Assembly: GCF_030216305.1 (NCBI RefSeq)
Contig: NZ_JASOKT010000008.1
Span: 19,229-83,228, forward strand
Origin: Actinotignum timonense
Lineage (GTDB): Bacteria; Actinomycetota; Actinomycetes; Actinomycetales; Actinomycetaceae
Direction of reading: 5' to 3'
DNA length: 64,000 bases
Position 1 is the stretch's first letter; each line of letters opens with the position of its first letter. A model generated the notes under the pieces. That model saw nothing but the letters and a program-made list of their open reading frames with translations. It did no database searches and had not been told where the DNA came from. A program made the position numbers and the translations under genes. This document shows positions 1 through 64,000 of this stretch, in pieces.

Positions 1-865
1 GTCCCACCAGGATGGAGGAGGCGAAGGCGGCATCGCCGGCGATGCCGGCGGACTGGAGCAGGGACGGTGCGTAGTAGAGCACCGCGTTGGTGCCCGCGAA
101 TTGGGAGAAGAAAGCGATGAGGATCGCCATGGTGATGGGGCGGGCGGTGCGCTTCGAGAAGAAGGGCTCCGTTGCCGCGGCGTGCGGGGCGGCGTTATGC
201 ATATTTGCCATGACCTGCGCGGCTTCGTTCTTGCCCCACAGGTCTTCCATGACGCGCAGCGATTCGCTATCGCGCCCGCGGGTGTAGAGCCAGCGCGGGC
301 TTTCCGGAATGAAGTAGCACACCGCGAGGAAAATGAGGGAAGGCACCGCCTGGATGCCGAGCATCCAGCGCCAGCCCAGCTCCACCGGCATCATTTTGAC
401 GATGATGTAATTGGAGAAGTAGGACACCACAATGCCGATCACGATATTGAGCTGCACCGTGGCCACCAGTTTTCCGCGCCGTGCGGCAGGCGATATCTCC
501 GCCGTATACAGCGGGGCGATCACCGAGGAGGCCCCCACCGCGATCCCGCCGAGCATGCGGAAGATGAGGAAGAAGACCCAGCTATTGGCTACCGCCACGC
601 ATACAGAGGTGATGAGGTAGAGGGCGGCCACGCCTTTGAGGACGGGGCGCCGGCCCCATTTATCGGCCGGGATACCGCCGAAGAGCGCCCCGATAATGGT
701 GCCGATGAGGGCGCAGGAGACCGTGAAGCCCAGCTGCCCGGCGCTCAGATCCCATTTATCTTGGAGGGCTGCCGTGGTTCCGGAAATCACCGCGGTATCG
801 AAACCGAAGAGGAAGCCACCGAGTGATGCGGCGGTGGCCGAAAATGGTACGAGGTGTTTTTTCAT
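1..865 (-). CDS. Sugar porter family MFS transporter, C-terminus outside window
   Basis: Reading leftward from an ATG at 865 (preceded by a GAGGAGA ribosome-binding site) gives an open frame that leaves the window at base 1, so about 288 N-terminal residues are seen. They carry the sugar-porter signatures: the first-helix motif GGFLFGFDTAVISG, an inter-helix DKWGRRP motif and a PESPRWLY motif at the end of the sixth helix. The product should be an inner-membrane, probably proton-coupled, sugar transporter. It is clearly related to the porter at 40119-41588. Placement downstream of malQ, on the same strand, suggests a link to sugar metabolism, but a 52-bp palindrome separates the two. Substrate unknown. 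Confidence 0.88.
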   Translation of the reverse strand, partial: MKKHLVPFSATAASLGGFLFGFDTAVISGTTAALQDKWDLSAGQLGFTVSCALIGTIIGALFGGIPADKWGRRPVLKGVAALYLITSVCVAVANSWVFFLIFRMLGGIAVGASSVIAPLYTAEISPAARRGKLVATVQLNIVIGIVVSYFSNYIIVKMMPVELGWRWMLGIQAVPSLIFLAVCYFIPESPRWLYTRGRDSESLRVMEDLWGKNEAAQVMANMHNAAPHAAATEPFFSKRTARPITMAILIAFFSQFAGTNAVLYYAPSLLQSAGIAGDAAFASSILVG

Positions 866-1026
866 GTTCTCTCCTCACCGTTGAGAATGCTGTTCGTGGC
901 TGGTGCTGCGATGGCGGGAACGGTGCGCTTCCGTTGCGCCCCGTTTCCTTGCCCCGTGCCCCGTTTCCAGCTCAGGAACGGGGCAGACCGGCCGGTGCAT
1001 TCACTCTAAGAAGAAGTGCTGGCATG

Positions 1027-1078
1027 AGCTAGGCCCGTCTCCTAAAATTTGCGCAAATTTTAGGAGACGGGCCTAGCT
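1027..1078. repeat. Perfect 52-bp palindrome
   Basis: Every base from 1027 to 1078 pairs with its mirror image; the centre is AAATTTGCGCAAATTT and the outer arms read AGCTAGGCCCGTCTCC. It lies between the malQ stop and the start of the sugar porter, both on the minus strand. As RNA it would fold into one very long hairpin on either strand. No T-run follows on either side, so a classic intrinsic terminator is not supported. It could be a transcript-end or processing structure, an operator, or a small inverted-repeat element. Confidence 0.9.
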
Positions 1079-1132
1079 GCGTCGTCGTACCTTTAACGGC
1101 AGTCGCGGACCTGTTTGTTCCCGTGCACCGCC

Positions 1133-3289
1133 TTAGCCGCGCGGGTGGCAGCGCTCGTATTCCGCCGTGTAGGCGGCGATGAGGGAACGCAGCCGGGGGT
1201 GCTCGCCCAGGTCCTCGGTGAGGACCACCTTTTCAGTGCCGTCGGCCAGCGGGATCTTCCAATTCGGGTATTCGGTATCGGTCCCGGGCTGGTTTTGGGT
1301 GCGCCGCTCGCCCACCGCGTCCACCAGAGCAATGGCCTGGAGCTGTGCGGGGGTGCGGGCAATATAGCAGTGCATCGCCTCGATGAGCTCGCGCTCCGTG
1401 GGGTCGTGGCTCTCCAGCAAACCGCAGCCGCACAGGGTGTCAATAAGCACGCTGCGCTCGCGGCGGGCTTCTTCGCGTACCTGCTCCACGGGCTCCACCA
1501 GGATATCCAGGGAGGCACGCAGGTCCACGTGTTCGCCGGCCAGGTAGCCGGCCAGCGGGGGCAGGTCGTGGGTATCCACCGTGACCAGGGAGGCGCTGCG
1601 GTAGTGCTCGGGGGCACGGAAGGCTTCCCCTTCCTTTTCGAAGAGCATGACGGAGGTTCCGAAAATGCCCCGTTCGGTCAGGAAATCACGCACCCAGGGC
1701 TCCACGTTGCCCAGGTCTTCCCCGATGAGGAAGGTGCCCGAGCGCGCCGCTTCCAGCATGAGCACGCCGATGAGGGCTTCGTGGTTGTAGTACACGTAGG
1801 TGCCGTCCACCGGCTTATTGCCCGCCGGGATCCACCACAGCCGGAAGAATCCCATCACGTGGTCGATGCGCAGCGCCCCGGCATGGCGCATGACGGTGCG
1901 GGCCATGTCGCGCACCGGTGCGTAGTGCTGGCGGTCGAGCTCCACCGGGTTGAAGGGCGGCGGGGACCAGTCTTGCCCGAGCTGGTTGTACATATCGGGC
2001 GGGGAGCCCACGCTCACCCCGCTGGCGAAGGCATCCGGGTTGGCCCAGGCATCCGCGCCGCAGGCCTGCACCCCCACCGCGAGGTCGTGCACCACGCCGA
2101 TGCCCATGCCGGCATCGCGCGCCACTTTCTGGGCGGCTTCCAGCTGCTGGTCCATGACCCACTGGCACCAGCAGTAGAAGTCGATGCGTTCGCTCAGCTC
2201 GGCGCGTTCGCGGCGCGAGGCCAAGGTATCGGGGCGCTCGCATTCGAGCGGGAAGTGCTTGCCGTAGCGCTCAAACATCGCGCACCAGAACGCGAAATCT
2301 TCCAGGCCCTGGCCTTCGGCGGCGCGGAACGCGTCGAAATCGGCCTGGCGGGCGTGGCTGCGCGGTTCGCGGTAAATCACTTCGAGGGCGCTGCGTTTGG
2401 CTTCCCAGCAGGCGCTGCGATCCAGCAGAGTATTGTGCAGCGAGGATTCCTTGGGGGCCTGCCCCGCCCACGTGACCATGGAGCGCTTGCCGGAGTCCAT
2501 ATAGGCCACTTCGCGGATGTCCTCCGGGCGGATGTAGAGAGGGTTGAAGAAGCGGCGCGACGTCGGCAAATACGGCGAGTTCGTGAGCTGCCCGCACGGT
2601 TCGGCGGCGTGCAGCGGGTTAATGAGCACGAATTGCGCCCCCAGCCCGCCGAAGAGCGAGCCGAGTTCGGCCAGGTCCGCGGTGTCCCCCGTCCCCCAGG
2701 AGTCGCGCGAGCGCACCGAGTAGAGCTGGCTCATCACGCCCCAACCGGCCACGCCTTTTTCTGCCGGGGCGGGCAGGCGCGCGGGCACCACAATGAGCGC
2801 CCCGCTATGCCAGGTGGCGGCCTCCTCCCCCGCTGCCGGCGGGGTGACCTTGGCGCGCACCGTGTGGTAGCCGAGCGGCAGGTTCCCCGGGATGATGAAG
2901 GCGGCGCGGCCGATCATGGCGCCGTCGATGAGGCGCGGCAGTTCAAAATCTTCGGCCTGTACGGCGGGTAGTTCCGCGCCGTCTTCTAGTTCGTAGGTGA
3001 GGGTGACGGCCGCGCCGTGGGGCACGTGCACGCGGATGATCTGCTCGTTACCTTCGCGCACCACCGTGGTGGCGGGCAACACGTGGCGCCATTCGCGGCT
3101 ATCGACCGTGTCCAGCGCCGCCTGCGCCGCTTCCGGAGTGGAGGTGTCAATCCCCATGGCCGCGAGCACCGCGACGAGCGTATCGGCATCCACCGTCACG
3201 TATTCGCCCGCGAAACTCCAATAATGCGTTGCCACTCCGTATGCATCAGCGATGCGGTTGAGCATATCTTGCGGTGGTGAACCCGCCAT
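1133..3289 (-). CDS. malQ: 4-alpha-glucanotransferase (amylomaltase, GH77)
   Basis: 718 residues, the length expected of the longer actinobacterial MalQ type with an N-terminal extension domain. The GH77 core starts near residue 190 with YSVRSRDSWGTGD. The catalytic nucleophile Asp lies in RIDHVMGFFRLW near residue 474, the acid/base Glu in LIGEDLGNV near 521, and the stabilising Asp in TVDTHDLPPL near 576. The enzyme transfers 1,4-glucan segments between maltodextrins in the cytoplasm, feeding glycogen/maltodextrin breakdown. The ATG at 3289 is preceded by AAGGAGGG. The next gene downstream on the same strand is a sugar porter. No maltose regulator or maltose ABC genes are in view. Confidence 0.96.
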   Translation of the reverse strand: MAGSPPQDMLNRIADAYGVATHYWSFAGEYVTVDADTLVAVLAAMGIDTSTPEAAQAALDTVDSREWRHVLPATTVVREGNEQIIRVHVPHGAAVTLTYELEDGAELPAVQAEDFELPRLIDGAMIGRAAFIIPGNLPLGYHTVRAKVTPPAAGEEAATWHSGALIVVPARLPAPAEKGVAGWGVMSQLYSVRSRDSWGTGDTADLAELGSLFGGLGAQFVLINPLHAAEPCGQLTNSPYLPTSRRFFNPLYIRPEDIREVAYMDSGKRSMVTWAGQAPKESSLHNTLLDRSACWEAKRSALEVIYREPRSHARQADFDAFRAAEGQGLEDFAFWCAMFERYGKHFPLECERPDTLASRRERAELSERIDFYCWCQWVMDQQLEAAQKVARDAGMGIGVVHDLAVGVQACGADAWANPDAFASGVSVGSPPDMYNQLGQDWSPPPFNPVELDRQHYAPVRDMARTVMRHAGALRIDHVMGFFRLWWIPAGNKPVDGTYVYYNHEALIGVLMLEAARSGTFLIGEDLGNVEPWVRDFLTERGIFGTSVMLFEKEGEAFRAPEHYRSASLVTVDTHDLPPLAGYLAGEHVDLRASLDILVEPVEQVREEARRERSVLIDTLCGCGLLESHDPTERELIEAMHCYIARTPAQLQAIALVDAVGERRTQNQPGTDTEYPNWKIPLADGTEKVVLTEDLGEHPRLRSLIAAYTAEYERCHPRG

Positions 3290-3513
3290 GGTTCCCTCCT
3301 TGTGTCTCCCCGTGTGTCCCCGGTTGCTCGCCTCCGGTGGCGAGCCCGGTTACTAGAATATCTGCTCCGTTGCCTTTCCGTGGAATTCCGCGCCGTGGTG
3401 GGGATGGTGCGACGACGACGGCGCAGCTGGCGGGGGCCGCCCCGCCACGCGCCATTGGCCCCGGGCCGGGCACCGTTGGCACCCCACAGCTGCGAAAATT
3501 CGCTCCGTGGTAG

Positions 3514-4866
3514 CTATGCCATGCGCGCAGGGTAGGCGTGCCGAAGGTAGATAAAGGAAATAATCGTTGCACCCGCGATAAGCAGCCATGTTATTCCGTA
3601 GGGCAGCGCAGAAACTCCATCCCCCGATACGAAAGCCAAGGCCACGATAGAGGTAGTCAGCGGGATAAACATCGTGGATGCGAGGGATTCCACGATCACC
3701 GCAGAGCTGGCCATCTCCTCGATGGTGATGCCGTCAGGCTCGTCCGGGTCGTCGAAGAAAATATTGAGGGTGTCCAGGTAGGCGATGCCTATGCCGATCC
3801 CGGCAAGGGTCCACGCGATGCAGAACACAGGCGTAGCCGATGCCGGGCGCCACCCGGAGAAAATCCACGCCGCCAAGAAGATCGCCGCGAGCGCGATGAA
3901 ACCGAGCCCAAAAATAACGCGGAGCCGATATCCGCGCCGAGTCGCGGCCGGCTTGATGCCGCAGACCACGCCCACAACGGCCCAGCCGAGCCCGCCGCCC
4001 ATAATGATGATGCCCAGGGCGTCCGGGCCGGCCTGGTAGAGGTCGTGCGCGGTGAGGGAGACGAGTTCATTTCCCGCAAAATAGCCACCGGTTAGGAAGA
4101 GCATGCCGGCCAGGGCGGCGCGGCGGGGTGTTTTTTGCGTGAAGGTGCCCTGAGGCATGAGGAGCACGGCCACGCGGCCCAGCACCGCCACCCCGATGAC
4201 CATGAGCACGATCTTGAGCGGGCCAGATGCCGGGATAATTGTTATTCCCACGCCCGCCACGATGAGGAGAAGCGCGGTATAGGAGAAGGGCGATTCTTTG
4301 CGTTCCCCTTCGGTTTGGAGATTGAGGGCGATAACGAAGCGGGCTACCAGAAGCAGCGGGAGGTAGAGGAGCATGGCCCAGCGCCAGGAGAGCAGGTGCG
4401 TTGCCCACGCCGCATATGCCGGGCCGACCACGGAGGACACCACCCAGCTGGCGGAGGAAAAAGCTAGGGTGAGGCGCCGGGCGCGCCCGGAAAGGCCCAG
4501 CGCTACCGCACCGATGGAAGTCATGGCCAGGGTGGAGCCGGCCAGGCCCCGGATCGCTGCCCCGAGAAGATAGACCAAGATATGGGGCGCCGCGGCGCTG
4601 GTGCACGCGCCCAGCACCAGGAAAACGGTGGCGCCCATGAGGAGGCGGGGTAGTCGCATCCGATTCATCAGCGCCGCACCGATGGGCAGCCCCGCCATGG
4701 AAGCAATCGCGGATACTCCCATAATCACACCGTAGAGGTTTTGCGCGTGCAGGTCTTTGGCCAGGATCGGCAAAATCAGCTGGTTGAGGTAGGTCTGCAT
4801 TCCCCCGATAAGTTCGAGGATAATGACGGCAATAGCGATCACCAGCCCGGCGCTTCGTTTTTTCAT
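3514..4866 (-). CDS. MFS transporter, probable efflux
   Basis: About 450 residues starting MKKRSAGLVIAIAVIILEL. The frame is open upstream to 4956, but the ATG at 4866 places the first membrane helix right at the N-terminus as expected, so it is preferred; its ribosome-binding site is weak. Twelve hydrophobic segments are visible, with the typical loop after helix 2 (GAALMNRMRLPRLL). The N-terminal helix ILELIGGMQTYLNQLILP and overall size fit the drug-efflux branch of the major facilitator superfamily. Neighbours (malQ, and a divergent SulP transporter) give no substrate clue. The product is an inner-membrane protein of unassigned specificity. Confidence 0.85.
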   Translation of the reverse strand: MKKRSAGLVIAIAVIILELIGGMQTYLNQLILPILAKDLHAQNLYGVIMGVSAIASMAGLPIGAALMNRMRLPRLLMGATVFLVLGACTSAAAPHILVYLLGAAIRGLAGSTLAMTSIGAVALGLSGRARRLTLAFSSASWVVSSVVGPAYAAWATHLLSWRWAMLLYLPLLLVARFVIALNLQTEGERKESPFSYTALLLIVAGVGITIIPASGPLKIVLMVIGVAVLGRVAVLLMPQGTFTQKTPRRAALAGMLFLTGGYFAGNELVSLTAHDLYQAGPDALGIIIMGGGLGWAVVGVVCGIKPAATRRGYRLRVIFGLGFIALAAIFLAAWIFSGWRPASATPVFCIAWTLAGIGIGIAYLDTLNIFFDDPDEPDGITIEEMASSAVIVESLASTMFIPLTTSIVALAFVSGDGVSALPYGITWLLIAGATIISFIYLRHAYPARMA

Positions 4867-5158
4867 GGTCTTACTGTAGCCGGGCCGGAAGTCCCAAAAA
4901 ATACCGAAACCGCCACAAGATTTCACCACAAAAGCCGCATCAAAATTCCGTTTCAAAAGCCGCCCGCAACATCACCCCACACCCCCGTCTCAAAATATGG
5001 ACACATATGCTATGGTGGCTTCGTTCTACCAAACACGCATCTTGACGCCACCGCTATAAAACAGCACGACCCGGTGCGAAACAACACTATTCGAGCGCCA
5101 CACTCTCCACGTATGCGCGATATGGCCTGTTCAGATGCTGAGATTGTGAAAGGTTTTT

Positions 5159-6817
5159 GTGCCCGCTTTTATCACGCATCTGCGTTCACTACTGCCCTGC
5201 ACCGATGACCTACGCGCCACCAAAAAATATTGGCGCCAGGATATTGCCGCGGGCATCACGGTGGGAATCGTAGCGCTCCCCCTCGCCCTGGCTTTCGCTA
5301 TTTCCAGCGGCCTGAGCGCGGAGGCCGGCCTCATTACCGCCATCGTTGCGGGAATTATCGCGGCAATCTTCGGCGGCTCCAATTACCAGATCTCCGGGCC
5401 CACCGGCGCCATGGCGGTCATCTTGGCACCCATCGTGGCCGCGCACGGTGCGCGAGTGGTGCCGCTCCTGTGCCTCATGGCGGGAGGCCTCATCCTCCTG
5501 GCCGGTGTGCTGGGCCTGGGGCGCGCCGTCTCCCTCATCCCCTGGCCGGTGATCGAAGGTTTCACGGTGGGCATCGCCGCCATTCTTTTCTTCCAGCAGG
5601 TCCCCAATATTATCGGCGTGGAGGCCCGCGCCGGCCTAAGCACCCTCCCGGCGGCGTTCGACGCCCTCACCCGCATAACCCCCGCAACGGCGCTCACCAC
5701 GGGGCTGCTTTGCCTGGCCGCCATCGTCATTATCGCGGCGTGCACGAAAATCTCGAAGAAGCTCCCCGGTTCCCTCATCGCGGTACTGGTGGTGAGCATC
5801 ATCGCCTGGGCTGCCGGCCTCACGGTGCCCACCATCGGCATCATCCCCTCCACTCTCCCCGCCCCGGTCGTCCCCGAAATCTCCATAGGCCTCCTTAGCG
5901 CCCTGGCGCCGGGCGCGCTCGCGGTGGCGGCCCTGGCGGGTATCGAGTCGCTCATCTCCGCGCGGATCGCGGCGGGGATGGTGCGCGGCGGTAGCTATTC
6001 TCCGGATCGGGAGCTGGTGGGCCAGGGCCTGGCGTCGGTGGGCTGCGGACTTTTCGGCGGCATGCCCGCCACCGGCGCCATTGTCCGCACCGCCGTGAAT
6101 GTGCGTTCGGGTGGGCGTTCGCGCCTGGCCGCCCTCATCCACTCCCTGGTGCTCATTGCGGTGGTGTATCTGGCCTCCGCCGCGGTCTCGGCTATCCCGC
6201 TCTCGGTTCTTGCCGGCGTGCTGGTGGTGACCTGCTACCGCATGATTAATCCGGATACGGTGCGCCAGGTGATGCGTTCCAACCGCTCCGACGCCTCCGT
6301 TTTCGTGATCACGACGATTATTACGGTGGGTCTGGATATTATTTGGGCGATCACCGTGGGAATTATTATTTCCGGGATTCTGGTGTTGCGGCGCATGGCG
6401 AACCGTTCGGGTATTTTCCGCGAAGATCTCCCCTCCGATCCGAAAATTGCTATTTTGCGGGTAGACGGCACCATGTTTTTCGGCGTGGGCGACCGCATCG
6501 AGCGCGAAATCCCGCGCCTGGCGGGCGTGGACGTGGTAATTTTGCGCCTCTCCCGCGTCGGAATCGTGGACGCCACCGGGGTGCGAGCCCTGGCGCAGGT
6601 GGTCGACCGCCTGGTCGATGCCGGCAATACCGTGCTGGTCAAGGGCCTACCCAAGCAGGTACAAGAGATGGCCCAGCGCATGGAACTGGGCCAACTCAGC
6701 ATCGGCGATTATCTTTTCGCGGATATGGACGGCGCGATGGCGCAGGCCCGCCGCATCGTGGCCGCGAATGGCAGCTCCACCGCCACCGGCCGTTTCCGCG
6801 CGGTGGAAGAAACGTAG
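5159..6817 (+). CDS. SulP family anion transporter with STAS domain
   Basis: 552 residues. The membrane part (about 1-420) begins KYWRQDIAAGITVGIVALPLALAFAI, the classic SulP first-helix motif, and contains NYQISGPTGAM. A cytoplasmic STAS domain (about 428-535) follows, starting KIAILRVDGTMFFG and containing VDATGVRAL. Family members carry sulfate, bicarbonate or dicarboxylates; which one cannot be read here, and no carbonic anhydrase or sulfate assimilation gene is adjacent. The GTG start at 5159 has AAAGG upstream. It is divergent from the MFS gene at 3514-4866, with 292 bp between them in which I see no further gene. Confidence 0.93.
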   Translation: MPAFITHLRSLLPCTDDLRATKKYWRQDIAAGITVGIVALPLALAFAISSGLSAEAGLITAIVAGIIAAIFGGSNYQISGPTGAMAVILAPIVAAHGARVVPLLCLMAGGLILLAGVLGLGRAVSLIPWPVIEGFTVGIAAILFFQQVPNIIGVEARAGLSTLPAAFDALTRITPATALTTGLLCLAAIVIIAACTKISKKLPGSLIAVLVVSIIAWAAGLTVPTIGIIPSTLPAPVVPEISIGLLSALAPGALAVAALAGIESLISARIAAGMVRGGSYSPDRELVGQGLASVGCGLFGGMPATGAIVRTAVNVRSGGRSRLAALIHSLVLIAVVYLASAAVSAIPLSVLAGVLVVTCYRMINPDTVRQVMRSNRSDASVFVITTIITVGLDIIWAITVGIIISGILVLRRMANRSGIFREDLPSDPKIAILRVDGTMFFGVGDRIEREIPRLAGVDVVILRLSRVGIVDATGVRALAQVVDRLVDAGNTVLVKGLPKQVQEMAQRMELGQLSIGDYLFADMDGAMAQARRIVAANGSSTATGRFRAVEET

Positions 6818-6993
6818 GCCCCCCATCATCTACCGGTCCCGCACATTTCCTGGTACCGTTTCCGGTGACAGGACTCCCCGCACCTCTCGTAGAAGTGTCC
6901 CAGGGGAGACGTTTTTTCTCACCACCCCGCGAACCATGCACCGCAGCCTTTTCGCGCACTTGCGGAATAGGTACGACGACGCCGCCTCCCCCG

Positions 6994-8247
6994 CTACCGC
7001 CTAAACGAGGGATGCACCGCACTCATGAGAATGCCCAATGCCAACAGCACCACGCAGACCGCAATCGGTAGCCACGGTGCGATCCCATAGAGCGCCGTGG
7101 ACGCAACAGGGGCCAGCACATAGGCCATGCCGTTATTGGCATTGATGAGCCCGGCCATGCCGCCCTGTTCGTGCGGCTCCATCTTCAGGGTAGGAGCGGT
7201 GTTATAGCCCGGCATTGCTAAGCCGGAGCCGAGCCCCGCCAGCACGCAGGCCAGCACGAAAATCCACAGGTGGCTCGGGTGGAGCAACAGGGCCACCGCC
7301 ACGAAGAAAATCACCAACCCGCGGCGGAAGAGCTGCACCGCATTCCAGCCGAGCCGCGGCGCCAGCGCGGCCTGGGCGATAATCATGACCACTCCCATAA
7401 TGGACATGCACAAGGCCGTAAATCCGGCGGTGGCCGCCGCTTCCAGCCCCAATGCGTCTTGGAGCAGGAAGCCGAACACGGTGGTCAGGGTGGAAAATAC
7501 GGTGAACATGAGGAATCCGCAGGCCAGGAAGGCGAATGCCCGCGGGTCGAAATAGCTGACTTTGGCAGGCTTCTCCACCCGCTTTTCACCCCGGGTGGGC
7601 TTGAAGGTCACCAGCAGCACCACAACCCCGGCCAGGATCATGAGCGGCATGACCACCAGCGGCAGCATAAAGCCGCCGAGGGCCGCCAGGCTCCCACCCA
7701 CCAGCGCACCGAGGATGGTGGCGAATCCTTGCGCGGCGCCCAGCATGCCCACGCCTTTGACTCGCTGCGCCTCACTATAGGTGTGGGTGATGATGTAGGT
7801 CTGGGCAGCGGGCGTGATCGCGGCAATGGATCCGCCGTACAGCAGGCCCCGGGTGAACACCACCCCGACCACCAAAGCGCTCCCAACCAACGCTCCTTGC
7901 AAGCCAAACCAGGCCACTACCGCGAAGGCAGCGAGCGCGGTGGCCGCGCCCAGCATCCCCGTCACCAGAATGGGGCGGGTGCCCCGCCGCAGGGAGACCC
8001 TCCCCCACGTGGTTGAGCTGAGCGAGAGCACGATGGCTGCCAGGGAGATCGTCGCCCCGATATGCCATTCTTGTAGGCCGATTTCGCGCGAGAGCGGGGC
8101 AATAATCGGGTTGAGAATCATCTGGCCCATATAGGCCAGCAGTACCGTCAGGAATAGCGGGAACAGGCCCGGAATCTGGCCCTTTGTTGAGCCAGTCTCC
8201 AATTCCGGTTCCGCTGCCGGTTGCGGGTGAGTATTCGCGTCGGTCAT
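6994..8247 (-). CDS. MFS multidrug-type transporter controlled by divergent TetR
   Basis: 417 residues. A hydrophilic N-terminus of about 25 residues is followed by twelve hydrophobic segments, including the helix 2-3 loop TTWGRVSLRRGTRP and the long helix 5 region GMLGAAQGFATILGALVGG. This matches drug:proton antiporters of the 12-helix type. The gene is divergent from a TetR regulator, and its promoter contains a palindrome that is the obvious operator, a pairing typical of inducible efflux pumps or of self-regulated metabolite exporters. Substrate unknown. The ATG at 8247 is preceded by AAAAGGAAGCGCT. Confidence 0.9.
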   Translation of the reverse strand: MTDANTHPQPAAEPELETGSTKGQIPGLFPLFLTVLLAYMGQMILNPIIAPLSREIGLQEWHIGATISLAAIVLSLSSTTWGRVSLRRGTRPILVTGMLGAATALAAFAVVAWFGLQGALVGSALVVGVVFTRGLLYGGSIAAITPAAQTYIITHTYSEAQRVKGVGMLGAAQGFATILGALVGGSLAALGGFMLPLVVMPLMILAGVVVLLVTFKPTRGEKRVEKPAKVSYFDPRAFAFLACGFLMFTVFSTLTTVFGFLLQDALGLEAAATAGFTALCMSIMGVVMIIAQAALAPRLGWNAVQLFRRGLVIFFVAVALLLHPSHLWIFVLACVLAGLGSGLAMPGYNTAPTLKMEPHEQGGMAGLINANNGMAYVLAPVASTALYGIAPWLPIAVCVVLLALGILMSAVHPSFRR

Positions 8248-8285
8248 AGCGCTTCCTTTTCAGAAGTAATGGGTGAACGGCACAC

Positions 8286-8314
8286 ACACTAGAACACTGT
8301 TCTAGTAATGTCAA
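8286..8314 (-). promoter_or_regulatory. MFS promoter with TetR operator in the spacer
   Basis: On the minus strand TTGACA (8309-8314) and TAGTGT (8286-8291) are 17 bp apart. The spacer and -10 are covered by the 19-bp palindrome ACTAGAACACTGTTCTAGT (8288-8306), perfect apart from its single central base. A regulator dimer bound here would exclude RNA polymerase. It is the only extended palindrome between the divergent tetR-like and MFS genes. Confidence 0.8.
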
Positions 8315-8339
8315 TGCGGGGTGGCGATATGCTGGGCAT

Positions 8340-9038
8340 ATGCACGCTAAATCCGTGAACACCGGCCGGCGCGTCGGTCTGACCCAGGATAAAATTCGCC
8401 ACGCCGCCCAGGCCCTCTCCCGTGACCGCGGCATCGAAAACTGGTCGATTCGCGATTTAGCGCTTGAACTCAAAGTCTCCCCTTCGGTGATTTACCACTA
8501 TTTCGCCAACCGGGACGCCATCGTCGATGCCGTCATCGCGCATCTCATCGGCTCTATCGCTCTGCCCGAAACAAGCTTGGAGTGGAAGGAGTGGTTCATG
8601 GCGCTGGCTCAGAACGCCCGCCCGGTTCTGCTTGAACATCCGGGGGTGACGGAGCGGATGATGCACGGCAATTTCAGTGCCGAGATGCTCCCCCTCCTTG
8701 AAGCATCTTTCGAAAAGTTGCACGAGGCCGGTTTCCGCCATCACGCCCCGCAGGCTTACACCATGATTATCAATACAATTCTGTGGGCGATTACGGCGCG
8801 TAATTTGCGCAGCCCCACTCGCCGCGAGCAGCGCCACGATCTAGGCCGCATGGTGGCCGAGGCTCAGCCCCTGGCCGCCACCTCCACCGCGCTCACCGAT
8901 ATGCTCACCAACTACCTGCTGCCCCTCACGGATCCGCAGAACGAAAACCAGATGAGCCAGGAATACTTCACCATCATGGTGCAAGCCCTCCTGGTGGGCC
9001 TGGAACAAACGCTCCTCCCCCGCGAAAGCCCTAACTAA
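8340..9038 (+). CDS. TetR-family transcriptional regulator
   Basis: 232 residues. The N-terminal DNA-binding domain (about 15-62) reads LTQDKIRHAAQALSRDRG and then LALELKVSPSVIYHYFANRD, the TetR helix-turn-helix with the conserved YHYFANR. The C-terminal half is the ligand-binding and dimerisation part with no recognisable ligand signature. It most likely represses the divergent MFS gene through the palindrome at 8288-8306. No Shine-Dalgarno is visible before the ATG at 8340, and a TATGCT at 8328-8333 would place the transcription start at or next to that ATG, so a leaderless transcript is plausible. Confidence 0.92.
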   Translation: MHAKSVNTGRRVGLTQDKIRHAAQALSRDRGIENWSIRDLALELKVSPSVIYHYFANRDAIVDAVIAHLIGSIALPETSLEWKEWFMALAQNARPVLLEHPGVTERMMHGNFSAEMLPLLEASFEKLHEAGFRHHAPQAYTMIINTILWAITARNLRSPTRREQRHDLGRMVAEAQPLAATSTALTDMLTNYLLPLTDPQNENQMSQEYFTIMVQALLVGLEQTLLPRESPN

Positions 9039-9168
9039 CGCGCACCGATGAGCGCACACCTACAGCAGCACCCGCAGCAGTCCCTACCGCCGAGCCACCG
9101 CCTAAGATAGTCCCATACCACCCCGGCCCGCACCCGCGCGCCCGGGCCCGCCGTGAAAGGAGCCGCGC

Positions 9169-11919
9169 GTGGCACTGACCCTATCCACCATCGAGGAAAG
9201 CGTGCGCGCGCTGGCCGGCCAACCCAGCTACACCCGCGATTTCTTCTTTGACCTGCTGCGCGCGTACGGCATCTCAAAATCTTCCATCGCCCGCCTGCGT
9301 TCCACCACCGCCAGCTCGATCAACGTCGCGGCCGACCGTGAACACGAAATCGCATGGAAAAACAAACTGTACATCCGCGAAACCACCGGCGACCTCGTGG
9401 CCGCGGCCCTCGATCTCAAAACCAGCGACACCGCGATCCGCTACAACACCCGTTTCGTCATCGCCACCGATTACACCAGCCTCGCCGCCTTCGATACCAA
9501 AACGGGCGATTCCCTCATCACCCCGCTCGCGCAGATCGACAAAAACATCACATTCTTCCTGCCGTGGGCGAATATGGAGCGCCGCGATTTCGCCTCGGAT
9601 ACCAAAGCGGACCGCCGCGCCGCCGAACACATGAGCAAGCTCTACGACGACCTCCTCGAAGCCAGCCCGGATATGCTCACCGACGCCGCGTCCCGCCACG
9701 GCCTCAATATTTTCTTCACCCGCCTCCTTTTCTGCTTCTTCGCGGAGGACACCGGCATTTTCGCGCGCGGCCAGTTCACCAGCGCCATCGGCTCCTTCAC
9801 CGCCCGCGACGGCTCGGACACCGCGGAATTCCTCCGCACCCTCTTCCGCGCCCTCGACACCCCGAACGCCGCGGACAAACCCGTTTACCTGCAAGACTTC
9901 CCGTACGTCAACGGTCGCCTTTTCCGTATTAATAACGACGACGACGCCTCTTTGGCTGTCCCCCACTTCACCATGGCGGCCCGGGACTCCCTCTTGCGGC
10001 TCGGCACCCTGGATTGGTCAGAAATCAACCCGGATATTTTCGGTTCCATGTTCCAGGGCGTGGTCGATAAGCAGCAGCGCGCCAACCTGGGCCAGCACTA
10101 CACCTCGGTGCCGAATATCTTCAAAACCATCCGCCCGCTCTTCCTCGACGAGCTGGAACAGCAATACGATGCCGCCGCCAACTCGGTGAAGAAACTGCGG
10201 GATTTACTGGCTCGTATCCAAAGCATTAAGGTATTCGATCCCGGGTGCGGCAGCGGCAATTTCCTTGTTATTGCTTATAAAGCGCTGCGCCAGCTGGAGC
10301 ATAGAATCCTGGAGCGCATCGATAGCCTCTCCACCTCGGGCTCCTGGTCGCTGCTGGGGATGGGGGAGGAAGAAAAGCTGGGCGCGGCTACCCTGGGCCT
10401 GGCTTCTTCGGTTATCAATATTGAGAACTTCTACGGCATCGAAATCGATGACGTCTCGGTCGAAATGGCGATCCTCTCGCTCTGGATTGCCAAGCACCAG
10501 ATGAATGAGGAATTCGCGGAGAAATTCGGCGTGGATATTCCCCTCATCCCGCTCAAGGAAACCGGGCATATTGTGCACGGGAATGCTACCCGCCTCGACT
10601 GGAATGAGGTCTGCCCCAATAACGGAACAGATGAAATTTACATTATCGGAAATCCGCCGTATGTGGGAAGTACGTACCAGACCAAGGACCAGAAGGATGA
10701 CTTCGCCTATGTTTTCGATAGCGCGAAGTACCCGAAGAAGCTCGATTACGTTGCTCTGTGGTTCATTGAGGGAGCGAATTACATTCGCGGCACCCGCGCC
10801 AAACTCGCTTTTGTGACCACGAATTCCATTACCCAGGGCGAGCAGGTCGCCCTTCTCCACCCCCATGTATTCACGGGCGGCATTGAAATCGGCTACGCCT
10901 ACACCTCTTTCAAGTGGAGTAATAACGCCTCCCATAATGCCGGGGTGACCGTTGCAGTTATTGGCCTGCGCAATGAATCCTCCGAGCCTAAATACCTCTT
11001 CACGGACCTGGTGCGAACTCCAGTTGAGAATATTAACGCCTACCTCATTGCTGGCGAGAGCACCTTCGTCACTGCAAGAAGCACAACTTTATCCCCGTCC
11101 CTACCGAAAATGACCAAGGGATCCCAACCGACTGACGGCGGTAATCTCATCCTTTCGGATCAAGAAGCAGAAGATCTTCTCACCAGCCATCCCGAGCTTT
11201 CCGAAGTCCTCAAACAGTTCGTAGGAGCTGATGATTACATCAACGGGAAAGACCGCTACTGCCTGTGGCTCACGGAAGAAAACTGGCACCAAGCAGCCGA
11301 AATTCCGGAAGTAAAGCAGCGCCTGGACCGCGTTTCCGCTATGCGTTCGGCCAGCACAAAGAAGCAGACCCAAGAGTTTGCTGCTATTCCTTGGCGATTT
11401 GGGGAAGTCCGCTATAAGCCTACGGATTCGATTATTGTTCCAAGTGTTTCTTCGGAACGCCGTGAGTACGTTCCCGTCGGCTACCTTGGCCCAGACACCG
11501 TCATTTCCAACCTGGCGTTCGCTATCTACGATGCTGGGCCATGGTTGTTCGCGTTGCTGACCTCGAAAATGCACATGGCTTGGCTACGCGCTGTTGGCGG
11601 GAAGATGAAAACCGACTTCCGGTACTCGAATACCTTGGTGTATAACACTTTCCCCGTGCCAGAGTTGTCGGCGTCGTCGAAAGAAGAACTCACGAAACGT
11701 GCGCTACGCGTACTCGATGTACGCGAATACCACTGCGAAAAAACCTTAGCCGAGCTCTACGACCCGGACCTTATGCCACGCAACCTCCGCGAAGCGCACG
11801 AAAAAATTGACGAGGCAGTCGATAGACTTTATCGCAACAAGCCCTTTGCTTCTGATGAGGAGCGGCTGGCCGTCCTGTTTGAGAAATATCAGCAGCTCGT
11901 TGCGGCGGAGGGGAAGTAG
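9169..11919 (+). CDS. MmeI-like (type IIL family) N6-adenine DNA methyltransferase with degenerate nuclease domain
   Basis: 916 residues. The layout follows the MmeI family: an N-terminal nuclease-like domain (1-140), a helical linker, a gamma-class amino-methyltransferase core with AdoMet motif FDPGCGSGNFLV (about 356-367) and catalytic NPPY in IIGNPPYVGS (about 495), then a target-recognition and C-terminal helical region. In active family members the N-terminal domain ends in an ExK nuclease motif; here the matching strand reads LYIRETTGDL (about 65-74) and the lysine is absent, so cleavage activity is doubtful. No separate nuclease gene is adjacent. It may be an orphan methylase or a defence remnant. 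The GTG start has AAAGGAG seven bases upstream. Confidence 0.85.
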   Translation: MALTLSTIEESVRALAGQPSYTRDFFFDLLRAYGISKSSIARLRSTTASSINVAADREHEIAWKNKLYIRETTGDLVAAALDLKTSDTAIRYNTRFVIATDYTSLAAFDTKTGDSLITPLAQIDKNITFFLPWANMERRDFASDTKADRRAAEHMSKLYDDLLEASPDMLTDAASRHGLNIFFTRLLFCFFAEDTGIFARGQFTSAIGSFTARDGSDTAEFLRTLFRALDTPNAADKPVYLQDFPYVNGRLFRINNDDDASLAVPHFTMAARDSLLRLGTLDWSEINPDIFGSMFQGVVDKQQRANLGQHYTSVPNIFKTIRPLFLDELEQQYDAAANSVKKLRDLLARIQSIKVFDPGCGSGNFLVIAYKALRQLEHRILERIDSLSTSGSWSLLGMGEEEKLGAATLGLASSVINIENFYGIEIDDVSVEMAILSLWIAKHQMNEEFAEKFGVDIPLIPLKETGHIVHGNATRLDWNEVCPNNGTDEIYIIGNPPYVGSTYQTKDQKDDFAYVFDSAKYPKKLDYVALWFIEGANYIRGTRAKLAFVTTNSITQGEQVALLHPHVFTGGIEIGYAYTSFKWSNNASHNAGVTVAVIGLRNESSEPKYLFTDLVRTPVENINAYLIAGESTFVTARSTTLSPSLPKMTKGSQPTDGGNLILSDQEAEDLLTSHPELSEVLKQFVGADDYINGKDRYCLWLTEENWHQAAEIPEVKQRLDRVSAMRSASTKKQTQEFAAIPWRFGEVRYKPTDSIIVPSVSSERREYVPVGYLGPDTVISNLAFAIYDAGPWLFALLTSKMHMAWLRAVGGKMKTDFRYSNTLVYNTFPVPELSASSKEELTKRALRVLDVREYHCEKTLAELYDPDLMPRNLREAHEKIDEAVDRLYRNKPFASDEERLAVLFEKYQQLVAAEGK

Positions 11920-11950
11920 CGTGGCGCGCGCCGCCGGGAGTGAGGAAGAT

Positions 11951-12886
11951 ATGCACCGCATCGATATACCGGAAACGCACACCGAGCCCTTGGCGTCGAT
12001 TCTCAATAATTTGCGGCTGGAGCGCTGCGGGACGGGGCGGTATCGCGGCCAAAACCTGGTGCAGATCACCGGGAAAGTGTACGGCGGGCAGGTGCTCGGG
12101 CAGGCCACGATGGCGGCGGCTGATGATGTGCAGCGCTCGCTCGGCATCGGGGAGGATGAGCGGCTGGCGCATTCCATTACCGCGGCGTTCCAGCGGGCCG
12201 GGCACCTGGATGAGCCTATCGAGTTCCAGGTGGAGGAGATCAACGATCTGCGCTCCTTCTCTACCCGGAATGTCACGGCGTACCAGGGTGACCGTTTGAT
12301 TTTCACGGCGCGGGTGTCGTTCCAATTGCGCCAGCCCGGGCCTACCCTGGCTTCCTCCATGCCGGATGTTCCCGGGCCGGAGGGGCTGCCTTCGTCGGTG
12401 GATTTCTTCGGGGCGCTCGATAATGTGTTCGCGAAGGTGATGTCGTCCACGAACGGGATTGATATGCGGCGGGTGGAAGGTGATATCTACCTGCGGCCGG
12501 ATCCGGGGCGGTCCCCGCGCCAGCATCTGTGGCTGCGGGCGCGTTCGCCGATGCCGGAAGGGACCTCGCGTACCCTCCAGCGGGCGATGCTCGGGTATTC
12601 AGCGGACCAGTTCATGTTGGAGCCGGCCTTGCGGGCCCTCGGGCTGGCCTGGCTTTCCCGCGGGATTTCGGTGGCGACTCTTGATCACGCGATCTGGTGG
12701 CATCGCAATTTTGATATGTCGGAGTGGATTCTGGCGGAGATGGAATGTGTTTCCGCGCAGAACGGGCGCGCCCTGGTGAACGCAAAGTTCTTCCAGGACG
12801 GCCGCCACATTGCCTCCATGAGCCAAGAAGGGATGGTCCGGGTGCCAGAACGACACCCGGACCATCCCGAGCAGCATGTCGAGTAG
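11951..12886 (+). CDS. tesB: Acyl-CoA thioesterase II
   Basis: About 311 residues with two fused hot-dog domains. The first contains GKVYGGQVLGQATMAAADD and the second SVATLDHAIWWHRNFDMSEW, a region that carries the TesB catalytic Asp. It hydrolyses acyl-CoA thioesters in the cytoplasm. The frame is open into the upstream methylase gene, but the ATG at 11951 has GAGGAAG at the right distance and starts the conserved part (MHRIDIPE), so I prefer it over the GTG at 11921. The extreme 3' end of the coding region is folded into two strong hairpins (see 12831-12902). Confidence 0.93.
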   Translation: MHRIDIPETHTEPLASILNNLRLERCGTGRYRGQNLVQITGKVYGGQVLGQATMAAADDVQRSLGIGEDERLAHSITAAFQRAGHLDEPIEFQVEEINDLRSFSTRNVTAYQGDRLIFTARVSFQLRQPGPTLASSMPDVPGPEGLPSSVDFFGALDNVFAKVMSSTNGIDMRRVEGDIYLRPDPGRSPRQHLWLRARSPMPEGTSRTLQRAMLGYSADQFMLEPALRALGLAWLSRGISVATLDHAIWWHRNFDMSEWILAEMECVSAQNGRALVNAKFFQDGRHIASMSQEGMVRVPERHPDHPEQHVE

Positions 12887-12902
12887 CTGGCGGCAGCTAC
12901 TC
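12831..12902 (+). terminator. Twin hairpins at the 3' end of tesB
   Basis: The first is a perfect 14-bp inverted repeat, GGATGGTCCGGGTG at 12831-12844 against its complement at 12854-12867, with a 9-nt loop, wholly inside the coding region. The second is a perfect 9-bp hairpin, GAGTAGCTG (12881-12889) with CAGCTACTC (12894-12902), which includes the TAG stop. There is no U-run, so function as an intrinsic terminator is uncertain; Rho-assisted ending or 3'-end protection are alternatives. Confidence 0.55.
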
Positions 12903-12983
12903 AATGTGGGCGCTGCGCGCGTGGGCATAAGCGGTTGACTCGTGCCCGTACGCAGTAAGCACGCCTGAACTTTTCGCACGCGC

Positions 12984-13051
12984 GCTTAGCGCGGCGGCTC
13001 GCCTAGCGCGCCAGTTTGTCTAGCGCGTGAGCTTGTTTAGCGCGTGAGCTT
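12984..13051. repeat. Four 17-bp tandem repeats across the ettA stop codon
   Basis: Units begin at 12984, 13001, 13018 and 13035. The last two differ by one base (GTCTAGCGCGTGAGCTT and GTTTAGCGCGTGAGCTT) and the first two are degenerate. The unit at 13035-13051 encodes the final residues and TAA stop of ettA; each further unit repeats a TAA or TAG-containing end, in changing frames. Confidence 0.85.
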
Positions 13052-14716
13052 GCGGTGGGCGCCGGCACCCGGGTTGAGTGCGGCTTCGCCCAGGCGTTCC
13101 ACCTTGTTCTTCTCGTAGCCTTCGAAGTTGCCTTCGAACCAGTACCACTTGGAAGGATCCTCATCGGTGCCTTCGTAGGCGAGGATGTGGGTGGCCACGC
13201 GGTCAAGGAACCAGCGGTCGTGGGTGATAACCACGGCGCAACCCGGGAACTGCAAAAGCGCGTTTTCCAGGGAGGACAGGGTTTCCACGTCCAGGTCGTT
13301 GGTCGGTTCGTCGAGGAGCAGCAGGTTGCCGCCCTGCTTGAGGGTGAGGGCGAGGTTGAGGCGGTTGCGTTCGCCACCGGAAAGCACCCCGGCCTTCTTC
13401 TGCTGATCCGGTCCCTTGAAGCCGAATGCGGAAACGTAGGCGCGCGAGGGCATTTCCACCTGGCCGACCTGGATGTAATCCAGCCCGTCAGAAACAACTT
13501 CCCACAGGCTCTTCTCCGGGTCGATACCGGCGCGGTTCTGATCCACGTAGGAGATCTTCACCGTTTCCCCGATCTTCAGCTCCCCGCCATCGAGGGGTTC
13601 GAGGCCGACGATGGTCTTGAAGAGGGTGGTTTTACCCACGCCGTTCGGGCCGATAATGCCCACGATGCCGTTACGCGGCAGCGAGAAGGACAGCCCGTCG
13701 ATGAGCACGCGGTCCCCGAAGCCCTTCTTGAGGTTCTTCGCTTCGATAACCACATTGCCCAGCCGCGGCCCCGGCGGAATCTGGATTTCTTCGAAGTCGA
13801 GCTTGCGGGTGCGTTCGGCTTCCGCTGCCATTTCTTCGTAGCGTTCCAGACGTGCCTTCGACTTGGCCTGGCGGCCCTTCGCCGAGGAGCGCACCCACTC
13901 AAGTTCGTCCTTGAGGCGCTTGGCGAGCTTGGCATCCTTCTTGCCCTGGATTTCCAGACGATCCTTCTTGGTTTCCAGGTAGGTCGAGTAGTTGCCTTCA
14001 TAGGGGTAGAGGCGGCCGCGGTCCACTTCCGCGATCCACTGCGCCATATTGTCCAGGAAGTAGCGGTCGTGGGTGATGGCGATAACGGCGCCCGCGTAGG
14101 ACTTCAGGTGCTTTTCGAGCCACAGCACGGATTCGGCATCCAGGTGGTTCGTCGGTTCGTCAAGGAGAAGCAGGTCCGGGGCTTCTAGCAGCAGGCGGCA
14201 CAGGGCCACGCGGCGGCGTTCCCCACCGGAAAGCACGGACACCGGGGTATCCCCCGGAGGGCAGCGCAGCGCGGCCATGGCCTGCTCCAGCTGGGAGTCC
14301 AGATCCCAGGCGTTAGCAGCATCGATTTCCGTTTGCAGCTTGCCCATTTCTTCCATGAGGGCATCGAAGTCCGCATCCGGATTCGCCATTTCTTCACCGA
14401 TGGCGTTGAAACGGGTGATCTTCTCCAGGATGTCCTTACGCCCTAGCTGCACGTTTTCCAGGACGGTCTTGTCCTCTTCGAGGGGAGGCTCCTGGAGGAG
14501 GATACCCACCGTGTAGCCCGGGGAGAGGCGCGCTTCCCCGTTGGAGGGCTCATCCAGCCCGGCCATGATCTTCAAAATTGTTGATTTACCGGCACCGTTC
14601 GGACCGACCATGCCGATCTTGGCTCCGGGGAAAAACGCCATGGTGACGTCGTCAAGGATGGTCTTATCCCCCACACGCTTGGAAGCGTGGATCATCTGGT
14701 AAATGTATTCAGCCAC
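13037..14716 (-). CDS. ettA: Energy-dependent translational throttle protein (ABC-F)
   Basis: 559 residues with two ABC domains in one chain and no membrane part. The first Walker A is GPNGAGKST (about 39), with VLSGGERRRVALC and LLLDEPTNHLD. The linker between domains is rich in charged helix (KKDRLEIQGKKDAKLAKRL). The second Walker A is GPNGVGKTT (about 355), with VLSGGERNRLN and LLLDEPTNDLD. Length and the N-terminus (YIYQMIHASKRVG) match EttA, which binds the ribosomal E site and gates translation according to ATP level. The start is GTG at 14716 with a weak AGGACGGG. Tandem repeats follow the stop. Confidence 0.95.
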   Translation of the reverse strand: MAEYIYQMIHASKRVGDKTILDDVTMAFFPGAKIGMVGPNGAGKSTILKIMAGLDEPSNGEARLSPGYTVGILLQEPPLEEDKTVLENVQLGRKDILEKITRFNAIGEEMANPDADFDALMEEMGKLQTEIDAANAWDLDSQLEQAMAALRCPPGDTPVSVLSGGERRRVALCRLLLEAPDLLLLDEPTNHLDAESVLWLEKHLKSYAGAVIAITHDRYFLDNMAQWIAEVDRGRLYPYEGNYSTYLETKKDRLEIQGKKDAKLAKRLKDELEWVRSSAKGRQAKSKARLERYEEMAAEAERTRKLDFEEIQIPPGPRLGNVVIEAKNLKKGFGDRVLIDGLSFSLPRNGIVGIIGPNGVGKTTLFKTIVGLEPLDGGELKIGETVKISYVDQNRAGIDPEKSLWEVVSDGLDYIQVGQVEMPSRAYVSAFGFKGPDQQKKAGVLSGGERNRLNLALTLKQGGNLLLLDEPTNDLDVETLSSLENALLQFPGCAVVITHDRWFLDRVATHILAYEGTDEDPSKWYWFEGNFEGYEKNKVERLGEAALNPGAGAHRKLTR

Positions 14717-14849
14717 TTATCCCGTCCTGATTCGCGATTCAGTGCCGCGCATCGCGCTAGGTGTTGCGCGAGCGGCCCAGACCAGTGTACCGAGCCGCCC
14801 GCGAAAAGTCCCCCCGATGTGACTGGAACCGGGATGGAATGGGATTTAC

Positions 14850-15419
14850 TCAGACAGAGGAACGCTGCGCGGCCAGGGCTTCGAAAACGTTCACACCGAT
14901 GCTTTCGTCCGGGGCTTCATCCGCTGATAGCACTTCGGCTGGGTCGGAATTCTCGATGAGCCACCGGCTATCCCCTGGCGTGCTTTCCCCTGCCGCCGTA
15001 TCCGCGGAACTCACCGTGCCAGCCGATCCGCCATTCGTTTCCGTGTTCGGATCAGGGCGAACTTTGACGAAGCTGGCCCGCCCGGTAGTGAGCTCGATTC
15101 CCACGGCATCGGCAAAGAGGGTGAGCCCACGCATGGTGGAACCGTCCTTACCGATCCATTCGCGCATATCGAGCCGCCCGCGCACCAGCAGCGGGGTGCC
15201 GGTAGTCACCGATGTTTGTATATTACGGCCGAGGGTGCCGCGCGCCCGCACCGTGTACCAAATAGTATTGCCGTCCTCAAAGCGGTTAGTTTCTCGCGAG
15301 AAATAGCGTGGGGTCACCCCAAGATTGACCGTGGTGACATCCCCACTGGTGGCATTCTCATAAACTTTCGGGTTGCCGCCGGCATATCCACGTACCGCGA
15401 CGATGGTGTCATTAACCAT
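14850..15419 (-). CDS. ssb: Single-stranded DNA-binding protein, paralogue type
   Basis: 189 residues from the ATG at 15419 (AAAGGA upstream); an in-frame upstream start is possible but lacks a site. The OB fold covers about 1-110, with NDTIVAVRGYAGGNPKVYE and IWYTVRARGTLGRNIQTSV. The tail is Ser/Thr/Glu-rich and ends in FEALAAQRSSV, without the acidic DDDIPF-like tip that recruits partner proteins in the main replicative SSB. This suggests an SsbB-like secondary protein rather than the essential copy, which usually lies beside rpsF/rpsR; those genes are not here. Confidence 0.85.
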   Translation of the reverse strand: MVNDTIVAVRGYAGGNPKVYENATSGDVTTVNLGVTPRYFSRETNRFEDGNTIWYTVRARGTLGRNIQTSVTTGTPLLVRGRLDMREWIGKDGSTMRGLTLFADAVGIELTTGRASFVKVRPDPNTETNGGSAGTVSSADTAAGESTPGDSRWLIENSDPAEVLSADEAPDESIGVNVFEALAAQRSSV

Positions 15420-15551
15420 GATGCTGTCCTTTCCCACCGCCACGGGCGGGCGGTGGACACCATCATGACCCGCTCACGCTCGCCCGGCTATCCGCATGCG
15501 CCTGCTTGTGGATAACCATGACATTTCGGCAACCTGTGGATATCTCGCCGG

Positions 15552-16976
15552 CTACTCTCCCCACTCCCCACGCACCACCTGGCGCACGCGCGCGTACTGG
15601 TCGAGCACCTCCCGCGCCGGAGCAACGCAATGCTTCTCCACCACCGCGCCCAGTTCCTTATTCACCGCGCGCTGGTAGGCTCGCGCCCGGGCAGCTGCGC
15701 TGCGGCGTCGTGCCCACCATCCCAGGGCGAAACCGCACAGCAACGCAACCACGGCGCCAACGGCCGCCGCCCACCACGGCGCCACCGCCGCGATGCCGGC
15801 AGCAACGCACGCGGCGGCGAGTAGCACCCCGGCGAGCACGCCACCCAGCAGGGCCCCGCGCCCGCCACCGCGCACCGGAACGGCGCGCAAAGCCCCACCA
15901 ATGGCGCGGCGCAGGGACGCAGCGTCGCTCACTCGCTCATCCACCCGGCGCGCCCACAAACGGGGCAAGCCGCTGCTCGCGTGCGCGAGCCAGGCTTCGC
16001 GGTGCGCATCCACCACCGTGGCGGCGGGTTGCTCGGGCGGCGCCACCGCGCGGGCATGCCAGCCCACCCCGGCAATCGCCTCGGCCACCGCCGGCACCCC
16101 GGAAGCCACCGAGAGCCCGCGCGCGATCTCCTCGGCCTTCTCCGCCTCCAGAGCCACCGGCGCGAGCTCGAGGCCCTCCCCCAGGCGCGCCCCGATCTCG
16201 TCAAGATACGCGGAGGTGGTCTCCAGGGCGGCGTTCGTGAGTCCGGCTGCCTTCTCCAGGGCGTCACGCAGCGGCTCCAGCCCGCGCCGTCGCAGCGCCG
16301 AGACCGGGAAAATCGGGACGCAATCGGCAATGCCGTCCGCGCGCAGTAGCTTGCGGATATCCGCGGTGATGGCCTCCGTGCCGCCCTCCGGGAGGGTATC
16401 AATCTGGTTGAGAACCACGATCATGCGGTCAGCGCGTTCGCGCATCGCCGCGATATAGGAATCGTGAATGAGGTGATCAGCGTATTTTTGCGGGTCGAGC
16501 ACCCACACCAGCACGTCCACGAGCGGCAAAATCCGATTGACGAGCGCCGAATTACCCAGGCTCACCGAATCGTGATCGGGCAGATCCAGGAGCACCAGGG
16601 AGTCAAGATCGCGCTTGGAGGTATTGAGCAGCGAATTATGGGAAATGGTGCGTTCCGTTTTCACGCCGAGGGCCTCGAGCACGGGGCGGGCCGCCGGGGA
16701 CCACACGCAAGCCGTGATATCCATGGTGGTGGGCCGCACGTCCCCCGCGTCCGCGAAATTGAGCTCGGTGAGCGCATTGAACAGCGTGGACTTCCCCGAA
16801 CCGGTGCCGCCCGCGAGCGCCGCCACCGTCAGGCCGAGCCCCGCCTCCAGGCGCCCGGAAATCTCCTCCAATTCCCTTTCGGCCCGCTGCAGCACATACG
16901 GATCGAATAGATCTTTTCCTTGAGCGACGACGCCGCGCAGCTGCTCCAAGCGCGCGGTCACGGTGGCTGTGTCCAT
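15552..16976 (-). CDS. Membrane-associated YfjP-like GTPase
   Basis: About 474 residues. The G1 motif GGTGSGKSTLFNAL (about 55-68), switch region RPTTMDITACV, a G3-like LLDLPDHDS and G4 LNQIDTLPEG identify a dynamin/Era-like GTPase. Near the C-terminus (about 370-415) a long hydrophobic stretch should span the membrane as a helical hairpin, followed by a basic segment WWARRRSAAARARAY. The upstream gene's stop overlaps a GTG at 16997, but the ATG at 16976 has the better site (AGGAAGGGAAG). It forms a two-gene operon with the GTPase at 16997-18556. Such pairs are common in actinobacteria; their role is unknown. Confidence 0.82.
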   Translation of the reverse strand: MDTATVTARLEQLRGVVAQGKDLFDPYVLQRAERELEEISGRLEAGLGLTVAALAGGTGSGKSTLFNALTELNFADAGDVRPTTMDITACVWSPAARPVLEALGVKTERTISHNSLLNTSKRDLDSLVLLDLPDHDSVSLGNSALVNRILPLVDVLVWVLDPQKYADHLIHDSYIAAMRERADRMIVVLNQIDTLPEGGTEAITADIRKLLRADGIADCVPIFPVSALRRRGLEPLRDALEKAAGLTNAALETTSAYLDEIGARLGEGLELAPVALEAEKAEEIARGLSVASGVPAVAEAIAGVGWHARAVAPPEQPAATVVDAHREAWLAHASSGLPRLWARRVDERVSDAASLRRAIGGALRAVPVRGGGRGALLGGVLAGVLLAAACVAAGIAAVAPWWAAAVGAVVALLCGFALGWWARRRSAAARARAYQRAVNKELGAVVEKHCVAPAREVLDQYARVRQVVRGEWGE

Positions 16977-16996
16977 GAGCTTCTTCCCTTCCTCCA

Positions 16997-18556
16997 CTAG
17001 AACCTGTCTTTAAATTCGACGGCGCGCAGCCGGAGCGTGCGCCCCGAGCCGAGCTCCACGTCCCCGAGCTGGCTGAGGAATACCTCCGTGACTTCGGTGA
17101 GGGCACCGTCGAGGAGCCGGGCGAGTTCTTCGCGGGCCTCGCGTACCGCCCCGCCTCGGTAGAGTCCTTCGGCCAGAGGGCGCGCCCCGTTCACTCCCCC
17201 CGCTGCGGCTCCGAGCACCGCGGCCATCCCGGCGGTGCCGAACCAGCGGTTGGGCGGGGCGGCGGTGGCGGCGCCCTTCAGGTAGCTCATCCAGGCGGAA
17301 AAGGCGCGGAAACGGATGGCATCCAGGTCGAGGGCGGTGCGGGCCTGTGCCGCAAGTTCGCGGGTGTCAATGACCCCGCCGGCCCAGGCGGTAAGAATCG
17401 CCTCGCTCACTTCGCTGAGCTGCTGAGTGAGGGTGACGTCCGCGGCGGTGCGCACCGCTTCGAAAACGGTGGTCATGGCGGCATCGCGGGCCCCGCTGCG
17501 CCCGCGCGCGCCCAGGCCGGGGGTGGCGGCCGGGTTGATGCCGGCCAGCGGCCCGCCACTGGAAGCGGCGGAGAGCCAGGCGGTGGTGGGGGCCCCGGCC
17601 CCGAAGCGTCCGCTGAGGGCGGCTTTGCGCAGGGCCTCGCGCGGGGCGGTAGCGGATTGCTCCACTACGGAGCGCAGGTGCTCCACGGCTTCCGCCTGCA
17701 TTTCCACCGCGGCTGCGATGTGTTCCAGGCGTTCGCCCATATGCGGGAACATGGCGGCATCCGCGCGGGTGATGAGCGCCTGGCCGAAGCCGGTTTCAGA
17801 CATGGATTCGAGCCACTGGCGCAGTTCGGCAACGCTAGCGGGGGGAAGGAGCCCGGCGGTGGGGCCGTTATCGGCCACGATGAGGAGCGGGGAGTCCCCC
17901 AGCCCGGAGCTTTCCATACGGCGCGCCAGGTCCGCGCGCACCGTGGGCGTGGCGCTGGCCGGAACCCGGTTGAGTACCACCGCGGTGGTCACCCCGCGCC
18001 CGTGTGCATCGGTGAGCACCGACCAGGCGGTGGCATCCCCGTAGCGGGACGCGGTGGTCACAAAAATCCACAGGTCCGCACTATTGAGGAGGGTGCGGGC
18101 CAGGGCACGGTTATCGGCGTCCACGGAATCAAGATCGGGGGCGTCTACCAGCACCAGCCCGGGGATTGCCCCGGCGCTTTCGCGGACCTCGGCCAGGGTG
18201 GTGAGCACGTGGCCGTCCAGGAGCGGGGCGTCATCCGGGTGCACGGCGATGACCGGGGTGCGGGTGGTGGGGCGCAGCACCGAGGCGGCGGAGAGTTCTT
18301 CGCCGAAAAGCGAATTGAAGAGGGTGGATTTCCCGGCCCCCGAGGAGCCGCCGAGCACCACCACCGCCGGGGTGGCTTCCCGTTCCATCCGCGGGAGCAC
18401 CCGGTTTTTTAGCTGGGTGATGAGCTGGGTGCGCTCGGCTTCGATATCGCGCGAGCCGGGTAGGGCGAGGGGGAAGCGCGCTTTATCGAGCGCGTCGATA
18501 GTGCGAGCGATGAGACGAGGAACATCACGATATTGAGCCACCCCTCTATTGTTCAC
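16997..18556 (-). CDS. Dynamin-like GTPase, partner of the downstream GTPase
   Basis: About 519 residues with G1 GGSSGAGKSTLFNSLFG near residue 75, switch RPTTRTPVIA, and G3-like LVDAPDLDSVDADN; G4 is loosely kept as LNRVPAS. The C-terminal half is Ala-rich helical with a hydrophobic stretch (WFGTAGMAAVLGAAAGGVNG). The start is uncertain. The frame is open to an ATG at 18661, but that stretch overlaps a 20-bp tandem repeat (18629-18688) and no start has a ribosome-binding site, so the GTG at 18556 is chosen; GTG at 18541 is also possible. The gene overlaps the next GTPase by one base, implying joint function. Confidence 0.8.
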   Translation of the reverse strand: MNNRGVAQYRDVPRLIARTIDALDKARFPLALPGSRDIEAERTQLITQLKNRVLPRMEREATPAVVVLGGSSGAGKSTLFNSLFGEELSAASVLRPTTRTPVIAVHPDDAPLLDGHVLTTLAEVRESAGAIPGLVLVDAPDLDSVDADNRALARTLLNSADLWIFVTTASRYGDATAWSVLTDAHGRGVTTAVVLNRVPASATPTVRADLARRMESSGLGDSPLLIVADNGPTAGLLPPASVAELRQWLESMSETGFGQALITRADAAMFPHMGERLEHIAAAVEMQAEAVEHLRSVVEQSATAPREALRKAALSGRFGAGAPTTAWLSAASSGGPLAGINPAATPGLGARGRSGARDAAMTTVFEAVRTAADVTLTQQLSEVSEAILTAWAGGVIDTRELAAQARTALDLDAIRFRAFSAWMSYLKGAATAAPPNRWFGTAGMAAVLGAAAGGVNGARPLAEGLYRGGAVREAREELARLLDGALTEVTEVFLSQLGDVELGSGRTLRLRAVEFKDRF

Positions 18557-18628
18557 TATTTTGACGCGGGCGCGTAGTTTTAACCGCGCCGCCGATTCGG
18601 GTACATTAAGAGCGCCGCTTCTGCGCAA

Positions 18629-18688
18629 CGTGATAGGTCTTTCCGCATCGTGATAGTTCATTGCGTATTGTGAAAGTTCGTTACATAT
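18629..18688. repeat. Three 20-bp degenerate tandem repeats
   Basis: Units begin at 18629 (CGTGATAGGTCTTTCCGCAT), 18649 (CGTGATAGTTCATTGCGTAT) and 18669 (TGTGAAAGTTCGTTACATAT). They lie between the start of the GTPase gene on the minus strand and tRNA-Arg on the plus strand, so they could be part of either promoter region. Confidence 0.7.
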
Positions 18689-18707
18689 TGTGCCGGGCGC
18701 GCGCCAG

Positions 18708-18780
18708 GCCCCTGTAGCTCAGTGGATAGAGCACCGGACTTCTAATCCGTTGGTCGAAGGTTCGAATCCTTTCGGGGGCG
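18708..18780 (+). tRNA. tRNA-Arg (anticodon TCT)
   Basis: 73 nt. The acceptor stem GCCCCTG pairs with CGGGGGC (18773-18779) and G18780 is the discriminator. The anticodon arm CCGGA-CTTCTAA-TCCGT puts TCT at 18741-18743, and the T arm carries GGTTCGAATCC. CCA is not encoded. Confidence 0.97.
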
Positions 18781-18928
18781 CTCTTGTTTCGGACTGTTCC
18801 GTGGCAGCGCCCTGCGGCATCGCACGCATGGCCACAGTCCCCGCTGCCAGCTGGCGGCGTCGTCGTACCATCCCTTCTCCACGCGGACCGCACGCGCCCG
18901 CCCGCGCGCGTGTGCTTAGAATGGAGGG

Positions 18929-19603
18929 GTGAGTTACCACGATCTAAACGATCCGATTGTCTGGATCGATTGCGAAATGACAGGCTTGGATCCGCGCGTT
19001 GATGAGCTGGTGGAGATTTCCGTTGTTGTGACGGACGGCAACCTCCAGCCGGTGGACGCGGGCATCGATATTATTATTAAGCCCTCCGATGCGGCGGTCG
19101 CGCAGATGAATGATTTTGTGCGCGATATGCATACCTCTTCCGGCCTCATTAATGAATGGGAGACCGGGGTGAGTGTGGCGCAGGCGCAGCGCCAGGTTCT
19201 TGCTTATCTCAAGGAGCGGGTGCCGGAAGGTAAGGCGCCGCTGGGAGGTAATTCGGTGGGGACCGATAAGACCTTCCTCATCGAATACATGCCTGAGCTG
19301 GTCGATTACCTCCACTATCGCATTATTGACGTCTCCTCCATTAAGGAGCTGACGAAGCGCTGGTACCCGAAGGCGTATTTTGTGTCGCCGGAGAAGTTCG
19401 GGCACCACCGGGCGCTCGGTGACATTTACGATTCCATCGACGAGCTGCGCTATTACCGCGCGGTGCTCTTCCCGGAAAGCGTGGAAACCGAGGCCGCCCA
19501 GCAGGCTGCCCACAGCGTGGAAGGCGAAACGAAGCGGCTGGCTTCCAGCGGTGCGGGCGATGCCGGCACTACCGCTACCGGCACCGCCGCAGCCACCGAA
19601 TAA
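18929..19603 (+). CDS. orn: Oligoribonuclease
   Basis: 224 residues. DEDDh exonuclease motifs: WIDCEMTGLD (ExoI), the TDKTFLIEYMPEL region (ExoII) and HHRALGDIYDSIDEL (ExoIII), in the order and spacing of Orn. It degrades 2-5-nt RNAs and pGpG to mononucleotides in the cytoplasm, the last step of mRNA turnover. The C-terminal 35 residues are a low-complexity Gly/Ala/Thr tail beyond the usual length of about 185-200. The GTG start has GGAGGG immediately upstream. The stop abuts the stop of the convergent ferrochelatase gene with no base between them. Confidence 0.96.
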   Translation: MSYHDLNDPIVWIDCEMTGLDPRVDELVEISVVVTDGNLQPVDAGIDIIIKPSDAAVAQMNDFVRDMHTSSGLINEWETGVSVAQAQRQVLAYLKERVPEGKAPLGGNSVGTDKTFLIEYMPELVDYLHYRIIDVSSIKELTKRWYPKAYFVSPEKFGHHRALGDIYDSIDELRYYRAVLFPESVETEAAQQAAHSVEGETKRLASSGAGDAGTTATGTAAATE

Positions 19604-20869
19604 TTACGCGTCCACGCCTTCCCCGACGAAGCCGCCAATGGCGCGCAGCTCGGGCAGGTGCGGATTCCGGCACGAATGCGCCGGGCACAGATCGAACCAC
19701 GGGCCCATCTCAGTGAGGTGGGCCCGCTGCGCGCGCGGGCGCCCTTCCAGGCGCTCCTCCACCAGATCCACCAGCCCGGCCACGAAAGCCGGATGCTCTT
19801 CCGGGGTGGATACCCGCGCGAACGCCAGGCCACATTGCTGCGCCGTGGCCCGGGCCTCATTATCGAGATCCCACAGCACTTCCATATGATCGGAAACAAA
19901 ACCGATAGGAACGACGACGACGGCCCGCCGCCCGCGCCCCGGCAGCGTTTCGATAACATCATTAATATCCGGTTCCAGCCACGGAATATGCGGCGGGCCG
20001 GAACGCGATTGGAAGACCATCTGCCAGCTCAGGTGCGCCCCCACCTGCTCCTCCACCGCGGCGCGGATAGCATCGCGTACCGCTTCGTGCTGGCGCAGGT
20101 AGAGCCCCCCGCCCAGCTCGGGCGGACCGGAGAGCTCATTGGCGCGGTTGGGGATGGAATGGGTGGTGAAGAGGACTTCGATCTCCTCAGCTGCGAAACC
20201 GCGTTCCCGCATCTGGGTGTAGGCAGCCGCGAGGCCATCAATAAATGGCACCACGAAACCGGGATGATCGAAGAATTCCCGCAGTTTATCCACCCGCATA
20301 TCCTCGGAGATCTGCGCGTATTCGAGCGCGTCCGCGAAATCCTCCCGGTATTGGCGGCAGGAGGAATATCCCGAATACGCCGAGGTGGGCACCGCCAGCA
20401 GGGTGCGGTGGCCATCCTCGTACGCTTCGCGCACCACTTCCCAAATATAGGGTTCCCAATTGCGGTTGCCCCAGTAGACGGGAATATTGTGGCCGCGCCG
20501 GGCGAGCTCACTTTCCAGGCGGGCACGCAGCGCCGCGTTTTGCCCGTTGATCGGCGAGCTGCCCCCGTTGAGGCGGTAGTGCACCGCCACTTCTTCGAGG
20601 CGGTCATCGGGGATGCCGCGCCCGGCCGTAACGTTGCGCAGGAAAGGTAGCACGTCCTCCTGGCCGTTGGGCCCGCCGAAAGAGGCGAGCACGATGGCAT
20701 CGTAGGCGGTCGGTTCGCTCACCCAGTGCTCCCCGCGCGCGGCAGCGTGCTGCACCGCGGGGCTTCCCGCAAGAATATGCTCGCCCGGGGCGCGGGTGAT
20801 GCGCGTGGCACGCGGAGCTTTCCGTTCGGCCACCAGGGCGGCACTGGTCTGTTGGCTTTGGTAGTCCAT
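19604..20869 (-). CDS. hemH: Ferrochelatase (coproporphyrin III type)
   Basis: 421 residues from the ATG at 20869 (AGGAG upstream), longer than usual because of about 65 N-terminal Ala-rich residues before the conserved DAIVLASFGGPNG. The core contains RLNGGSSPINGQN, VYWGNRNWEPY, FTTHSIPNR with the metal-binding His, and VVVPIGFVSDHMEVLWDLD with the catalytic Glu. The enzyme inserts iron into coproporphyrin III, and the neighbouring chdC then finishes haem b. In the current naming scheme this would be cpfC. A motif-rich intergenic stretch (20881-21009) separates it from chdC. Confidence 0.94.
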   Translation of the reverse strand: MDYQSQQTSAALVAERKAPRATRITRAPGEHILAGSPAVQHAAARGEHWVSEPTAYDAIVLASFGGPNGQEDVLPFLRNVTAGRGIPDDRLEEVAVHYRLNGGSSPINGQNAALRARLESELARRGHNIPVYWGNRNWEPYIWEVVREAYEDGHRTLLAVPTSAYSGYSSCRQYREDFADALEYAQISEDMRVDKLREFFDHPGFVVPFIDGLAAAYTQMRERGFAAEEIEVLFTTHSIPNRANELSGPPELGGGLYLRQHEAVRDAIRAAVEEQVGAHLSWQMVFQSRSGPPHIPWLEPDINDVIETLPGRGRRAVVVVPIGFVSDHMEVLWDLDNEARATAQQCGLAFARVSTPEEHPAFVAGLVDLVEERLEGRPRAQRAHLTEMGPWFDLCPAHSCRNPHLPELRAIGGFVGEGVDA

Positions 20870-20880
20870 GAATCTCCTGT

Positions 20881-21009
20881 GTAAGCGCTGCTTATCCGTG
20901 AACATTGCTTATTGCGCGAGTGCTGTTTACTCGGTGACGGTCCGGCACCGATCCTTATTCGTAAACACTGCTTCTCCGTAAACGCCGTTTACGGCGTAAA
21001 CACCGTTTA
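20881..21009. repeat. Cluster of six GTAARC-N-YGYTTAC palindromic motifs
   Basis: Copies begin at 20881 (GTAAGCGCTGCTTAT), 20898 (GTGAACATTGCTTAT), about 20917 (half-site GTGCTGTTTAC), 20961 (GTAAACACTGCTTCT), 20978 (GTAAACGCCGTTTAC, palindromic apart from its central base) and 20995 (GTAAACACCGTTTAG). The last two fall within 18-bp units on the minus strand that begin at the chdC stop codon. The cluster lies between chdC and hemH. Confidence 0.75.
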
Positions 21010-21744
21010 GGCTTCGTAGCGCAGAATCTTGGCGAGCTCGCTGGTTTCGCACCGCCGCCCGAAGAAGAAGGGCGTTTCGTGCTTCATCCAGCGCCGCGCC
21101 TGGGTGTAGCGCATGGCGCGCATGAGATCCACAATCTGGGTGGGATCTTCGGCTTCAAAGGCGAGCATCCACTCGTAATTCGACATCCCGAAGCACGCCA
21201 CCGTATTGGCAAGAATCCCCTCAAATTTCGAGGCCGCCATACCGTGTTCACGCAGGTGCACGGCGCGTTCTTTGCCATCCATGAGGTACCAATCGGCGTG
21301 CCGCACGAAGGGGTAGGTGCACAGCCAGGTCAGCGGCTTATCGCCCACCAAGAAGGCCGGCGCGTGCATGCGGTTAAATTCCGCGGCCACGTGCACGCCA
21401 GGAACCTGCCAGGTCACGTCGAGATTTTCGAACAGCGGCGTGGTGCGCAGATCACGCATGAAATCCTGGAGCGGGGCGAGGTCCTTCCCGTGCACCCACA
21501 CCATGAGATCGGCATGCTCATGCAAATTGGACAGATCGTAGAAGCCACGCAGGGTAACCTCCGGATGCGCGGCAATAACTTCATCAATGCGCGCCGTGGC
21601 ATTCGAAAGATCCGCGGGGGCCGGGCTGCCGGCCGGGCGATGAACAACTGTGTAAATCGTGTATTCGGTATCAGGATGGTGGTCGCCGCCGGAGACGCTC
21701 CAGTTCGGTTCCACATCTGCGGGTCGTTGAGTCATGTTCCCCAT
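21007..21744 (-). CDS. chdC: Coproheme decarboxylase (HemQ)
   Basis: About 245 residues. It belongs to the chlorite dismutase superfamily: two ferredoxin-like halves, with the strand YPFVRHADWYLM and the haem-ligating His in LREHGMAASKF. The enzyme decarboxylates iron-coproporphyrin III twice to give haem b, the terminal step of the Gram-positive haem pathway, acting after the neighbouring ferrochelatase. The ATG at 21744 is preceded by TTAGGAG; the ATG at 21735 (MTQRP) and a GTG at 21771 are less likely. The region after the stop is a tandem 18-bp duplication containing TAA in the same frame. Confidence 0.94.
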   Translation of the reverse strand: MGNMTQRPADVEPNWSVSGGDHHPDTEYTIYTVVHRPAGSPAPADLSNATARIDEVIAAHPEVTLRGFYDLSNLHEHADLMVWVHGKDLAPLQDFMRDLRTTPLFENLDVTWQVPGVHVAAEFNRMHAPAFLVGDKPLTWLCTYPFVRHADWYLMDGKERAVHLREHGMAASKFEGILANTVACFGMSNYEWMLAFEAEDPTQIVDLMRAMRYTQARRWMKHETPFFFGRRCETSELAKILRYEA

Positions 21745-22026
21745 CGTACTGTCTCCTAAGTCTTTCGTCACTTGACACGCGCAGAAAAACTGTATCAGAT
21801 TTCGGAGACTGCCGATTTTCGCCCGGCGCGGCGCGGGTGGCTCCCCTCCAGTATCGCCGAGTTTCGATGCGAAAGACGATTATTTTGCGGGGCGCCGCAC
21901 GCGTGGGTGTCGCTATCTTGGTACGACGACGCTGCCCCGTTCCCGCTCCCCCACCCGCAAGCAGTGTTCACGTGGCGCGTGGCTGCGCCCTGAGTTTGAG
22001 CGCCGGCTTCGCCCCGGCCTGGCGTA

Positions 22027-23202
22027 TTACCCCTCGGCCCGCGCCTCGTACTGGCGCACCCCGGAACTCACCCCGGCGAAGCGGAAGGGTGCGGTGGTCT
22101 GGGGCGGCGTCGAAAAATCAGCGGAATCGGTGCGCAGGGCTCCGTGTAAAACTCGGTAGGTGGGGAAATCGATGGGTTCGCGCGCGGCCAGCATCGCGGC
22201 TACGCCTTCCGCATCCGCACCGGTTTCCCGCAGTCGCTCGCGGTAGCCGGCCACCGGGATGCCGGTGAAGAATTCCGCTACCGCTCCCGAGCCGTAAGAG
22301 AAGAGCCCGATGGGAGTATCGGTCAGATCGGCCGGGTCGGTGCCGAGCAGGGAAAGAATGCCAATATACAGGGCTGCCGTATAGGAATTGCCGATCTGGC
22401 GCCCGTAGGCGAGGCCGCTTTCGATCACCTCATCCCCGCGCGGGTCGCCCGTATGGGCCATGAGGCGGGCGTGGGCTTTGCGGGCCATTTTCCCGAAGGG
22501 CTGGTGGTGCACGAAACGAGCCATTTGAGCTGCAGGGATGCCGCCCTGGGCGAGGTAATCATCGTAGGCGCCGGTGAGGGCATCCATATAGGCGTCCATG
22601 GAGAGGTGGCCGTCCACCAGCGGGGTACTGGAATCATTCGGGCGCCAGAAGTCATTAATATCCGCGGTGTAAACGCCGCTCACCGCGGGGATATTCAGCA
22701 GGCGCGGCTCCGCGCTCACCAGGAAAGCCACGGCGCCGGCCCCCTGGGTGGGTTCCCCGGCCCCACCCGCCGCATACCGGGCAATATCCGCGGCGATAAC
22801 CAGCACTTTTTCTTTCGGGTGGCGCGCCACAATACCGAGCGCGCTCTGCAGCGCCGCGGTCCCCCCGTAGCAGGCTTCCTTCATTTCCACGGTGCGCACA
22901 TGGCGCGGCAGCCCGAGGAGGGCATGCAGGAAAACCCCGGCGGATTTCGATTGATCCACCCCGGATTCGGTGGCGAAGATGACGGTGCGGATTCCCTCCG
23001 TGCCGGTGGCGGCCAGCAGGCGGGCGCCGGCCTGGGCCCCCAGGGTGACGGCGTCCTCATCGAGGGCCGGGATGCTCATATGTTCCTGGCCGAGCCCCAC
23101 ATGGTATTTGCCCACGGGCACGTCCAGAGCCTCCGCCATATCCGCGAGCGGCAGGCAGTAATGCGAGGTGGCGCAGGCCAGCGCGTCAATGCCGATATTC
23201 AC
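22027..23202 (-). CDS. mvaS: Hydroxymethylglutaryl-CoA synthase
   Basis: 391 residues. Catalytic Glu in FATESGVDQSK (about 79), Cys nucleophile in EMKEACYGGTAAL (about 111) and His in FVHHQPFGKMA (about 233) match bacterial MvaS. It condenses acetyl-CoA with acetoacetyl-CoA to HMG-CoA, the first committed step of the mevalonate pathway. The ATG at 23202 overlaps the stop of hmgR by four bases (ATGA), so the two are translationally coupled. The remaining pathway genes are 8 kb away at 30.7-34.9 kb. The 282 bp between this stop and chdC hold no gene that I can see. Confidence 0.96.
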   Translation of the reverse strand: MNIGIDALACATSHYCLPLADMAEALDVPVGKYHVGLGQEHMSIPALDEDAVTLGAQAGARLLAATGTEGIRTVIFATESGVDQSKSAGVFLHALLGLPRHVRTVEMKEACYGGTAALQSALGIVARHPKEKVLVIAADIARYAAGGAGEPTQGAGAVAFLVSAEPRLLNIPAVSGVYTADINDFWRPNDSSTPLVDGHLSMDAYMDALTGAYDDYLAQGGIPAAQMARFVHHQPFGKMARKAHARLMAHTGDPRGDEVIESGLAYGRQIGNSYTAALYIGILSLLGTDPADLTDTPIGLFSYGSGAVAEFFTGIPVAGYRERLRETGADAEGVAAMLAAREPIDFPTYRVLHGALRTDSADFSTPPQTTAPFRFAGVSSGVRQYEARAEG

Positions 23203-24299
23203 TTAGTCCTCCTCACCACGTGAGCGCTGCTGGCCGGCGCGGGCGCCCCGCCGCGTTCAAATTTACGGTGCGCGTGCATGAGCTCACCCGGATTGGTTTG
23301 CGCAGCCAGCAGGGATAGCTCCCCGCACAGCACGGTGGCGGCAATCATGGCTGCCAGGCGCCGGGAATTTTCCCCGGCCGGCCGGCTGCGATCCGCCAGG
23401 TCCATGCGCTCCATCACCGCTTCGATCCCGGGCAGGTCCTTGCCATTGCCCACCGTCCCCACAATGAGATGCGGGAGGGTGCAGGATACATAGAGCCCGC
23501 CTTCGCGTTCTTCCACGTGGGTAAAACCCTGGGAGCCTTCCACGATATTCGCGGCGTCCTGCCCGGTGGCCAGGTAGACCGCCAGCAGCATATTGGCATA
23601 GTGGGCATTCGCCGAACGCACCGCCCCGGCCAGCGTAGAACCCACCCAGTTTTTGCGGTAATTCAGTTCGGCAATCCGGTGCGCATCACTGCGCAGCCGC
23701 TTGGCGATCACCTCATCCGGAATAAAAATGTCGGCGATGGTACGCCGCCCGCGCCCCAGAATCCCATTGACGGCGGAGGGTTTCTTATCAATGCAGTAAT
23801 TGCCGGAAATAGAGCCGTAGTCCAGCTCCGGGCACACCGCCAATATCGCGCCCATAAGCGCTTCGGCGGCCTGGGTGGCCATATTGTGACCCGAGGCATC
23901 CCCGGTGGAGAATTCGAAACGCACAAAAAGCAAATTCCCCACCACTTCGGGGTGGATAGCCAGCAGGCGCGCGAAGCGCGACTGCCCGGCCACCACACGC
24001 TCCCACTCGGAGCGCCGCGCCGCGATTTCGGTGACCGCGCGGAGAGCCGCCGCGGCGTCGTCGGCAATAAAAAGCACGGAACGGGACATGCGCTCATCGG
24101 CCACGCACACGCGGATGCCGCCCTCCACCATGCGCGAGACGTCTGCGCCGCGGTTGCACGAAGGCCACAGCGGCGTTTCGTAGGTGGCGAGCGGGACTTC
24201 CACGGCGCCGCTGAGGACGGGGCCGGAGATGTGAATGGGGCCCACCCATTTGGTGGGGATGGGCGTGTGCGAGTCCGGGGTGATTCTCGAGTCAGTCAC
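23199..24299 (-). CDS. hmgR: Hydroxymethylglutaryl-CoA reductase, class I-like
   Basis: 366 residues. Key segments: PLATYETPLWPSCNRGADVS with the catalytic Glu, FSTGDASGHNMATQAAEA, YCIDKKPSAVNGILGRGRR with the catalytic Lys, VEGSQGFTHVEE, and the C-terminal HAHRKF with the catalytic His. The wording is closer to archaeal/eukaryotic class I than to class II bacterial enzymes. It reduces HMG-CoA to mevalonate with NADPH. The start is GTG at 24299, only five bases beyond the stop of an amino-acid ABC ATPase gene, so it may share that transcript despite the unrelated function. Confidence 0.93.
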   Translation of the reverse strand: MTDSRITPDSHTPIPTKWVGPIHISGPVLSGAVEVPLATYETPLWPSCNRGADVSRMVEGGIRVCVADERMSRSVLFIADDAAAALRAVTEIAARRSEWERVVAGQSRFARLLAIHPEVVGNLLFVRFEFSTGDASGHNMATQAAEALMGAILAVCPELDYGSISGNYCIDKKPSAVNGILGRGRRTIADIFIPDEVIAKRLRSDAHRIAELNYRKNWVGSTLAGAVRSANAHYANMLLAVYLATGQDAANIVEGSQGFTHVEEREGGLYVSCTLPHLIVGTVGNGKDLPGIEAVMERMDLADRSRPAGENSRRLAAMIAATVLCGELSLLAAQTNPGELMHAHRKFERGGAPAPASSAHVVRRTK

Positions 24300-24304
24300 G
24301 CCGC

Positions 24305-25195
24305 TCAGTCTACCGGCTCAAAAACGAATGTCTTGAGGAAGGCGCGGGCGCGCTCCGAGGCGGGGCGGGTGAAGAAACGCTTGGGGCTATCAATTTCCAC
24401 GATTTTCCCGGCGTCCATGAAGACCACGCGGTCCGCGATCGCCCGCGCGAAATTCATTTCGTGGGTGACGAGCAGCATCGTCATCCCGCCGCCGGCCAGC
24501 TCGAGGACCACGTCGAGCACCTCGCGCACCATCTCCGGATCCAGCGAGGCGGTGATTTCGTCCAGGAGCAGCACCTCCGGCTCCATCATGAGCGCGCGCA
24601 CAATCGCCACCCGCTGCTTTTGCCCGCCGGAAAGCTGACTGGGGCGCGCATCGGCGCGGCTCGCCAGCCCAACGCGTTCCAGCAGCGCCAGGGCACGTTC
24701 GCGCGTGGGGCCGGCGGGAGCTTTGCGCACCACCCGCGGGGCCAGGAGCAGATTCTCGAGGACGGACAGGTGCGGGAACAGTTCGTAATTCTGGAAGACC
24801 ATCCCGATGCGGGCACGCGCCGCGGTCCAGTCTGTGCCCGGTTCCGCGAGGTTCTGCTCGCCGTACGAAATGCTTCCGGATTGGATATCCTCCAGTCCGT
24901 TGATGGTGCGCAGTAGCGTAGACTTGCCGCATCCAGATGGGCCGACGACGACAACAACTTCGGAAGGCGCCACCTCAAGCGAGACACCTTGGAGGGCATG
25001 CACGCCATTCGGGTAGGTTTTATCAACGTCCACTAAACGCAGCGTTTGTGCGTGCCCGGCCGCGCCACGCACAGCGAGCGAGCTGGGTGCGGATGCGGCG
25101 CCCAGGGTGCTCGGGCTGGGGGTGGATGCGCCTAGGGCGTGCGAGCCGGAGGCGAGTTCGGGGTCGAGGGGCTGGGAATATGCCGGGCTTGTCAT
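24305..25195 (-). CDS. Polar amino acid ABC transporter, ATP-binding protein
   Basis: 296 residues. A 55-residue Ser/Ala/Pro-rich leader precedes the ABC domain, which is unusual for this family (about 245 residues normally). Motifs: GPSGCGKSTLLRTINGLE, the Q-loop FQNYELFPHLSVLEN, QLSGGQKQRVAIVRA, LLLDEITASLDPE and THEMNFARAIADRV. These match GlnQ/HisP-type ATPases. The ATG at 25195 overlaps the permease stop (ATGA) and has AAAGGAAA. It is last of the four-gene importer operon. Confidence 0.93.
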   Translation of the reverse strand: MTSPAYSQPLDPELASGSHALGASTPSPSTLGAASAPSSLAVRGAAGHAQTLRLVDVDKTYPNGVHALQGVSLEVAPSEVVVVVGPSGCGKSTLLRTINGLEDIQSGSISYGEQNLAEPGTDWTAARARIGMVFQNYELFPHLSVLENLLLAPRVVRKAPAGPTRERALALLERVGLASRADARPSQLSGGQKQRVAIVRALMMEPEVLLLDEITASLDPEMVREVLDVVLELAGGGMTMLLVTHEMNFARAIADRVVFMDAGKIVEIDSPKRFFTRPASERARAFLKTFVFEPVD

Positions 25196-25989
25196 AGTGC
25201 TAGTTTCCTTTCCAAGTGGCGTGAATAGGCGGAGATCGCGTAGCAGACCACGAAGTAGATGAGGAAGACCGCGCCGTAGATCCACAGGGCGGCATCCGGG
25301 TAGTCGAAGCGTTCCCGGTCGATAATCGACTGGGCAACTTTGAGGATTTCGATGACGCCGATGAGGGAGACGAGCGCCGTCGTTTTAATCATGCGGGTTG
25401 TGAGATTGACGGTGAGGGGAATGAGCTGGCGGATCGCCTGCGGGAGAATCACGTGGCGCTGGAGCTGCCGGGTGGAGAGCCCGAGCGCGCGGGCCGATTC
25501 GTATTGGTGGGCGGGTACGGCGGCAATAGCGCCGCGCACCAGGTCCCCCATCTCCGCCGTCCCCCACAGCGTGAAAACGATAATCGCGGCGAGCTCGCCG
25601 GACATATCGAGGTGGAAGGTGCGGGTGGAGTCGAAGTAGACGATGAAGAGGAGCACCACCTGCGGGATGATGCGCAGCACCTCCACGTAGGCGCGGGTGA
25701 GGAAACGGACCAGGCGCGAGCGCACGTCCATGACCAGGCCCAGGAGTGTGCCAAATACAAGGGAGAGCGCCATCGCGATGAGGGCGATGCGCACCGAGAC
25801 CCACAGTCCTTGGAAGAGGAGGGAGAGGTTCTCCGGGTCGAGGAGCGGGCGCCAGCCTTCCCCGCCGCTCGTCGGAACGGCGGGCGCAGGTGCGGAGGTG
25901 AAGCGAGCGGGCAGGGAGGCGAGGGCGCCGTGCGTCGTCGTAAAATACGCGGATACGGAAGCGAGGGTGACGTTAACGAACGGCAGCAT
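25192..25989 (-). CDS. Polar amino acid ABC transporter permease
   Basis: About 265 residues from the ATG at 25989 with GGGAGGA upstream. An N-terminal extracytoplasmic-looking segment of about 60 residues precedes the permease domain FQGLWVSVRIALIAMALSL. The EAA-type loop ESARALGLSTRQLQRHVILPQ that contacts the ATPase is clear. It partners with the permease at 25973-26632; their coding regions overlap by 17 bases, so they are probably translated in a fixed ratio and form a heterodimeric channel. Confidence 0.92.
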   Translation of the reverse strand: MLPFVNVTLASVSAYFTTTHGALASLPARFTSAPAPAVPTSGGEGWRPLLDPENLSLLFQGLWVSVRIALIAMALSLVFGTLLGLVMDVRSRLVRFLTRAYVEVLRIIPQVVLLFIVYFDSTRTFHLDMSGELAAIIVFTLWGTAEMGDLVRGAIAAVPAHQYESARALGLSTRQLQRHVILPQAIRQLIPLTVNLTTRMIKTTALVSLIGVIEILKVAQSIIDRERFDYPDAALWIYGAVFLIYFVVCYAISAYSRHLERKLAL

Positions 25990-26632
25990 AGCGGCGCATC
26001 CTCCCTTCCAGCCAGCGTGCTCCGAGGGCGATGGGGAGCAGAATAATCGTGTAGCACACCGTGAGGAGGAGCAGTGCTTCCTGCGTGGTGGATTGCAGGC
26101 CCATATGTTCGCGGGCCAGGTACATGAGGTCCGGAACGGCAACCACGTACACCACCGAGGTTTCCTTGATGAGGAAAATAATATTTGCGGTGAGTGCCGG
26201 CATCGCCACGGCGACGGCCTGCGGGAGCAGAACCCGGGTGAGGGCCTGGCGGCGGGTGAGCCCGAGGGCGAGGGCGGATTCGCGCTGGATACGCGGCACC
26301 GATTCCAAGCCGGAGCGGAAAGCTTCCGCCATATAGGAGCCGCCCAGGAAGGTCAGCCCGATAATCGCGCAGGTTTCCCCGGTGAGGGTGAGGCCGATTT
26401 TCGGGAGGCCGAAATAGAGGAAGAAAAGCTGGACAAGGAGCGGGGTATTGCGTGAGAGCTCGATGTAGATAGCTACGAGCTGGCGCGCGATAGGCACCCG
26501 GAAATGCGCGAGCGCCGCGCACACCCAGCCGAGAAGGAGGGAGGCGGCCACGCCAATGGCGCCGATGCGGAGCGTGACGAGCATGGCCTGCAGGTACAGG
26601 GGCCACGCTTCGCTCAGTACTGATAGATCCAT
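25973..26632 (-). CDS. Polar amino acid ABC transporter permease
   Basis: 219 residues from the ATG at 26632, which has GAGGAGA five bases upstream. The HisM/GlnP-type fold is seen in LQAMLVTLRIGAIGVAASLLLG and VAIYIELSRNTPLLVQLFFLYFG (first part), with the EAA loop ESALALGLTRRQALTRVLLPQ. It is the first permease gene after the binding-protein gene, from which it is separated by about 184 bp of repeat-like G+C-rich sequence (two copies of a GCCGGGCGGC-containing unit). Confidence 0.93.
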   Translation of the reverse strand: MDLSVLSEAWPLYLQAMLVTLRIGAIGVAASLLLGWVCAALAHFRVPIARQLVAIYIELSRNTPLLVQLFFLYFGLPKIGLTLTGETCAIIGLTFLGGSYMAEAFRSGLESVPRIQRESALALGLTRRQALTRVLLPQAVAVAMPALTANIIFLIKETSVVYVVAVPDLMYLAREHMGLQSTTQEALLLLTVCYTIILLPIALGARWLEGRMRRYAAVR

Positions 26633-26816
26633 GGAGTCTCCTCGCGTGAGGTTCACTCTCCCCCGGCGCGGGCCGCCCGGGCGGCTTTTGCTAGGGCCGG
26701 GCGGCTGTTCGCTACTTGCCAGGCGGAAGGTTCGCGATGTTCGCGGTCGGTTTAGTTCAACCGGACAACCGCTTCGCTAGAGCCGGGCGGCCCGCGGGTG
26801 TGGGAGGAGGGAACTT

Positions 26817-27740
26817 TTAGCGAGCCCCTCCCTCAATGACGAGTTCATCGGGAGAGATCGCGGTGCCGTAAACCGGGGCGAGGGTCTGCTCGAAGTCCTT
26901 GTGGAAGAAGTTCTCCTTACCGAGATCCACGAGGTTGTTATTGATCCAGTCGCGCAGCTCGGTATTTCCCTGCTGCACGGCGGCAGCGATGGTGGATTCT
27001 TCCCCGAAGGAGGCGATCCCGGTCACGAAATCCTTGTTTTGTTCGGTGAAGGCGAGGGCTTCGGTGTTGTCGGTTATCCACACATCCCCGCGCCCGTCGG
27101 TGAGGGCATTGGTGGCCTCGGTGTACTGCTCGTACTTGGTTACCTTCCATTCCGGGTGGTTCGCGGTAATCCACGCATCCTGGCTGGTGCCCTTGACGAT
27201 AATAATATTTTTATTCGCGAGCTCCGCTTCCGAACGCACCGGCTCCTTTGCGCTGGAAACGACCCCGAAGGACACCTTCATGTAGGGGTTGGCGAAGTCT
27301 ACCTGCGCGGCGCGTTCGGGAGTCACCGTGAAGTTCGCGAGGATGACATCGACTTTCCCGGACTTGAGGAATTCCACGCGCGAGGAGGCATCCACCGGGA
27401 CCCACTCGACCTTGACACCCAGGTCTTTACCGAGGCGGTCGCCGTAAACTATGTCGTAGCCTTCGTAGGTGTTTTTCCCGACCAGCGAGCCAAAAGGTGC
27501 CTTGTCCGCGAAGGTGCCGATGCGAATCGAGCCGGCTTCTTTGATCTGTTCAGGGGTGCGGGCACCCACGGTGGCGTTCCCCGCGCCGGTCCCGGAACCG
27601 GCGGCGGTACCGGTGGCGGAGTCACCCGAGCCGGATAGATCCGGGCTGGAGCACCCGGTAAGGGCCATGGTGAGCGCCGCCAAGGCGGACAGCCCGCCCA
27701 GGACGCGACGACGAATACGTGAGGTTTGTGCAATTGCCAC
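26817..27740 (-). CDS. Amino acid ABC transporter substrate-binding lipoprotein
   Basis: 307 residues. A signal peptide (basic RIRRR, then LGGLSALAALTMALTGC) ends in a lipobox whose Cys would carry the lipid anchor. A Ser/Gly/Thr linker follows, then the family 3 binding fold: GSIRIGTFADKAPFG, VEWVPVDASSRVEFLKSGKVDVI, NFTVTPERAAQVDFANPY and RDWINNNL. The ligand is probably a polar amino acid such as glutamate or glutamine; it cannot be fixed from the sequence. The GTG start at 27740 has AAGGAAG. An inverted repeat in the leader (27771-27836) may regulate the operon. Confidence 0.94.
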   Translation of the reverse strand: MAIAQTSRIRRRVLGGLSALAALTMALTGCSSPDLSGSGDSATGTAAGSGTGAGNATVGARTPEQIKEAGSIRIGTFADKAPFGSLVGKNTYEGYDIVYGDRLGKDLGVKVEWVPVDASSRVEFLKSGKVDVILANFTVTPERAAQVDFANPYMKVSFGVVSSAKEPVRSEAELANKNIIIVKGTSQDAWITANHPEWKVTKYEQYTEATNALTDGRGDVWITDNTEALAFTEQNKDFVTGIASFGEESTIAAAVQQGNTELRDWINNNLVDLGKENFFHKDFEQTLAPVYGTAISPDELVIEGGAR

Positions 27741-27770
27741 GGTTCTTCCTTACTTGGTGTTGGGGTGACC

Positions 27771-27836
27771 GTGGATAATGCGGGATTTTGGGAACGGGGT
27801 GCAAGGCCGTGCCACCGCGGACATCGCATTATCCAC
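27771..27836 (-). promoter_or_regulatory. Long-range 12-bp perfect inverted repeat in the ABC operon leader
   Basis: GTGGATAATGCG at 27771-27782 is exactly complementary to CGCATTATCCAC at 27825-27836, with 42 bp between. The upstream arm on the minus strand includes GATAAT, a good -10 candidate. It could be a paired operator or an RNA structure with an inner GGTG/CACC helix in the 5' leader of the binding-protein gene. No known riboswitch consensus is apparent. Confidence 0.5.
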
Positions 27837-27837
27837 A

Positions 27838-28198
27838 CTTGTGCTATTCCCCGGGAATTGAGCGCCGGGGTACCGCTTGTCCGCGCTGGCTTATCCGAAA
27901 ATGCCCGGTCTTCAGTAGGAGGGCAGCTAATTTTTCGGGTTCCGCTGACGAACTAGCGACAGCAACACATGGGGCACATGCAGGTACGCACACAGGCACC
28001 GCGCATCGCGGTGTGCATCTGAGTGGTCCTGTTCGCCATGGGATTTACGTTAGGCGCTCATCGCGCAGAAATCCAGTTGAGGAAAGAAGCACCCCTGTGG
28101 GACATCTCATAAGGCGGTGTGGGAGTGGGGTTATTGGGGCAGGTCAGGTGCGACTGCAGTGCGGCGTCGTTCTGAACGAGCGAGGCGCCAAGAAGTGG
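27838..28198. other. Intergenic stretch without a recognisable gene
   Basis: About 360 bp between the ABC operon leader and the ATPase remnant. Frames open here have no family resemblance. A CAGTGCGGCGTCGTT copy of the dispersed CGTCGT motif lies near 28157. I see no tRNA, terminator or intact small gene. Confidence 0.5.
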
Positions 28199-29126
28199 TT
28201 AGAGGAAATTCAGCGACTCGTGGTCTTTGAGCCATTCACGCATATAAGGGATAGCGAAATCAACCTTCCCGTAGCCCGCTTGAGTAATGACGCCAGCCGT
28301 GAACGGTGTTCCCCAGCCGCCGCAGCGCTGCCGCTGCGCCTTCTTTAGCGTGCTCACACGTAATAGCAACGCTATCCCGAGCCTGCTGCCAAGTTTGGTA
28401 GCCGACGAGTTGGATCATGTAGGGGTATCCGCGAGTCGCCTCCGCCATGAGCTCGATAGCCTCATCAGCAACCTCACGTTTGTTGCTGTCAAAAACCTGC
28501 TTGAAAGACTCGGCGACGAGCTCTAATGAAACGTCCTTGAGCCGCATCGGAGTCGCCCTGCGGAGGAAGGAAACGACCTTGTCTCGGTGCAGAATGGGTA
28601 AAACAGATGGCAGGCCGGCCATAACCAGCGCAATATCTCGGTCTTCGCGAATCATATGCTGCATCGTTGTGCCCAGGGTGCGAAGCTCTTCGATGCTGCC
28701 AGCCTGAGTTTCGTCAAGCGTTATGAGCAGTCCTTTTCGGAAGAAGGGTTTTTCGAGCTCCCTCGTCAGGATTGTCCGAAAGTCCAGGGCCTGCCGAGCT
28801 TCGCTCAGCTCTACTGACACGCCTCCGGGAAGACTGATGCCGGTTATTTGCCGGCGCTTGGAGACCAGGTGGTTGGCGATGCGATCGATAAAACCGGCTT
28901 CGGCTGTTTCGTCAATTGTCTGCCAACCGTGAGCTCTCGCTTTGTCCCGAAAAGCATTGAGGAGCGCTGTTTTCCCCACGCCCCTATTGCCTGTTACGAG
29001 CGATAGCCGGGCAGGCGCGCCAGGGCCATCAGCTAAGGAGTCCTCGAACTCTTGAACGAGGCTCTCCCGACCAACCAAAACAGGGGGTGTTGCACCCGCC
29101 GTTGGCTTGAACGGGTTACCTGTCAT
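28199..29126 (-). pseudogene. AAA ATPase with internal deletion and frameshift
   Basis: The frame from the ATG at 29126 gives 288 residues: VLVGRESLVQEFEDSL, Walker A VTGNRGVGKTAL, Walker B LLITLDETQAG and the family segment GYPYMIQLVGYQTWQQA. This is the archaeal-ATPase/STAND-like type seen as solitary genes in actinobacteria. After RRLGNTVHG it ends in a foreign-looking tail, WRHYSSGLREG. Directly downstream but in another frame lies the natural C-terminus, GVITQAGYGKVDFAIPYM to DHESLNFL with a TAA at 28199-28201. The winged-helix segment of roughly 50 residues expected between them is missing. The deletion plus frame change makes loss of function likely, though the ATPase part could still be expressed. 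Confidence 0.78.
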
Positions 29127-29252
29127 GTTTGCCCCCTATCTCAGCTTTTATTGCTTTTTACATCGGCTGCTTCTCATACATATTAGGAATGCGAATCATT
29201 GGGGACGGCATCAATATCGCACGCCCAGACACTGGCTCCACGTGGGTAACCG

Positions 29253-29537
29253 TTAAGGGCGGATAATCACCTTGCGGAAAAAATACTTAGTTTGCTTCAT
29301 TGCCTTCAACCGCGCCGCAATAGGACTATTCGGCCAATACTGATATTTCTCCACATCACCGGTCTGCTTGTTCACGAGGAAACCCGGTTCCCCCCCCTTC
29401 GATATATGGCCTCTATCCAACACTGGAGCATAATACTCATCGTCTTCACCCCACCCGTAAGAATAAATCTTGTATGTAGGGTGAAGCTCATGTAGTTGTT
29501 CGGCTGCGACGCGTTCTGCTTCCTTTGCCGTAATCAC
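29253..29537 (-). CDS. Small immunity-like protein, tandem copy 1 (distal)
   Basis: 94 residues from GTG 29537. Layout shared by four adjacent copies: ITAKEAERVAAEQLHELHP, an aromatic strand YSYGWGEDDEYYAP, then GFLVNKQTGDVEKYQYWP and a basic end RKVIIRP. The EA..IA helix, Gly-Trp strand and VNKQTGEV strand resemble the Imm35/YrhB-type immunity fold, but the match is by eye only. Lowest gene in the row; it lacks the RMWNILFGKD-type tail of copies 2 and 4. Three bases separate it from the stop of copy 2. Confidence 0.72.
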   Translation of the reverse strand: MITAKEAERVAAEQLHELHPTYKIYSYGWGEDDEYYAPVLDRGHISKGGEPGFLVNKQTGDVEKYQYWPNSPIAARLKAMKQTKYFFRKVIIRP

Positions 29538-29540
29538 TCC

Positions 29541-29864
29541 CTAATCCTTCCCAAACAAGATATTCCACATGCGATTGAAACTTCGAGGGCGAATAATCAC
29601 CTTAGGGAACAAACGCTTAGTTACTTTCATTGCATCCAACCGAGCCGCAATAGGACGATTAGGACGATACTGATATTCCTCAACTTCACCAGTTTGTTTG
29701 TTTACAAGAAAACCCGGCTGTCCCTTCGACGGGAACCCTTTGGATACTATCGGATTATAGCACTCGTCATCTTCTGCCCATCCATAAGAAGTAATCTTGA
29801 ATTCCGGGTAACGTTCATGCAGGCGCTCGGCTGCGATGCGTTCTGCTTCCTTTGCCGTAATCAC
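29541..29864 (-). CDS. Small immunity-like protein, tandem copy 2
   Basis: 107 residues if it starts at GTG 29864, the position homologous to the other copies; the frame stays open to a TTG at 29885. It contains ITAKEAERIAAERLHERYP, TSYGWAEDDECYNP, GFLVNKQTGEVEEYQYRP and the tail RSFNRMWNILFGKD. Nearest to copy 3 in the KVTK segment and to copy 4 in its C-terminal tail. The A+T content of the row is higher than in neighbouring housekeeping genes, which suggests acquisition from outside. Confidence 0.72.
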   Translation of the reverse strand: MITAKEAERIAAERLHERYPEFKITSYGWAEDDECYNPIVSKGFPSKGQPGFLVNKQTGEVEEYQYRPNRPIAARLDAMKVTKRLFPKVIIRPRSFNRMWNILFGKD

Positions 29865-29868
29865 GACC

Positions 29869-30168
29869 TCATCCCTCCCGACCAATTTGAGGGCGAATAA
29901 TCACCTTAGGAACTAAATACTTCGTGACTTTCATTGCTTTTAACCGTGCAGCAATAGGAAGATTAGGACGATATTGGAATTCCTTAACTTCGCCAGTTTG
30001 TTTATCTACGAGGAAAACTGGCTGCCCCTTCGATACGCAGGTTTTAGATAGCATTGGCGCATAGAACTCGTTGTCTTCACCCCACCCACGACAAGTGATT
30101 TTGTCCTCCGGATAAAGCTCATGCATACGCTCAGCTGCGATCCGTTCCGCTTCCTCCCCCGTAATCAC
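29869..30168 (-). CDS. Small immunity-like protein, tandem copy 3
   Basis: 99 residues from GTG 30168: ITGEEAERIAAERMHELYP, TCRGWGEDNEFYAP, VFLVDKQTGEVKEFQYRP, KVIIRPQIGREG. Substitutions between copies cluster in the middle loop (LSKTCVSKGQP here), as expected if copies diversified to recognise different partners. No toxin gene is adjacent. The start is three bases after the stop of copy 4. Confidence 0.72.
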   Translation of the reverse strand: MITGEEAERIAAERMHELYPEDKITCRGWGEDNEFYAPMLSKTCVSKGQPVFLVDKQTGEVKEFQYRPNLPIAARLKAMKVTKYLVPKVIIRPQIGREG

Positions 30169-30171
30169 TCC

Positions 30172-30507
30172 CTAATCCTCCTTAAACAAGGTATTCCACA
30201 TACCACGGAAACGTCGAGGTCGGATAATCACCCTGCGGAACAAATACTTAGTTCGCTTCATTGCTTCCAATCGTGCAGCAATAGGTCGATTAGGGAGGTA
30301 CTGATATTCCTCAACTTCACCGGTCTGCTTGTTCACGAGAAAACCGGGACGCCCCTTTATTGTCTCATATTTAGGGAATACAATAGGACAATAATACTCG
30401 TCGTCTTCCAACCACCCACGAGAATAAATCGTATATCTCGGGTAATACTTACGCAGACGCTCAGCGGCGAGGCGTACCGCTTCCTTCCCCGTAATCACGT
30501 CCCTCAT
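30172..30507 (-). CDS. Small immunity-like protein, tandem copy 4 (promoter-proximal)
   Basis: About 111 residues from ATG 30507 (GGGGAGG upstream, very close) or 108 from the homologous GTG at 30498; a longer frame to 30597 is not conserved. It reads ITGKEAVRLAAERLRKYYP, YSRGWLEDDEYYCP, GFLVNKQTGEVEEYQYLP and tail RRFRGMWNTLFKED. It is the first of the row in transcription order. Just upstream is a remnant of a further copy (30502-30535). Confidence 0.72.
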   Translation of the reverse strand: MRDVITGKEAVRLAAERLRKYYPRYTIYSRGWLEDDEYYCPIVFPKYETIKGRPGFLVNKQTGEVEEYQYLPNRPIAARLEAMKRTKYLFRRVIIRPRRFRGMWNTLFKED

Positions 30508-30535
30508 CCTCCCCAAACAAGGTATGCCACACGAG
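30502..30535 (-). pseudogene. Remnant 3' end of a fifth tandem copy
   Basis: Read on the minus strand in the frame LVWHTLFGEDEG, this matches the C-terminal tails MWNILFGKD and MWNTLFKED of copies 2 and 4, in the same position relative to the next gene's start. The rest of the copy is unrecognisable. It shows that the row was longer or that the duplication unit began inside a preceding copy. Confidence 0.55.
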
Positions 30536-30678
30536 ATCCGTCGGCTCACAACCAGCCAAACCAAACGCCTAGACAGAACCGGGATCCGCACCTTCATTTT
30601 GCTCCACTATATCCGGATTCAGCCCCGGTGTGAGGAGTGATGAGCGGTTTGCTTCGTTCACCGAACTATTTACGAAAT

Positions 30679-31818
30679 TCAGTTGTCTGCCGCAGCCCCA
30701 CGCCGCGCATACGCCTCAAGATCAACGCCGCGCAGCCGGGCCCGTTCGGCCAGCTCCCCGGTAATAAGCACCTGGCAGTGCCGCGCCGCACTGACCGTCT
30801 GCGCACCCAGTAGCGCCAGCAGCGCACGCACCTGATCCCGCCAGGAACGCAAACCGGCCACAGCTGCTTCCTCACCCTGAACCGCCAGCTCAAGGAATTG
30901 GCGAGCCACGCCGGCCGCACGCGCCCCCAAAATAAGCGAACGGACAACATCCAAAGGGGTGCGCACCCCGCCCGAAGCCAGCAGGTCAAGCCCGCTTCCT
31001 GCCTCCGCCTCAATCAGGCACAGCGCAGCAGACTGCCCGAACCCAGCCAAATACGAGTATTCACCCGCTTCCCGCCGAGAGTTTTCAATGCGGGCGAAAT
31101 CCGTACCGCCCACTCCCCCGACGTCGACCACCTGCACCCCAAGATCCGCGAGCACACGCTGCGTTTCCCGCGAAATCCCGAATCCCACTTCTTTGACGAT
31201 CACCGGCACGCCGGCCTGCGCCACAATCTCCTCCACCGAGGCGCGCCAGCCGGAAAACTCCCGCTCGCCTTCCGGCATAACAATTTCTTGCCCGGCATTG
31301 AGATGTAGCTGGAGGGCATCCGCGCCCACAAGCTCCACCACGCGCCGAGCATCCGCACCGCTGCGCCCCACCCCAATATTGCCCATGACGAAGCCGCGCG
31401 GATTTTCTTCCCGAATCACGGTAAAAGACGAAGCCGTAGCCGGATCATCAAGGGCCACCGAGGCCGATCCGCTCGCCATCGGCACGCCCACTTCCCGCGC
31501 CGCGATCGCCAGCACCCGGTTAATACGCCCGGTCGCTTCCGTCCCGCCGGTCATTCCGTTGATATAGAAAGGCACCGGCCACGTGAAGGGCCCGACCTGC
31601 GTGGACAGGTCCACCGCGGCGACGTCGCACGCGCCAAGCGCGTGATGAATCGGCGCCACGCAATCAAAATCATTACGGTGGATCTCCTGAGCCCGCGCGA
31701 GGGCCACATGCTCATCCTTGCGCGCCGCCCGGAAAGTATCCTGCTGCGCACTGGCTCCATCGCCCATACCGCGCGAAGCGCTAGCCCCAGCCGCGCCGGC
31801 CGCATACGCCGCGCTCAT
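30679..31818 (-). CDS. fni: Type 2 isopentenyl-diphosphate delta-isomerase
   Basis: 379 residues from ATG 31818, which overlaps the pmk stop (ATGA). FMN-dependent Idi-2 features: RKDEHVALA at the N-terminus, INGMTGGTEATGRINR, LQLHLNAGQEIVMPEGERE with the catalytic Gln, VIVKEVGFGIS, DVGGVGGTDFARIE and a phosphate-binding LLASGGVRTPLDV. It interconverts IPP and DMAPP in the cytoplasm. Last gene of the mvk-mvaD-pmk-fni operon, so this organism makes both C5 precursors from mevalonate. The C-terminal 30 residues are Arg/Ala-rich. Confidence 0.95.
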   Translation of the reverse strand: MSAAYAAGAAGASASRGMGDGASAQQDTFRAARKDEHVALARAQEIHRNDFDCVAPIHHALGACDVAAVDLSTQVGPFTWPVPFYINGMTGGTEATGRINRVLAIAAREVGVPMASGSASVALDDPATASSFTVIREENPRGFVMGNIGVGRSGADARRVVELVGADALQLHLNAGQEIVMPEGEREFSGWRASVEEIVAQAGVPVIVKEVGFGISRETQRVLADLGVQVVDVGGVGGTDFARIENSRREAGEYSYLAGFGQSAALCLIEAEAGSGLDLLASGGVRTPLDVVRSLILGARAAGVARQFLELAVQGEEAAVAGLRSWRDQVRALLALLGAQTVSAARHCQVLITGELAERARLRGVDLEAYARRGAAADN

Positions 31819-32918
31819 CCTTCCACCACCGCCAGGTTCAGCGGTTCGACGCCGCCCGCGCGCCAACCCCGATATACCGCGTCTTTATCCACATCGCTTC
31901 CCACCAGGGCGATCCCGCAGTCACCCCCGCCAGCTCCGGATGATTTGGCAGCTCCCCCCAGCCCGGCGGCGACGTCGCATAAATGAGTCAGGCGCTCGGT
32001 TTCGATGGTGATACCCGAGCTGGCGCCCAGCTGGCGCAGGAGCCGGCGCGCGGCGGTGATCTCCGCGCCGATGCGTCCACCGGTGCGCAATTGGGTGGCC
32101 AGGCGTTCCACGACGTCCTCGTATTCGTCCAGGAATCCGGGGAAATAGGCGCCGCGCGAGCGGGCCTGCACCCCGGAAACCAGGTGCTCGGTGGAAGCGG
32201 GCAGGCCCGTCCAGCCCACCAGGAGTTCTTCACGGGCGGGAGCGGGCAGTGATTCCACCGCCCACGGATCCCAGGCCGGGGCACTCAGAGTCTCGGTCAC
32301 GCTGTGGTTGCGCGCGTATTCGCTCAAGCCCGCGCGGTCCGGGGAGCGGTAGTAGACCCAGCCTCGGTAGGTGGAAGCAGCAATATCCCCGCCCGAAGCG
32401 CGCGGAGCCCGCTCCAGAACGGAAAGCAGCGCAACCTTGTAGCGTTCCTCCAGGGTGAGTTTGAGATCGTAAAAACGATTGAGCACATCCACAATGGCCA
32501 CCGTCACCGCGGCCGAAGAGCCCAAGCCGTATTTACGGCCATCTTCTTCCACCAGGCCGGAGGTGATATCGAGGTTATAGTGGCGGGCCTCCAGACCGCA
32601 TTCGCTGCGCAACGCTTCCACGGTGCGGATGGCGTTGGCAGCGTAATCGGAGCCGATATCATCAAAAACGGGCAGCGCATTTTCGTGGCGCCAGTAGAGC
32701 GGTGCGAAACCGTTGCCGTGCGAACGCACCAGGCCAGAGCCTTCTGCAGGGGTGAGGACCACGTCAATAAAACGGTTCACCGCAATAAGGATCGCCGGCC
32801 GACCGGCTTCCACCACGGCGTACTCCCCCGCGATGTAGAGCTTGCCCGGCGCATTGGCGTGGATGCGCGCGGAGGCCTGCTCTGTATCTGCTTCGCTCAA
32901 GCTATCTGCTTCGCTCAC
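31815..32918 (-). CDS. pmk: Phosphomevalonate kinase
   Basis: 367 residues of the GHMP kinase superfamily: N-terminal IHANAPGKLYIAGEYAVVEAG, ATP-binding KYGLGSSAAVTVAIV, and C-terminal AAKSSGAGGGDCGIALVG. This is the Gram-positive type of phosphomevalonate kinase, converting mevalonate-5-phosphate to the diphosphate. The GTG start at 32918 overlaps the mvaD stop (GTGA). The first 15 residues contain a duplicated SEAD motif (SEADSLSEAD), a small in-gene tandem repeat, so the GTG may not be the only start used. Confidence 0.94.
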   Translation of the reverse strand: MSEADSLSEADTEQASARIHANAPGKLYIAGEYAVVEAGRPAILIAVNRFIDVVLTPAEGSGLVRSHGNGFAPLYWRHENALPVFDDIGSDYAANAIRTVEALRSECGLEARHYNLDITSGLVEEDGRKYGLGSSAAVTVAIVDVLNRFYDLKLTLEERYKVALLSVLERAPRASGGDIAASTYRGWVYYRSPDRAGLSEYARNHSVTETLSAPAWDPWAVESLPAPAREELLVGWTGLPASTEHLVSGVQARSRGAYFPGFLDEYEDVVERLATQLRTGGRIGAEITAARRLLRQLGASSGITIETERLTHLCDVAAGLGGAAKSSGAGGGDCGIALVGSDVDKDAVYRGWRAGGVEPLNLAVVEG

Positions 32919-33889
32919 AGCACCTCCCGGTGTGACTCCGGTTCCGCTACAAGGTAAGCACCGTTCCCCGCGTGAGCAATGTTTACTTCGCCGAGGGCTT
33001 CGGCGTGGCGTGCCACTTCGGCGGCCAGCTCGGGGCGGGTCAGGAGTACCACATTCGGGCCGGCATCCGCGGTGGCATACACATCCAGTCCCACTCCGCG
33101 CAGGGTACGGGCCAGCTCAAAAACGCGCCAGGATGCGGACGTCAGGTAATGAATGGGCGGTTCGGAGCTCATAATCAGGGCGTGCATGCGCAGCGCGGAT
33201 AGCTCGGTGAGCTCGCCGATGCGCTGCATATCCCCCGCCTTGCAGGCTTCCACCATCTGCGCGGCCATCTCGCGAGTGGATTCCACCCAGCCGCGGTAAT
33301 ACGGCGAGGTAGCGCGGGTGGTGACCATCGCTTCCCGGGAAGTAATTTTCTTGTGAGCAGTGTTTAATACCACCGAGACCATGGCCAGCGGCGGGGCCGG
33401 GATTTCTTCAGCGAAAGATTCTTCATCCGTGCCGGCATGCCAGAGCGCCACCCCGCTAATAACCGAACGCGAAGCCGATCCCGAACCACGCCGAGCCAGG
33501 CGAGAGAGGTGAGCGGTGTTCACATCCATCCCATATTCGGTGGTGGCCGCGAGCGCCAAGGCCGCGAATCCGGAAGCCGAGGAGGCCATCCCGGCGCCGG
33601 TCGGAGCTTCGTTATCGCTGATGACCAGCAGTTTTTCGCTGCGCCCGGCCTGTGCGCGAATAACATCGAGCACCCGCTCTACCCGGCTAAGCGCCTTTTC
33701 GCTCGCTTCTTGGCCGTTGAGGATGAGTCGGTCACGCTGGGCGGTGGGGGCGAGGCGGGCTGTCGTCGTCGTCGGAAAAATATCGAGGGTGAGGGAAACG
33801 GAAGGTGCGGCGGGAAGCATGAGCTCGTCATCCGCTTTCCCCCAGTATTTGATGAGGGCGATATTCGGGTGGGCGCGCGCGGTGCTCAT
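32915..33889 (-). CDS. mvaD: Diphosphomevalonate decarboxylase
   Basis: 324 residues from ATG 33889, overlapping the mvk stop. Signatures: HPNIALIKYWGKADDE at the N-terminus, APTGAGMASSASGFAALALA for ATP, and GSGSASRSVISG with the catalytic Arg/Ser region; the Asp of DAGPNVVLL is also present. It decarboxylates mevalonate diphosphate to IPP. At least four GTGAGCR-N-YGTT-type motifs fall in its coding region, read as Asn-x-Ala-His or Asn-Gly-Ala-Tyr codons. Confidence 0.95.
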   Translation of the reverse strand: MSTARAHPNIALIKYWGKADDELMLPAAPSVSLTLDIFPTTTTARLAPTAQRDRLILNGQEASEKALSRVERVLDVIRAQAGRSEKLLVISDNEAPTGAGMASSASGFAALALAATTEYGMDVNTAHLSRLARRGSGSASRSVISGVALWHAGTDEESFAEEIPAPPLAMVSVVLNTAHKKITSREAMVTTRATSPYYRGWVESTREMAAQMVEACKAGDMQRIGELTELSALRMHALIMSSEPPIHYLTSASWRVFELARTLRGVGLDVYATADAGPNVVLLTRPELAAEVARHAEALGEVNIAHAGNGAYLVAEPESHREVL

Positions 33890-34866
33890 TTGCTGGCCTC
33901 CACCCAGGTGGACCAGGCGTTTGCCGCGCCCGCAGCGCTCAGCGCCGCGGCGATGTCTTTCGCGTGAGCACTGTTCTCCGCCAGGGCGATAACGCAACCG
34001 CCAATCCCACCGCCGGTCATCTTCGCGCCGAGCGCCCCGGCGCCGTGAGCAGCGTTTACCATCGTGTCCAGTTCCGGGGAGGAGACGCCGAGCTGCGCGA
34101 GCGTGGCGTGGGCGCGCCACATATTCTCCCCCATGCTCGCCCAGTCCCCCGTTGCGAGCTGCATTTCCGCGTCCGCCGCGTATCCGGCCAGGCGCGCGAC
34201 CAGGGCCTCCACTTTCGCCGGGAACTTTTCGCGCAGCTCACGCACCGAACCGACGGCCTGCCGGGTAGCGCCGGGCACCCCCGAATCACCGATAACCACG
34301 TGGAGGGGGCGCGCCACGATGAGGGGCGTGACGTCCGGGCGCTGGAATTTAATAACAGTATCGGCGACGACGCCGTGGGCATCCATCCCGGAGGGGCGCC
34401 CGTGGGCCACTCGTTCGGCTACCTGGATGAGGAGGAAACGCTCGGCGGGCGAGAGGCGCACTCCCGCGGCGTCGGCAATAGCCGAAACGATAGCGGCAGC
34501 GACCGCGGCCGAGGAACCGAGCCCGCGTTCATAAGGAATATCGGAATAAATGGTGACGTGGGCGGAGCTGCCCGGGGCCACGAAATCGAGGCCGGCGTCA
34601 ATAGCGGCAACCACGGGGCTCAGGCGCTCCGGGGCAGTGGCGGCCGGGCCGCGATAAAGTTCGGAACTGATGGTTGATTCGCCGGTGGTTATGGTGGCGT
34701 TGGCGATGACGGGAAGTACGTGGACGGGCAGGGAGATGGCCGGGGCGCCGTAGACCACGGCATGTTCGCCGAATAGGATCGCCTTGCCGTGCGCGCGGCC
34801 GACCCCGATGCGTACCTTGGGGATACGGGTTTGGGTATCGAACGCGAAGGATTGCGATTGGCTCAA
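33886..34866 (-). CDS. mvk: Mevalonate kinase
   Basis: 326 residues. GHMP motifs: VGRAHGKAILFGEHAVVYG, the phosphate loop PYERGLGSSAAVAAAIVSA, the catalytic Asp region GRPSGMDAHGV, and the third motif AKMTGGGIGGCVIAL. It phosphorylates mevalonate, the entry step of the lower pathway. It is the first gene of the four-gene operon. The start is a TTG at 34866 with AAGGAG eight bases upstream; no ATG or GTG fits the conserved N-terminus. The 247 bp upstream should hold the operon promoter, which I could not pin down. Confidence 0.95.
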   Translation of the reverse strand: MSQSQSFAFDTQTRIPKVRIGVGRAHGKAILFGEHAVVYGAPAISLPVHVLPVIANATITTGESTISSELYRGPAATAPERLSPVVAAIDAGLDFVAPGSSAHVTIYSDIPYERGLGSSAAVAAAIVSAIADAAGVRLSPAERFLLIQVAERVAHGRPSGMDAHGVVADTVIKFQRPDVTPLIVARPLHVVIGDSGVPGATRQAVGSVRELREKFPAKVEALVARLAGYAADAEMQLATGDWASMGENMWRAHATLAQLGVSSPELDTMVNAAHGAGALGAKMTGGGIGGCVIALAENSAHAKDIAAALSAAGAANAWSTWVEASK

Positions 34867-35113
34867 CTGTGCGGCTCCTTGTCACGGCCGCGAGCGGCCT
34901 ACCTGTACTTGCCCTGGCTGCGCGGGGCACGGCTCCGCGCTGGTCATTCCCCTATGGTACCGAGAATTTGAGTGCGTGACGGTGAGGATAGCGCGCGCCA
35001 CGTTATGCCGATGGCGTTGACCCCGCCTCAAGCACAACCTGCCGCGCACAAAACTCACGCCGCGGGCGAAATGGTTCACCAGATACGAGGGGCACAGCCG
35101 GGAGCCGCAACCT

Positions 35114-35338
35114 TCATCTATCCCGTTGATTATGCGATTTCCCGCGCCGCTCCTCAGCCCGCCCCAGCCAGGCGAAACACCCGATGCCAAGGAACCACAG
35201 CGGGAGGGTGTAGAGGATGTAGCGGGAGCCATTATCGAAGAAGAACAGCACAAAATCCGCGATGCTCGCGAGCGCGATGGCAAGGATTCCCACCCAGGTC
35301 AGTACGCCGCCGCGATCTTTCTTTTTGCGCTTAGTCAC
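35114..35338 (-). CDS. Small membrane protein of unknown function
   Basis: 74 residues, GTG start at 35338 with GAGAGGAG upstream. Basic N-terminus TKRKKKDRGG, a first membrane segment VLTWVGILAIALASIADFVLFFF, a short loop DNGSRYI and a second segment LYTLPLWFLGIGCFAWLG, then a charged tail EERRGKSHNQRDR. This predicts a two-helix hairpin with both ends in the cytoplasm. No family recognised. It lies between the mevalonate operon and tRNA-His. Confidence 0.65.
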   Translation of the reverse strand: MTKRKKKDRGGVLTWVGILAIALASIADFVLFFFDNGSRYILYTLPLWFLGIGCFAWLGRAEERRGKSHNQRDR

Positions 35339-35490
35339 GAAGGCTCCTCTCTCCGCAGATAGGGCTTACAGGTAGCCGCCAGAAACGGCATCGAGCCGAT
35401 AGGCCGGCACCGTCATCCCCTACCAGCGATACAACTCAGGCTCGTTTCGCCTGCTTGCTTCCAAACATTCAAAACGAGCCTGAACTCTGG

Positions 35491-35564
35491 GGTGGCCAAC
35501 GGGGCTTGAACCCGCGACCTCCTGGACCACAACCAGGTGCTCTGCCAGCTGAGCTATGGCCACC
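35491..35564 (-). tRNA. tRNA-His (anticodon GTG)
   Basis: Minus strand. The acceptor stem GTGGCCA pairs with TGGCCAC, with the extra G at -1 (35564) typical of tRNA-His. The anticodon arm CCTGG-TTGTGGT-CCAGG contains GTG, and the T arm carries GGGTTCAAGCCC. CCA is not encoded. Confidence 0.97.
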
Positions 35565-35744
35565 ATTTCGGCAAAAGAACGCCGATAAACAACTATAGCC
35601 GGTCACCGCGCGCAAAGACAATTCAGCAGCGGTGATAGCGGCCACGTTGTGAGCCAGATCGGCGCACCGCCCAGCTGCGCCGTCGTACCTCAGTCGCGTT
35701 TATGCGCGGGAGCGGAAGCTGCGCCGTCGTGCTATTTAGTACCG

Positions 35745-36668
35745 CTACCAGGCGGTCCGCACCGCAATCGCGTCCGCGAAGCGGTTGAGGTGACTCTCAT
35801 CCAGGGACAGATACAACGAGCCGTCGATAAGGGAAATCTCCATCACGTAAAACTCGTTGGGGTCCCCCGGCGCGGCCGGCACAATGTCCACGCGGTTGAA
35901 GAGCAGCAGGTGGTCGCGCCCGGTGTGTTCGCGGATGAGCCCGTGCAGCACATTGCGAACCCGCTCACCCCAGCGCCATTCCGATTCACGCGCCTCTGAA
36001 ACAGACACGACTTCTTCTTGGATTTGATCCGCGCTGCGGAAACGCGGATGGAGCAGCGGCGCCTTTTCCACCCGATACGAGGCCAGGCCGTTGAGGAAGA
36101 TCAGCGACACCTCACCGGTACGGTCGATATTTTCCAAATAGCGCTGCACCATGACGCTGCGGCCTTTGGCCAGCTCATGCTGCGCATGCAAAATAGCTTG
36201 GGAGCGCGAGGACGGATCGGTGGCGGTATAGCGCCCCGTGCCGCGCCCGCCCGAAGATACCGCGGGCTTGACCACGAAATCTCCGTGCGCCGGGAACCGG
36301 GTATGGACCTGGTGTTTCGTCAGGTTTTCCTCCGGTTCCAGCCAGGTGGTGGGAATGGTTGGCAAACCCGCCGCTTCCAATTCCCGCAGGTAATGCTTAT
36401 CAGAATTCCACGCCATAATATCCGCGTGGTTGAGAATCCGCGGCACGGAGCGAGCCCAGGAAATAAAAGCCTGCGTATCACGCCCGTAATCACGAACTGA
36501 GCGGACAACGACAACTCCGGCGTTGTTCCAGTCGTAATCGGGATCGTTCCACGCTACAACGCGCGGTTCGATATGGCGCTCACGCAGGGCATCGGGCAGG
36601 CCGGCCTCGTCCACGTCGAGGTTCGGTAAGTCTTTGCTCGTAGCAAGAGTAACAATGGGATCAGACAC
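35745..36668 (-). CDS. ATP-grasp domain protein
   Basis: 307 residues, GTG start. The N-terminal 100 residues form a pre-ATP-grasp domain (VVVVRSVRDYGRDTQAFISW, LNHADIMAWNSDKHYLREL). The grasp fold follows with FVVKPAVSSGGRGTGRYT and the C-terminal metal-binding DIVPAAPGDPNEFYVMEISLIDGSLYL. Related stand-alone proteins resemble glutathione synthetase/RimK ligases, but no substrate is known. It is divergent from the antiporter-like gene at 36700, 31 bp away, so both promoters overlap. Confidence 0.85.
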   Translation of the reverse strand: MSDPIVTLATSKDLPNLDVDEAGLPDALRERHIEPRVVAWNDPDYDWNNAGVVVVRSVRDYGRDTQAFISWARSVPRILNHADIMAWNSDKHYLRELEAAGLPTIPTTWLEPEENLTKHQVHTRFPAHGDFVVKPAVSSGGRGTGRYTATDPSSRSQAILHAQHELAKGRSVMVQRYLENIDRTGEVSLIFLNGLASYRVEKAPLLHPRFRSADQIQEEVVSVSEARESEWRWGERVRNVLHGLIREHTGRDHLLLFNRVDIVPAAPGDPNEFYVMEISLIDGSLYLSLDESHLNRFADAIAVRTAW

Positions 36669-36699
36669 ACTCTAACTCTACCCCGGCTAGTCTTATGGC

Positions 36700-38271
36700 G
36701 TGGCGATCCTCGACTCTTCCCCGTTACTAACAATTTTCGTTGTGGTGGCCCTCGGGTCACTTCTCGGTGCGATTCCGCTGGGCCGGATACGTATCGGCGC
36801 AGCCGGCGCACTCTTTGTGGGTTTGGCCATGTCCGCACGCTTCCCCGAACTGGGTGCGGGAATGGACGTGGTGCAGTCCCTCGGGCTGGCACTTTTCGTC
36901 TACACGGTGGGCATCGCCTCAGGCGCGGCCTTTTTCGCGCAGCTGCGGCGCAACCTCTCCTTGCTCCTGGCCTCCGTGGTAGCGGTTTTCCTCGCCGCGG
37001 GCGCCGCCCTGGTAATGGGACTACTTTTCGGCATCGAACGGCCGTTTTTGGCGGGCCTTTTCACAGGTGCGACGACGGCGGCACCGGCCCTCGCCACCGC
37101 CACCCGGCTCACGGAAGGCAGCACACAGCCCGCGATCGGATATGCCTTCGGGTATCCCCTGGCGGTCATAATCGGCATTATTCTGGTCTCCCTCGTCGTG
37201 GGCCGCGCCTGGCCGGGGCTGCGCGATACCCCTTCGCTAGCCGGAACCCTGCTGGATCCGCGCACCATCACCGTGGAACACCCCATGAACCTGCGCGATA
37301 TCCCCGAATGGGCCGACGGGCGCGTGCGCGTCTCCTACTTGCGGCGGGGCGGCCGGGTGCGAGTGGCGCTGCCCGGTGAAGATCTTGAGGTGGGGGACGA
37401 CGTCGTTGTTGTTGGTCTGGCGGCGGATGTGGAGGCCGCCGCCGCGCACCTCGGGCATTTGCGCAGTGACCACCTGGCCGATGATCGCAGCCACGTGGAT
37501 TTCAACCGCCTGGTGGTCTCCAACCCGGATGTGGCGGCGCGCTCCATCGGGGAACTCAACCTGCCCGCCAAATACGGCGCGGTGGTGACCCGGGTACGGC
37601 GCGGAGACCTGGAGCTGCTGGCCCGCGATGATTTCATTCTGGAGCCGGGCGACCGGGTAACCGTGGTGGCTCCGCGGGAACGCTGGGATGCCATCGCCGA
37701 TCTATTTGGGGATTCCGAGCGTTCCATCTCGGAAATCGACGTGCTGAGTTTATCGGTGGGCATGGTGGCCGGGCTGCTCCTCGGTTTTGTGACTTTCCCA
37801 CTGCCCGGGGGCCAGGCGTTCCAGTTGGGGACCGCGGCCGGGCCGCTCATCGCGGGGATGTTCTTGGGTGCGGCGCGGCGCACCGGGCCTTTTGTGTGGG
37901 CGATGCCGGAGGCAGCAAATTTGACGATGCGCCAGCTGGGCCTGACGCTGTTCTTAGCTGGTTTGGGACTGACGGCCGGGCCGGGGTTCGGAAAGATCGT
38001 GACCTCTCCGCAGGCGGTGGGTGCGGCCGTGACCGTCTGCGTAATTACGCTGGTCTCCTGCGCGGCGTTGCTGGTGGCGGGCGCCTGGGTGCTCCGGCTT
38101 TCCGCCCCGCGAACCGCCGGGGCCGTCGCCGGTTTCCTGGGCCAGCCCGCGGTGCTGGATGCGGCTACGTCACGGGTGGGCGACGAACGCATCGATAATG
38201 CTTACGCCACCCTCTTCGCTTTTTCGATTGTGGTAAAGATTTTCCTGGTGCCGGCGGTCCTGGTGCTCTAG
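36700..38271 (+). CDS. AAE-type (aspartate:alanine exchanger family) transporter
   Basis: 523 residues in the pattern of this family: five or so helices, two TrkA-C domains in tandem (about 188-250, TITVEHPMNLRDIPEWADGR; and 265-345, RLVVSNPDVAARSIGELNLP), then five to six more helices with an internal echo of the first half. The repeated GATTAAPALATATR and GFLGQPAVLDAATSR segments mark the two halves. Family members exchange dicarboxylates or amino acids; some are of unknown function. The GTG start at 36700 has no ribosome-binding site, and a TAGTCT lies about 12 bases upstream, so the transcript may be leaderless. Confidence 0.87.
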   Translation: MAILDSSPLLTIFVVVALGSLLGAIPLGRIRIGAAGALFVGLAMSARFPELGAGMDVVQSLGLALFVYTVGIASGAAFFAQLRRNLSLLLASVVAVFLAAGAALVMGLLFGIERPFLAGLFTGATTAAPALATATRLTEGSTQPAIGYAFGYPLAVIIGIILVSLVVGRAWPGLRDTPSLAGTLLDPRTITVEHPMNLRDIPEWADGRVRVSYLRRGGRVRVALPGEDLEVGDDVVVVGLAADVEAAAAHLGHLRSDHLADDRSHVDFNRLVVSNPDVAARSIGELNLPAKYGAVVTRVRRGDLELLARDDFILEPGDRVTVVAPRERWDAIADLFGDSERSISEIDVLSLSVGMVAGLLLGFVTFPLPGGQAFQLGTAAGPLIAGMFLGAARRTGPFVWAMPEAANLTMRQLGLTLFLAGLGLTAGPGFGKIVTSPQAVGAAVTVCVITLVSCAALLVAGAWVLRLSAPRTAGAVAGFLGQPAVLDAATSRVGDERIDNAYATLFAFSIVVKIFLVPAVLVL

Positions 38272-38430
38272 CAACACCGAAGTGGGGCGGCGCGGCCGGC
38301 GCGGCCGGCGCGCGAACGTAAGCCGCGGCACGGAAGCGTGTGGGCGAGCCGGGCGGCGGCGTCGTACCGCGGCTAAAGTATGGACAGAAGAAACGAACAA
38401 CAGGTGTGATAACGGGAAGCGAGGCGTGAG

Positions 38431-38862
38431 ATGCGCGAAATGGTGCGTAAGGTGGCGGCGAGCACGGCGGCGCTCTGCGCGGCGGGAGCGGGAGCGCTCC
38501 TGCTAGGCGGATGCGATGCCGCTGAAACCACCGAGGCCGGGAGTTTTATGCGGCAGGCAGGTGCGTCCATGTACGTGGTGAGCGTGGACGGGCGTGAGCT
38601 GATCTCCAAAGTGCTGGATTGCAGCGGCGGGGAATCCCAGGTAATGACCGGTACGTTCGAACCGGCAAATAACATTGTGACCTGGAAGGACATCGACGGG
38701 AAGGAAATTGGCACCTCGGTGGCGCACTTCGCTGAGGACGGCAAAACCATCACCCTGGCCGATGAAGCTACCCCGAACGCCGGGGCCACCTACGTGCGGG
38801 AAGGCTCGCCGGAAGCCGAGCTCATGGCACGCGGGCAAAAGAGCGAGTGCGCGCCGAAGTAA
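38431..38862 (+). CDS. Putative lipoprotein of unknown function
   Basis: 143 residues. A signal peptide (MREMVRKVAASTAALCAAGAG) ends in the lipobox ALLLGGC, so the protein should be lipid-anchored outside the membrane with about 115 residues exposed. The mature part has alternating beta-strand-like segments (SMYVVSVDGRELISKVLDC, NNIVTWKDIDGKEIGTS) and two further Cys residues that could form a disulfide. No family recognised. A strong bidirectional terminator follows. Confidence 0.75.
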   Translation: MREMVRKVAASTAALCAAGAGALLLGGCDAAETTEAGSFMRQAGASMYVVSVDGRELISKVLDCSGGESQVMTGTFEPANNIVTWKDIDGKEIGTSVAHFAEDGKTITLADEATPNAGATYVREGSPEAELMARGQKSECAPK

Positions 38863-38905
38863 ATTTCACGCGCCTACAGGCGTATCACAAGCGCATAAAG
38901 CACAT

Positions 38906-38944
38906 AAAAGCGGGGCCTTTCTCTATCGAGATGGCCCCGCTTTT
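38906..38944. terminator. Bidirectional intrinsic terminator
   Basis: Perfect 12-bp stem AAAAGCGGGGCC (38906-38917) with GGCCCCGCTTTT (38933-38944) and a 15-nt loop. A-run and T-run flank both sides, so it can end the lipoprotein gene on the plus strand and the esterase operon on the minus strand. Confidence 0.92.
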
Positions 38945-38993
38945 CTCTCAGCTTTTCGTCAGCACGCGCGAATCATATCCGCGCTCCCGCACA

Positions 38994-40106
38994 CTACCTG
39001 CACTCAAGAGCGAAACGTTGCAGATCCTCGAGTACCTCGCGGCTTTCCTCCAGCCACACCTGCCCCACCGGGAAGACGTGGCCCAGGGTCACCCCGCGCG
39101 GCGGTCGATAGGAATGGCATTCCACCGGAATTCCCTTGCGTGAGAGATAGCCGGCAAAAAGCAGCGTCTCGAATTCGATAAAATCATCGGAACTCGTGAC
39201 GAGATAGGCCGGGGGGAACTCGCAGCGCTCCACGAGCTTTGCGGCGCAGAGCAGGTCCTCGCCGAGCACATCCACCGCGCGGTCGATGAAGCCACCCATC
39301 TCCGTCAGATAGGCGAGAGTCGGAAGTGCGGCGTCGTCGTTCCCATAACCGCAGCGATCAGACACGAAAGGCACCAGATCCGAGAGGTCGAACAGACCGG
39401 ACACAAAAGCCATCCCCGCAACCGATAGCCGATCCTCACCCAGAGTGGATGGCACCGGCGCACTGCCCGGCGCGTCCAGCGTGGCAACAGGAACGTCCAG
39501 CGCGGCAACAGGAACGTCCAGCGCGGCAAAAACCTCAGGGTTACACAAAGCTGCCACCGCGTACATTCCCAAAGTCGCGCCCGCGGAATCCCCCGTGATA
39601 ATTACCGACTGCGGATCCACCGGATAATCATCGAGATGCCGCGCAATCCAGGCGCAGCCCGCGAGGACATCGTGGAGTTGGTCGAGGAAATCGGCAGCCG
39701 GGGAGAGCCGGTAGCTCAGCGAGAATACCGCACAGCCCTGGGCTGCAAGATGCACACCGAAATTCTTGTTCAACTCCTTCAAGCCGTATACAAAACCGCC
39801 GCCGTGAATATCGATGTACACGGGAAGCGCTTTGCCTCCGCGCAGGTACGCATCGTGCGGAAGGTAGAGATCCAGGCGGTGGAAGGGGTTGTTTTCCCCA
39901 TCGGGAAGATAGGGAATATCCGCGATAACATCCACCGTTTCCGGGGTATGCCAGCGTTCGCACCGCACGATATCAACATCTAGCACGAAAGATTTCCGTA
40001 CCTCGATGGCGCGTTGCCGGATCTGAGCGGTGACGCCGGCTAGATCCTCATCAATCGGCGTCCACGTTCTGGCCCGCGCAATGTTCTCGGGGGTGTCAGC
40101 ATGCAT
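38994..40106 (-). CDS. Alpha/beta hydrolase (esterase, HSL/BD-FAE-like)
   Basis: 370 residues. Oxyanion-hole motif YIDIHGGGFVYG (about 110) and nucleophile elbow ITGDSAGATLGM (about 180); the Asp and His of the triad are likely in SSDDFIEFET and LGHVFPV. Acts on esters of small or sugar-linked acids. A 21-bp tandem repeat in the coding region (about 39470-39533) yields the repeated residues ALDVPVAALDVPVATLDAP in a surface-loop position. It lies 12 bp downstream of the sugar porter gene on the same strand, suggesting that an esterified carbohydrate is imported and then de-esterified. Confidence 0.87.
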   Translation of the reverse strand: MHADTPENIARARTWTPIDEDLAGVTAQIRQRAIEVRKSFVLDVDIVRCERWHTPETVDVIADIPYLPDGENNPFHRLDLYLPHDAYLRGGKALPVYIDIHGGGFVYGLKELNKNFGVHLAAQGCAVFSLSYRLSPAADFLDQLHDVLAGCAWIARHLDDYPVDPQSVIITGDSAGATLGMYAVAALCNPEVFAALDVPVAALDVPVATLDAPGSAPVPSTLGEDRLSVAGMAFVSGLFDLSDLVPFVSDRCGYGNDDAALPTLAYLTEMGGFIDRAVDVLGEDLLCAAKLVERCEFPPAYLVTSSDDFIEFETLLFAGYLSRKGIPVECHSYRPPRGVTLGHVFPVGQVWLEESREVLEDLQRFALECR

Positions 40107-40118
40107 GTGTTGTCCTCA

Positions 40119-41588
40119 CTACTCGGCCGGCATATCTTCGAGTTCAACACCGGCGGTTTCCGGAAGAGCCTTCATCACGAAAATCAAGCTCACGGCAGCG
40201 AATACGGCGTAGAGCAGATAAACGTTGCCTGTTCCAATCGCGTCCTTCAACGGCGGGAAAGTGGTAGAGACCAGGAAGTTCGCAATCCAGTTGACGGCGC
40301 TTGCCACCGCCACCCCGAGGGCGCGAATATTATTCGGGAAAATCTCCCCGAGGACGACCCACATGACCGGGCCCCACGTGAAGCAGAAGGCCAGGTAGAA
40401 GATGTACACGGAAACAAGGGTGATCGGTCCCCACATTCCCGGAAGGGTGATGGACGCACCATCAACATCAGCCTGGTAGAAACCGAGGGCAGCGATTCCC
40501 AAGAAGATAGTCATCACGCTCGAACCGGTGATGAGCAGGAAGCGCCGCCCCACCTTGTCCACGATGAACATCGCGAGGATGGTCGCGATAATAGCGCCGA
40601 TGGTCCGGTACACCGAAATATTGAGGGCGAGCTGTTCGCTGAAACCGACCGACTTCCATAGCGAGGAATCGTAGTAGAGGATGATATTGACGCCGGAGAG
40701 CTGCTGGAGGGCGGCGACGGCCATGGCGATCCACACGACTTTGCGCAGCCCGAACGTCTTGCCACGCAGGTCCGAAAGCTTCGCGGCTTTCTCCCCAGAA
40801 AGGGTCGCGCGAATTTCCTTGACTTTGCCTTCCGGATCCTTTTCCCCGGTGAGGCGCTGCAAAATTGCGGCGGCTTCCTTATCGCGCCCCTTCATCACGA
40901 GGAATCGCGGGGATTCGGGGAGCTTAAGGGAAACAATGAGCATGATGAGCGCGGGGACGATCATGCTGAGAAGCATGATGCGCCAGGTGGGCATCCCGAA
41001 CCAGAAGGTTTCATCGGCACCGCCAGAAGCGCTCGCGTAGCTCGCGTTCACCACAACGGCGGCGAGGATACCGAAAGCGATGGCCATCTGCTGGAAAGAG
41101 CCGAGGAACCCGCGCATCTGCGCCGGAGCTACTTCAGCAATGTACGCCGGACCAATCACTGAGGCGAGGCCAACACCGAGACCACCGACGAAACGGAAAA
41201 TAATGAAAATCCACACGGTTGGCGCGATGGCGGAGAAGATCGAGCACACCACGAAGAGGATTGCCGCGATGAAAATCGTGGGAACGCGGCCCAGCCGATC
41301 AGCAATGTGGCTGGTAAACCACGCGCCAATCACGCATCCGAACAGAGCACAGGAAACCGAGATCCCGCTCATGAAGGCACTGAGATCCCACCCGGTTCTG
41401 GAACCGGCAATGGAATCAACCGCACCGTTAATGACTGACGTGTCGTACCCGAAAAGAAAACCGCCGACAGCAGCGGCTAGGCAAACGATAATAATGCGGC
41501 GTTTAATAACCGGATCGAGCGGGGCTGGCGACTGTGCAGATTTCGCCGATGTCGCGGGCCCGCCGGACCGTTTTTTATTACGCGTCAT
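40119..41588 (-). CDS. Sugar porter family MFS transporter
   Basis: 489 residues, twelve helices. Sugar-porter signatures: GGFLFGYDTSVINGAVD, ADRLGRVPTIFIA, RFVGGLGVGLASVIGPAYIAEVAP, PESPRFLVMKGR, ALQQLSGVNIILYYDSSL, DKVGRRFLLI and PETAGVELEDM. This is the XylE/IolT/GLUT branch, a proton symporter for a pentose, hexose or inositol. ATG at 41588 with GGGAGGAAGG. A 9-bp hairpin (41612-41639) lies in its leader. It forms an operon with the esterase and is divergent from an AraC regulator that probably controls it. Confidence 0.92.
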   Translation of the reverse strand: MTRNKKRSGGPATSAKSAQSPAPLDPVIKRRIIIVCLAAAVGGFLFGYDTSVINGAVDSIAGSRTGWDLSAFMSGISVSCALFGCVIGAWFTSHIADRLGRVPTIFIAAILFVVCSIFSAIAPTVWIFIIFRFVGGLGVGLASVIGPAYIAEVAPAQMRGFLGSFQQMAIAFGILAAVVVNASYASASGGADETFWFGMPTWRIMLLSMIVPALIMLIVSLKLPESPRFLVMKGRDKEAAAILQRLTGEKDPEGKVKEIRATLSGEKAAKLSDLRGKTFGLRKVVWIAMAVAALQQLSGVNIILYYDSSLWKSVGFSEQLALNISVYRTIGAIIATILAMFIVDKVGRRFLLITGSSVMTIFLGIAALGFYQADVDGASITLPGMWGPITLVSVYIFYLAFCFTWGPVMWVVLGEIFPNNIRALGVAVASAVNWIANFLVSTTFPPLKDAIGTGNVYLLYAVFAAVSLIFVMKALPETAGVELEDMPAE

Positions 41589-41611
41589 TGCGCACCTTCC
41601 TCCCTATCAAC

Positions 41612-41639
41612 CATCTCCTTCTCCCATTCGAAGGAGATG
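41612..41639 (-). promoter_or_regulatory. Leader hairpin upstream of the sugar porter
   Basis: CATCTCCTT (41612-41620) is exactly complementary to AAGGAGATG (41631-41639), a 9-bp stem with a 10-nt loop about 25 nt before the start codon on the minus strand. The stem contains an AAGGAG copy, so it may compete with or mimic the real ribosome-binding site. Confidence 0.5.
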
Positions 41640-41708
41640 CTGTTGTGAGCGAGCGTCAGTGACCGTCGCACTCGATCATTTTGAACCGTCGCTAATAGCA
41701 GTCACAGG

Positions 41709-41736
41709 GTGATCCAAGCACCGTGATCCATGCACC
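41709..41736. promoter_or_regulatory. Direct 14-bp repeats, candidate AraC-type operator
   Basis: GTGATCCAAGCACC (41709-41722) is followed at once by GTGATCCATGCACC (41723-41736), 13 of 14 identical. AraC-family regulators bind as two direct half-sites, and this pair sits in the 406-bp region between the AraC gene and the divergent porter/esterase operon. No other gene or RNA is seen in that region. Confidence 0.6.
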
Positions 41737-41994
41737 CGGATAAAATGTGACCGTTGGCGGACACTTACTTCTCGCGTGACTGAGCCTAGGCAAAAATCTT
41801 CGGTTGATAGTGCTGAAATGTGGCACACCCTATGCCCAAACGTGACATAGTTGCGGCGGTCTGCCTTTTTTCACGAAGAATAGGGGAAACCACGAAAATA
41901 GAGGCAGTATCGAATCGCTATAGATACCACCTCACCCTGATGAGATTCCACAACGGTTAGTTACTATGAGAGACGAATCCGCGAGGAGTTAAGC

Positions 41995-42891
41995 ATGATG
42001 GATAACCGTATACACGACCCGAAGGAACCCATCCTCAATCGTGCTTTTTGTGAGGTGGGTTCCATGCCCGCCGAATACCCAGCCCTTGTGCTGGTGCACC
42101 GCCATCCGGAAGTTGTCCCGACCCACTGGCATTCCGGAGTCGAGGTTAATTATGTTGTCCAGGGTGGTGGCAGTGTAACTATCGACTCGCGGGTCGAGGC
42201 ACTGTATCCGGGAAAGCTCTGCATTATCAGTCCCTACACTCCCCATTCATTTATTACAGAATCTCGGGATGGCAAGACTCCTCTTATTCTCTCCATCACC
42301 TATGACAGCAGCCGTATTGAACGCATTTATAAGAAAGCTGATCTTTATGTGCTGGCCGTGGATTCTGCGCGAGCTCGCGATGCGGATCGGCAAGCACTCA
42401 TTGACTTGTGCCTGCGCATGATTGACACAACGCATCTGCTGGGACCCGAACGGGTTTTCGGCATCAACGCGATTCTCTTCGATATCCTATTTCTGCTTTA
42501 CCAGAATTTCGTGGTCAAGTGCCGGCCGCGCGGAATTCGGCGTGCTACCGACACCACAATTCTTGCTATTATCAGCGACATCGAGCGGCGCCACCGGGAA
42601 CCGCTGACCGCTGCGAGCGTGGCGGAAACGCACGGTTATTCGCGCGAGCATTTCAGCCGGCTTTTCCGGCTCAGTACCGGGATGACTTTCAAACAGTACC
42701 TCACGCGATTACGGGTCGAGGATGCGTATTACTTGCTCATGGAAGAGCAGGTTCCCACTTTGGAAGATATCGCCCAGCGGGTGGGATTTCCCAGCACCCG
42801 TGCACTCAATCGTGCTTTTATGGAACGCCACGGGGTGGCGCCTCTGGAATACCGCAAGCAACGATTAGGGCGCGATAGTTCGGGAAAATGA
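41995..42891 (+). CDS. AraC-family transcriptional regulator
   Basis: 298 residues. The N-terminal cupin-like sensor domain shows VVPTHWHSGVEVNYVVQGGG and SPYTPHSFI. The C-terminal double helix-turn-helix (about 195-290) has TAASVAETHGYSREHFSRLFRLSTGMTFKQYL and DIAQRVGFPSTRALNRAFMERHGVAPLEYRK, arranged as in sugar-responsive AraC proteins. It is expected to sense the substrate of, and activate, the divergent porter/esterase operon. ATG at 41995 with AGGAG eight bases upstream. A hairpin terminator overlaps the stop codon. Confidence 0.92.
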   Translation: MMDNRIHDPKEPILNRAFCEVGSMPAEYPALVLVHRHPEVVPTHWHSGVEVNYVVQGGGSVTIDSRVEALYPGKLCIISPYTPHSFITESRDGKTPLILSITYDSSRIERIYKKADLYVLAVDSARARDADRQALIDLCLRMIDTTHLLGPERVFGINAILFDILFLLYQNFVVKCRPRGIRRATDTTILAIISDIERRHREPLTAASVAETHGYSREHFSRLFRLSTGMTFKQYLTRLRVEDAYYLLMEEQVPTLEDIAQRVGFPSTRALNRAFMERHGVAPLEYRKQRLGRDSSGK

Positions 42892-42933
42892 AAGGCAGCC
42901 CCGGGATTGGTAGTATCCCGAAGACTGCCTTTC
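42890..42933. terminator. Bidirectional hairpin terminator
   Basis: Outer stem GAAAGGCAG (42890-42898) with CTGCCTTTC (42925-42933), inner stem CGGGAT with ATCCCG, small loop between. It overlaps the araC stop codon and faces the end of the convergent hsp20 gene. Confidence 0.85.
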
Positions 42934-43023
42934 TCACATCCGCGCCAGTGGCCTGGATGCTTATTTAGTGCCAGCATGTACCACGCTTGGGTACCATTCC
43001 TTGCACATTTTTATGCTGCAGAT

Positions 43024-43515
43024 TTATGCTGCAGAGCCGGCCTGCTTTTCTTCTGACTTCTGCGCAGCAGGCGATGCGGCGGTAGCCTTGCCCGAACCAA
43101 TCTGGACCTTACGCCCCTGCGAACCCGCGGTGGTCTTCACCGAAACGGTGAGAACCCCATCGTTGAGATGTGCATCTACCGTGGTGGTATCCACAGCCTG
43201 ATCGAAGCCCAGGGTGCGAGAAACGGAACGAGTGCGGGTGCCGCCCTCAATTTCTTCTTCCTGCGCAGCCTTGAGGGTGATGTGATCCGGGTAAACGTTC
43301 AGGTCAATATCATCTGCGCTAAAGCCCGGAACATCGAAGAGGACTTCGTAGCCATCCTCGGTTTGCTTGAGTTGCGAACGGTACTCTAGCGCGAGATTCT
43401 CCAGATCGGAACGCCGCCCGTTGACCATCCGAGTAGGAACGGCAAAAAAGCCATCAAAGGGGCTGAGGAAACGGTCCATTGCTGTGGACATCGTGCGATC
43501 AATATCGTATGCCAT
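43024..43515 (-). CDS. Hsp20/alpha-crystallin small heat-shock protein
   Basis: 163 residues from ATG 43515 (AAGGA upstream); the open frame extends further 5' but that part is not conserved. The N-terminal arm has TAMDRFLSPFDGFFAVPTRM. The alpha-crystallin domain (about 48-140) reads LKQTEDGYEVLFDVPGFSADDIDLNVYPD and HLNDGVLTVSVKTT. The C-terminal tail lacks a clear IxI motif except KVQIGSG. It is a cytoplasmic holdase for unfolding proteins. A HAIR element lies about 150 bp upstream, implying HspR control. A 13-bp duplication straddles the stop codon. Confidence 0.94.
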   Translation of the reverse strand: MAYDIDRTMSTAMDRFLSPFDGFFAVPTRMVNGRRSDLENLALEYRSQLKQTEDGYEVLFDVPGFSADDIDLNVYPDHITLKAAQEEEIEGGTRTRSVSRTLGFDQAVDTTTVDAHLNDGVLTVSVKTTAGSQGRKVQIGSGKATAASPAAQKSEEKQAGSAA

Positions 43516-43659
43516 GGTCAATCCTTCTTTCACTTCTATGAACGACGACGCCGCGCGCCTTTCGGCGCCCGGGCCTATCGCCCTGACATCAATCCCAACC
43601 CCCACGGACTTATCTTTGTTCCACTCAGTAGCTATTGTCCACTCTAGGCTCAATAGTTA

Positions 43660-43678
43660 TTGAGTCACTTACGCTCAA
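43660..43678. promoter_or_regulatory. HAIR-like element (HspR operator)
   Basis: TTGAGT (43660-43665), seven bases, then GCTCAA (43673-43678): 11 of 12 positions of the HspR consensus TTGAGT-N7-ACTCAA. It overlaps a second palindrome, CTCAATAGTTATTGAG (43649-43664). It lies just upstream of hsp20, as in other actinobacterial heat-shock genes. Confidence 0.7.
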
Positions 43679-43679
43679 C

Positions 43680-44120
43680 TTAGGAAATATGGGAATCCCG
43701 GAGAAGAATCACAAAGAAAAGGAGGCCGGCTCCGGCAAGCGCGGCCCCCAATCCGGTGTAAAAGAAGGCGATGAAGGAGTTGGGCAGCAGCCCGCTGGCC
43801 CGCACGGCTATGCCTCCGCCCATCATGACGGCCATGAGGAGGTAGGAACGCACATCGAAGAAATGCCAGAAAGGCCGTGCCGGGCGCGGATGGGAGCGAA
43901 TGCGCCGGATATGCCTCCCGGCAACCTTGGCGAACATCGCTCCGAAGGCGGCGAGAACGAGCGGGGGAAGCAGGCAGATCCACGGCGCACCCAAGGCCGA
44001 TTCCGCGAAGCTCTCCACTCCAATTCGGGCAACATTTACTCCAGCCAGGCACCACACTCCGCCCGCGAGGGCGATGAGCCCAGTCTTAGAGATATGGAAA
44101 TAAGGACAATCACTCATCAT
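43680..44120 (-). CDS. Four-helix membrane protein of unknown function
   Basis: About 146 residues from ATG 44120 or 44117 (GGAG close upstream); the open frame reaches 44165. Predicted membrane segments: GLIALAGGVWCLAGVNVARI, APWICLLPPLVLAAFGAMFA, DVRSYLLMAVMMGGGIAVRA and FIAFFYTGLGAALAGAGLLFFVILL, separated by a basic loop AGRHIRRIRSHPRPARPFWHF. No family recognised with certainty. It is on the same strand as hsp20 and ends beside the HAIR site. Confidence 0.7.
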   Translation of the reverse strand: MMSDCPYFHISKTGLIALAGGVWCLAGVNVARIGVESFAESALGAPWICLLPPLVLAAFGAMFAKVAGRHIRRIRSHPRPARPFWHFFDVRSYLLMAVMMGGGIAVRASGLLPNSFIAFFYTGLGAALAGAGLLFFVILLRDSHIS

Positions 44121-44341
44121 CGCTCCATAACTGGTAGCCGCGCATTCCTCTCGCGCGATTCGCACCGTTCGCTACCAAGAATAACGCGACACATGTCGCT
44201 TAGATAGTCGCGGGTACGGAGTGTGATTTCGCCCTGCGCGTAGGTGCCGGGGGGTTCAGTGGGTGTATTCCGTGGAGGTGGTGGCGTAAAAACAATCCAC
44301 AACGTACGCTGTGCACGTGCGAGTTTTCGCCATGCTGACGC

Positions 44342-44370
44342 GAAAAACCCCGCAGCTTGGAACTGCGGGG
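44342..44370 (-). terminator. Intrinsic terminator of tRNA-Lys
   Basis: On the minus strand CCCCGCAG pairs with CTGCGGGG (44348-44370) and is followed by TTTTT. It lies seven bases beyond the tRNA 3' end. Confidence 0.9.
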
Positions 44371-44376
44371 CCGTTG

Positions 44377-44449
<73 letters not shown>

Positions 44450-44642
44450 TCGTTATTCTTTTATGTTTGCCGCCCGCGGCGACGAATAGATACTTTACCC
44501 AGGGCCGCCGCCCAGTGCAAGTCAAGAACCCTATCTCAGGCTGTTTCCTCCCTCACATCGCATCCCCCACCGCCCGATACGCGCGAAATGCCGCGCTTTG
44601 CGCCGTCGTACAAACCGGCTCCCACCCAATTGACGCGCCCCG

Positions 44643-44745
44643 TAACCCACTGATTAAGGGCCCGCACCCAACCCTTAACCCACAGGTTAAGGGTCCGCTA
44701 AGCCACAGGTTAGGGGTCCGCTCACCCGGAGGTTCAAGGATCCGC
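44643..44745. repeat. Degenerate tandem repeat with a tRNA-Lys anticodon-arm match
   Basis: Four related units start near 44643, 44676, 44699 and 44722; the last three have a 23-bp period and share AGGTTAAGGGTCCGCT-like cores. The first unit contains AACCCACTGATTAAG (44644-44658), identical over 15 bp to the anticodon-arm region of tRNA-Lys at 44402-44416. It lies between tRNA-Lys and the helicase gene. The rest of the 357-bp intergenic region shows no gene. Confidence 0.65.
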
Positions 44746-44806
44746 ACCGCGCCCCGCAGCAGTTCCGGCCAATTTTTATGTCGTAGGAGTGTGGCACCCT
44801 TAAGTC

Positions 44807-47578
44807 ATGAGTTCACAACAGTCAGATCAGCCCGGGGCCGCGGCGCTGCGCCCTCGTCCGCAACTCAATGTTGCCCTGGACCTTCTGGAGGATAAGTATG
44901 GGCTCAACCCGCCTGATGATGCCCTTTATGAGGCTTTCACCCAGTGGGCGGAAAGCACCGGCCGGCCGCTCTACCCCCATCAGGAAGAAGCGTTGCTCGC
45001 CGCTATTGATGACGCTCATATGATCGTCTCCACCCCCACCGGTTCAGGTAAGTCGCTCATCGCGCTCACCGCTATTTTCTGCGGTCTCGCGCGCGGGAAA
45101 ACCGCGTATTACACCGCGCCTCTCAAGGCCCTGGTATCGGAGAAGTTTTTTGAACTCATCAATGTTTTCGGTGCGGATAACGTGGGGATGGTAACCGGGG
45201 ATTCCACCATTAACCCCGGGGCTCCCGTAGTGTGTGCCACCGCGGAAATCGTGGCGAATCTGAGCTTGCGGGAGGGCGCCGCGGCGGATATCGGCGTGCT
45301 GGTCCAAGATGAATTCCACTATTACTCGGATCCGCAACGCGGTTGGGCCTGGCAGGTTCCCCTCCTGGAACTCACCCGCACCCAGCAGGTGCTCCTCTCC
45401 GCCACCCTGGGGGATACCACCTGGCTGGCAGAAGATCTTGAGAAGCGCACCGGGCGCGCCGTCGAACTCATGAGTAACGCGGAACGGCCGGTGCCGCTCT
45501 CTTTCTCTTATTCCTATCAGCCACTCGGTGAACTCCTCCTGGAACTCACCTCCACGCATCGCGCGCCCGTCTATGTGGTGCATTTTTCGCAGCGGGAGGC
45601 AGTAGCACAGGCCCAAGCCCTCCTCACCCACGCCCTCGTTTCCAAGGAACAGAAAGCCCGCATCCACGAAGCCCTCGGAGATTTTTCCTTCGGGCCCGGT
45701 TTCGGGAAAATTCTCTCCAAGCTGCTCCGTTCCGGTATTGGCGTGCACCACGCGGGCCTCCTCCCCCGCTACCGGCGCCTCGTGGAAAAGCTGGCACAGG
45801 CCGGGTTACTGCCGGTCATCTCCGGTACGGATACCCTCGGGGTGGGCATTAACGTTCCTATTCGCACCGTTGTCATGACCGGGCTGGCTAAATTTGATGG
45901 CCAACGCAATCGCCACCTGAGTGCACGTGAATTTCACCAGATCGCAGGCCGGGCCGGGCGGGCCGGATTCGATACGAAGGGTGATGTTATTGTGCAGGCA
46001 CCCGAATTTGAAATTGAAAATGCGCGGCTGGTGGCCCGCGCCGGGGATGATCCGGTCAAACAGCGTCGCATCCAAAAGAAGAAGCCGCCGGAAAATACAG
46101 TACTGTGGTCGGAAAAGACTTTTGAGTATCTCAAAGGCGCAGCTCCGGAAACCCTGACGTCCCACATGCGGGTATCCCACTCGCTCATGCTCAATTTGTT
46201 CCAGCGGCCGGGGGATAATGTCGCGGCCGTAACCAAGTTACTCACGGATAATCACGAACCGCGCACGGCTTCCAACCAACTCATCCGGCAAGCCACCCGC
46301 ATTTACATGTCTCTCGAGCGGGCGGGCGTTATCCTGCACCGTACTCCGCAGTGGCTAGCGGAGCACCCGGACCATTCCCCCATCGAATACGCACGCGAAG
46401 TTCCTGATGACTTCTCCTTGAACCAACCGCTGGCACCCTTTGCGCTGGCCGCGCTGGATATCCTTGATCCGGATAGCCCGGAGTACGCCCTCGATGTCAT
46501 CTCGGTGATCGAAGCGGTCCAGGATAACCCCATGCAGGTCCTCTACGCGCAGGAACGCGCAGCGCGCGGGCGCGCAATCGGGCGAATGAAAGCCGCTGGC
46601 ATCGGCTATGACGAACGCATGGCCGAAGCCGATAAAACCACCTGGCCCCAACCGCTCGCGGAAGAACTCGGTGCGGCACTCCAGATCTACCGGCAAACCA
46701 ATCCCTGGGTGGATGACTTCCAGCTCTCCCCCAAATCCATCGTGCGGGAAATGATCGAAAACGCGATCACCTTCTCGGAATTTATTTCCCGTTATGACCT
46801 GGCCCGTTCCGAAGGCACGTTGCTGCGCTACCTCACAGATACCTACAAGGCGCTGCGCCAAACGGTGCCGCTGGAGGCCCGCACCCAGGATCTTGAGGAT
46901 ATGACCGCCTGGCTGGGCAGCCTGGTACGCTCGGTGGATTCCAGCCTGCTCGACGAATGGGAAGCCCTGCGTGATGGCCGCATTACCACCGCAGACATCA
47001 CCAATCTTGACAGCAGCACCGGCGGAGCTCGCGAACGCGCTTTCGGTGCTGATGAAGATGGAAAGGTCACGCTCTCGCGCAGCCCGCACGCGCTACGCGT
47101 CTCCATCCGCAATGCGCTCTTCCGTTTCGTGGAAGCCGTAGCACACGAAAATCTCGACTGGCTTGATAGGGCGGCACTCGATGATGGGGCCGGCGTGGCC
47201 CGCGGGGAAGGTATCCCGCTCTGGGTGGGCGGCCCGGTCTGGGATGGCGATGCCTGGATGGATGCCACCGATGCTTATTTCGATTCCTACCAGGAGATCG
47301 GCACCGGTGCCGAAGCACGCTCCGCCCAACTCGTCACCGTGCTCGAACACCCCGACCGCGCCGATTTCATCACCGCCGGAGTTCCGGCAGCCCACGTGGA
47401 TAGCGTCATGGACAACCTCACCACCGCCACCGGGCGTCTGCGTGCCTGGTTGGTGCGTCAAGTTTTTGACGACGGCGCAGGTGACAACTCGTGGGGATTC
47501 TGGGCAGTTGTGGACCTCGAGGCAAGCGATGAAGCCGGACACGCCATCCTCGACATTATTAGCGTGGGAGAACTATGA
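44807..47578 (+). CDS. Superfamily 2 helicase with DUF3516 C-terminal domain
   Basis: 923 residues. Helicase core: Q-like YPHQEEALLA, motif I STPTGSGKSLIA (about 77), Ia TAPLKALVSEK, motif II LVQDEFHYYSD (a DEFH box instead of DExH), motif III LLSATLGD, motif V VISGTDTLGVGINVP and motif VI QIAGRAGRAGFD. The C-terminal 350 residues form the actinobacterial DUF3516 module (PLYPHQ-type Ski2-like relatives). It probably acts on RNA. No ribosome-binding site is close to the ATG at 44807, so a leaderless start is possible. Confidence 0.9.
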   Translation: MSSQQSDQPGAAALRPRPQLNVALDLLEDKYGLNPPDDALYEAFTQWAESTGRPLYPHQEEALLAAIDDAHMIVSTPTGSGKSLIALTAIFCGLARGKTAYYTAPLKALVSEKFFELINVFGADNVGMVTGDSTINPGAPVVCATAEIVANLSLREGAAADIGVLVQDEFHYYSDPQRGWAWQVPLLELTRTQQVLLSATLGDTTWLAEDLEKRTGRAVELMSNAERPVPLSFSYSYQPLGELLLELTSTHRAPVYVVHFSQREAVAQAQALLTHALVSKEQKARIHEALGDFSFGPGFGKILSKLLRSGIGVHHAGLLPRYRRLVEKLAQAGLLPVISGTDTLGVGINVPIRTVVMTGLAKFDGQRNRHLSAREFHQIAGRAGRAGFDTKGDVIVQAPEFEIENARLVARAGDDPVKQRRIQKKKPPENTVLWSEKTFEYLKGAAPETLTSHMRVSHSLMLNLFQRPGDNVAAVTKLLTDNHEPRTASNQLIRQATRIYMSLERAGVILHRTPQWLAEHPDHSPIEYAREVPDDFSLNQPLAPFALAALDILDPDSPEYALDVISVIEAVQDNPMQVLYAQERAARGRAIGRMKAAGIGYDERMAEADKTTWPQPLAEELGAALQIYRQTNPWVDDFQLSPKSIVREMIENAITFSEFISRYDLARSEGTLLRYLTDTYKALRQTVPLEARTQDLEDMTAWLGSLVRSVDSSLLDEWEALRDGRITTADITNLDSSTGGARERAFGADEDGKVTLSRSPHALRVSIRNALFRFVEAVAHENLDWLDRAALDDGAGVARGEGIPLWVGGPVWDGDAWMDATDAYFDSYQEIGTGAEARSAQLVTVLEHPDRADFITAGVPAAHVDSVMDNLTTATGRLRAWLVRQVFDDGAGDNSWGFWAVVDLEASDEAGHAILDIISVGEL

Positions 47579-47643
47579 GCCCGCTGCACCCGCCACCACT
47601 ACCCCGGTGATGAGATATACGCCGATTCGGAAAACGCGGCACC

Positions 47644-47708
47644 AGTTCTGAGACCGTGTCATTAGTTCTGAGACCGTGCCATCAGTTCTGAGACCATTTC
47701 CCCAGTTC
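47644..47708. repeat. Three-and-a-bit 20-bp tandem repeats
   Basis: Units beginning at 47644, 47664 and 47684 share AGTTCTGAGACC, with a trailing AGTTC at 47704. They sit between the helicase stop and the YggS-like gene, in the position expected of its promoter or operator. Confidence 0.8.
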
Positions 47709-47771
47709 GCGGTGCAGAGATCTACCATAAACAGCGGCTGATACACGATACCTGTGGAGTTGATACAAACC

Positions 47772-48632
47772 ATGACACATACGGAGCAGGGCAGGCTTGC
47801 TCACCTCGCCGAATTGTCCAGCATAGTCCCAACCGCGGAGGAGATCCCCGACCGCATCAACCTGGTGCGTGATGCTCTGCGCGGAGCGGAAGAAGCTGCC
47901 GGCATACCGCTCGGTACCGCTCGGCTCCAAATCGTCGTGAAACACCAGTCCATCACCGCCATTCACGCTGCGCTTGCCGCCGGATCCCGCCTCATGGGCC
48001 AAAACTTCATCCAACAACTCCAAGACGTAGAAACCCAGCTCGCAACACCCAGCACGGGTGCAGGCCCATCGGCACGCCTCATCCACGACGCCAGCGCTTG
48101 GGAAGGCAGCGGCATCACCCCGGCCAGCGCCGGAAACCCACCCCACTGGACCCATGTCATCGGCCACGTGCAATCGAATAAAGCCGGGCGCGCCCTCGAA
48201 CTGGCCGATTGCATCGAAACTGTGGATAGTCTGAAACTTGCCCAGCGCCTCAACCGGCTGCAAGGCCGCTTGCGCGAAGAAGGCCACGCCCACGGCCCCT
48301 TCTCCATTTACGTCCAGGTCAACTCCTCCGGAGCAGCCAGCCAGTACGGAGTGGAACCCCACCAGGTAGAAGAACTGGTAGGGCAGATCGCCGAACTCCC
48401 CCACTTGCGGGTCGATGGCCTCATGACCATCGGAGCCAATACCACTGATGAACGGAAGATCGCCCACTCCTTCGCGCTTGTGCGTGAACTGCGGGATAAG
48501 CTCCAGCGCGAGCACCCCAGCGTACAGGAACTCTCCATGGGAATGACCCACGACATGAGCATCGCCGTGGCCGAAGGCTCCACCCAGGTACGTGTGGGCA
48601 GCGCCATCTTCGGGCCCCGGCCCGCGGCCTAA
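47772..48632 (+). CDS. YggS/PLPBP-like pyridoxal phosphate homeostasis protein
   Basis: About 286 residues from ATG 47772 (GGAG twelve bases upstream) or 292 from GTG 47754. Alanine-racemase-like barrel with the PLP-binding Lys in LQIVVKHQS, then MGQNFIQQL in place of the common GENRVQE, HVIGHVQSNKAGRAL, LMTIGANTTDE and the phosphate site LSMGMTHDMSIAVAEGSTQVRVGSAIFG. The protein binds PLP and buffers B6 and amino-acid metabolism; no enzyme activity is established for the family. Several positions deviate from the usual motif. Its stop overlaps that of the convergent ABC ATPase gene. Confidence 0.88.
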   Translation: MTHTEQGRLAHLAELSSIVPTAEEIPDRINLVRDALRGAEEAAGIPLGTARLQIVVKHQSITAIHAALAAGSRLMGQNFIQQLQDVETQLATPSTGAGPSARLIHDASAWEGSGITPASAGNPPHWTHVIGHVQSNKAGRALELADCIETVDSLKLAQRLNRLQGRLREEGHAHGPFSIYVQVNSSGAASQYGVEPHQVEELVGQIAELPHLRVDGLMTIGANTTDERKIAHSFALVRELRDKLQREHPSVQELSMGMTHDMSIAVAEGSTQVRVGSAIFGPRPAA

Positions 48633-49468
48633 ATACCTGCCGAAACCGGCACCACCATCGGGGTGCCCGTCACCGGATCCGGGATAACTACCGCAGTTAT
48701 CCCGTAGATTTCCGCAATGTTTTCCGGAGTGAAAACCTCGACAGCCGAACCCGAAAAAGCAATACGCCCATCCTTCATCGCGATGATATGAGTGGCGTAA
48801 CGCGCCGCCTGATTCAGATCGTGCAGGACCGCCACCAGAGTGCGGCCCTCTCGATTCAGTCGAGCACACAAGTCCAAGAGCTCAATCTGGTAAGCGATAT
48901 CCAGATACGTCGTCGGCTCATCCAAAAAAATAATCGGTGTGTCTTGGGCCAGAACCATCGCCACCCACACCCGCTGGCGTTCTCCACCCGAGAGCTCCCC
49001 CAGCAACGCATCAGCAAAATCCGCGGTACCCGTAGCCGCCAAAGCCCGAGCAACCGCCTCCTCATCACGTGCCGAAGGCCGCGCAAACAAACCCTGGTGC
49101 GGGTAACGCCCCCGAGCCACCAGCTCGGCAACCGTAATACCCTCCGGAACATGCGGAGACTGCGGCAACAACGCAAGTTCCCGCGCGAAATCCCGCGAGC
49201 CCATCGCCGCAATATCTCGCCCATCCAGCAGCACCCGGCCGCTCGCGGGCGAAAGTAACCGTGCCAAACCGCGTAGCAGCGTGGACTTCCCACACCCGTT
49301 CGCCCCCACGATCACCGTGAACGAGCCATCCGGGATCTCCACATTCAGATCCCGCGCCACGGCGACATCCCCATAGCCCAGGCTCAGATCAACACTGCGC
49401 AAACGCGCCGCACCGGCCGGGCCAGCCGCACCCACGTTCACGCCACCGCTGTTGCCACGCATATTCAT
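48629..49468 (-). CDS. Siderophore/haem-type ABC importer ATP-binding protein
   Basis: 279 residues. FecE/FepC-type motifs: LSLGYGDVAVARDLNVEIPDGS, Walker A GANGCGKSTLLRGLARL, LLPQSPHVPEGITVAELVARGR, signature LSGGERQRVWVAMVLAQ and Walker B IIFLDEPTTYLDIAYQ. The DEPTTYLD wording is typical of ferric-siderophore importers. The ATG at 49468 overlaps the permease stop (ATGA). Third gene of the permease-permease-ATPase operon, with the binding protein encoded divergently at 51725. Confidence 0.94.
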   Translation of the reverse strand: MNMRGNSGGVNVGAAGPAGAARLRSVDLSLGYGDVAVARDLNVEIPDGSFTVIVGANGCGKSTLLRGLARLLSPASGRVLLDGRDIAAMGSRDFARELALLPQSPHVPEGITVAELVARGRYPHQGLFARPSARDEEAVARALAATGTADFADALLGELSGGERQRVWVAMVLAQDTPIIFLDEPTTYLDIAYQIELLDLCARLNREGRTLVAVLHDLNQAARYATHIIAMKDGRIAFSGSAVEVFTPENIAEIYGITAVVIPDPVTGTPMVVPVSAGI

Positions 49469-50529
49469 CGTCCCTTCCGTTGCGACATCACCACAACCAG
49501 CACATAAAGGCCACCGACCACCGTGGTAATTGCACCCACCGGAACCGGCCGAGCCAGGGCATATTGGGCGAAAAGATCAGCCAGGAACAAAATCGAGGCA
49601 CCCGCTAGCGCGCTATGCACCAGCGAAATTCCGCGTCGCCCCGCCGCCATCCGCCCCACCTGCGGAGCAGCCAGAGCCACAAAAGCAATAGGTCCGGCCG
49701 CCGCCGTCACCACACAGGTCAAAGCGATACCAACCGCGAGGATCCCCCGGCGCGCCTTCTCGACCGACAAGCCGTGTGCAGCTGCGGCGTCGTCGCCTAA
49801 TTCCAGCTGCCGCAACGGCCGCACGCAACACGCCACAAACGGAAGCAACAACACCAAGAAAACCAGCGCGGGCCCGATCTTCGCCCACGATGCCTGCCCG
49901 AGCGTTCCGGCGCCCCACACCGCGAGGCTGAGCGCCACCTCATCCGAGGCCCGCAAGAGCAGCCAGGTATTCGCCGCGCTGAGCATCGCCGTCATACCGA
50001 TTCCCACAATAATGAGACGGAACCCGGACACGCCGTTGCGGTAGGCCAGCGCGTAAATCATTATTCCGACGACGACGCCACCTGCCAGCGCCCCCATACT
50101 CACCGCAACAGCTCCACCCACCAGGAAAGTCCGGGTGAGAATAACGCCGGTATAGGCACCGGCATTGAATCCGATAATATCCGGCGAGCCGAGCGGGTTT
50201 CGGGTGAGAATTTGGAAGAGCGCACCCGAAAGCCCGAGCGCTGCCCCGAAGGCCACCGCGGCGAGGATCCGTGGCAGGCGCCAGGTTAGAACCACGTGGG
50301 CCGCGAAGTCACCGTCACCCGCGGCAACCGCGCGTATCGAATCCGGGGCGAAGCAGGCCGCCACCTCGCCCAGGCTCAGGGGCAGATCCCCGAGGAGGAG
50401 AGCCCCCACGCACCCGAAGGCCAAAGCGAAGCTCACCGCGGCCGCAACCAGGCGGGAACGGCGGCGGCGTCGTAGTGCGACGTGGCGCAGAGGGGACTTT
50501 AAAGCGGCAGGTTGGTGCGAAAAACTCAT
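49465..50529 (-). CDS. Siderophore-type ABC importer permease (FecCD family)
   Basis: 354 residues from ATG 50529, coupled to the previous gene by ATGA. An N-terminal basic stretch LRRRRRSRLV is followed by ten hydrophobic segments. Family motifs: LTWRLPRILAAVAFGAALGLSGALFQILTRNPLGSPDIIGFNAGAY and the ATPase-contact loop AAAAHGLSVEKARRG, then GPIAFVALAAPQVGRMAAGRR. It forms the second half of a BtuC-like channel. Confidence 0.94.
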   Translation of the reverse strand: MSFSHQPAALKSPLRHVALRRRRRSRLVAAAVSFALAFGCVGALLLGDLPLSLGEVAACFAPDSIRAVAAGDGDFAAHVVLTWRLPRILAAVAFGAALGLSGALFQILTRNPLGSPDIIGFNAGAYTGVILTRTFLVGGAVAVSMGALAGGVVVGIMIYALAYRNGVSGFRLIIVGIGMTAMLSAANTWLLLRASDEVALSLAVWGAGTLGQASWAKIGPALVFLVLLLPFVACCVRPLRQLELGDDAAAAHGLSVEKARRGILAVGIALTCVVTAAAGPIAFVALAAPQVGRMAAGRRGISLVHSALAGASILFLADLFAQYALARPVPVGAITTVVGGLYVLVVVMSQRKGR

Positions 50530-51590
50530 AGCGTGAAAGCCTTTCGCCGGCGCACGAGGTAGATGAGGACCGGGGCACCCAGGAAGGCGCACATGACCGA
50601 CACGGGAAGTTCCCCGGTCGGGAGAATAATGCGGGCGAGGATGTCCGCGGCGAGGAGGAGGACCGGGGCCCAGAGCGCGGACAGTCCCACAATCCAACGT
50701 TGATCCGCCCCGGCAAAGGAGCGGATAGCGTGCGGGGCCATGAGACCTATGAAGGAAATAGGGCCGGCGATAGCAACCGCACCCCCGGTGAGGAGCGTCA
50801 TCGCCGCAATACCGGCCAGGCGGATCACCGTGACATGAGCACCGAGTGCGCGAGCGGCGTCGTCACCGAGAGCAATGATATTGAGCGCTGGGGTGAGCAC
50901 GGCAGCGGCCATGAGGCCGAAGAACAGAAGCGGAAGAACCGGCAGGATAACCTCCCAGGGGCGGTTTTCCAGCGTGCCGGCCGTCCAGACGAGGATTTCG
51001 TTGAAAGTACGCGGATCAGTCAGGCGTAGCACACCCACGATGCCGTTGAGCACGGCAGAAAGCGCCACCCCGGCCAGGATCAGGCGAACCGGATCCGCGC
51101 GACCGCTGCGGTGCGAGCCGATGAGGAGGACCGCCGCGGTGGCCAAGAGTGCACCGGCAACCGCCCACCACATGTAGATACTCGGCCGGCTAATACCCGC
51201 CACCGCGATAGCGAGAGTCACCGCGAAACCGGCACCGGCCGAAACCCCGAGGATCCCAGGTTCGGCCAGAGGATTGCGGGAAATCGCCTGGATGAGCGCG
51301 CCGGCAACCCCGAGAGCTGCACCGATGGCAAGGGCGGCGACCGTACGAGGCGGACGCAAGGTAAGCACTGCTTGCGCGTCCATGGAATCGCGTTCTGCCC
51401 CGGAGATGATAGTAAACAGTGTTCCCGGGGAGATGGGGCGGGCGCCTATGCAAATGGAGAGGAGCGCCAGCACCGCGACAGCGATGATCCCAGTGGTGAG
51501 GGCCGCGGCCCGCCGGCGCGCGGTGGTGCGGCCGGGAGCAGGGCAGGCGCGGCGTCGTGCCGAAAAACGGTGGTGGACGGTGCTGTTCAT
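50526..51590 (-). CDS. Siderophore-type ABC importer permease (FecCD family)
   Basis: 354 residues. It contains LRPPRTVAALAIGAALGVAGALIQAISRNPLAEPGILGVSAGAG, the coupling loop AARALGAHVTVIRLAG and GPISFIGLMAPHAIRSFAGAD, the hallmarks of FecC/BtuC permeases. It is first in the operon and divergent from the binding-protein gene, 134 bp away. I looked for a DtxR/IdeR iron box there and found no convincing one. Two copies of the GTAARC-type motif fall inside the gene (51361 and about 51412). Confidence 0.94.
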   Translation of the reverse strand: MNSTVHHRFSARRRACPAPGRTTARRRAAALTTGIIAVAVLALLSICIGARPISPGTLFTIISGAERDSMDAQAVLTLRPPRTVAALAIGAALGVAGALIQAISRNPLAEPGILGVSAGAGFAVTLAIAVAGISRPSIYMWWAVAGALLATAAVLLIGSHRSGRADPVRLILAGVALSAVLNGIVGVLRLTDPRTFNEILVWTAGTLENRPWEVILPVLPLLFFGLMAAAVLTPALNIIALGDDAARALGAHVTVIRLAGIAAMTLLTGGAVAIAGPISFIGLMAPHAIRSFAGADQRWIVGLSALWAPVLLLAADILARIILPTGELPVSVMCAFLGAPVLIYLVRRRKAFTL

Positions 51591-51724
51591 AACGAGAACA
51601 GGCTACCCCAATTAAACAACGCCAGCGTATCCTAATAGGGCATCTGTGGTTTCAGTGACAACCACACGACCACCGCAGCCGCAGGTGCGTCCGGCCGCGA
51701 GTGCGGCATCCACGAAAGGAAGTT

Positions 51725-52765
51725 ATGAAGAAGTCCCTGACCGCGTGGGCGGGCACCGTTCTGGTGGCTTGCCTGGCTTTTGCCGGATGCGGTTCTCAGA
51801 AGAGTAATGATTCTGCCAATTCCTCGGCGTCCCCTGCCTCCTCCTCCGCGGCGGCAAGCTCCGCTACGGACGGGAATGCCGCGACCGAGGCGTTATTCCC
51901 CGCGACAATTGACACGAAGTTCGGGCCCGTTACTGTCAAGGAAGCCCCGCAGCGCGTGGTCGCTCTGGGCTGGGGCGATGCCGAAGTGGCGCTCTCGCTG
52001 GGCGTGCAGCCGGTGGGCGCGGCTGACTGGCTGGCTTTCGGCGGCAATGGCGTGGGCCCGTGGGTGAGCGAATCGTATGAGAAGGCCCCGGAAATCCTGG
52101 GCACAATGGAGCTGTCGTACGAGAAGATCGCGGCGCTCAAGCCGGATCTTATTCTTGACGTCAAGACTTCGGGCGATAAGGAACGCCACGATAAGCTTTC
52201 CCAGATTGCGCCGACGGTCTCGCTGCCGGAGGGCGCGGATAATTGGCTGACCTCCACGAAGGACCAGGTCACCATGATTGGTGCGGCGCTGGGTAAGCCG
52301 AAGGCGGCCGCGGCGCAGCTGGATGCGGTGGAAAAGAAGTTCGCTGAGGTTACGGCCGCGCACCCCGATTGGAAGGGCAAGTCCGTGACCGTGGCGACGA
52401 AGACCTCCGAGGGCTGGGGTGCCTACCTGAAGGGCGATACGCGCCTGGAGTTCATGACGAAGCTGGGCTTCGTGCAGAACCCGAAGGTTCAGGAGCTGGC
52501 TCCGGCCGATGGCGGTTTTGCTGTGCAGCTCTCCGCCGAGCAGCTCGATGCTATCGATGCGGACCTTATTGCGGCGTTCCCAATTTTCATTGATACCGCG
52601 CAGATTACCGACGATGCCACCTGGCAGAAGGTCCCGGCAGTTGCTGCCGGCCACGCCTTCGTGGTGGACGGTGACCTCTCCAATGCGTTCTCCCTGGGCA
52701 CCCCGGCCGCGCAGCTGTGGGCTCTGGATAAGCTGACGCCGCTTATTGAGAAGGCTGTGAAGTAA
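51725..52765 (+). CDS. Siderophore/iron ABC transporter substrate-binding lipoprotein
   Basis: 346 residues from ATG 51725 (AAAGGAAG upstream). The signal peptide LTAWAGTVLVACLAFAGC ends in a lipobox, followed by a Ser/Ala/Asn linker. The mature protein has the two-lobed cluster C/FecB-like fold: APQRVVALGWGDAEVALSLGVQPVGA, YEKIAALKPDLILDVK and the C-terminal WQKVPAVAAGHAFVVDGDLS. It delivers ferric siderophore or haem to the FecCD/FecE importer encoded divergently. A 16-bp tandem duplication straddles the TAA stop (52759-52790). Confidence 0.93.
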   Translation: MKKSLTAWAGTVLVACLAFAGCGSQKSNDSANSSASPASSSAAASSATDGNAATEALFPATIDTKFGPVTVKEAPQRVVALGWGDAEVALSLGVQPVGAADWLAFGGNGVGPWVSESYEKAPEILGTMELSYEKIAALKPDLILDVKTSGDKERHDKLSQIAPTVSLPEGADNWLTSTKDQVTMIGAALGKPKAAAAQLDAVEKKFAEVTAAHPDWKGKSVTVATKTSEGWGAYLKGDTRLEFMTKLGFVQNPKVQELAPADGGFAVQLSAEQLDAIDADLIAAFPIFIDTAQITDDATWQKVPAVAAGHAFVVDGDLSNAFSLGTPAAQLWALDKLTPLIEKAVK

Positions 52766-52843
52766 ATACTCTGCGAAGTAAATACTCTCGCGGCGAACCG
52801 CCTAAGCCACCCGCTACTGGCGTGCGCATAAATAGGCACAGAG

Positions 52844-52889
52844 CGCCCCGGAACGACCACTTATATGAGTGATCTTTCCGGGGCGTTTT
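52844..52889 (+). terminator. Intrinsic terminator
   Basis: Stem CGCCCCGGAA (52844-52853) with TTCCGGGGCG (52876-52885), followed by TTTT; an inner CACT/AGTG pairing extends it. It ends the binding-protein transcript ahead of the convergent cas operon. Confidence 0.9.
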
Positions 52890-52982
52890 CTGTGGCGCGA
52901 AGTCACACCGTGACGCGCGGGCGGGTTCACAACCGCGACATACCGGCATTCGCCACCACTTCGCGCCGTGACGCAACGGAAC

Positions 52983-53708
52983 CTAGCGTTCCAGCAGCTC
53001 AGCTACCCGATTGAGCCATTCCTTCCGTTCTGTCACCACGTCCACCATGCTCGCGGTGCCGGGCAATGCTCCCGGCCCGCTATCGGGCATATGTGGGGCC
53101 CGCGAATAGGTCCACAGCTGTTTTTTCGGTTTCTCGAAAGACGGGTCACACACTGGAATCCGGTTGAGCATGTCATCCTCGCCGCGTCCCAGATAGAACG
53201 GGAACGACGGCGCAAAGGCTTTCTTCCCCAAGTAGGTAACGAAAGCAGGACTGCGCAGCGCGGCATCGACCTCCTCCTGATGCCCCGGGCAGGTGACTCG
53301 CACGAGGAACTCAGCTCCGGCCAGGTAGGTGCGGTGGATGACCGCGTTCGAGTTTTGCTGATCCGGGGTGAAAGCCAGGTTTTTGTCGGAATCACTTTGT
53401 TTCCGGATCCACAACTGGCGTGTTCGGAACTTGAGCTCGTCATTGCGGAGACCGCTTTTAGTAGCGCGGGGATTAATGGTCTGGAATTCATTGATGAAAC
53501 AGCCAGGACGATCAACCCTTACTGCAAAATCAGCTCCCTCCAGCCACTCTGGCCACTCTTCGCGCGGAGCACCTAAAGCGCCCGCGAGAAGACCAAGGAG
53601 ACCGGACCGGGTAGGCCGAGGCTCCGAATTGACCACGTTCCCCGTCACTCGCGGCCCCGCCCAGGATTGCACGGGACCCGCTAGACGCAGGAATGTTGAA
53701 TTACTCAT
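52983..53708 (-). CDS. cas5e: Type I-E Cascade subunit Cas5e
   Basis: 241 residues. The N-terminal RAMP strand and Gly-rich turn are visible: STFLRLAGPVQSWAG, then RPTRSGLLGLLAGALG, the usual Cas5e opening. The C-terminal half contains AFAPSFPFYLGRGEDD. Cas5e binds the 5' handle of crRNA and caps the Cas7 backbone at the Cas8e end. The ATG at 53708 overlaps the cas7e stop by eight bases. It is the last gene of the leftward cas8e-cse2-cas7e-cas5e operon; a terminator for this strand is not obvious. Confidence 0.96.
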   Translation of the reverse strand: MSNSTFLRLAGPVQSWAGPRVTGNVVNSEPRPTRSGLLGLLAGALGAPREEWPEWLEGADFAVRVDRPGCFINEFQTINPRATKSGLRNDELKFRTRQLWIRKQSDSDKNLAFTPDQQNSNAVIHRTYLAGAEFLVRVTCPGHQEEVDAALRSPAFVTYLGKKAFAPSFPFYLGRGEDDMLNRIPVCDPSFEKPKKQLWTYSRAPHMPDSGPGALPGTASMVDVVTERKEWLNRVAELLER

Positions 53709-54810
53709 TCTGGCCGCCCAAGATCCACGCTACCACTGTATCAACGAGGCCGTCCTTCGAGGTGGGTTCCACCCCAAACATCTCTTCCAGCTGGGGGAAC
53801 GTTCCCGTGAGCGCCAGCGCCTTCCCGAAGTTATCGGGATCGAAGCGGCGAGCAGCCTGGAATTGATCCCTCAGGGCTTGCACAGACGGCTCCAGGAATC
53901 CGCCTTGGGAGCCGGTCTTCACCGGTGTTTCAAAGCTGTAGGCGCAGCGGTAACGCTGCTCTTCAGCAAGGACGACGACGGGCTGCGTGTACGGCGCGGT
54001 TGAATGCTCTTTACCGCGCGGTTGGCCGTAAATAAGAGCAGTAATCATCTCACGTAGGTTTTTCTCAGCCTCCGGCTTGCCAAAAGCGGTCCAGCTAACT
54101 TGAAGCTGCTCGCGATCAATAGTCACCGTGCGGTAGAAAATACCGCTCGTAAATTGGCTGATCCCTAGGTAGGTAGCGCCGCTGCGCGATTCTTCCCCGG
54201 CGAACTTATTCTGCTCCCGAATGTCGTCAACGGTGGAGAAATAGTCAGTGCCAATGGTAGCAGCGTGGGTGGTCACGGCAGGAGATACACTCAGTGCCGC
54301 TTCGGTACCCTTCTCAGGTTTCGCCGCAAACATACGCCCAAAAGAGGCAATGGCGAGGGAACCGGTGCATCCGTTAAGCACGAACTCCGTATCAGGATCG
54401 ACTTCGCCAGCCACAACCTGCGCCGCAACCTGGATCTCTTCCCCACTCAACCAGATCGAACGATCCGCTTCAGCAGCTCCCGCACCATCATCGGCATCAG
54501 CTTTAGCCTGCTTCTTCGTGAATTGACCGACGAGAGCCCGAGCCTTTGTCAGGGCTTTCTTCGGGTCCAGATCGGGGGAAAGCTTGAGGGCGGCGTCGCG
54601 AATAACTTCCTCGAGTTTGCCAGAGCGCACTGAAACGTCAAGGCTGGCCTTTTCGTAAGCAACGCGTGCACCACGTTTGATGGCCTGCGAGGAATGCATG
54701 GCGCGGAGAACACCGCCCTCCATGAGGCGCTTGGGGGTTCCCGAATCGTCACGATTGAGATTCGAGTAGCTGATCGGAGTAAGGAAATGCAGGGTTAGGT
54801 GACGGTACAT
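53701..54810 (-). CDS. cas7e: Type I-E Cascade backbone subunit Cas7e
   Basis: 369 residues. The start MYRHLTLHFLTPISYSNLNRDDSGTPKRLMEGGVLRAMHSSQ is diagnostic of Cas7e/CasC; residues about 180-260 carry ASFGRMFAAKPEKGTEAALSVSPAVTTHA. Six copies assemble along the crRNA and flip out every sixth base, which matters for the mismatch at position 6 discussed under the regulatory RNA. ATG at 54810 with GAGAGGA upstream. Confidence 0.97.
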   Translation of the reverse strand: MYRHLTLHFLTPISYSNLNRDDSGTPKRLMEGGVLRAMHSSQAIKRGARVAYEKASLDVSVRSGKLEEVIRDAALKLSPDLDPKKALTKARALVGQFTKKQAKADADDGAGAAEADRSIWLSGEEIQVAAQVVAGEVDPDTEFVLNGCTGSLAIASFGRMFAAKPEKGTEAALSVSPAVTTHAATIGTDYFSTVDDIREQNKFAGEESRSGATYLGISQFTSGIFYRTVTIDREQLQVSWTAFGKPEAEKNLREMITALIYGQPRGKEHSTAPYTQPVVVLAEEQRYRCAYSFETPVKTGSQGGFLEPSVQALRDQFQAARRFDPDNFGKALALTGTFPQLEEMFGVEPTSKDGLVDTVVAWILGGQNE

Positions 54811-54833
54811 GATTGGTCCTCTCGGTTATGGTT

Positions 54834-55463
54834 TTAGTTTTCAGAAGCTTTGGCAGGAACGCTTTCAGATTGATCTGAAACCGCAAGTTGAGGTGCGGAA
54901 TAGAATTCCTCTATTACTCGCATTCGAATGTGCTGAGATTGAGGTGACAGGCCGTTCCCCCAGCGCGCCAACGTATCGGCAATATCGAAATAATTGACGG
55001 GAGGAACTGGGCCAGGAATCGTTGAGGCCACCTCAAAAATTCGTTTGATGGATCGGGCTGCTTCTTCCATATCTTGGGTATGCAGGTAAGCCAGACGCGC
55101 GGCAATCATTCCTGGATTGTCTGGTGAAACTGATTGTGCGCGTCCGTTTTTGTTCTCAGCGGTTGCCACGCGATATGCCCACCGTCCCAAACTGTTGCGG
55201 CGCTTACCCTCACTGGAATGAGGCACCCGGTCGTATTCCGCGGCCAGGGCCGCTACCCGCAGCAAGGCATTACGCTGCTCGGGGCGCGCATTTTCGGGTG
55301 CCGCGGGTAGCACATACGGATAAGCACGCACTTGAGTAAACGGCGTCGCCCCTTGCCGAATTGCTGCACGCGCGGCGCGATAGTCAGGATCTTTACGCCG
55401 TTGCAAAATCTCGTACAGTAACGCCTTCCAAGGCTCCCGCTGCGGGGTATCTATCTGCGTCAT
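54834..55463 (-). CDS. cse2: Type I-E Cascade small subunit Cse2 (Cas11e)
   Basis: 209 residues, mostly helical: ALLRVAALAAEYDRVPHSSEGKRRNSLGRWAYRV and MIAARLAYLHTQDMEEAARSIKRIFEVA. This corresponds to CasB/Cse2, two copies of which line the belly of Cascade and stabilise the displaced DNA strand. It begins two bases after the cas8e stop. Confidence 0.94.
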   Translation of the reverse strand: MTQIDTPQREPWKALLYEILQRRKDPDYRAARAAIRQGATPFTQVRAYPYVLPAAPENARPEQRNALLRVAALAAEYDRVPHSSEGKRRNSLGRWAYRVATAENKNGRAQSVSPDNPGMIAARLAYLHTQDMEEAARSIKRIFEVASTIPGPVPPVNYFDIADTLARWGNGLSPQSQHIRMRVIEEFYSAPQLAVSDQSESVPAKASEN

Positions 55464-55465
55464 TG

Positions 55466-57088
55466 TTATTTCTCCTCATAAGCCGTGGGAACATCAAATT
55501 GTTTTGTGACAGCCCGAATATGACGAGCAACATTCGAATAAACTGCCGCGAAGAGCGCCGGATCTTGACCCCGGTAGGGCGCAATCGCTTCTTCGAAAGC
55601 TCTGAGCGCAACCTGAGCAGCCCCGCCGCGAGCCATACGGATTTCTTCAGGACGCCGCTCAGCGGTTGTCACTTGAGAAAGAAAATCTTCATACGAGCGA
55701 GTGATCGAACGCCAGAAAATATCTGATGCCGAATCCCGATAGTTTTCGAGCGAGTCAAGAACGGTGGGCAAGCCGTTAGGTGCAACGGAGGCTGCCCCGC
55801 GTGCGCGTCGGAAAGGTCGGATCACGCAATAGTGCAGAGCCTGGATGAACTCTGCATGGCGCCGAACTTGGCCCTGTGCTCGATCAGATAGCCCGAAAGC
55901 CCATAGCTGCGGATCTGCCACATCAACCCGCGAGGAACGGATAACTGGAGAAGATGCGGTTCCTTCGATGTAATGGCGGATAAATACCAACCGACAGCCA
56001 GAGGAAGAAATAATGCGATCATGCGCTTCGGCCACTTGTGCCAGTCTGCCGCGGGCAGCCCACTCCACTGCGAGATCCGTCGCGTCCCTCCCTACGTCCA
56101 TCCGCTGAGCCTTTAACTCGCCGGACTTATTAGGCAAATACAGGTAGAAGGGATCGCTCTGATCGCGCTCAACCCAATAAGCTTTTCGGCTCTCTTTCGT
56201 TGCTCCTGCTTCTGGGGGAACCCACGCCGGTGGAACGCCACCGATGCGCACACCGGCGAGCTCGTTATCCTCCCAGTAACAGGCAGCACTATTGGATGAC
56301 CAGGTAGCCCGCCATAACGGGTGATCAGTTCCACCCCGAGATCCGGTTCGATCTGCCCATGCTGGTAAACCGTCGCCTTCTACCCATGAGCGTGGGATCA
56401 TCGCTAAAAGCGTATGAAGAAGCGACGGGCCTTCCCAAATCAGTTCGGTAGCCGTCATGCCTACGCCGACAAAATGGAAACCAGGACTTCCCATTTCAGC
56501 TTTTTGACCAGCGTAAGAGTTATTTCCAGCCGGCGAATAGCAGTGATAGGCGAGAAGGTAAAGCGCTGCATCTTCCAAGGAAAGGGTATCGCGCTGCGTT
56601 AGCAGACTCCAGAATTCTTCACCTTGATCGGAGATCATGGAAGGTAGCAGCTTCTTGAGCCGCAGCTCCCCTTTCCCGAGCTTGCGCTCATTATCTTTCG
56701 CATTGCGCATCGGCTCAGCCGGCCGTTGCATAAATGGCTGCTGGTCATCGAATAACAAGGATCCCGGTGCGAGTATTTCGATGGCTTTGTCAATCGCCTC
56801 GGGTTCAAGCCCCTCCGAGAGAATGTGTTCCCATTCGATCCGGAATGGATCCCGGTGGGTGTGATTGGACTGCCTTAAAACCACGGCAACGACCGCCGCT
56901 AATAGTCGCAACTCTGCGCCATACACATAGCCCGGGACGGTCTTATCCAGGACCACCGGTTCGCGGCCCATTTTTTTGTCGGAGGGCTCTTTTAGAATAT
57001 GAGCATCGAGAAGCGCATCACGAACTGTCAAGCGCCCGCGTGGCGTAACCAGTAACGGAATGTCCGTCAAAGCATTGATCTTTTCCAT
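55466..57088 (-). CDS. cas8e: Type I-E Cascade large subunit Cas8e (Cse1)
   Basis: 540 residues from ATG 57088, which has AAAGGAGAGG at the right distance; a TTG 18 codons upstream would lie inside the promoter -35 box and is rejected. Cse1 landmarks: the N-terminal INALTDIPLLVTPRGRLTVRDALL, QPFMQRPA, LLAYHCYSPAGNNSYAGQKAE and the Trp-rich HTLLAMIPRSWVEGDG, and a C-terminal four-helix bundle. It recognises the PAM and recruits Cas3. First gene of the operon, from the promoter at 57114-57142. Confidence 0.96.
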   Translation of the reverse strand: MEKINALTDIPLLVTPRGRLTVRDALLDAHILKEPSDKKMGREPVVLDKTVPGYVYGAELRLLAAVVAVVLRQSNHTHRDPFRIEWEHILSEGLEPEAIDKAIEILAPGSLLFDDQQPFMQRPAEPMRNAKDNERKLGKGELRLKKLLPSMISDQGEEFWSLLTQRDTLSLEDAALYLLAYHCYSPAGNNSYAGQKAEMGSPGFHFVGVGMTATELIWEGPSLLHTLLAMIPRSWVEGDGLPAWADRTGSRGGTDHPLWRATWSSNSAACYWEDNELAGVRIGGVPPAWVPPEAGATKESRKAYWVERDQSDPFYLYLPNKSGELKAQRMDVGRDATDLAVEWAARGRLAQVAEAHDRIISSSGCRLVFIRHYIEGTASSPVIRSSRVDVADPQLWAFGLSDRAQGQVRRHAEFIQALHYCVIRPFRRARGAASVAPNGLPTVLDSLENYRDSASDIFWRSITRSYEDFLSQVTTAERRPEEIRMARGGAAQVALRAFEEAIAPYRGQDPALFAAVYSNVARHIRAVTKQFDVPTAYEEK

Positions 57089-57113
57089 GCTTCCTCTCCT
57101 TTGAGATGGAATG

Positions 57114-57142
57114 AGACTAACAAGAGTAGAAAGCTTTGTCAA
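57114..57142 (-). promoter_or_regulatory. Promoter of the Cascade operon
   Basis: On the minus strand TTGACA (57137-57142), 17-bp spacer, TAGTCT (57114-57119); transcription would begin near 57107, about 20 nt before the cas8e ATG. The -35 hexamer is perfect. It overlaps the site matched by the crRNA-like RNA (57140-57154). Confidence 0.75.
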
Positions 57143-57154
57143 TCCATTTGACCC
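57140..57154 (-). promoter_or_regulatory. Predicted Cascade target in the cas8e promoter
   Basis: The minus strand reads GGGTCAAATGGATTG. The spacer-like part of the adjacent degenerate mini-array starts GGGTCTAATGGATTG. They agree at 14 of 15 positions, and the one mismatch is base 6. The three bases 5' of the site are GAC; the last base equals the terminal C of the array repeat. Its last three bases are the first three of the -35 box TTGACA. Confidence 0.75.
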
Positions 57155-57157
57155 GTC

Positions 57158-57186
57158 TTTACAATTACGTTCCTCCCCGCTAATAT
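57158..57186 (+). promoter_or_regulatory. Promoter of the cas6e-cas3-cas1-cas2 operon
   Basis: TTTACA (57158-57163), 17-bp spacer, TAATAT (57181-57186); predicted start near 57193, giving a leader of about 147 nt that runs through the degenerate repeats in antisense. Its -35 box is four bases from the predicted Cascade target, so one bound complex could affect both promoters. Confidence 0.65.
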
Positions 57187-57223
57187 GAAACTCAAGATAA
57201 GGGAGAAACCCAGCCTCGAAAAC

Positions 57224-57308
57224 GCTGTTACCCCCGCTTACGCGGGGAAAGCGGCCTATCTAGGCAATCCATTAGACCCTGAAATACCCACGCTAGCCGT
57301 GGAAACCG
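57224..57308 (-). ncRNA. crRNA-like regulatory RNA (CreR type): two degenerate repeats around a spacer-like segment
   Basis: Read leftward: degenerate repeat A (57308-57280, 19 of 29 positions match the array repeat), 27-nt spacer-like segment (57279-57253), degenerate repeat B (57252-57224, 21 of 29). Repeat B keeps the CCCCGC/GCGGGG stem exactly and changes the loop from GCGA to GTAA, both GNRA tetraloops. Repeat A keeps a stem (CCACG/CGTGG) through paired changes. The 8-nt handle would be GTATTTCA, against GTAATTCC in the array. The first 15 nt of the segment match the cas8e promoter. Cas6e could process this RNA and Cascade could use it to repress cas transcription. No clear promoter for it was found. 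Confidence 0.75.
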
Positions 57309-57339
57309 CTCGCTAAGAGCCTAGTCGACGGAGACGAAT

Positions 57340-58017
57340 ATGGCAGATCAACACACATCGGAACCCCAACCGATCTTCCTAACAAAAGTACCGGTGCACA
57401 CCCTTCTCTCCCGCGTTGCCCTGCACAAACCAGAGCGCGGATGGACACTGAAGGACCCGCAAGTACGCCACCGCGCGATCATGGCGCTCTTCCCACAGAC
57501 CAACGCGGAACACCCCCGGGCGGAGATGGGGATTCTTTTCCGCTTGGATCACGTTCCCGGAGATGCCCCATTCTTCCTTATCCAATCCCGCGAACCGGTG
57601 CCGCAACTCAACCTCCCCCACGAGGCCGCGATGAAAGAGGTTGAACTCAAGGAACTCCCAGCTGGAACTCCAGTTTCGTTCCGGATCGCTATCAATGCGA
57701 TTCAACGCATTGGCACCGGGGGAACTCGGTCAATTCCGCTCGACGGGGAGGAACCTGCCCCCGGAGTCCCAAGTCTCTCTGAATGGCTGAGCGCAAAACT
57801 ATCCCCTGCCCTCACGAATACAGAGATCATTGACGCGCGGCGAGAAGTTCTCACCACCGGTTCGGGACAAGACAAACAACGTGCTGTCCAGATTGATACG
57901 ATCAACGGAGTTGCCACCGTGGGAGATAGTGGAGCACTACTCGCAGCCCAAACCAACGGGGTTGGACGTGCAAAAAGCTACGGCTGCGGACTCCTCTCCA
58001 TCCAGGCACTATCGTGA
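57340..58017 (+). CDS. cas6e: CRISPR endoribonuclease Cas6e
   Basis: 225 residues. N-terminal strand FLTKVPVHTLLSR, then DPQVRHRAIMALFP, where His44 aligns with the catalytic His of the E. coli motif YQLHQGLWHLFP. The C-terminal Gly-rich segment GVGRAKSYGCGLLSIQ is the RNA-binding loop of the family. It cuts the repeat hairpin 3' of the stem to release crRNAs, and should also act on the degenerate repeats upstream. Here it leads the rightward operon instead of closing the Cascade operon as in E. coli. Ribosome-binding site GGAG; its stop overlaps the cas3 GTG. Confidence 0.95.
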   Translation: MADQHTSEPQPIFLTKVPVHTLLSRVALHKPERGWTLKDPQVRHRAIMALFPQTNAEHPRAEMGILFRLDHVPGDAPFFLIQSREPVPQLNLPHEAAMKEVELKELPAGTPVSFRIAINAIQRIGTGGTRSIPLDGEEPAPGVPSLSEWLSAKLSPALTNTEIIDARREVLTTGSGQDKQRAVQIDTINGVATVGDSGALLAAQTNGVGRAKSYGCGLLSIQALS

Positions 58018-60710
58018 CGGGCACACACCCCAGCATATGGGCCAAGCAGCGCGGTACGGAAACGTCCTACCCACTTCTTGCCCACTTGCTGGATACCGCA
58101 ACTACTGCCGGAGTCCTCTATGAGACTTGGCTGAGGCCCGGTCTGCGCAAAGTTCTCGGACCGGCGGGGAAACGGGAAGTGGTGGAATGGGTGGCCGGAT
58201 CGCATGACATTGGAAAAGCCTGTCCGGTATTCCAGTACCAGCAAACCCAAAAGGGACCGCAGTGGGATGAGATTCGGACCGCACTCCGTACTAACGAACC
58301 GCAACTTGGTGACATTTCCGAGTGGTCTCGAAACTTCTGTGAGGATTACGCTCCCGATATCCGCCACCACCAGAAAATGTCAGCGCTCCTGCTTCATGGG
58401 ACGAAGATCAATCCGGACGCATACGCAGCGCCATCGTGGAGATTCCTCTCCGCACTTGGGCATCACGGCCGCTTTGAGACCCCATCCTGGAACACTGAAG
58501 AGACCGACTACCTTTTCGAAGATATGGAAAGCACCGGCTGGCTCGCCCTGGCCGATGATCTTCTCTCCTGCTTGGAAGAAGGCATCGGCATAACCCGGGC
58601 TGATCTTCCGGCCGAGCTTTCGCCAACCGCAACAATCCTGCTTTCCGGCCTCACCGTGCTATCCGACCGCATTGCTTCGGGAACCGAATGGGTGGCCGCT
58701 CAGCAGGAACTCCTCGCGGCCGGAAAACTCACCCTTGATGATCCAGCCGGGTGGATTACCGCGTGCCGCGCCCGTGCTCGTGCCCGCATCGAAGAAACCG
58801 TCGGGGTGTACCACGGCTGGGAATCCGCAGAGCAAAGCCAACGGGCAATCCTCGGCAACCGCACACCCCGCCCACTCCAGGAAGAAGCCACCTGTGTAGG
58901 AGGCGGACTGTGGAATGTTATGGCGCCCACCGGCGTGGGCAAAACCGAAGCCGCCCTACTCCGGCACGCCACCGCGAACGAACGCCTTATTTTCCTGCTT
59001 CCCACCCAGGCCACCTCGAATGCGCTCATGCGGCGCATCCAGCGCTACTACGCAGGTACTCCCAATGTGGCTTCGCTCGCGCATTCCCTCGCCTCCACCG
59101 AAGATTTTTATAATCAACCGGTCACCATGGGGGAAAACTCCGTTGATAGCCCGCGTACCAGCAGATCCACATCCACAGAGAATGGAGCTAGCACGGCCGG
59201 CCTTTTCCCCACCGACTTCGTTCGCTCCGGAAGCTCGCGCCTCCTGGCACCCGTATGTGTCGGCACTGTGGACCAGGCACTCCTGGGCGCCCTACCGGCA
59301 AAATGGACACACCTGCGGCTCCTCGCCCTGGCCAATGCCCACGTTGTTGTGGATGAGGTTCATACGCTCGATCAGTACCAGAGCGGTCTCCTCAGCAACC
59401 TTCTGCTCTGGCTGCGCGCCACGAACACCCGGGTCACCTTCCTTTCCGCAACCCTTGCCAGCGATCAACGCGCCACTTACGTCAAGTCCTACACCGGTCA
59501 GCCCCCGGAGGGCGAAGCGCGCTTCCCCCTCCTGGAAAACCTGGACACCAACGGAACCCGGCTGCGGAGTATTCGCCCCGACGGCCAACCCCGCACCCTC
59601 ACTATTGACCGCAGTACCGAAAAGTACTGCCAGCTCACCACCTCCCACCGCGATTGGGTGCGCGAACAGCGCCGGCGTTACCCCCAGGCCCGCATCGGAG
59701 TCATCTGCAATACGGTTGCGCGCGCTCAGGAGCTCACCCGAGCCCTCGCCGCCGAGGGCAACGTTGTTATCCTCCATTCCCGCATGACAGCGGAGCATCG
59801 TCGTCGTAACGCTGAACTCCTCGAACACGAAATCGGATCGGGCAGCGCGGGCGCCGCGCTCACGGTTATCGGAACCCAAGCAATCGAAGCATCGCTGGAC
59901 ATCGACCTCGACCTGCTCCGCACCGAGCTATGCCCGGCCGCATCCCTCATTCAGCGTGCCGGGCGCCTGTGGCGTTCTGCCGATTCGAACCGCGCCACCC
60001 GAGTGCCGGGACTGAGCGGGCCGCGAGTGTCCGTCGTCGCTATTAATGGCAGCGAGGGGCAACAGTTACCGTATCTGGCCAGTGAACTGGCACGCGTGGA
60101 GAAATGGCTTAAGAGCCATGATGACATCCGAATCCCGGAGGATTGCCAGGAATTTGTGGATACCGGCACCCTGCTGCTGGCGGATATCGAGGAAGATAAA
60201 CCCGATGAACTCAATGAATTCGCGAAGAAATCGCTGGCGGCAATCCGCGCCCGGAACGCTACGTACGATATGAAGGAATGCCTGAGCGAAGGCTCCCAGG
60301 TGAAATCCTTCGCTGCCATGACGCAGCGTGATAAAAACCTCGGGGATGAGCGTTCAACCAGACTCATCGAAGTAGAAACCACCCGCCTGATTGTATGCGG
60401 TGATCCGGATATTATCCCCGGTGCGTGGACCGGTGCCCCTGAAGATTTGGTGAAGCTGCGCGGCAGTGACCGTGAAGGCATACGCCGCGCCTTGCGTGCG
60501 TCCGTTCCGGTCACCGTTACTGGTCGTGCGAAAACACTGTTTACGGATGCGACATCGCTCGAAAATGCGCCGTCGCTACTCTGCCGCTACCACGTTTTAA
60601 ACGACGGCGCAGCTCATTACGACCCGCTCATCGGGCTCGTTGTGCCGGGTAGCATTCCGGATCCCAATTGCTCCGGCACGCCCACACAGCCCGCCACCGG
60701 GAAGGAGTAA
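58014..60710 (+). CDS. cas3: CRISPR helicase-nuclease Cas3, HD domain fused
   Basis: 898 residues. The N-terminal HD nuclease has HLLDTATTAG and GSHDIGKACPVFQY (about 63). The SF2 helicase has Walker A APTGVGKTEAALL (about 304), LLPTQATSNALMRRI, DEVH box VVDEVHTLDQYQ (about 447), FLSATLASDQR and QRAGRLWR (about 647), then the C-terminal domain. It degrades target DNA recruited by Cascade. GTG start overlapping cas6e (GTGA). One GTAARC-type motif (AAAACACTGTTTAC, near 60528) is in the 3' part. Confidence 0.97.
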   Translation: MTGTHPSIWAKQRGTETSYPLLAHLLDTATTAGVLYETWLRPGLRKVLGPAGKREVVEWVAGSHDIGKACPVFQYQQTQKGPQWDEIRTALRTNEPQLGDISEWSRNFCEDYAPDIRHHQKMSALLLHGTKINPDAYAAPSWRFLSALGHHGRFETPSWNTEETDYLFEDMESTGWLALADDLLSCLEEGIGITRADLPAELSPTATILLSGLTVLSDRIASGTEWVAAQQELLAAGKLTLDDPAGWITACRARARARIEETVGVYHGWESAEQSQRAILGNRTPRPLQEEATCVGGGLWNVMAPTGVGKTEAALLRHATANERLIFLLPTQATSNALMRRIQRYYAGTPNVASLAHSLASTEDFYNQPVTMGENSVDSPRTSRSTSTENGASTAGLFPTDFVRSGSSRLLAPVCVGTVDQALLGALPAKWTHLRLLALANAHVVVDEVHTLDQYQSGLLSNLLLWLRATNTRVTFLSATLASDQRATYVKSYTGQPPEGEARFPLLENLDTNGTRLRSIRPDGQPRTLTIDRSTEKYCQLTTSHRDWVREQRRRYPQARIGVICNTVARAQELTRALAAEGNVVILHSRMTAEHRRRNAELLEHEIGSGSAGAALTVIGTQAIEASLDIDLDLLRTELCPAASLIQRAGRLWRSADSNRATRVPGLSGPRVSVVAINGSEGQQLPYLASELARVEKWLKSHDDIRIPEDCQEFVDTGTLLLADIEEDKPDELNEFAKKSLAAIRARNATYDMKECLSEGSQVKSFAAMTQRDKNLGDERSTRLIEVETTRLIVCGDPDIIPGAWTGAPEDLVKLRGSDREGIRRALRASVPVTVTGRAKTLFTDATSLENAPSLLCRYHVLNDGAAHYDPLIGLVVPGSIPDPNCSGTPTQPATGKE

Positions 60711-60712
60711 AC

Positions 60713-61657
60713 ATGGCTTACTCAGATGAGGCTCTGGCCTTCCGCACTATCAAGGCGAGCGAGCAGGTACGCCTCGAGGACCGGGTTTCTTTCCTCTACC
60801 TCGAATACGTGCAAATCCGCCAATCGCGCACGGGCGTGGTGGCCTATGATGCCGGCCGGGAAGGAAAGAGCGGGTCCTTGGAAGGGACCCGCGCGCGGGC
60901 AATCCAACTCCCCGTCGCTGGGTTAGCAGTGCTTACTTTGGGCCCCGGAACCTCGATTTCGAGTGCGGCGCTCACCTCCTGCGCCCGCGCCGGAACCACT
61001 GTCCTCGTTACGGGTGGGGGCGGAGTACCGCTCTATACTCACGCCACGCCGCTGACCTCGAGTGCGCGGTGGGCTATTGCGCAGGCTCGGCTAGTGAGTA
61101 ACGAAGCCCGGCAGCGCGAAGCTGCGCTGGTGCTCTACAAAAAGCAGCTGGGTGTGGAGAATGCGCCTGGTAGTTCTATTGCAACGATGCGCGGGCTGGA
61201 GGGGCAGCTCATGCGCAATACCTACCGCACGATGGCAGCAAAATATGGAACCCGGAGCTTCACGCGTGATACTTCCTCGGACGACCCGGTCAATGCCGGC
61301 CTGAACTTGGCGAATTCAATACTCTACGGGTGCGCAGCTTCGGTGTGTGCGGCGCTGGGAATCAACCCGGCGCTCGGGATTATTCACCGCGGTGATGCGC
61401 GCTCCTTACTTTTTGATCTCGCGGATCTGTACAAACCGAGCGTAACGATTCCTCTGGTGTTCGCGGCGGCGCGCGAAGATGACCCCATGACGGCGGTTCG
61501 AAAAGCGGTGCGGAGAGCTATCGTGGAGCACCGAATTCTTCCCGATATGCTCGCCACCATCATGGATATCCTCCAGCCTTTCCTCCCCGCACGCGACGAC
61601 GACCGGCTTATCTCCGGAAATAACGTCGAGGTTTCCGGCCACATCCAGTACGGATAA
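60713..61657 (+). CDS. cas1: CRISPR integrase Cas1
   Basis: 314 residues from ATG 60713, two bases after the cas3 stop with GGAAGGAG inside the cas3 end. Active-site residues: Glu in GLEGQLMRNTYRTMAAKYG (about 162) and His/Asp in LGIIHRGDARSLLFDLADLYKP (about 223-236). It inserts new spacers with Cas2. One GTAARC-type motif, TTAGCAGTGCTTAC near 60923, lies in the 5' part. Confidence 0.97.
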   Translation: MAYSDEALAFRTIKASEQVRLEDRVSFLYLEYVQIRQSRTGVVAYDAGREGKSGSLEGTRARAIQLPVAGLAVLTLGPGTSISSAALTSCARAGTTVLVTGGGGVPLYTHATPLTSSARWAIAQARLVSNEARQREAALVLYKKQLGVENAPGSSIATMRGLEGQLMRNTYRTMAAKYGTRSFTRDTSSDDPVNAGLNLANSILYGCAASVCAALGINPALGIIHRGDARSLLFDLADLYKPSVTIPLVFAAAREDDPMTAVRKAVRRAIVEHRILPDMLATIMDILQPFLPARDDDRLISGNNVEVSGHIQYG

Positions 61658-61664
61658 GGAGGCT

Positions 61665-62144
61665 GTGTTGTTCGTTGTTGTTAATGCGGTCGCCATCCCG
61701 GATCACCTGCGTGGATACTTGAGCAGGTTTCTTTCCGAGGTGACCACCGGATTGTACGTGGGCGTTGTTTCCGCGCGAGTGCGGGACAATTTGTGGGAAA
61801 GCGCGGTGTCCGCCGCGGGTACCGGCAGCCTCACTCTTATTTATAACGACGCCGCCCGTGAGCAAGGCTTCGCTCTGCGCAGCACGGGAACCGGCAGTCG
61901 CCCAGTCCTCGATCTGGACGGCATGCTGCTTATCGGGACGGGTGCGGAGGATGCAGTTGGTAAGGAAGCGGATGACGTCGATCTGCCAGGCGCTTCGCTC
62001 AGCTCTCCCGATTCGGTTAGGACTGCGCCGATTCATCGCGAACGGAGGAGCCGGGTCCGCAAGCGCACGGTCACTATAGTCAAACGGGATCATCGAGAGC
62101 ACGAGCCCGTGTGCGATAAAGATAGGCATGCCGAAATAAGCTAA
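61665..62144 (+). CDS. cas2: CRISPR integration factor Cas2e with C-terminal extension
   Basis: 159 residues from GTG 61665 (or TTG 61668), with AAGGAGG just upstream. Residues 1-95 match Cas2e closely: MLFVVVNAVAIPDHLRGYLS, FLSEVTTGLYVGVVSARVRDNLWE, TLIYNDAAREQGFALRSTG and PVLDLDGMLLIGTG. Cas2e normally stops near residue 95-110. Here about 60 further residues follow, ending in a basic stretch (HRERRSRVRKRTVTIVKRD). This is too short for the DnaQ-type domain fused to some Cas2 proteins. It may be a new tail or read-through into non-conserved DNA after loss of the original stop. Confidence 0.9.
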   Translation: MLFVVVNAVAIPDHLRGYLSRFLSEVTTGLYVGVVSARVRDNLWESAVSAAGTGSLTLIYNDAAREQGFALRSTGTGSRPVLDLDGMLLIGTGAEDAVGKEADDVDLPGASLSSPDSVRTAPIHRERRSRVRKRTVTIVKRDHREHEPVCDKDRHAEIS

Positions 62145-62276
62145 ATTTAAGAGGTGGGAACTAACGTGGTTGTTGCGCTCAGCGCACCGGCGTATCTCCC
62201 GGAGATCCGCAAATTTGGAACTCTGTTCCATTGCGATTCCCGGGTTCGCCGCCGATAAACAACCAGGTCAGGCGGG
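62145..62276 (+). promoter_or_regulatory. CRISPR leader
   Basis: 132 bp between cas2 and the first repeat. The start is A+T-rich (CTAAATTTAAG). A possible promoter is TTGTTG (62170-62175), 17 bp, TATCTC (62193-62198), pointing into the array. Repeat orientation (handle side to the right) agrees with rightward transcription. Confidence 0.6.
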
Positions 62277-64000
62277 CTCTTCCCCGCGCGAGCGGGGGTA
62301 ATTCCTACCGCCGAGCTTTGCATCGACTATAACCCAGCTCTTCCCCGCGCGAGCGGGGGTAATTCCTGGTATATCTTTAAGGCTCTGTGTGAGCCGACCT
62401 CTTCCCCGCGCGAGCGGGGGTAATTCCCGAATGGGCCTACGGGACCGCAGGCCGAGGCACTCTTCCCCGCGCGAGCGGGGGTAATTCCTTTTGTTATCTG
62501 GAAAGGAGGCAGAAGTGCCTCTCTTCCCCGCGCGAGCGGGGGTAATTCCAAATCGAAACCGAAAAGAAAAAAGTAGAGATCCTCTTCCCCGCGCGAGCGG
62601 GGGTAATTCCGCTTACCGCGAAGCGCATGGCCTGGATGAATCCTCTTCCCCGCGCGAGCGGGGGTAATTCCGAATACGCCAAGGAAGCTTCTAAAAAAGG
62701 TGACTCTTCCCCGCGCGAGCGGGGGTAATTCCTTGGATAAGGCAACTTCCGCGTTCCAAGCCCTCTCTTCCCCGCGCGAGCGGGGGTAATTCCTGTGTTC
62801 ACTGCGGAAACCCAGGGCGCGTTCGCTCTTCCCCGCGCGAGCGGGGGTAATTCCCACTTGCCCCACACTCAGCGGGACACCCTCCGCTCTTCCCCGCGCG
62901 AGCGGGGGTAATTCCGGAGGGCAGAGGGCCGGGGCGGGCCGGAGGTGCTCTTCCCCGCGCGAGCGGGGGTAATTCCAGCCTGAGGCGGTCCCGCTGGTAG
63001 TGGCTTTGCTCTTCCCCGCGCGAGCGGGGGTAATTCCGCCACCGGCATCTCCAAATCCCAAGTAGACCGCTCTTCCCCGCGCGAGCGGGGGTAATTCCAT
63101 TCTCTACGCGACGCCGCCGGAGTTCACGACCTCTTCCCCGCGCGAGCGGGGGTAATTCCTTCCCAGGTGGCTGTGAGCGAGCGGAAAGTCTCTCTTCCCC
63201 GCGCGAGCGGGGGTAATTCCGTCGTCTAGTTCGCCCTCATCTGGTGCGCTTGCTCTTCCCCGCGCGAGCGGGGGTAATTCCAGCGACGCGCGTAGCCCGT
63301 CGGCGGCTTCAACCTCTTCCCCGCGCGAGCGGGGGTAATTCCGGGCGCGCTCCTGTGCCTGCCCAGGTGGTCTCCTCTTCCCCGCGCGAGCGGGGGTAAT
63401 TCCGCTAGTTAGTAACTGCTAACCGTAGGCGGGCGCTCTTCCCCGCGCGAGCGGGGGTAATTCCCACGCCGGGCCGTAATGATTACGAGGTTATGCCTCT
63501 TCCCCGCGCGAGCGGGGGTAATTCCGCGGAGCGTGCTTGTGTGGCTTGCAGGAACGGCTCTTCCCCGCGCGAGCGGGGGTAATTCCTTTTTGGCTTGATA
63601 TCAAGGGAAAAAATGTGCCTCTTCCCCGCGCGAGCGGGGGTAATTCCGATGCGGCGGGTAGCATTGCTGCCCCGTGTGACTCTTCCCCGCGCGAGCGGGG
63701 GTAATTCCCTTCGCGGGCCTTGCCGGGCGTGCCCGCTATGCTCTTCCCCGCGCGAGCGGGGGTAATTCCGATATACGGGTCGATCTTGATCTGCCACGAG
63801 TCTCTTCCCCGCGCGAGCGGGGGTAATTCCGTTATCCCCCCGGACTTACAGGAAAAGCTGGACTCTTCCCCGCGCGAGCGGGGGTAATTCCTTGTGACCG
63901 CCTAGTCATGGAATCAAAGAATACTCTTCCCCGCGCGAGCGGGGGTAATTCCGAGTCCACGAAAACAGCATGGATAATTGGCATCTCTTCCCCGCGCGAG
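62277..64000 (+). CRISPR. Type I-E CRISPR array, 28 spacers, continuing past the window
   Basis: The 29-bp repeat begins CTCTTCCCCGCGCGAGCG and ends GGGGTAATTCC; it contains the CCCCGC-GCGA-GCGGGG hairpin. Repeats start every 61 bp from 62277; positions checked at 62338, 62582, 62887, 63192, 63497, 63802 and 63985 all fit, so spacers are 32 bp. There are 28 complete repeats and spacers, and a 29th repeat (63985) is cut by the window end. All repeats look identical by eye. The array is adjacent to cas2, so the newest spacers should be at the left end. No spacer matches other parts of this window by eye. Confidence 0.99.

Follow-up and report, generated by a model that had tools for sequence, protein, structure and literature searches.

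A mini-CRISPR between the divergent type I-E cas operons of Actinotignum and related genera as a probable source of a Cas-regulating RNA aimed at the cas promoter region

A mini-array of two degenerate repeats, located between the divergent cas8e and cas6e operons of the type I-E system of Actinotignum, very probably makes a Cas-regulating RNA (CreR), which is predicted to lead Cascade to a PAM-flanked site in the predicted cas8e/cas6e promoter region and would repress both operons. The mini-array, the match of its guide to the promoter region and the PAM beside that match occur in five genera and are conserved while their sequences change. That a crRNA-like guide is directed at the cas promoters had been proposed in the original prediction; nine guide/target pairs matched in spite of sequence change, the positions of their mismatches, their PAM and a control with 671 ordinary spacers support this.

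The CRISPR locus and its mini-array

The 64,000-nucleotide stretch of DNA analysed here (the window) contains a complete type I-E system of Actinotignum, consisting of eight cas genes and an array of 29-nt repeats and 32-nt spacers. On the minus strand, cas8e (cse1; 55466..57088) heads the operon cas8e-cse2-cas7e-cas5e, which extends to 52983; on the plus strand, cas6e (57340..58017) heads the operon cas6e-cas3-cas1-cas2, which extends to 62144. The Pfam matches of the genes in both operons were all above the cut-off. The canonical array (62277..64000, plus strand), with the repeat CTCTTCCCCGCGCGAGCGGGGGTAATTCC, continues beyond the end of the window. Beside cas5e, at 48629-52765, are what we take to be genes resembling an iron/siderophore ABC transporter, and three tandem 20-nt units (TTCTGAGACCGTGTCATTAG-like) were seen in an intergenic region at 47626-47705. 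The cas6e of the window is 99% identical to that of genome G006 and, among named relatives, 95 and 92% identical to those of two A. schaalii and 86% identical to that of A. timonense. For A. schaalii, cas genes and two CRISPR loci have been reported (PMC5720513), and the accessible part of that report makes no mention of a mini-array in this species.

The mini-array sits in the intergenic region between the two operons and reads leftward. Its first degenerate repeat, psiR1 (57308-57280, minus strand; CGGTTTCCACGGCTAGCGTGGGTATTTCA), is identical to the canonical repeat at 19 of 29 positions and includes an 8-nt handle, GTATTTCA (57287-57280, minus strand). It is followed by the 27-nt guide or spacer, psiS (57279-57253, minus strand; GGGTCTAATGGATTGCCTAGATAGGCC), bases 1-15 of which match the cas promoter region, and by the second degenerate repeat, psiR2 (57252-57224, minus strand; GCTTTCCCCGCGTAAGCGGGGGTAACAGC), which has 21 of 29 positions identical to the canonical repeat. 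This order of degenerate repeat, 27-nt spacer and degenerate repeat had been noted earlier and was read directly in the sequence at the same place. In 300 plain shuffles of the intergenic region of the window, the identity to the canonical repeat was at most 18/29. The predicted processed CreR (57232..57287, minus strand) consists of the handle, the guide and the psiR2 stem; for its length of 56 nt we assume the canonical I-E cleavage site, together with hairpin folding.

Both repeats of the window fold as hairpins. The GNRA tetraloop claimed for one of them was located in psiR2, where it reads GTAA in the window and GTGA in three relatives. The claim that the stems are kept by paired changes also agrees with the relatives: in the eight psiR1 rows of equal register, a count from which the window, G002 and locus L051 were left out, all 48 stem cells are standard pairs, and the two-sided changes fall at the two loop-proximal pairs with the pairing kept. 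For psiR2, 65 of the 66 stem cells across 11 loci are standard pairs, and L048 has a poorly folding psiR2.

The guide is 15 nt long in five genomes (G037, G029, G121, G243 and G098), 19 to 20 nt in G082, G116 and G094, 27 nt in Actinotignum and 31 nt in G031, these lengths resting on the placement of psiR2 by best fit; the ordinary spacers of the loci are mostly 32 nt. A plain predicted CreR promoter, TGCTATTAT, is found four bases before psiR1 in G029, G121 and G243, and the predicted CreR promoter of the window is weak (best score -1.9 with a hand-written matrix). The unpaired 3' half of the window's guide (57253-57265) is self-complementary (GCCTAGATAGGC), and A. schaalii and A. timonense do not differ in it; a related stretch, CTAGATAG, occurs within the guide of L041.

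The guide match, its PAM and the surrounding promoters

The protospacer-like target of the guide lies at 57154-57140 on the minus strand (GGGTCAAATGGATTG) and, as the original prediction had it, agrees with the guide at 14 of 15 bases with the mismatch at base 6. Beyond base 15, the guide is largely unpaired with the target. None of 2000 dinucleotide shuffles reached either ten of ten contact bases (bases 1-5 and 7-11) or 14 of 15 bases in total. The trinucleotide GAC (57155..57157, minus strand) stands directly before the target and fits the PAM derived from ordinary spacers, 5'-NAC.

For the derivation of the PAM, 671 spacers, repeats included, were collected from the arrays of 19 loci including the window, with the arrays of L046, L049 and L052 left out, and were compared with 40 prophage-neighbourhood pieces from genomes of the family, drawn from a portion of the portal-bearing regions. 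Only matches with at most 8 mismatches were kept, and a distinct spacer entered the count a single time, with the best of its matches. Twenty-eight distinct spacers matched the prophage pieces; position -2 of the protospacer is A for 27 of these 28 and position -1 is C for 24, from which the PAM follows as 5'-NAC. Two spacers of the window match prophage pieces of G001, with the PAMs CAC and AAC, and the window array gave no match in the phage collection. For 623 of the 671 spacers, the canonical repeat in front ends in C; in E. coli the last base of the repeat is derived from the PAM, which fits the C-ending repeats here. The promoter targets of all nine guide/target pairs have GAC or AAC as PAM, and AC never precedes the guide in its own mini-array. 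When the 671 ordinary spacers were compared with their own intergenic regions, none exceeded 9 of 10 contact positions and none exceeded 8 of 10 with an AC PAM.

In the original prediction, the matched site runs into the -35 box TTGACA of the cas8e promoter. A predicted cas8e promoter with TTGACA at 57143-57138, a 17-nt spacing and the -10 box TAGTCT at 57119-57114 (minus strand) does overlap the target, and it is the top minus-strand site with the hand-written matrix only, being absent from the list given by the consensus scan. On the opposite side, the -35 box (57158-57163) of the predicted cas6e promoter, TTTACA-17-TAATAT (57158..57186, plus strand), starts four bases from the target, at the distance claimed. 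The consensus scan lists this rightward promoter and a second rightward one in the window, TTGTCA/TACAAT, which also overlaps the target and, with the hand-written matrix, outscores TTTACA/TAATAT. With the hand-written matrix, the target or the PAM lies on or beside predicted -35 boxes of both sides in most loci. At five of them, namely the window, L045, L047, L075 and L044 (there the second-ranked site), the part of the guide covered by the predicted cas8e -35 box is positions 13 to 20; the predicted cas6e -35 box overlaps the PAM in L043, L044, L045 (second-ranked) and L075; and in L051 the PAM is inside the predicted cas8e -35 box.

The pattern formed by AC and the ten contact bases of the A. 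schaalii target occurs a single time each in G001, G005 and G006, at the cas promoter, and was not found in G002, G003 and G004. The reversed pattern, searched in six genomes as a control, gave one match each in G001, G003 and G005; since the control also matches once in three of the six genomes, it is the place of the match, not the number of matches, that is telling.

A transcript from the predicted cas6e promoter would carry the whole mini-array in complementary form, and the leftward RNA might pair with the cas6e leader as an antisense RNA instead of guiding Cascade. We hold this to be highly improbable; it leaves the matched promoter site unexplained, which is upstream of both predicted transcription starts. 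Antisense pairing could add to the main mechanism, the guiding of Cascade to the promoters.

The position of the target bears likewise on whether the element might be an addiction module like CreTA, in which repression by the guide would fall on a small toxin gene or toxin RNA in the intergenic region and not on the cas genes. CreA uses the same anatomy, psiR-psiS-psiR with a partial promoter match, and the accessible part of PMC12055562 describes a type I-E CreTA from Citrobacter rodentium; moreover, in the window, G001 and G006 the mini-array is crossed by a rightward frame of 43 codons. However, G005 has this frame shifted and G002 lacks it in this form, no frame of at least 15 codons is common to the genera, and the target adjoins the predicted promoters of cas8e and cas6e themselves, so that we give such a module very little credence. 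A protein toxin under the matched promoter was rejected because no frame is shared across the genera, and an RNA toxin lacking a frame would still be compatible.

Conservation of the match in changing sequence

Among 213 genomes of the family, 19 carry a cas6e of this type, distributed over 10 of 36 genera, and the upstream regions of all 19 were read. Twelve of them, from five genera (G001, G005, G006, G002, G082, G031, G037, G029, G121, G098, G243 and G116), possess a mini-array with a guide that agrees with the promoter region at every one of the ten contact positions. With the window included, nine distinct guide/target pairs were obtained, one of which is common to the window, G001, G005 and G006 and another, as far as the 15 matched bases are concerned, to G121 and G243. 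Relatives that keep the repeats thus also keep the match, in 12 of the 13 mini-array genomes; the exception is G094 (L048), whose repeats are identical to the canonical one at 18 and 17 of 29 positions and whose match score was equalled by 1314 of 2000 shuffles. No recognisable mini-array was found in the other six genomes (G060, G083, G036, G007, G026 and G032). In L038, L039, L042, L046, L049 and L050 the best identity to the locus's own canonical repeat is 12-16 of 29, none was found by eye, and these loci were counted as lacking the mini-array because the identities are not above the shuffle maxima of 16-19; since L051, with 16 and 17 of 29, and L048 have repeats that score no higher, a very degenerate mini-array could be missed in this count.

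Some further features were observed in these genomes. The cas8e-cas6e intergenic region of L046 (G007), where there is no mini-array, contains two perfect or near-perfect palindromes (GACCACTAGTGTGGTC and GCCGCACGTTGGTGTGCGGC), which resemble protein operators. In L042 (G036), a 35-nt array segment, spacer 1, matches 34 nt (L042:1523-1556) within the same 19.5-kb region and is a self-derived spacer or a duplication. At L076 (G004:C30:126-893, Actinotignum sp.), near the contig start, only cas8e residues 285-540 match, and no cas6e was found in the G004 genome; L076 is possibly a degraded locus.

Bases 1-5 and 7-11 are matched ten of ten in all nine pairs, and the mismatches within bases 1-12 are nine in total, five at base 6 and four at base 12. 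The probability that all nine fall at base 6 or 12 would be about 3e-8 if the pairs were independent, which they are not fully, because they share ancestry. As given in the accessible part of PMC5904413, every sixth guide base is flipped out of pairing in Cascade, and the assignment of base 6 of the window to a flipped position is in line with the mismatch positions of all nine pairs. The mismatch at base 6 is always guide C against T in the target strand shown in L040, L041, L043 and L051, and guide T against target A in the window.

Guide and promoter co-vary between relatives. With the AC PAM required, the fit of a guide to its own promoter is 10/10 in 10 of the 11 loci compared, while in the swap matrix a guide fits no promoter of another group better than 7/10, the values with promoters of near relatives being 7 to 10. 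Four close comparisons gave 12 two-sided changes that keep the match, some of which may be counted twice since L045 was used in two of the comparisons. One-sided changes were found once at base 6, twice at base 12 and once at base 15, and none at bases 1-5, 7-11, 13 and 14; one further two-sided change, at base 12, is not a matching one.

The degeneracy of the repeats and the 6 of 19 genomes without a recognisable mini-array are what a functionless relic array would also leave, and a match to the promoter region might arise by chance. Shuffling was carried out for nine loci, with L041, L075 and the A. schaalii relatives left out (L041 was included in the pair comparison). The contact score of 10/10 was reached by 0 to 3 of 2000 shuffles in eight loci, that is by none in the window and by 0 to 3 in the seven others; in L051 the total match of 11/15 was reached by 27 of 2000 shuffles and the contact score by 1. 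Together with the keeping of the match through sequence change and the 671-spacer control, these values make chance or a relic exceedingly improbable; a chance match was rejected on the shuffles, the ordinary spacers and the swap matrix.

The guide and the target stand in direct orientation on one strand, at a distance of about 110 bases, and the two similar stretches might be a copied site of a regulatory protein or two stretches kept alike by gene conversion. A protein site, however, would not differ wholly between genera and yet keep the self-match, would not put nine of nine mismatches at bases 6 and 12, and would not start each time beside AC and beside the repeat handle, and for gene conversion a tract of about 15 bases is short. 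We consider this alternative very unlikely and prefer the reading of the element as a guide for Cascade.

In G002 (A. timonense), cas8e is about 270 kb away from cas6e. The mini-array and the target are kept on the cas6e side though no cas8e is there, and bases 1 and 7 of the pair are changed on both sides relative to the A. schaalii pair. On the cas8e side, a second copy of the mini-array, with a spacer without its seed, is found just behind another canonical array; the cas8e half also carries a remnant of the start of cas6e (L056 and L077; G002:C1:2232857-2234512 and upstream). That the matched site stayed with the cas6e half suggests that the promoter of cas6e-cas3-cas1-cas2 is itself controlled, and that acquisition and processing, not only Cascade, may be the regulated output.

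Proposed mechanism and comparison with known systems

In the mechanism that we propose, the mini-array would be transcribed leftward, Cas6e would cut the transcript to give the 56-nt RNA (57287-57232), and this RNA would load into Cascade. The complex would bind beside GAC and pair over about 15 bases, forming an R-loop likely too short for attack by Cas3, and the bound Cascade would occlude the two facing promoters. As the level of Cascade rises, both operons would be held down, and the block would be lifted once Cascade is occupied by ordinary crRNAs or anti-CRISPR proteins, as reported for other CreRs.

According to the accessible part of a study in E. coli (PMC5904413), five seed bases and a good PAM suffice for Cascade binding, sites with a partial match bind Cascade with transcription unaltered, and six PAM-distal mismatches lower promoter repression. 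These partial-match data speak against strong repression by the 27-nt guide of the window, but they weigh less against the five genomes with 15-nt guides, because there the whole guide is matched end to end, except at base 6 (G037) or base 12 (G029).

The single Cascade site between two divergent promoters may further be viewed as an RNA-programmed two-way operator of effector and acquisition genes, the leanest form of which would be a 15-nt guide with a complete, interference-silent R-loop; guide and operator would co-evolve, the flip rhythm would set the positions of drift, and the split in G002 would suggest that acquisition and processing are regulated as well. From the comparisons made here, we judge the arguments for and against this extended reading to be evenly balanced. 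If the reading of the element as a CreR is right, natural selection has preserved the match between guide RNA and host promoter in nine versions across five genera, and has tolerated drift only at bases that Cascade leaves unread. This would be natural evolutionary evidence for the way Cascade reads DNA and for wide RNA-guided self-control of CRISPR, and the nine pairs would be ready variants with which the minimal repressing guide length and the throttling of acquisition by the same loop could be tested.

Autorepression by Cas9 belongs to type II systems and works without a mini-array or Cascade. It is relieved by anti-CRISPRs and, as far as the available part of PMC13131331 describes it, resembles the present case in that the effector represses its own genes, here by prediction. 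CreTA/CreA, described for haloarchaeal type I-B and for type I-E of Citrobacter rodentium in the accessible parts of PMC12055562 and PMC9458426, resembles it in the order psiR1-psiS-psiR2, the PAM-flanked partial match and the location between cas genes; it differs in that CreA represses a toxin, and no conserved frame was found here.

The closest known systems are the CreRs, Cas-regulating RNAs from mini-CRISPRs (Liu et al. 2023, Cell Host Microbe, doi 10.1016/j.chom.2023.08.005, as presented in reviews), of which, according to the reviews, examples autorepressing type I-B, I-E and V-A systems are in print. As in CreR, a mini-CRISPR of degenerate repeats around one spacer-like segment lies by the cas genes, the guide has limited complementarity to a cas promoter (here predicted) beside a PAM, and the effector, Cascade in the reviews, is predicted to be the same. 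Since the anatomy shows every CreR feature that sequence can test, we classed the element as a putative new CreR. No title in the literature searched reports such an element for Actinotignum or its family. Unlike CreR as the reviews describe it, the site here is between two divergent promoters, those of the effector and acquisition halves, and the guide is only 15 nt in five genomes; judged against these descriptions, the two-way operator, the 15-nt guides, the base-flip fingerprint and the split locus would be fresh to a specialist.
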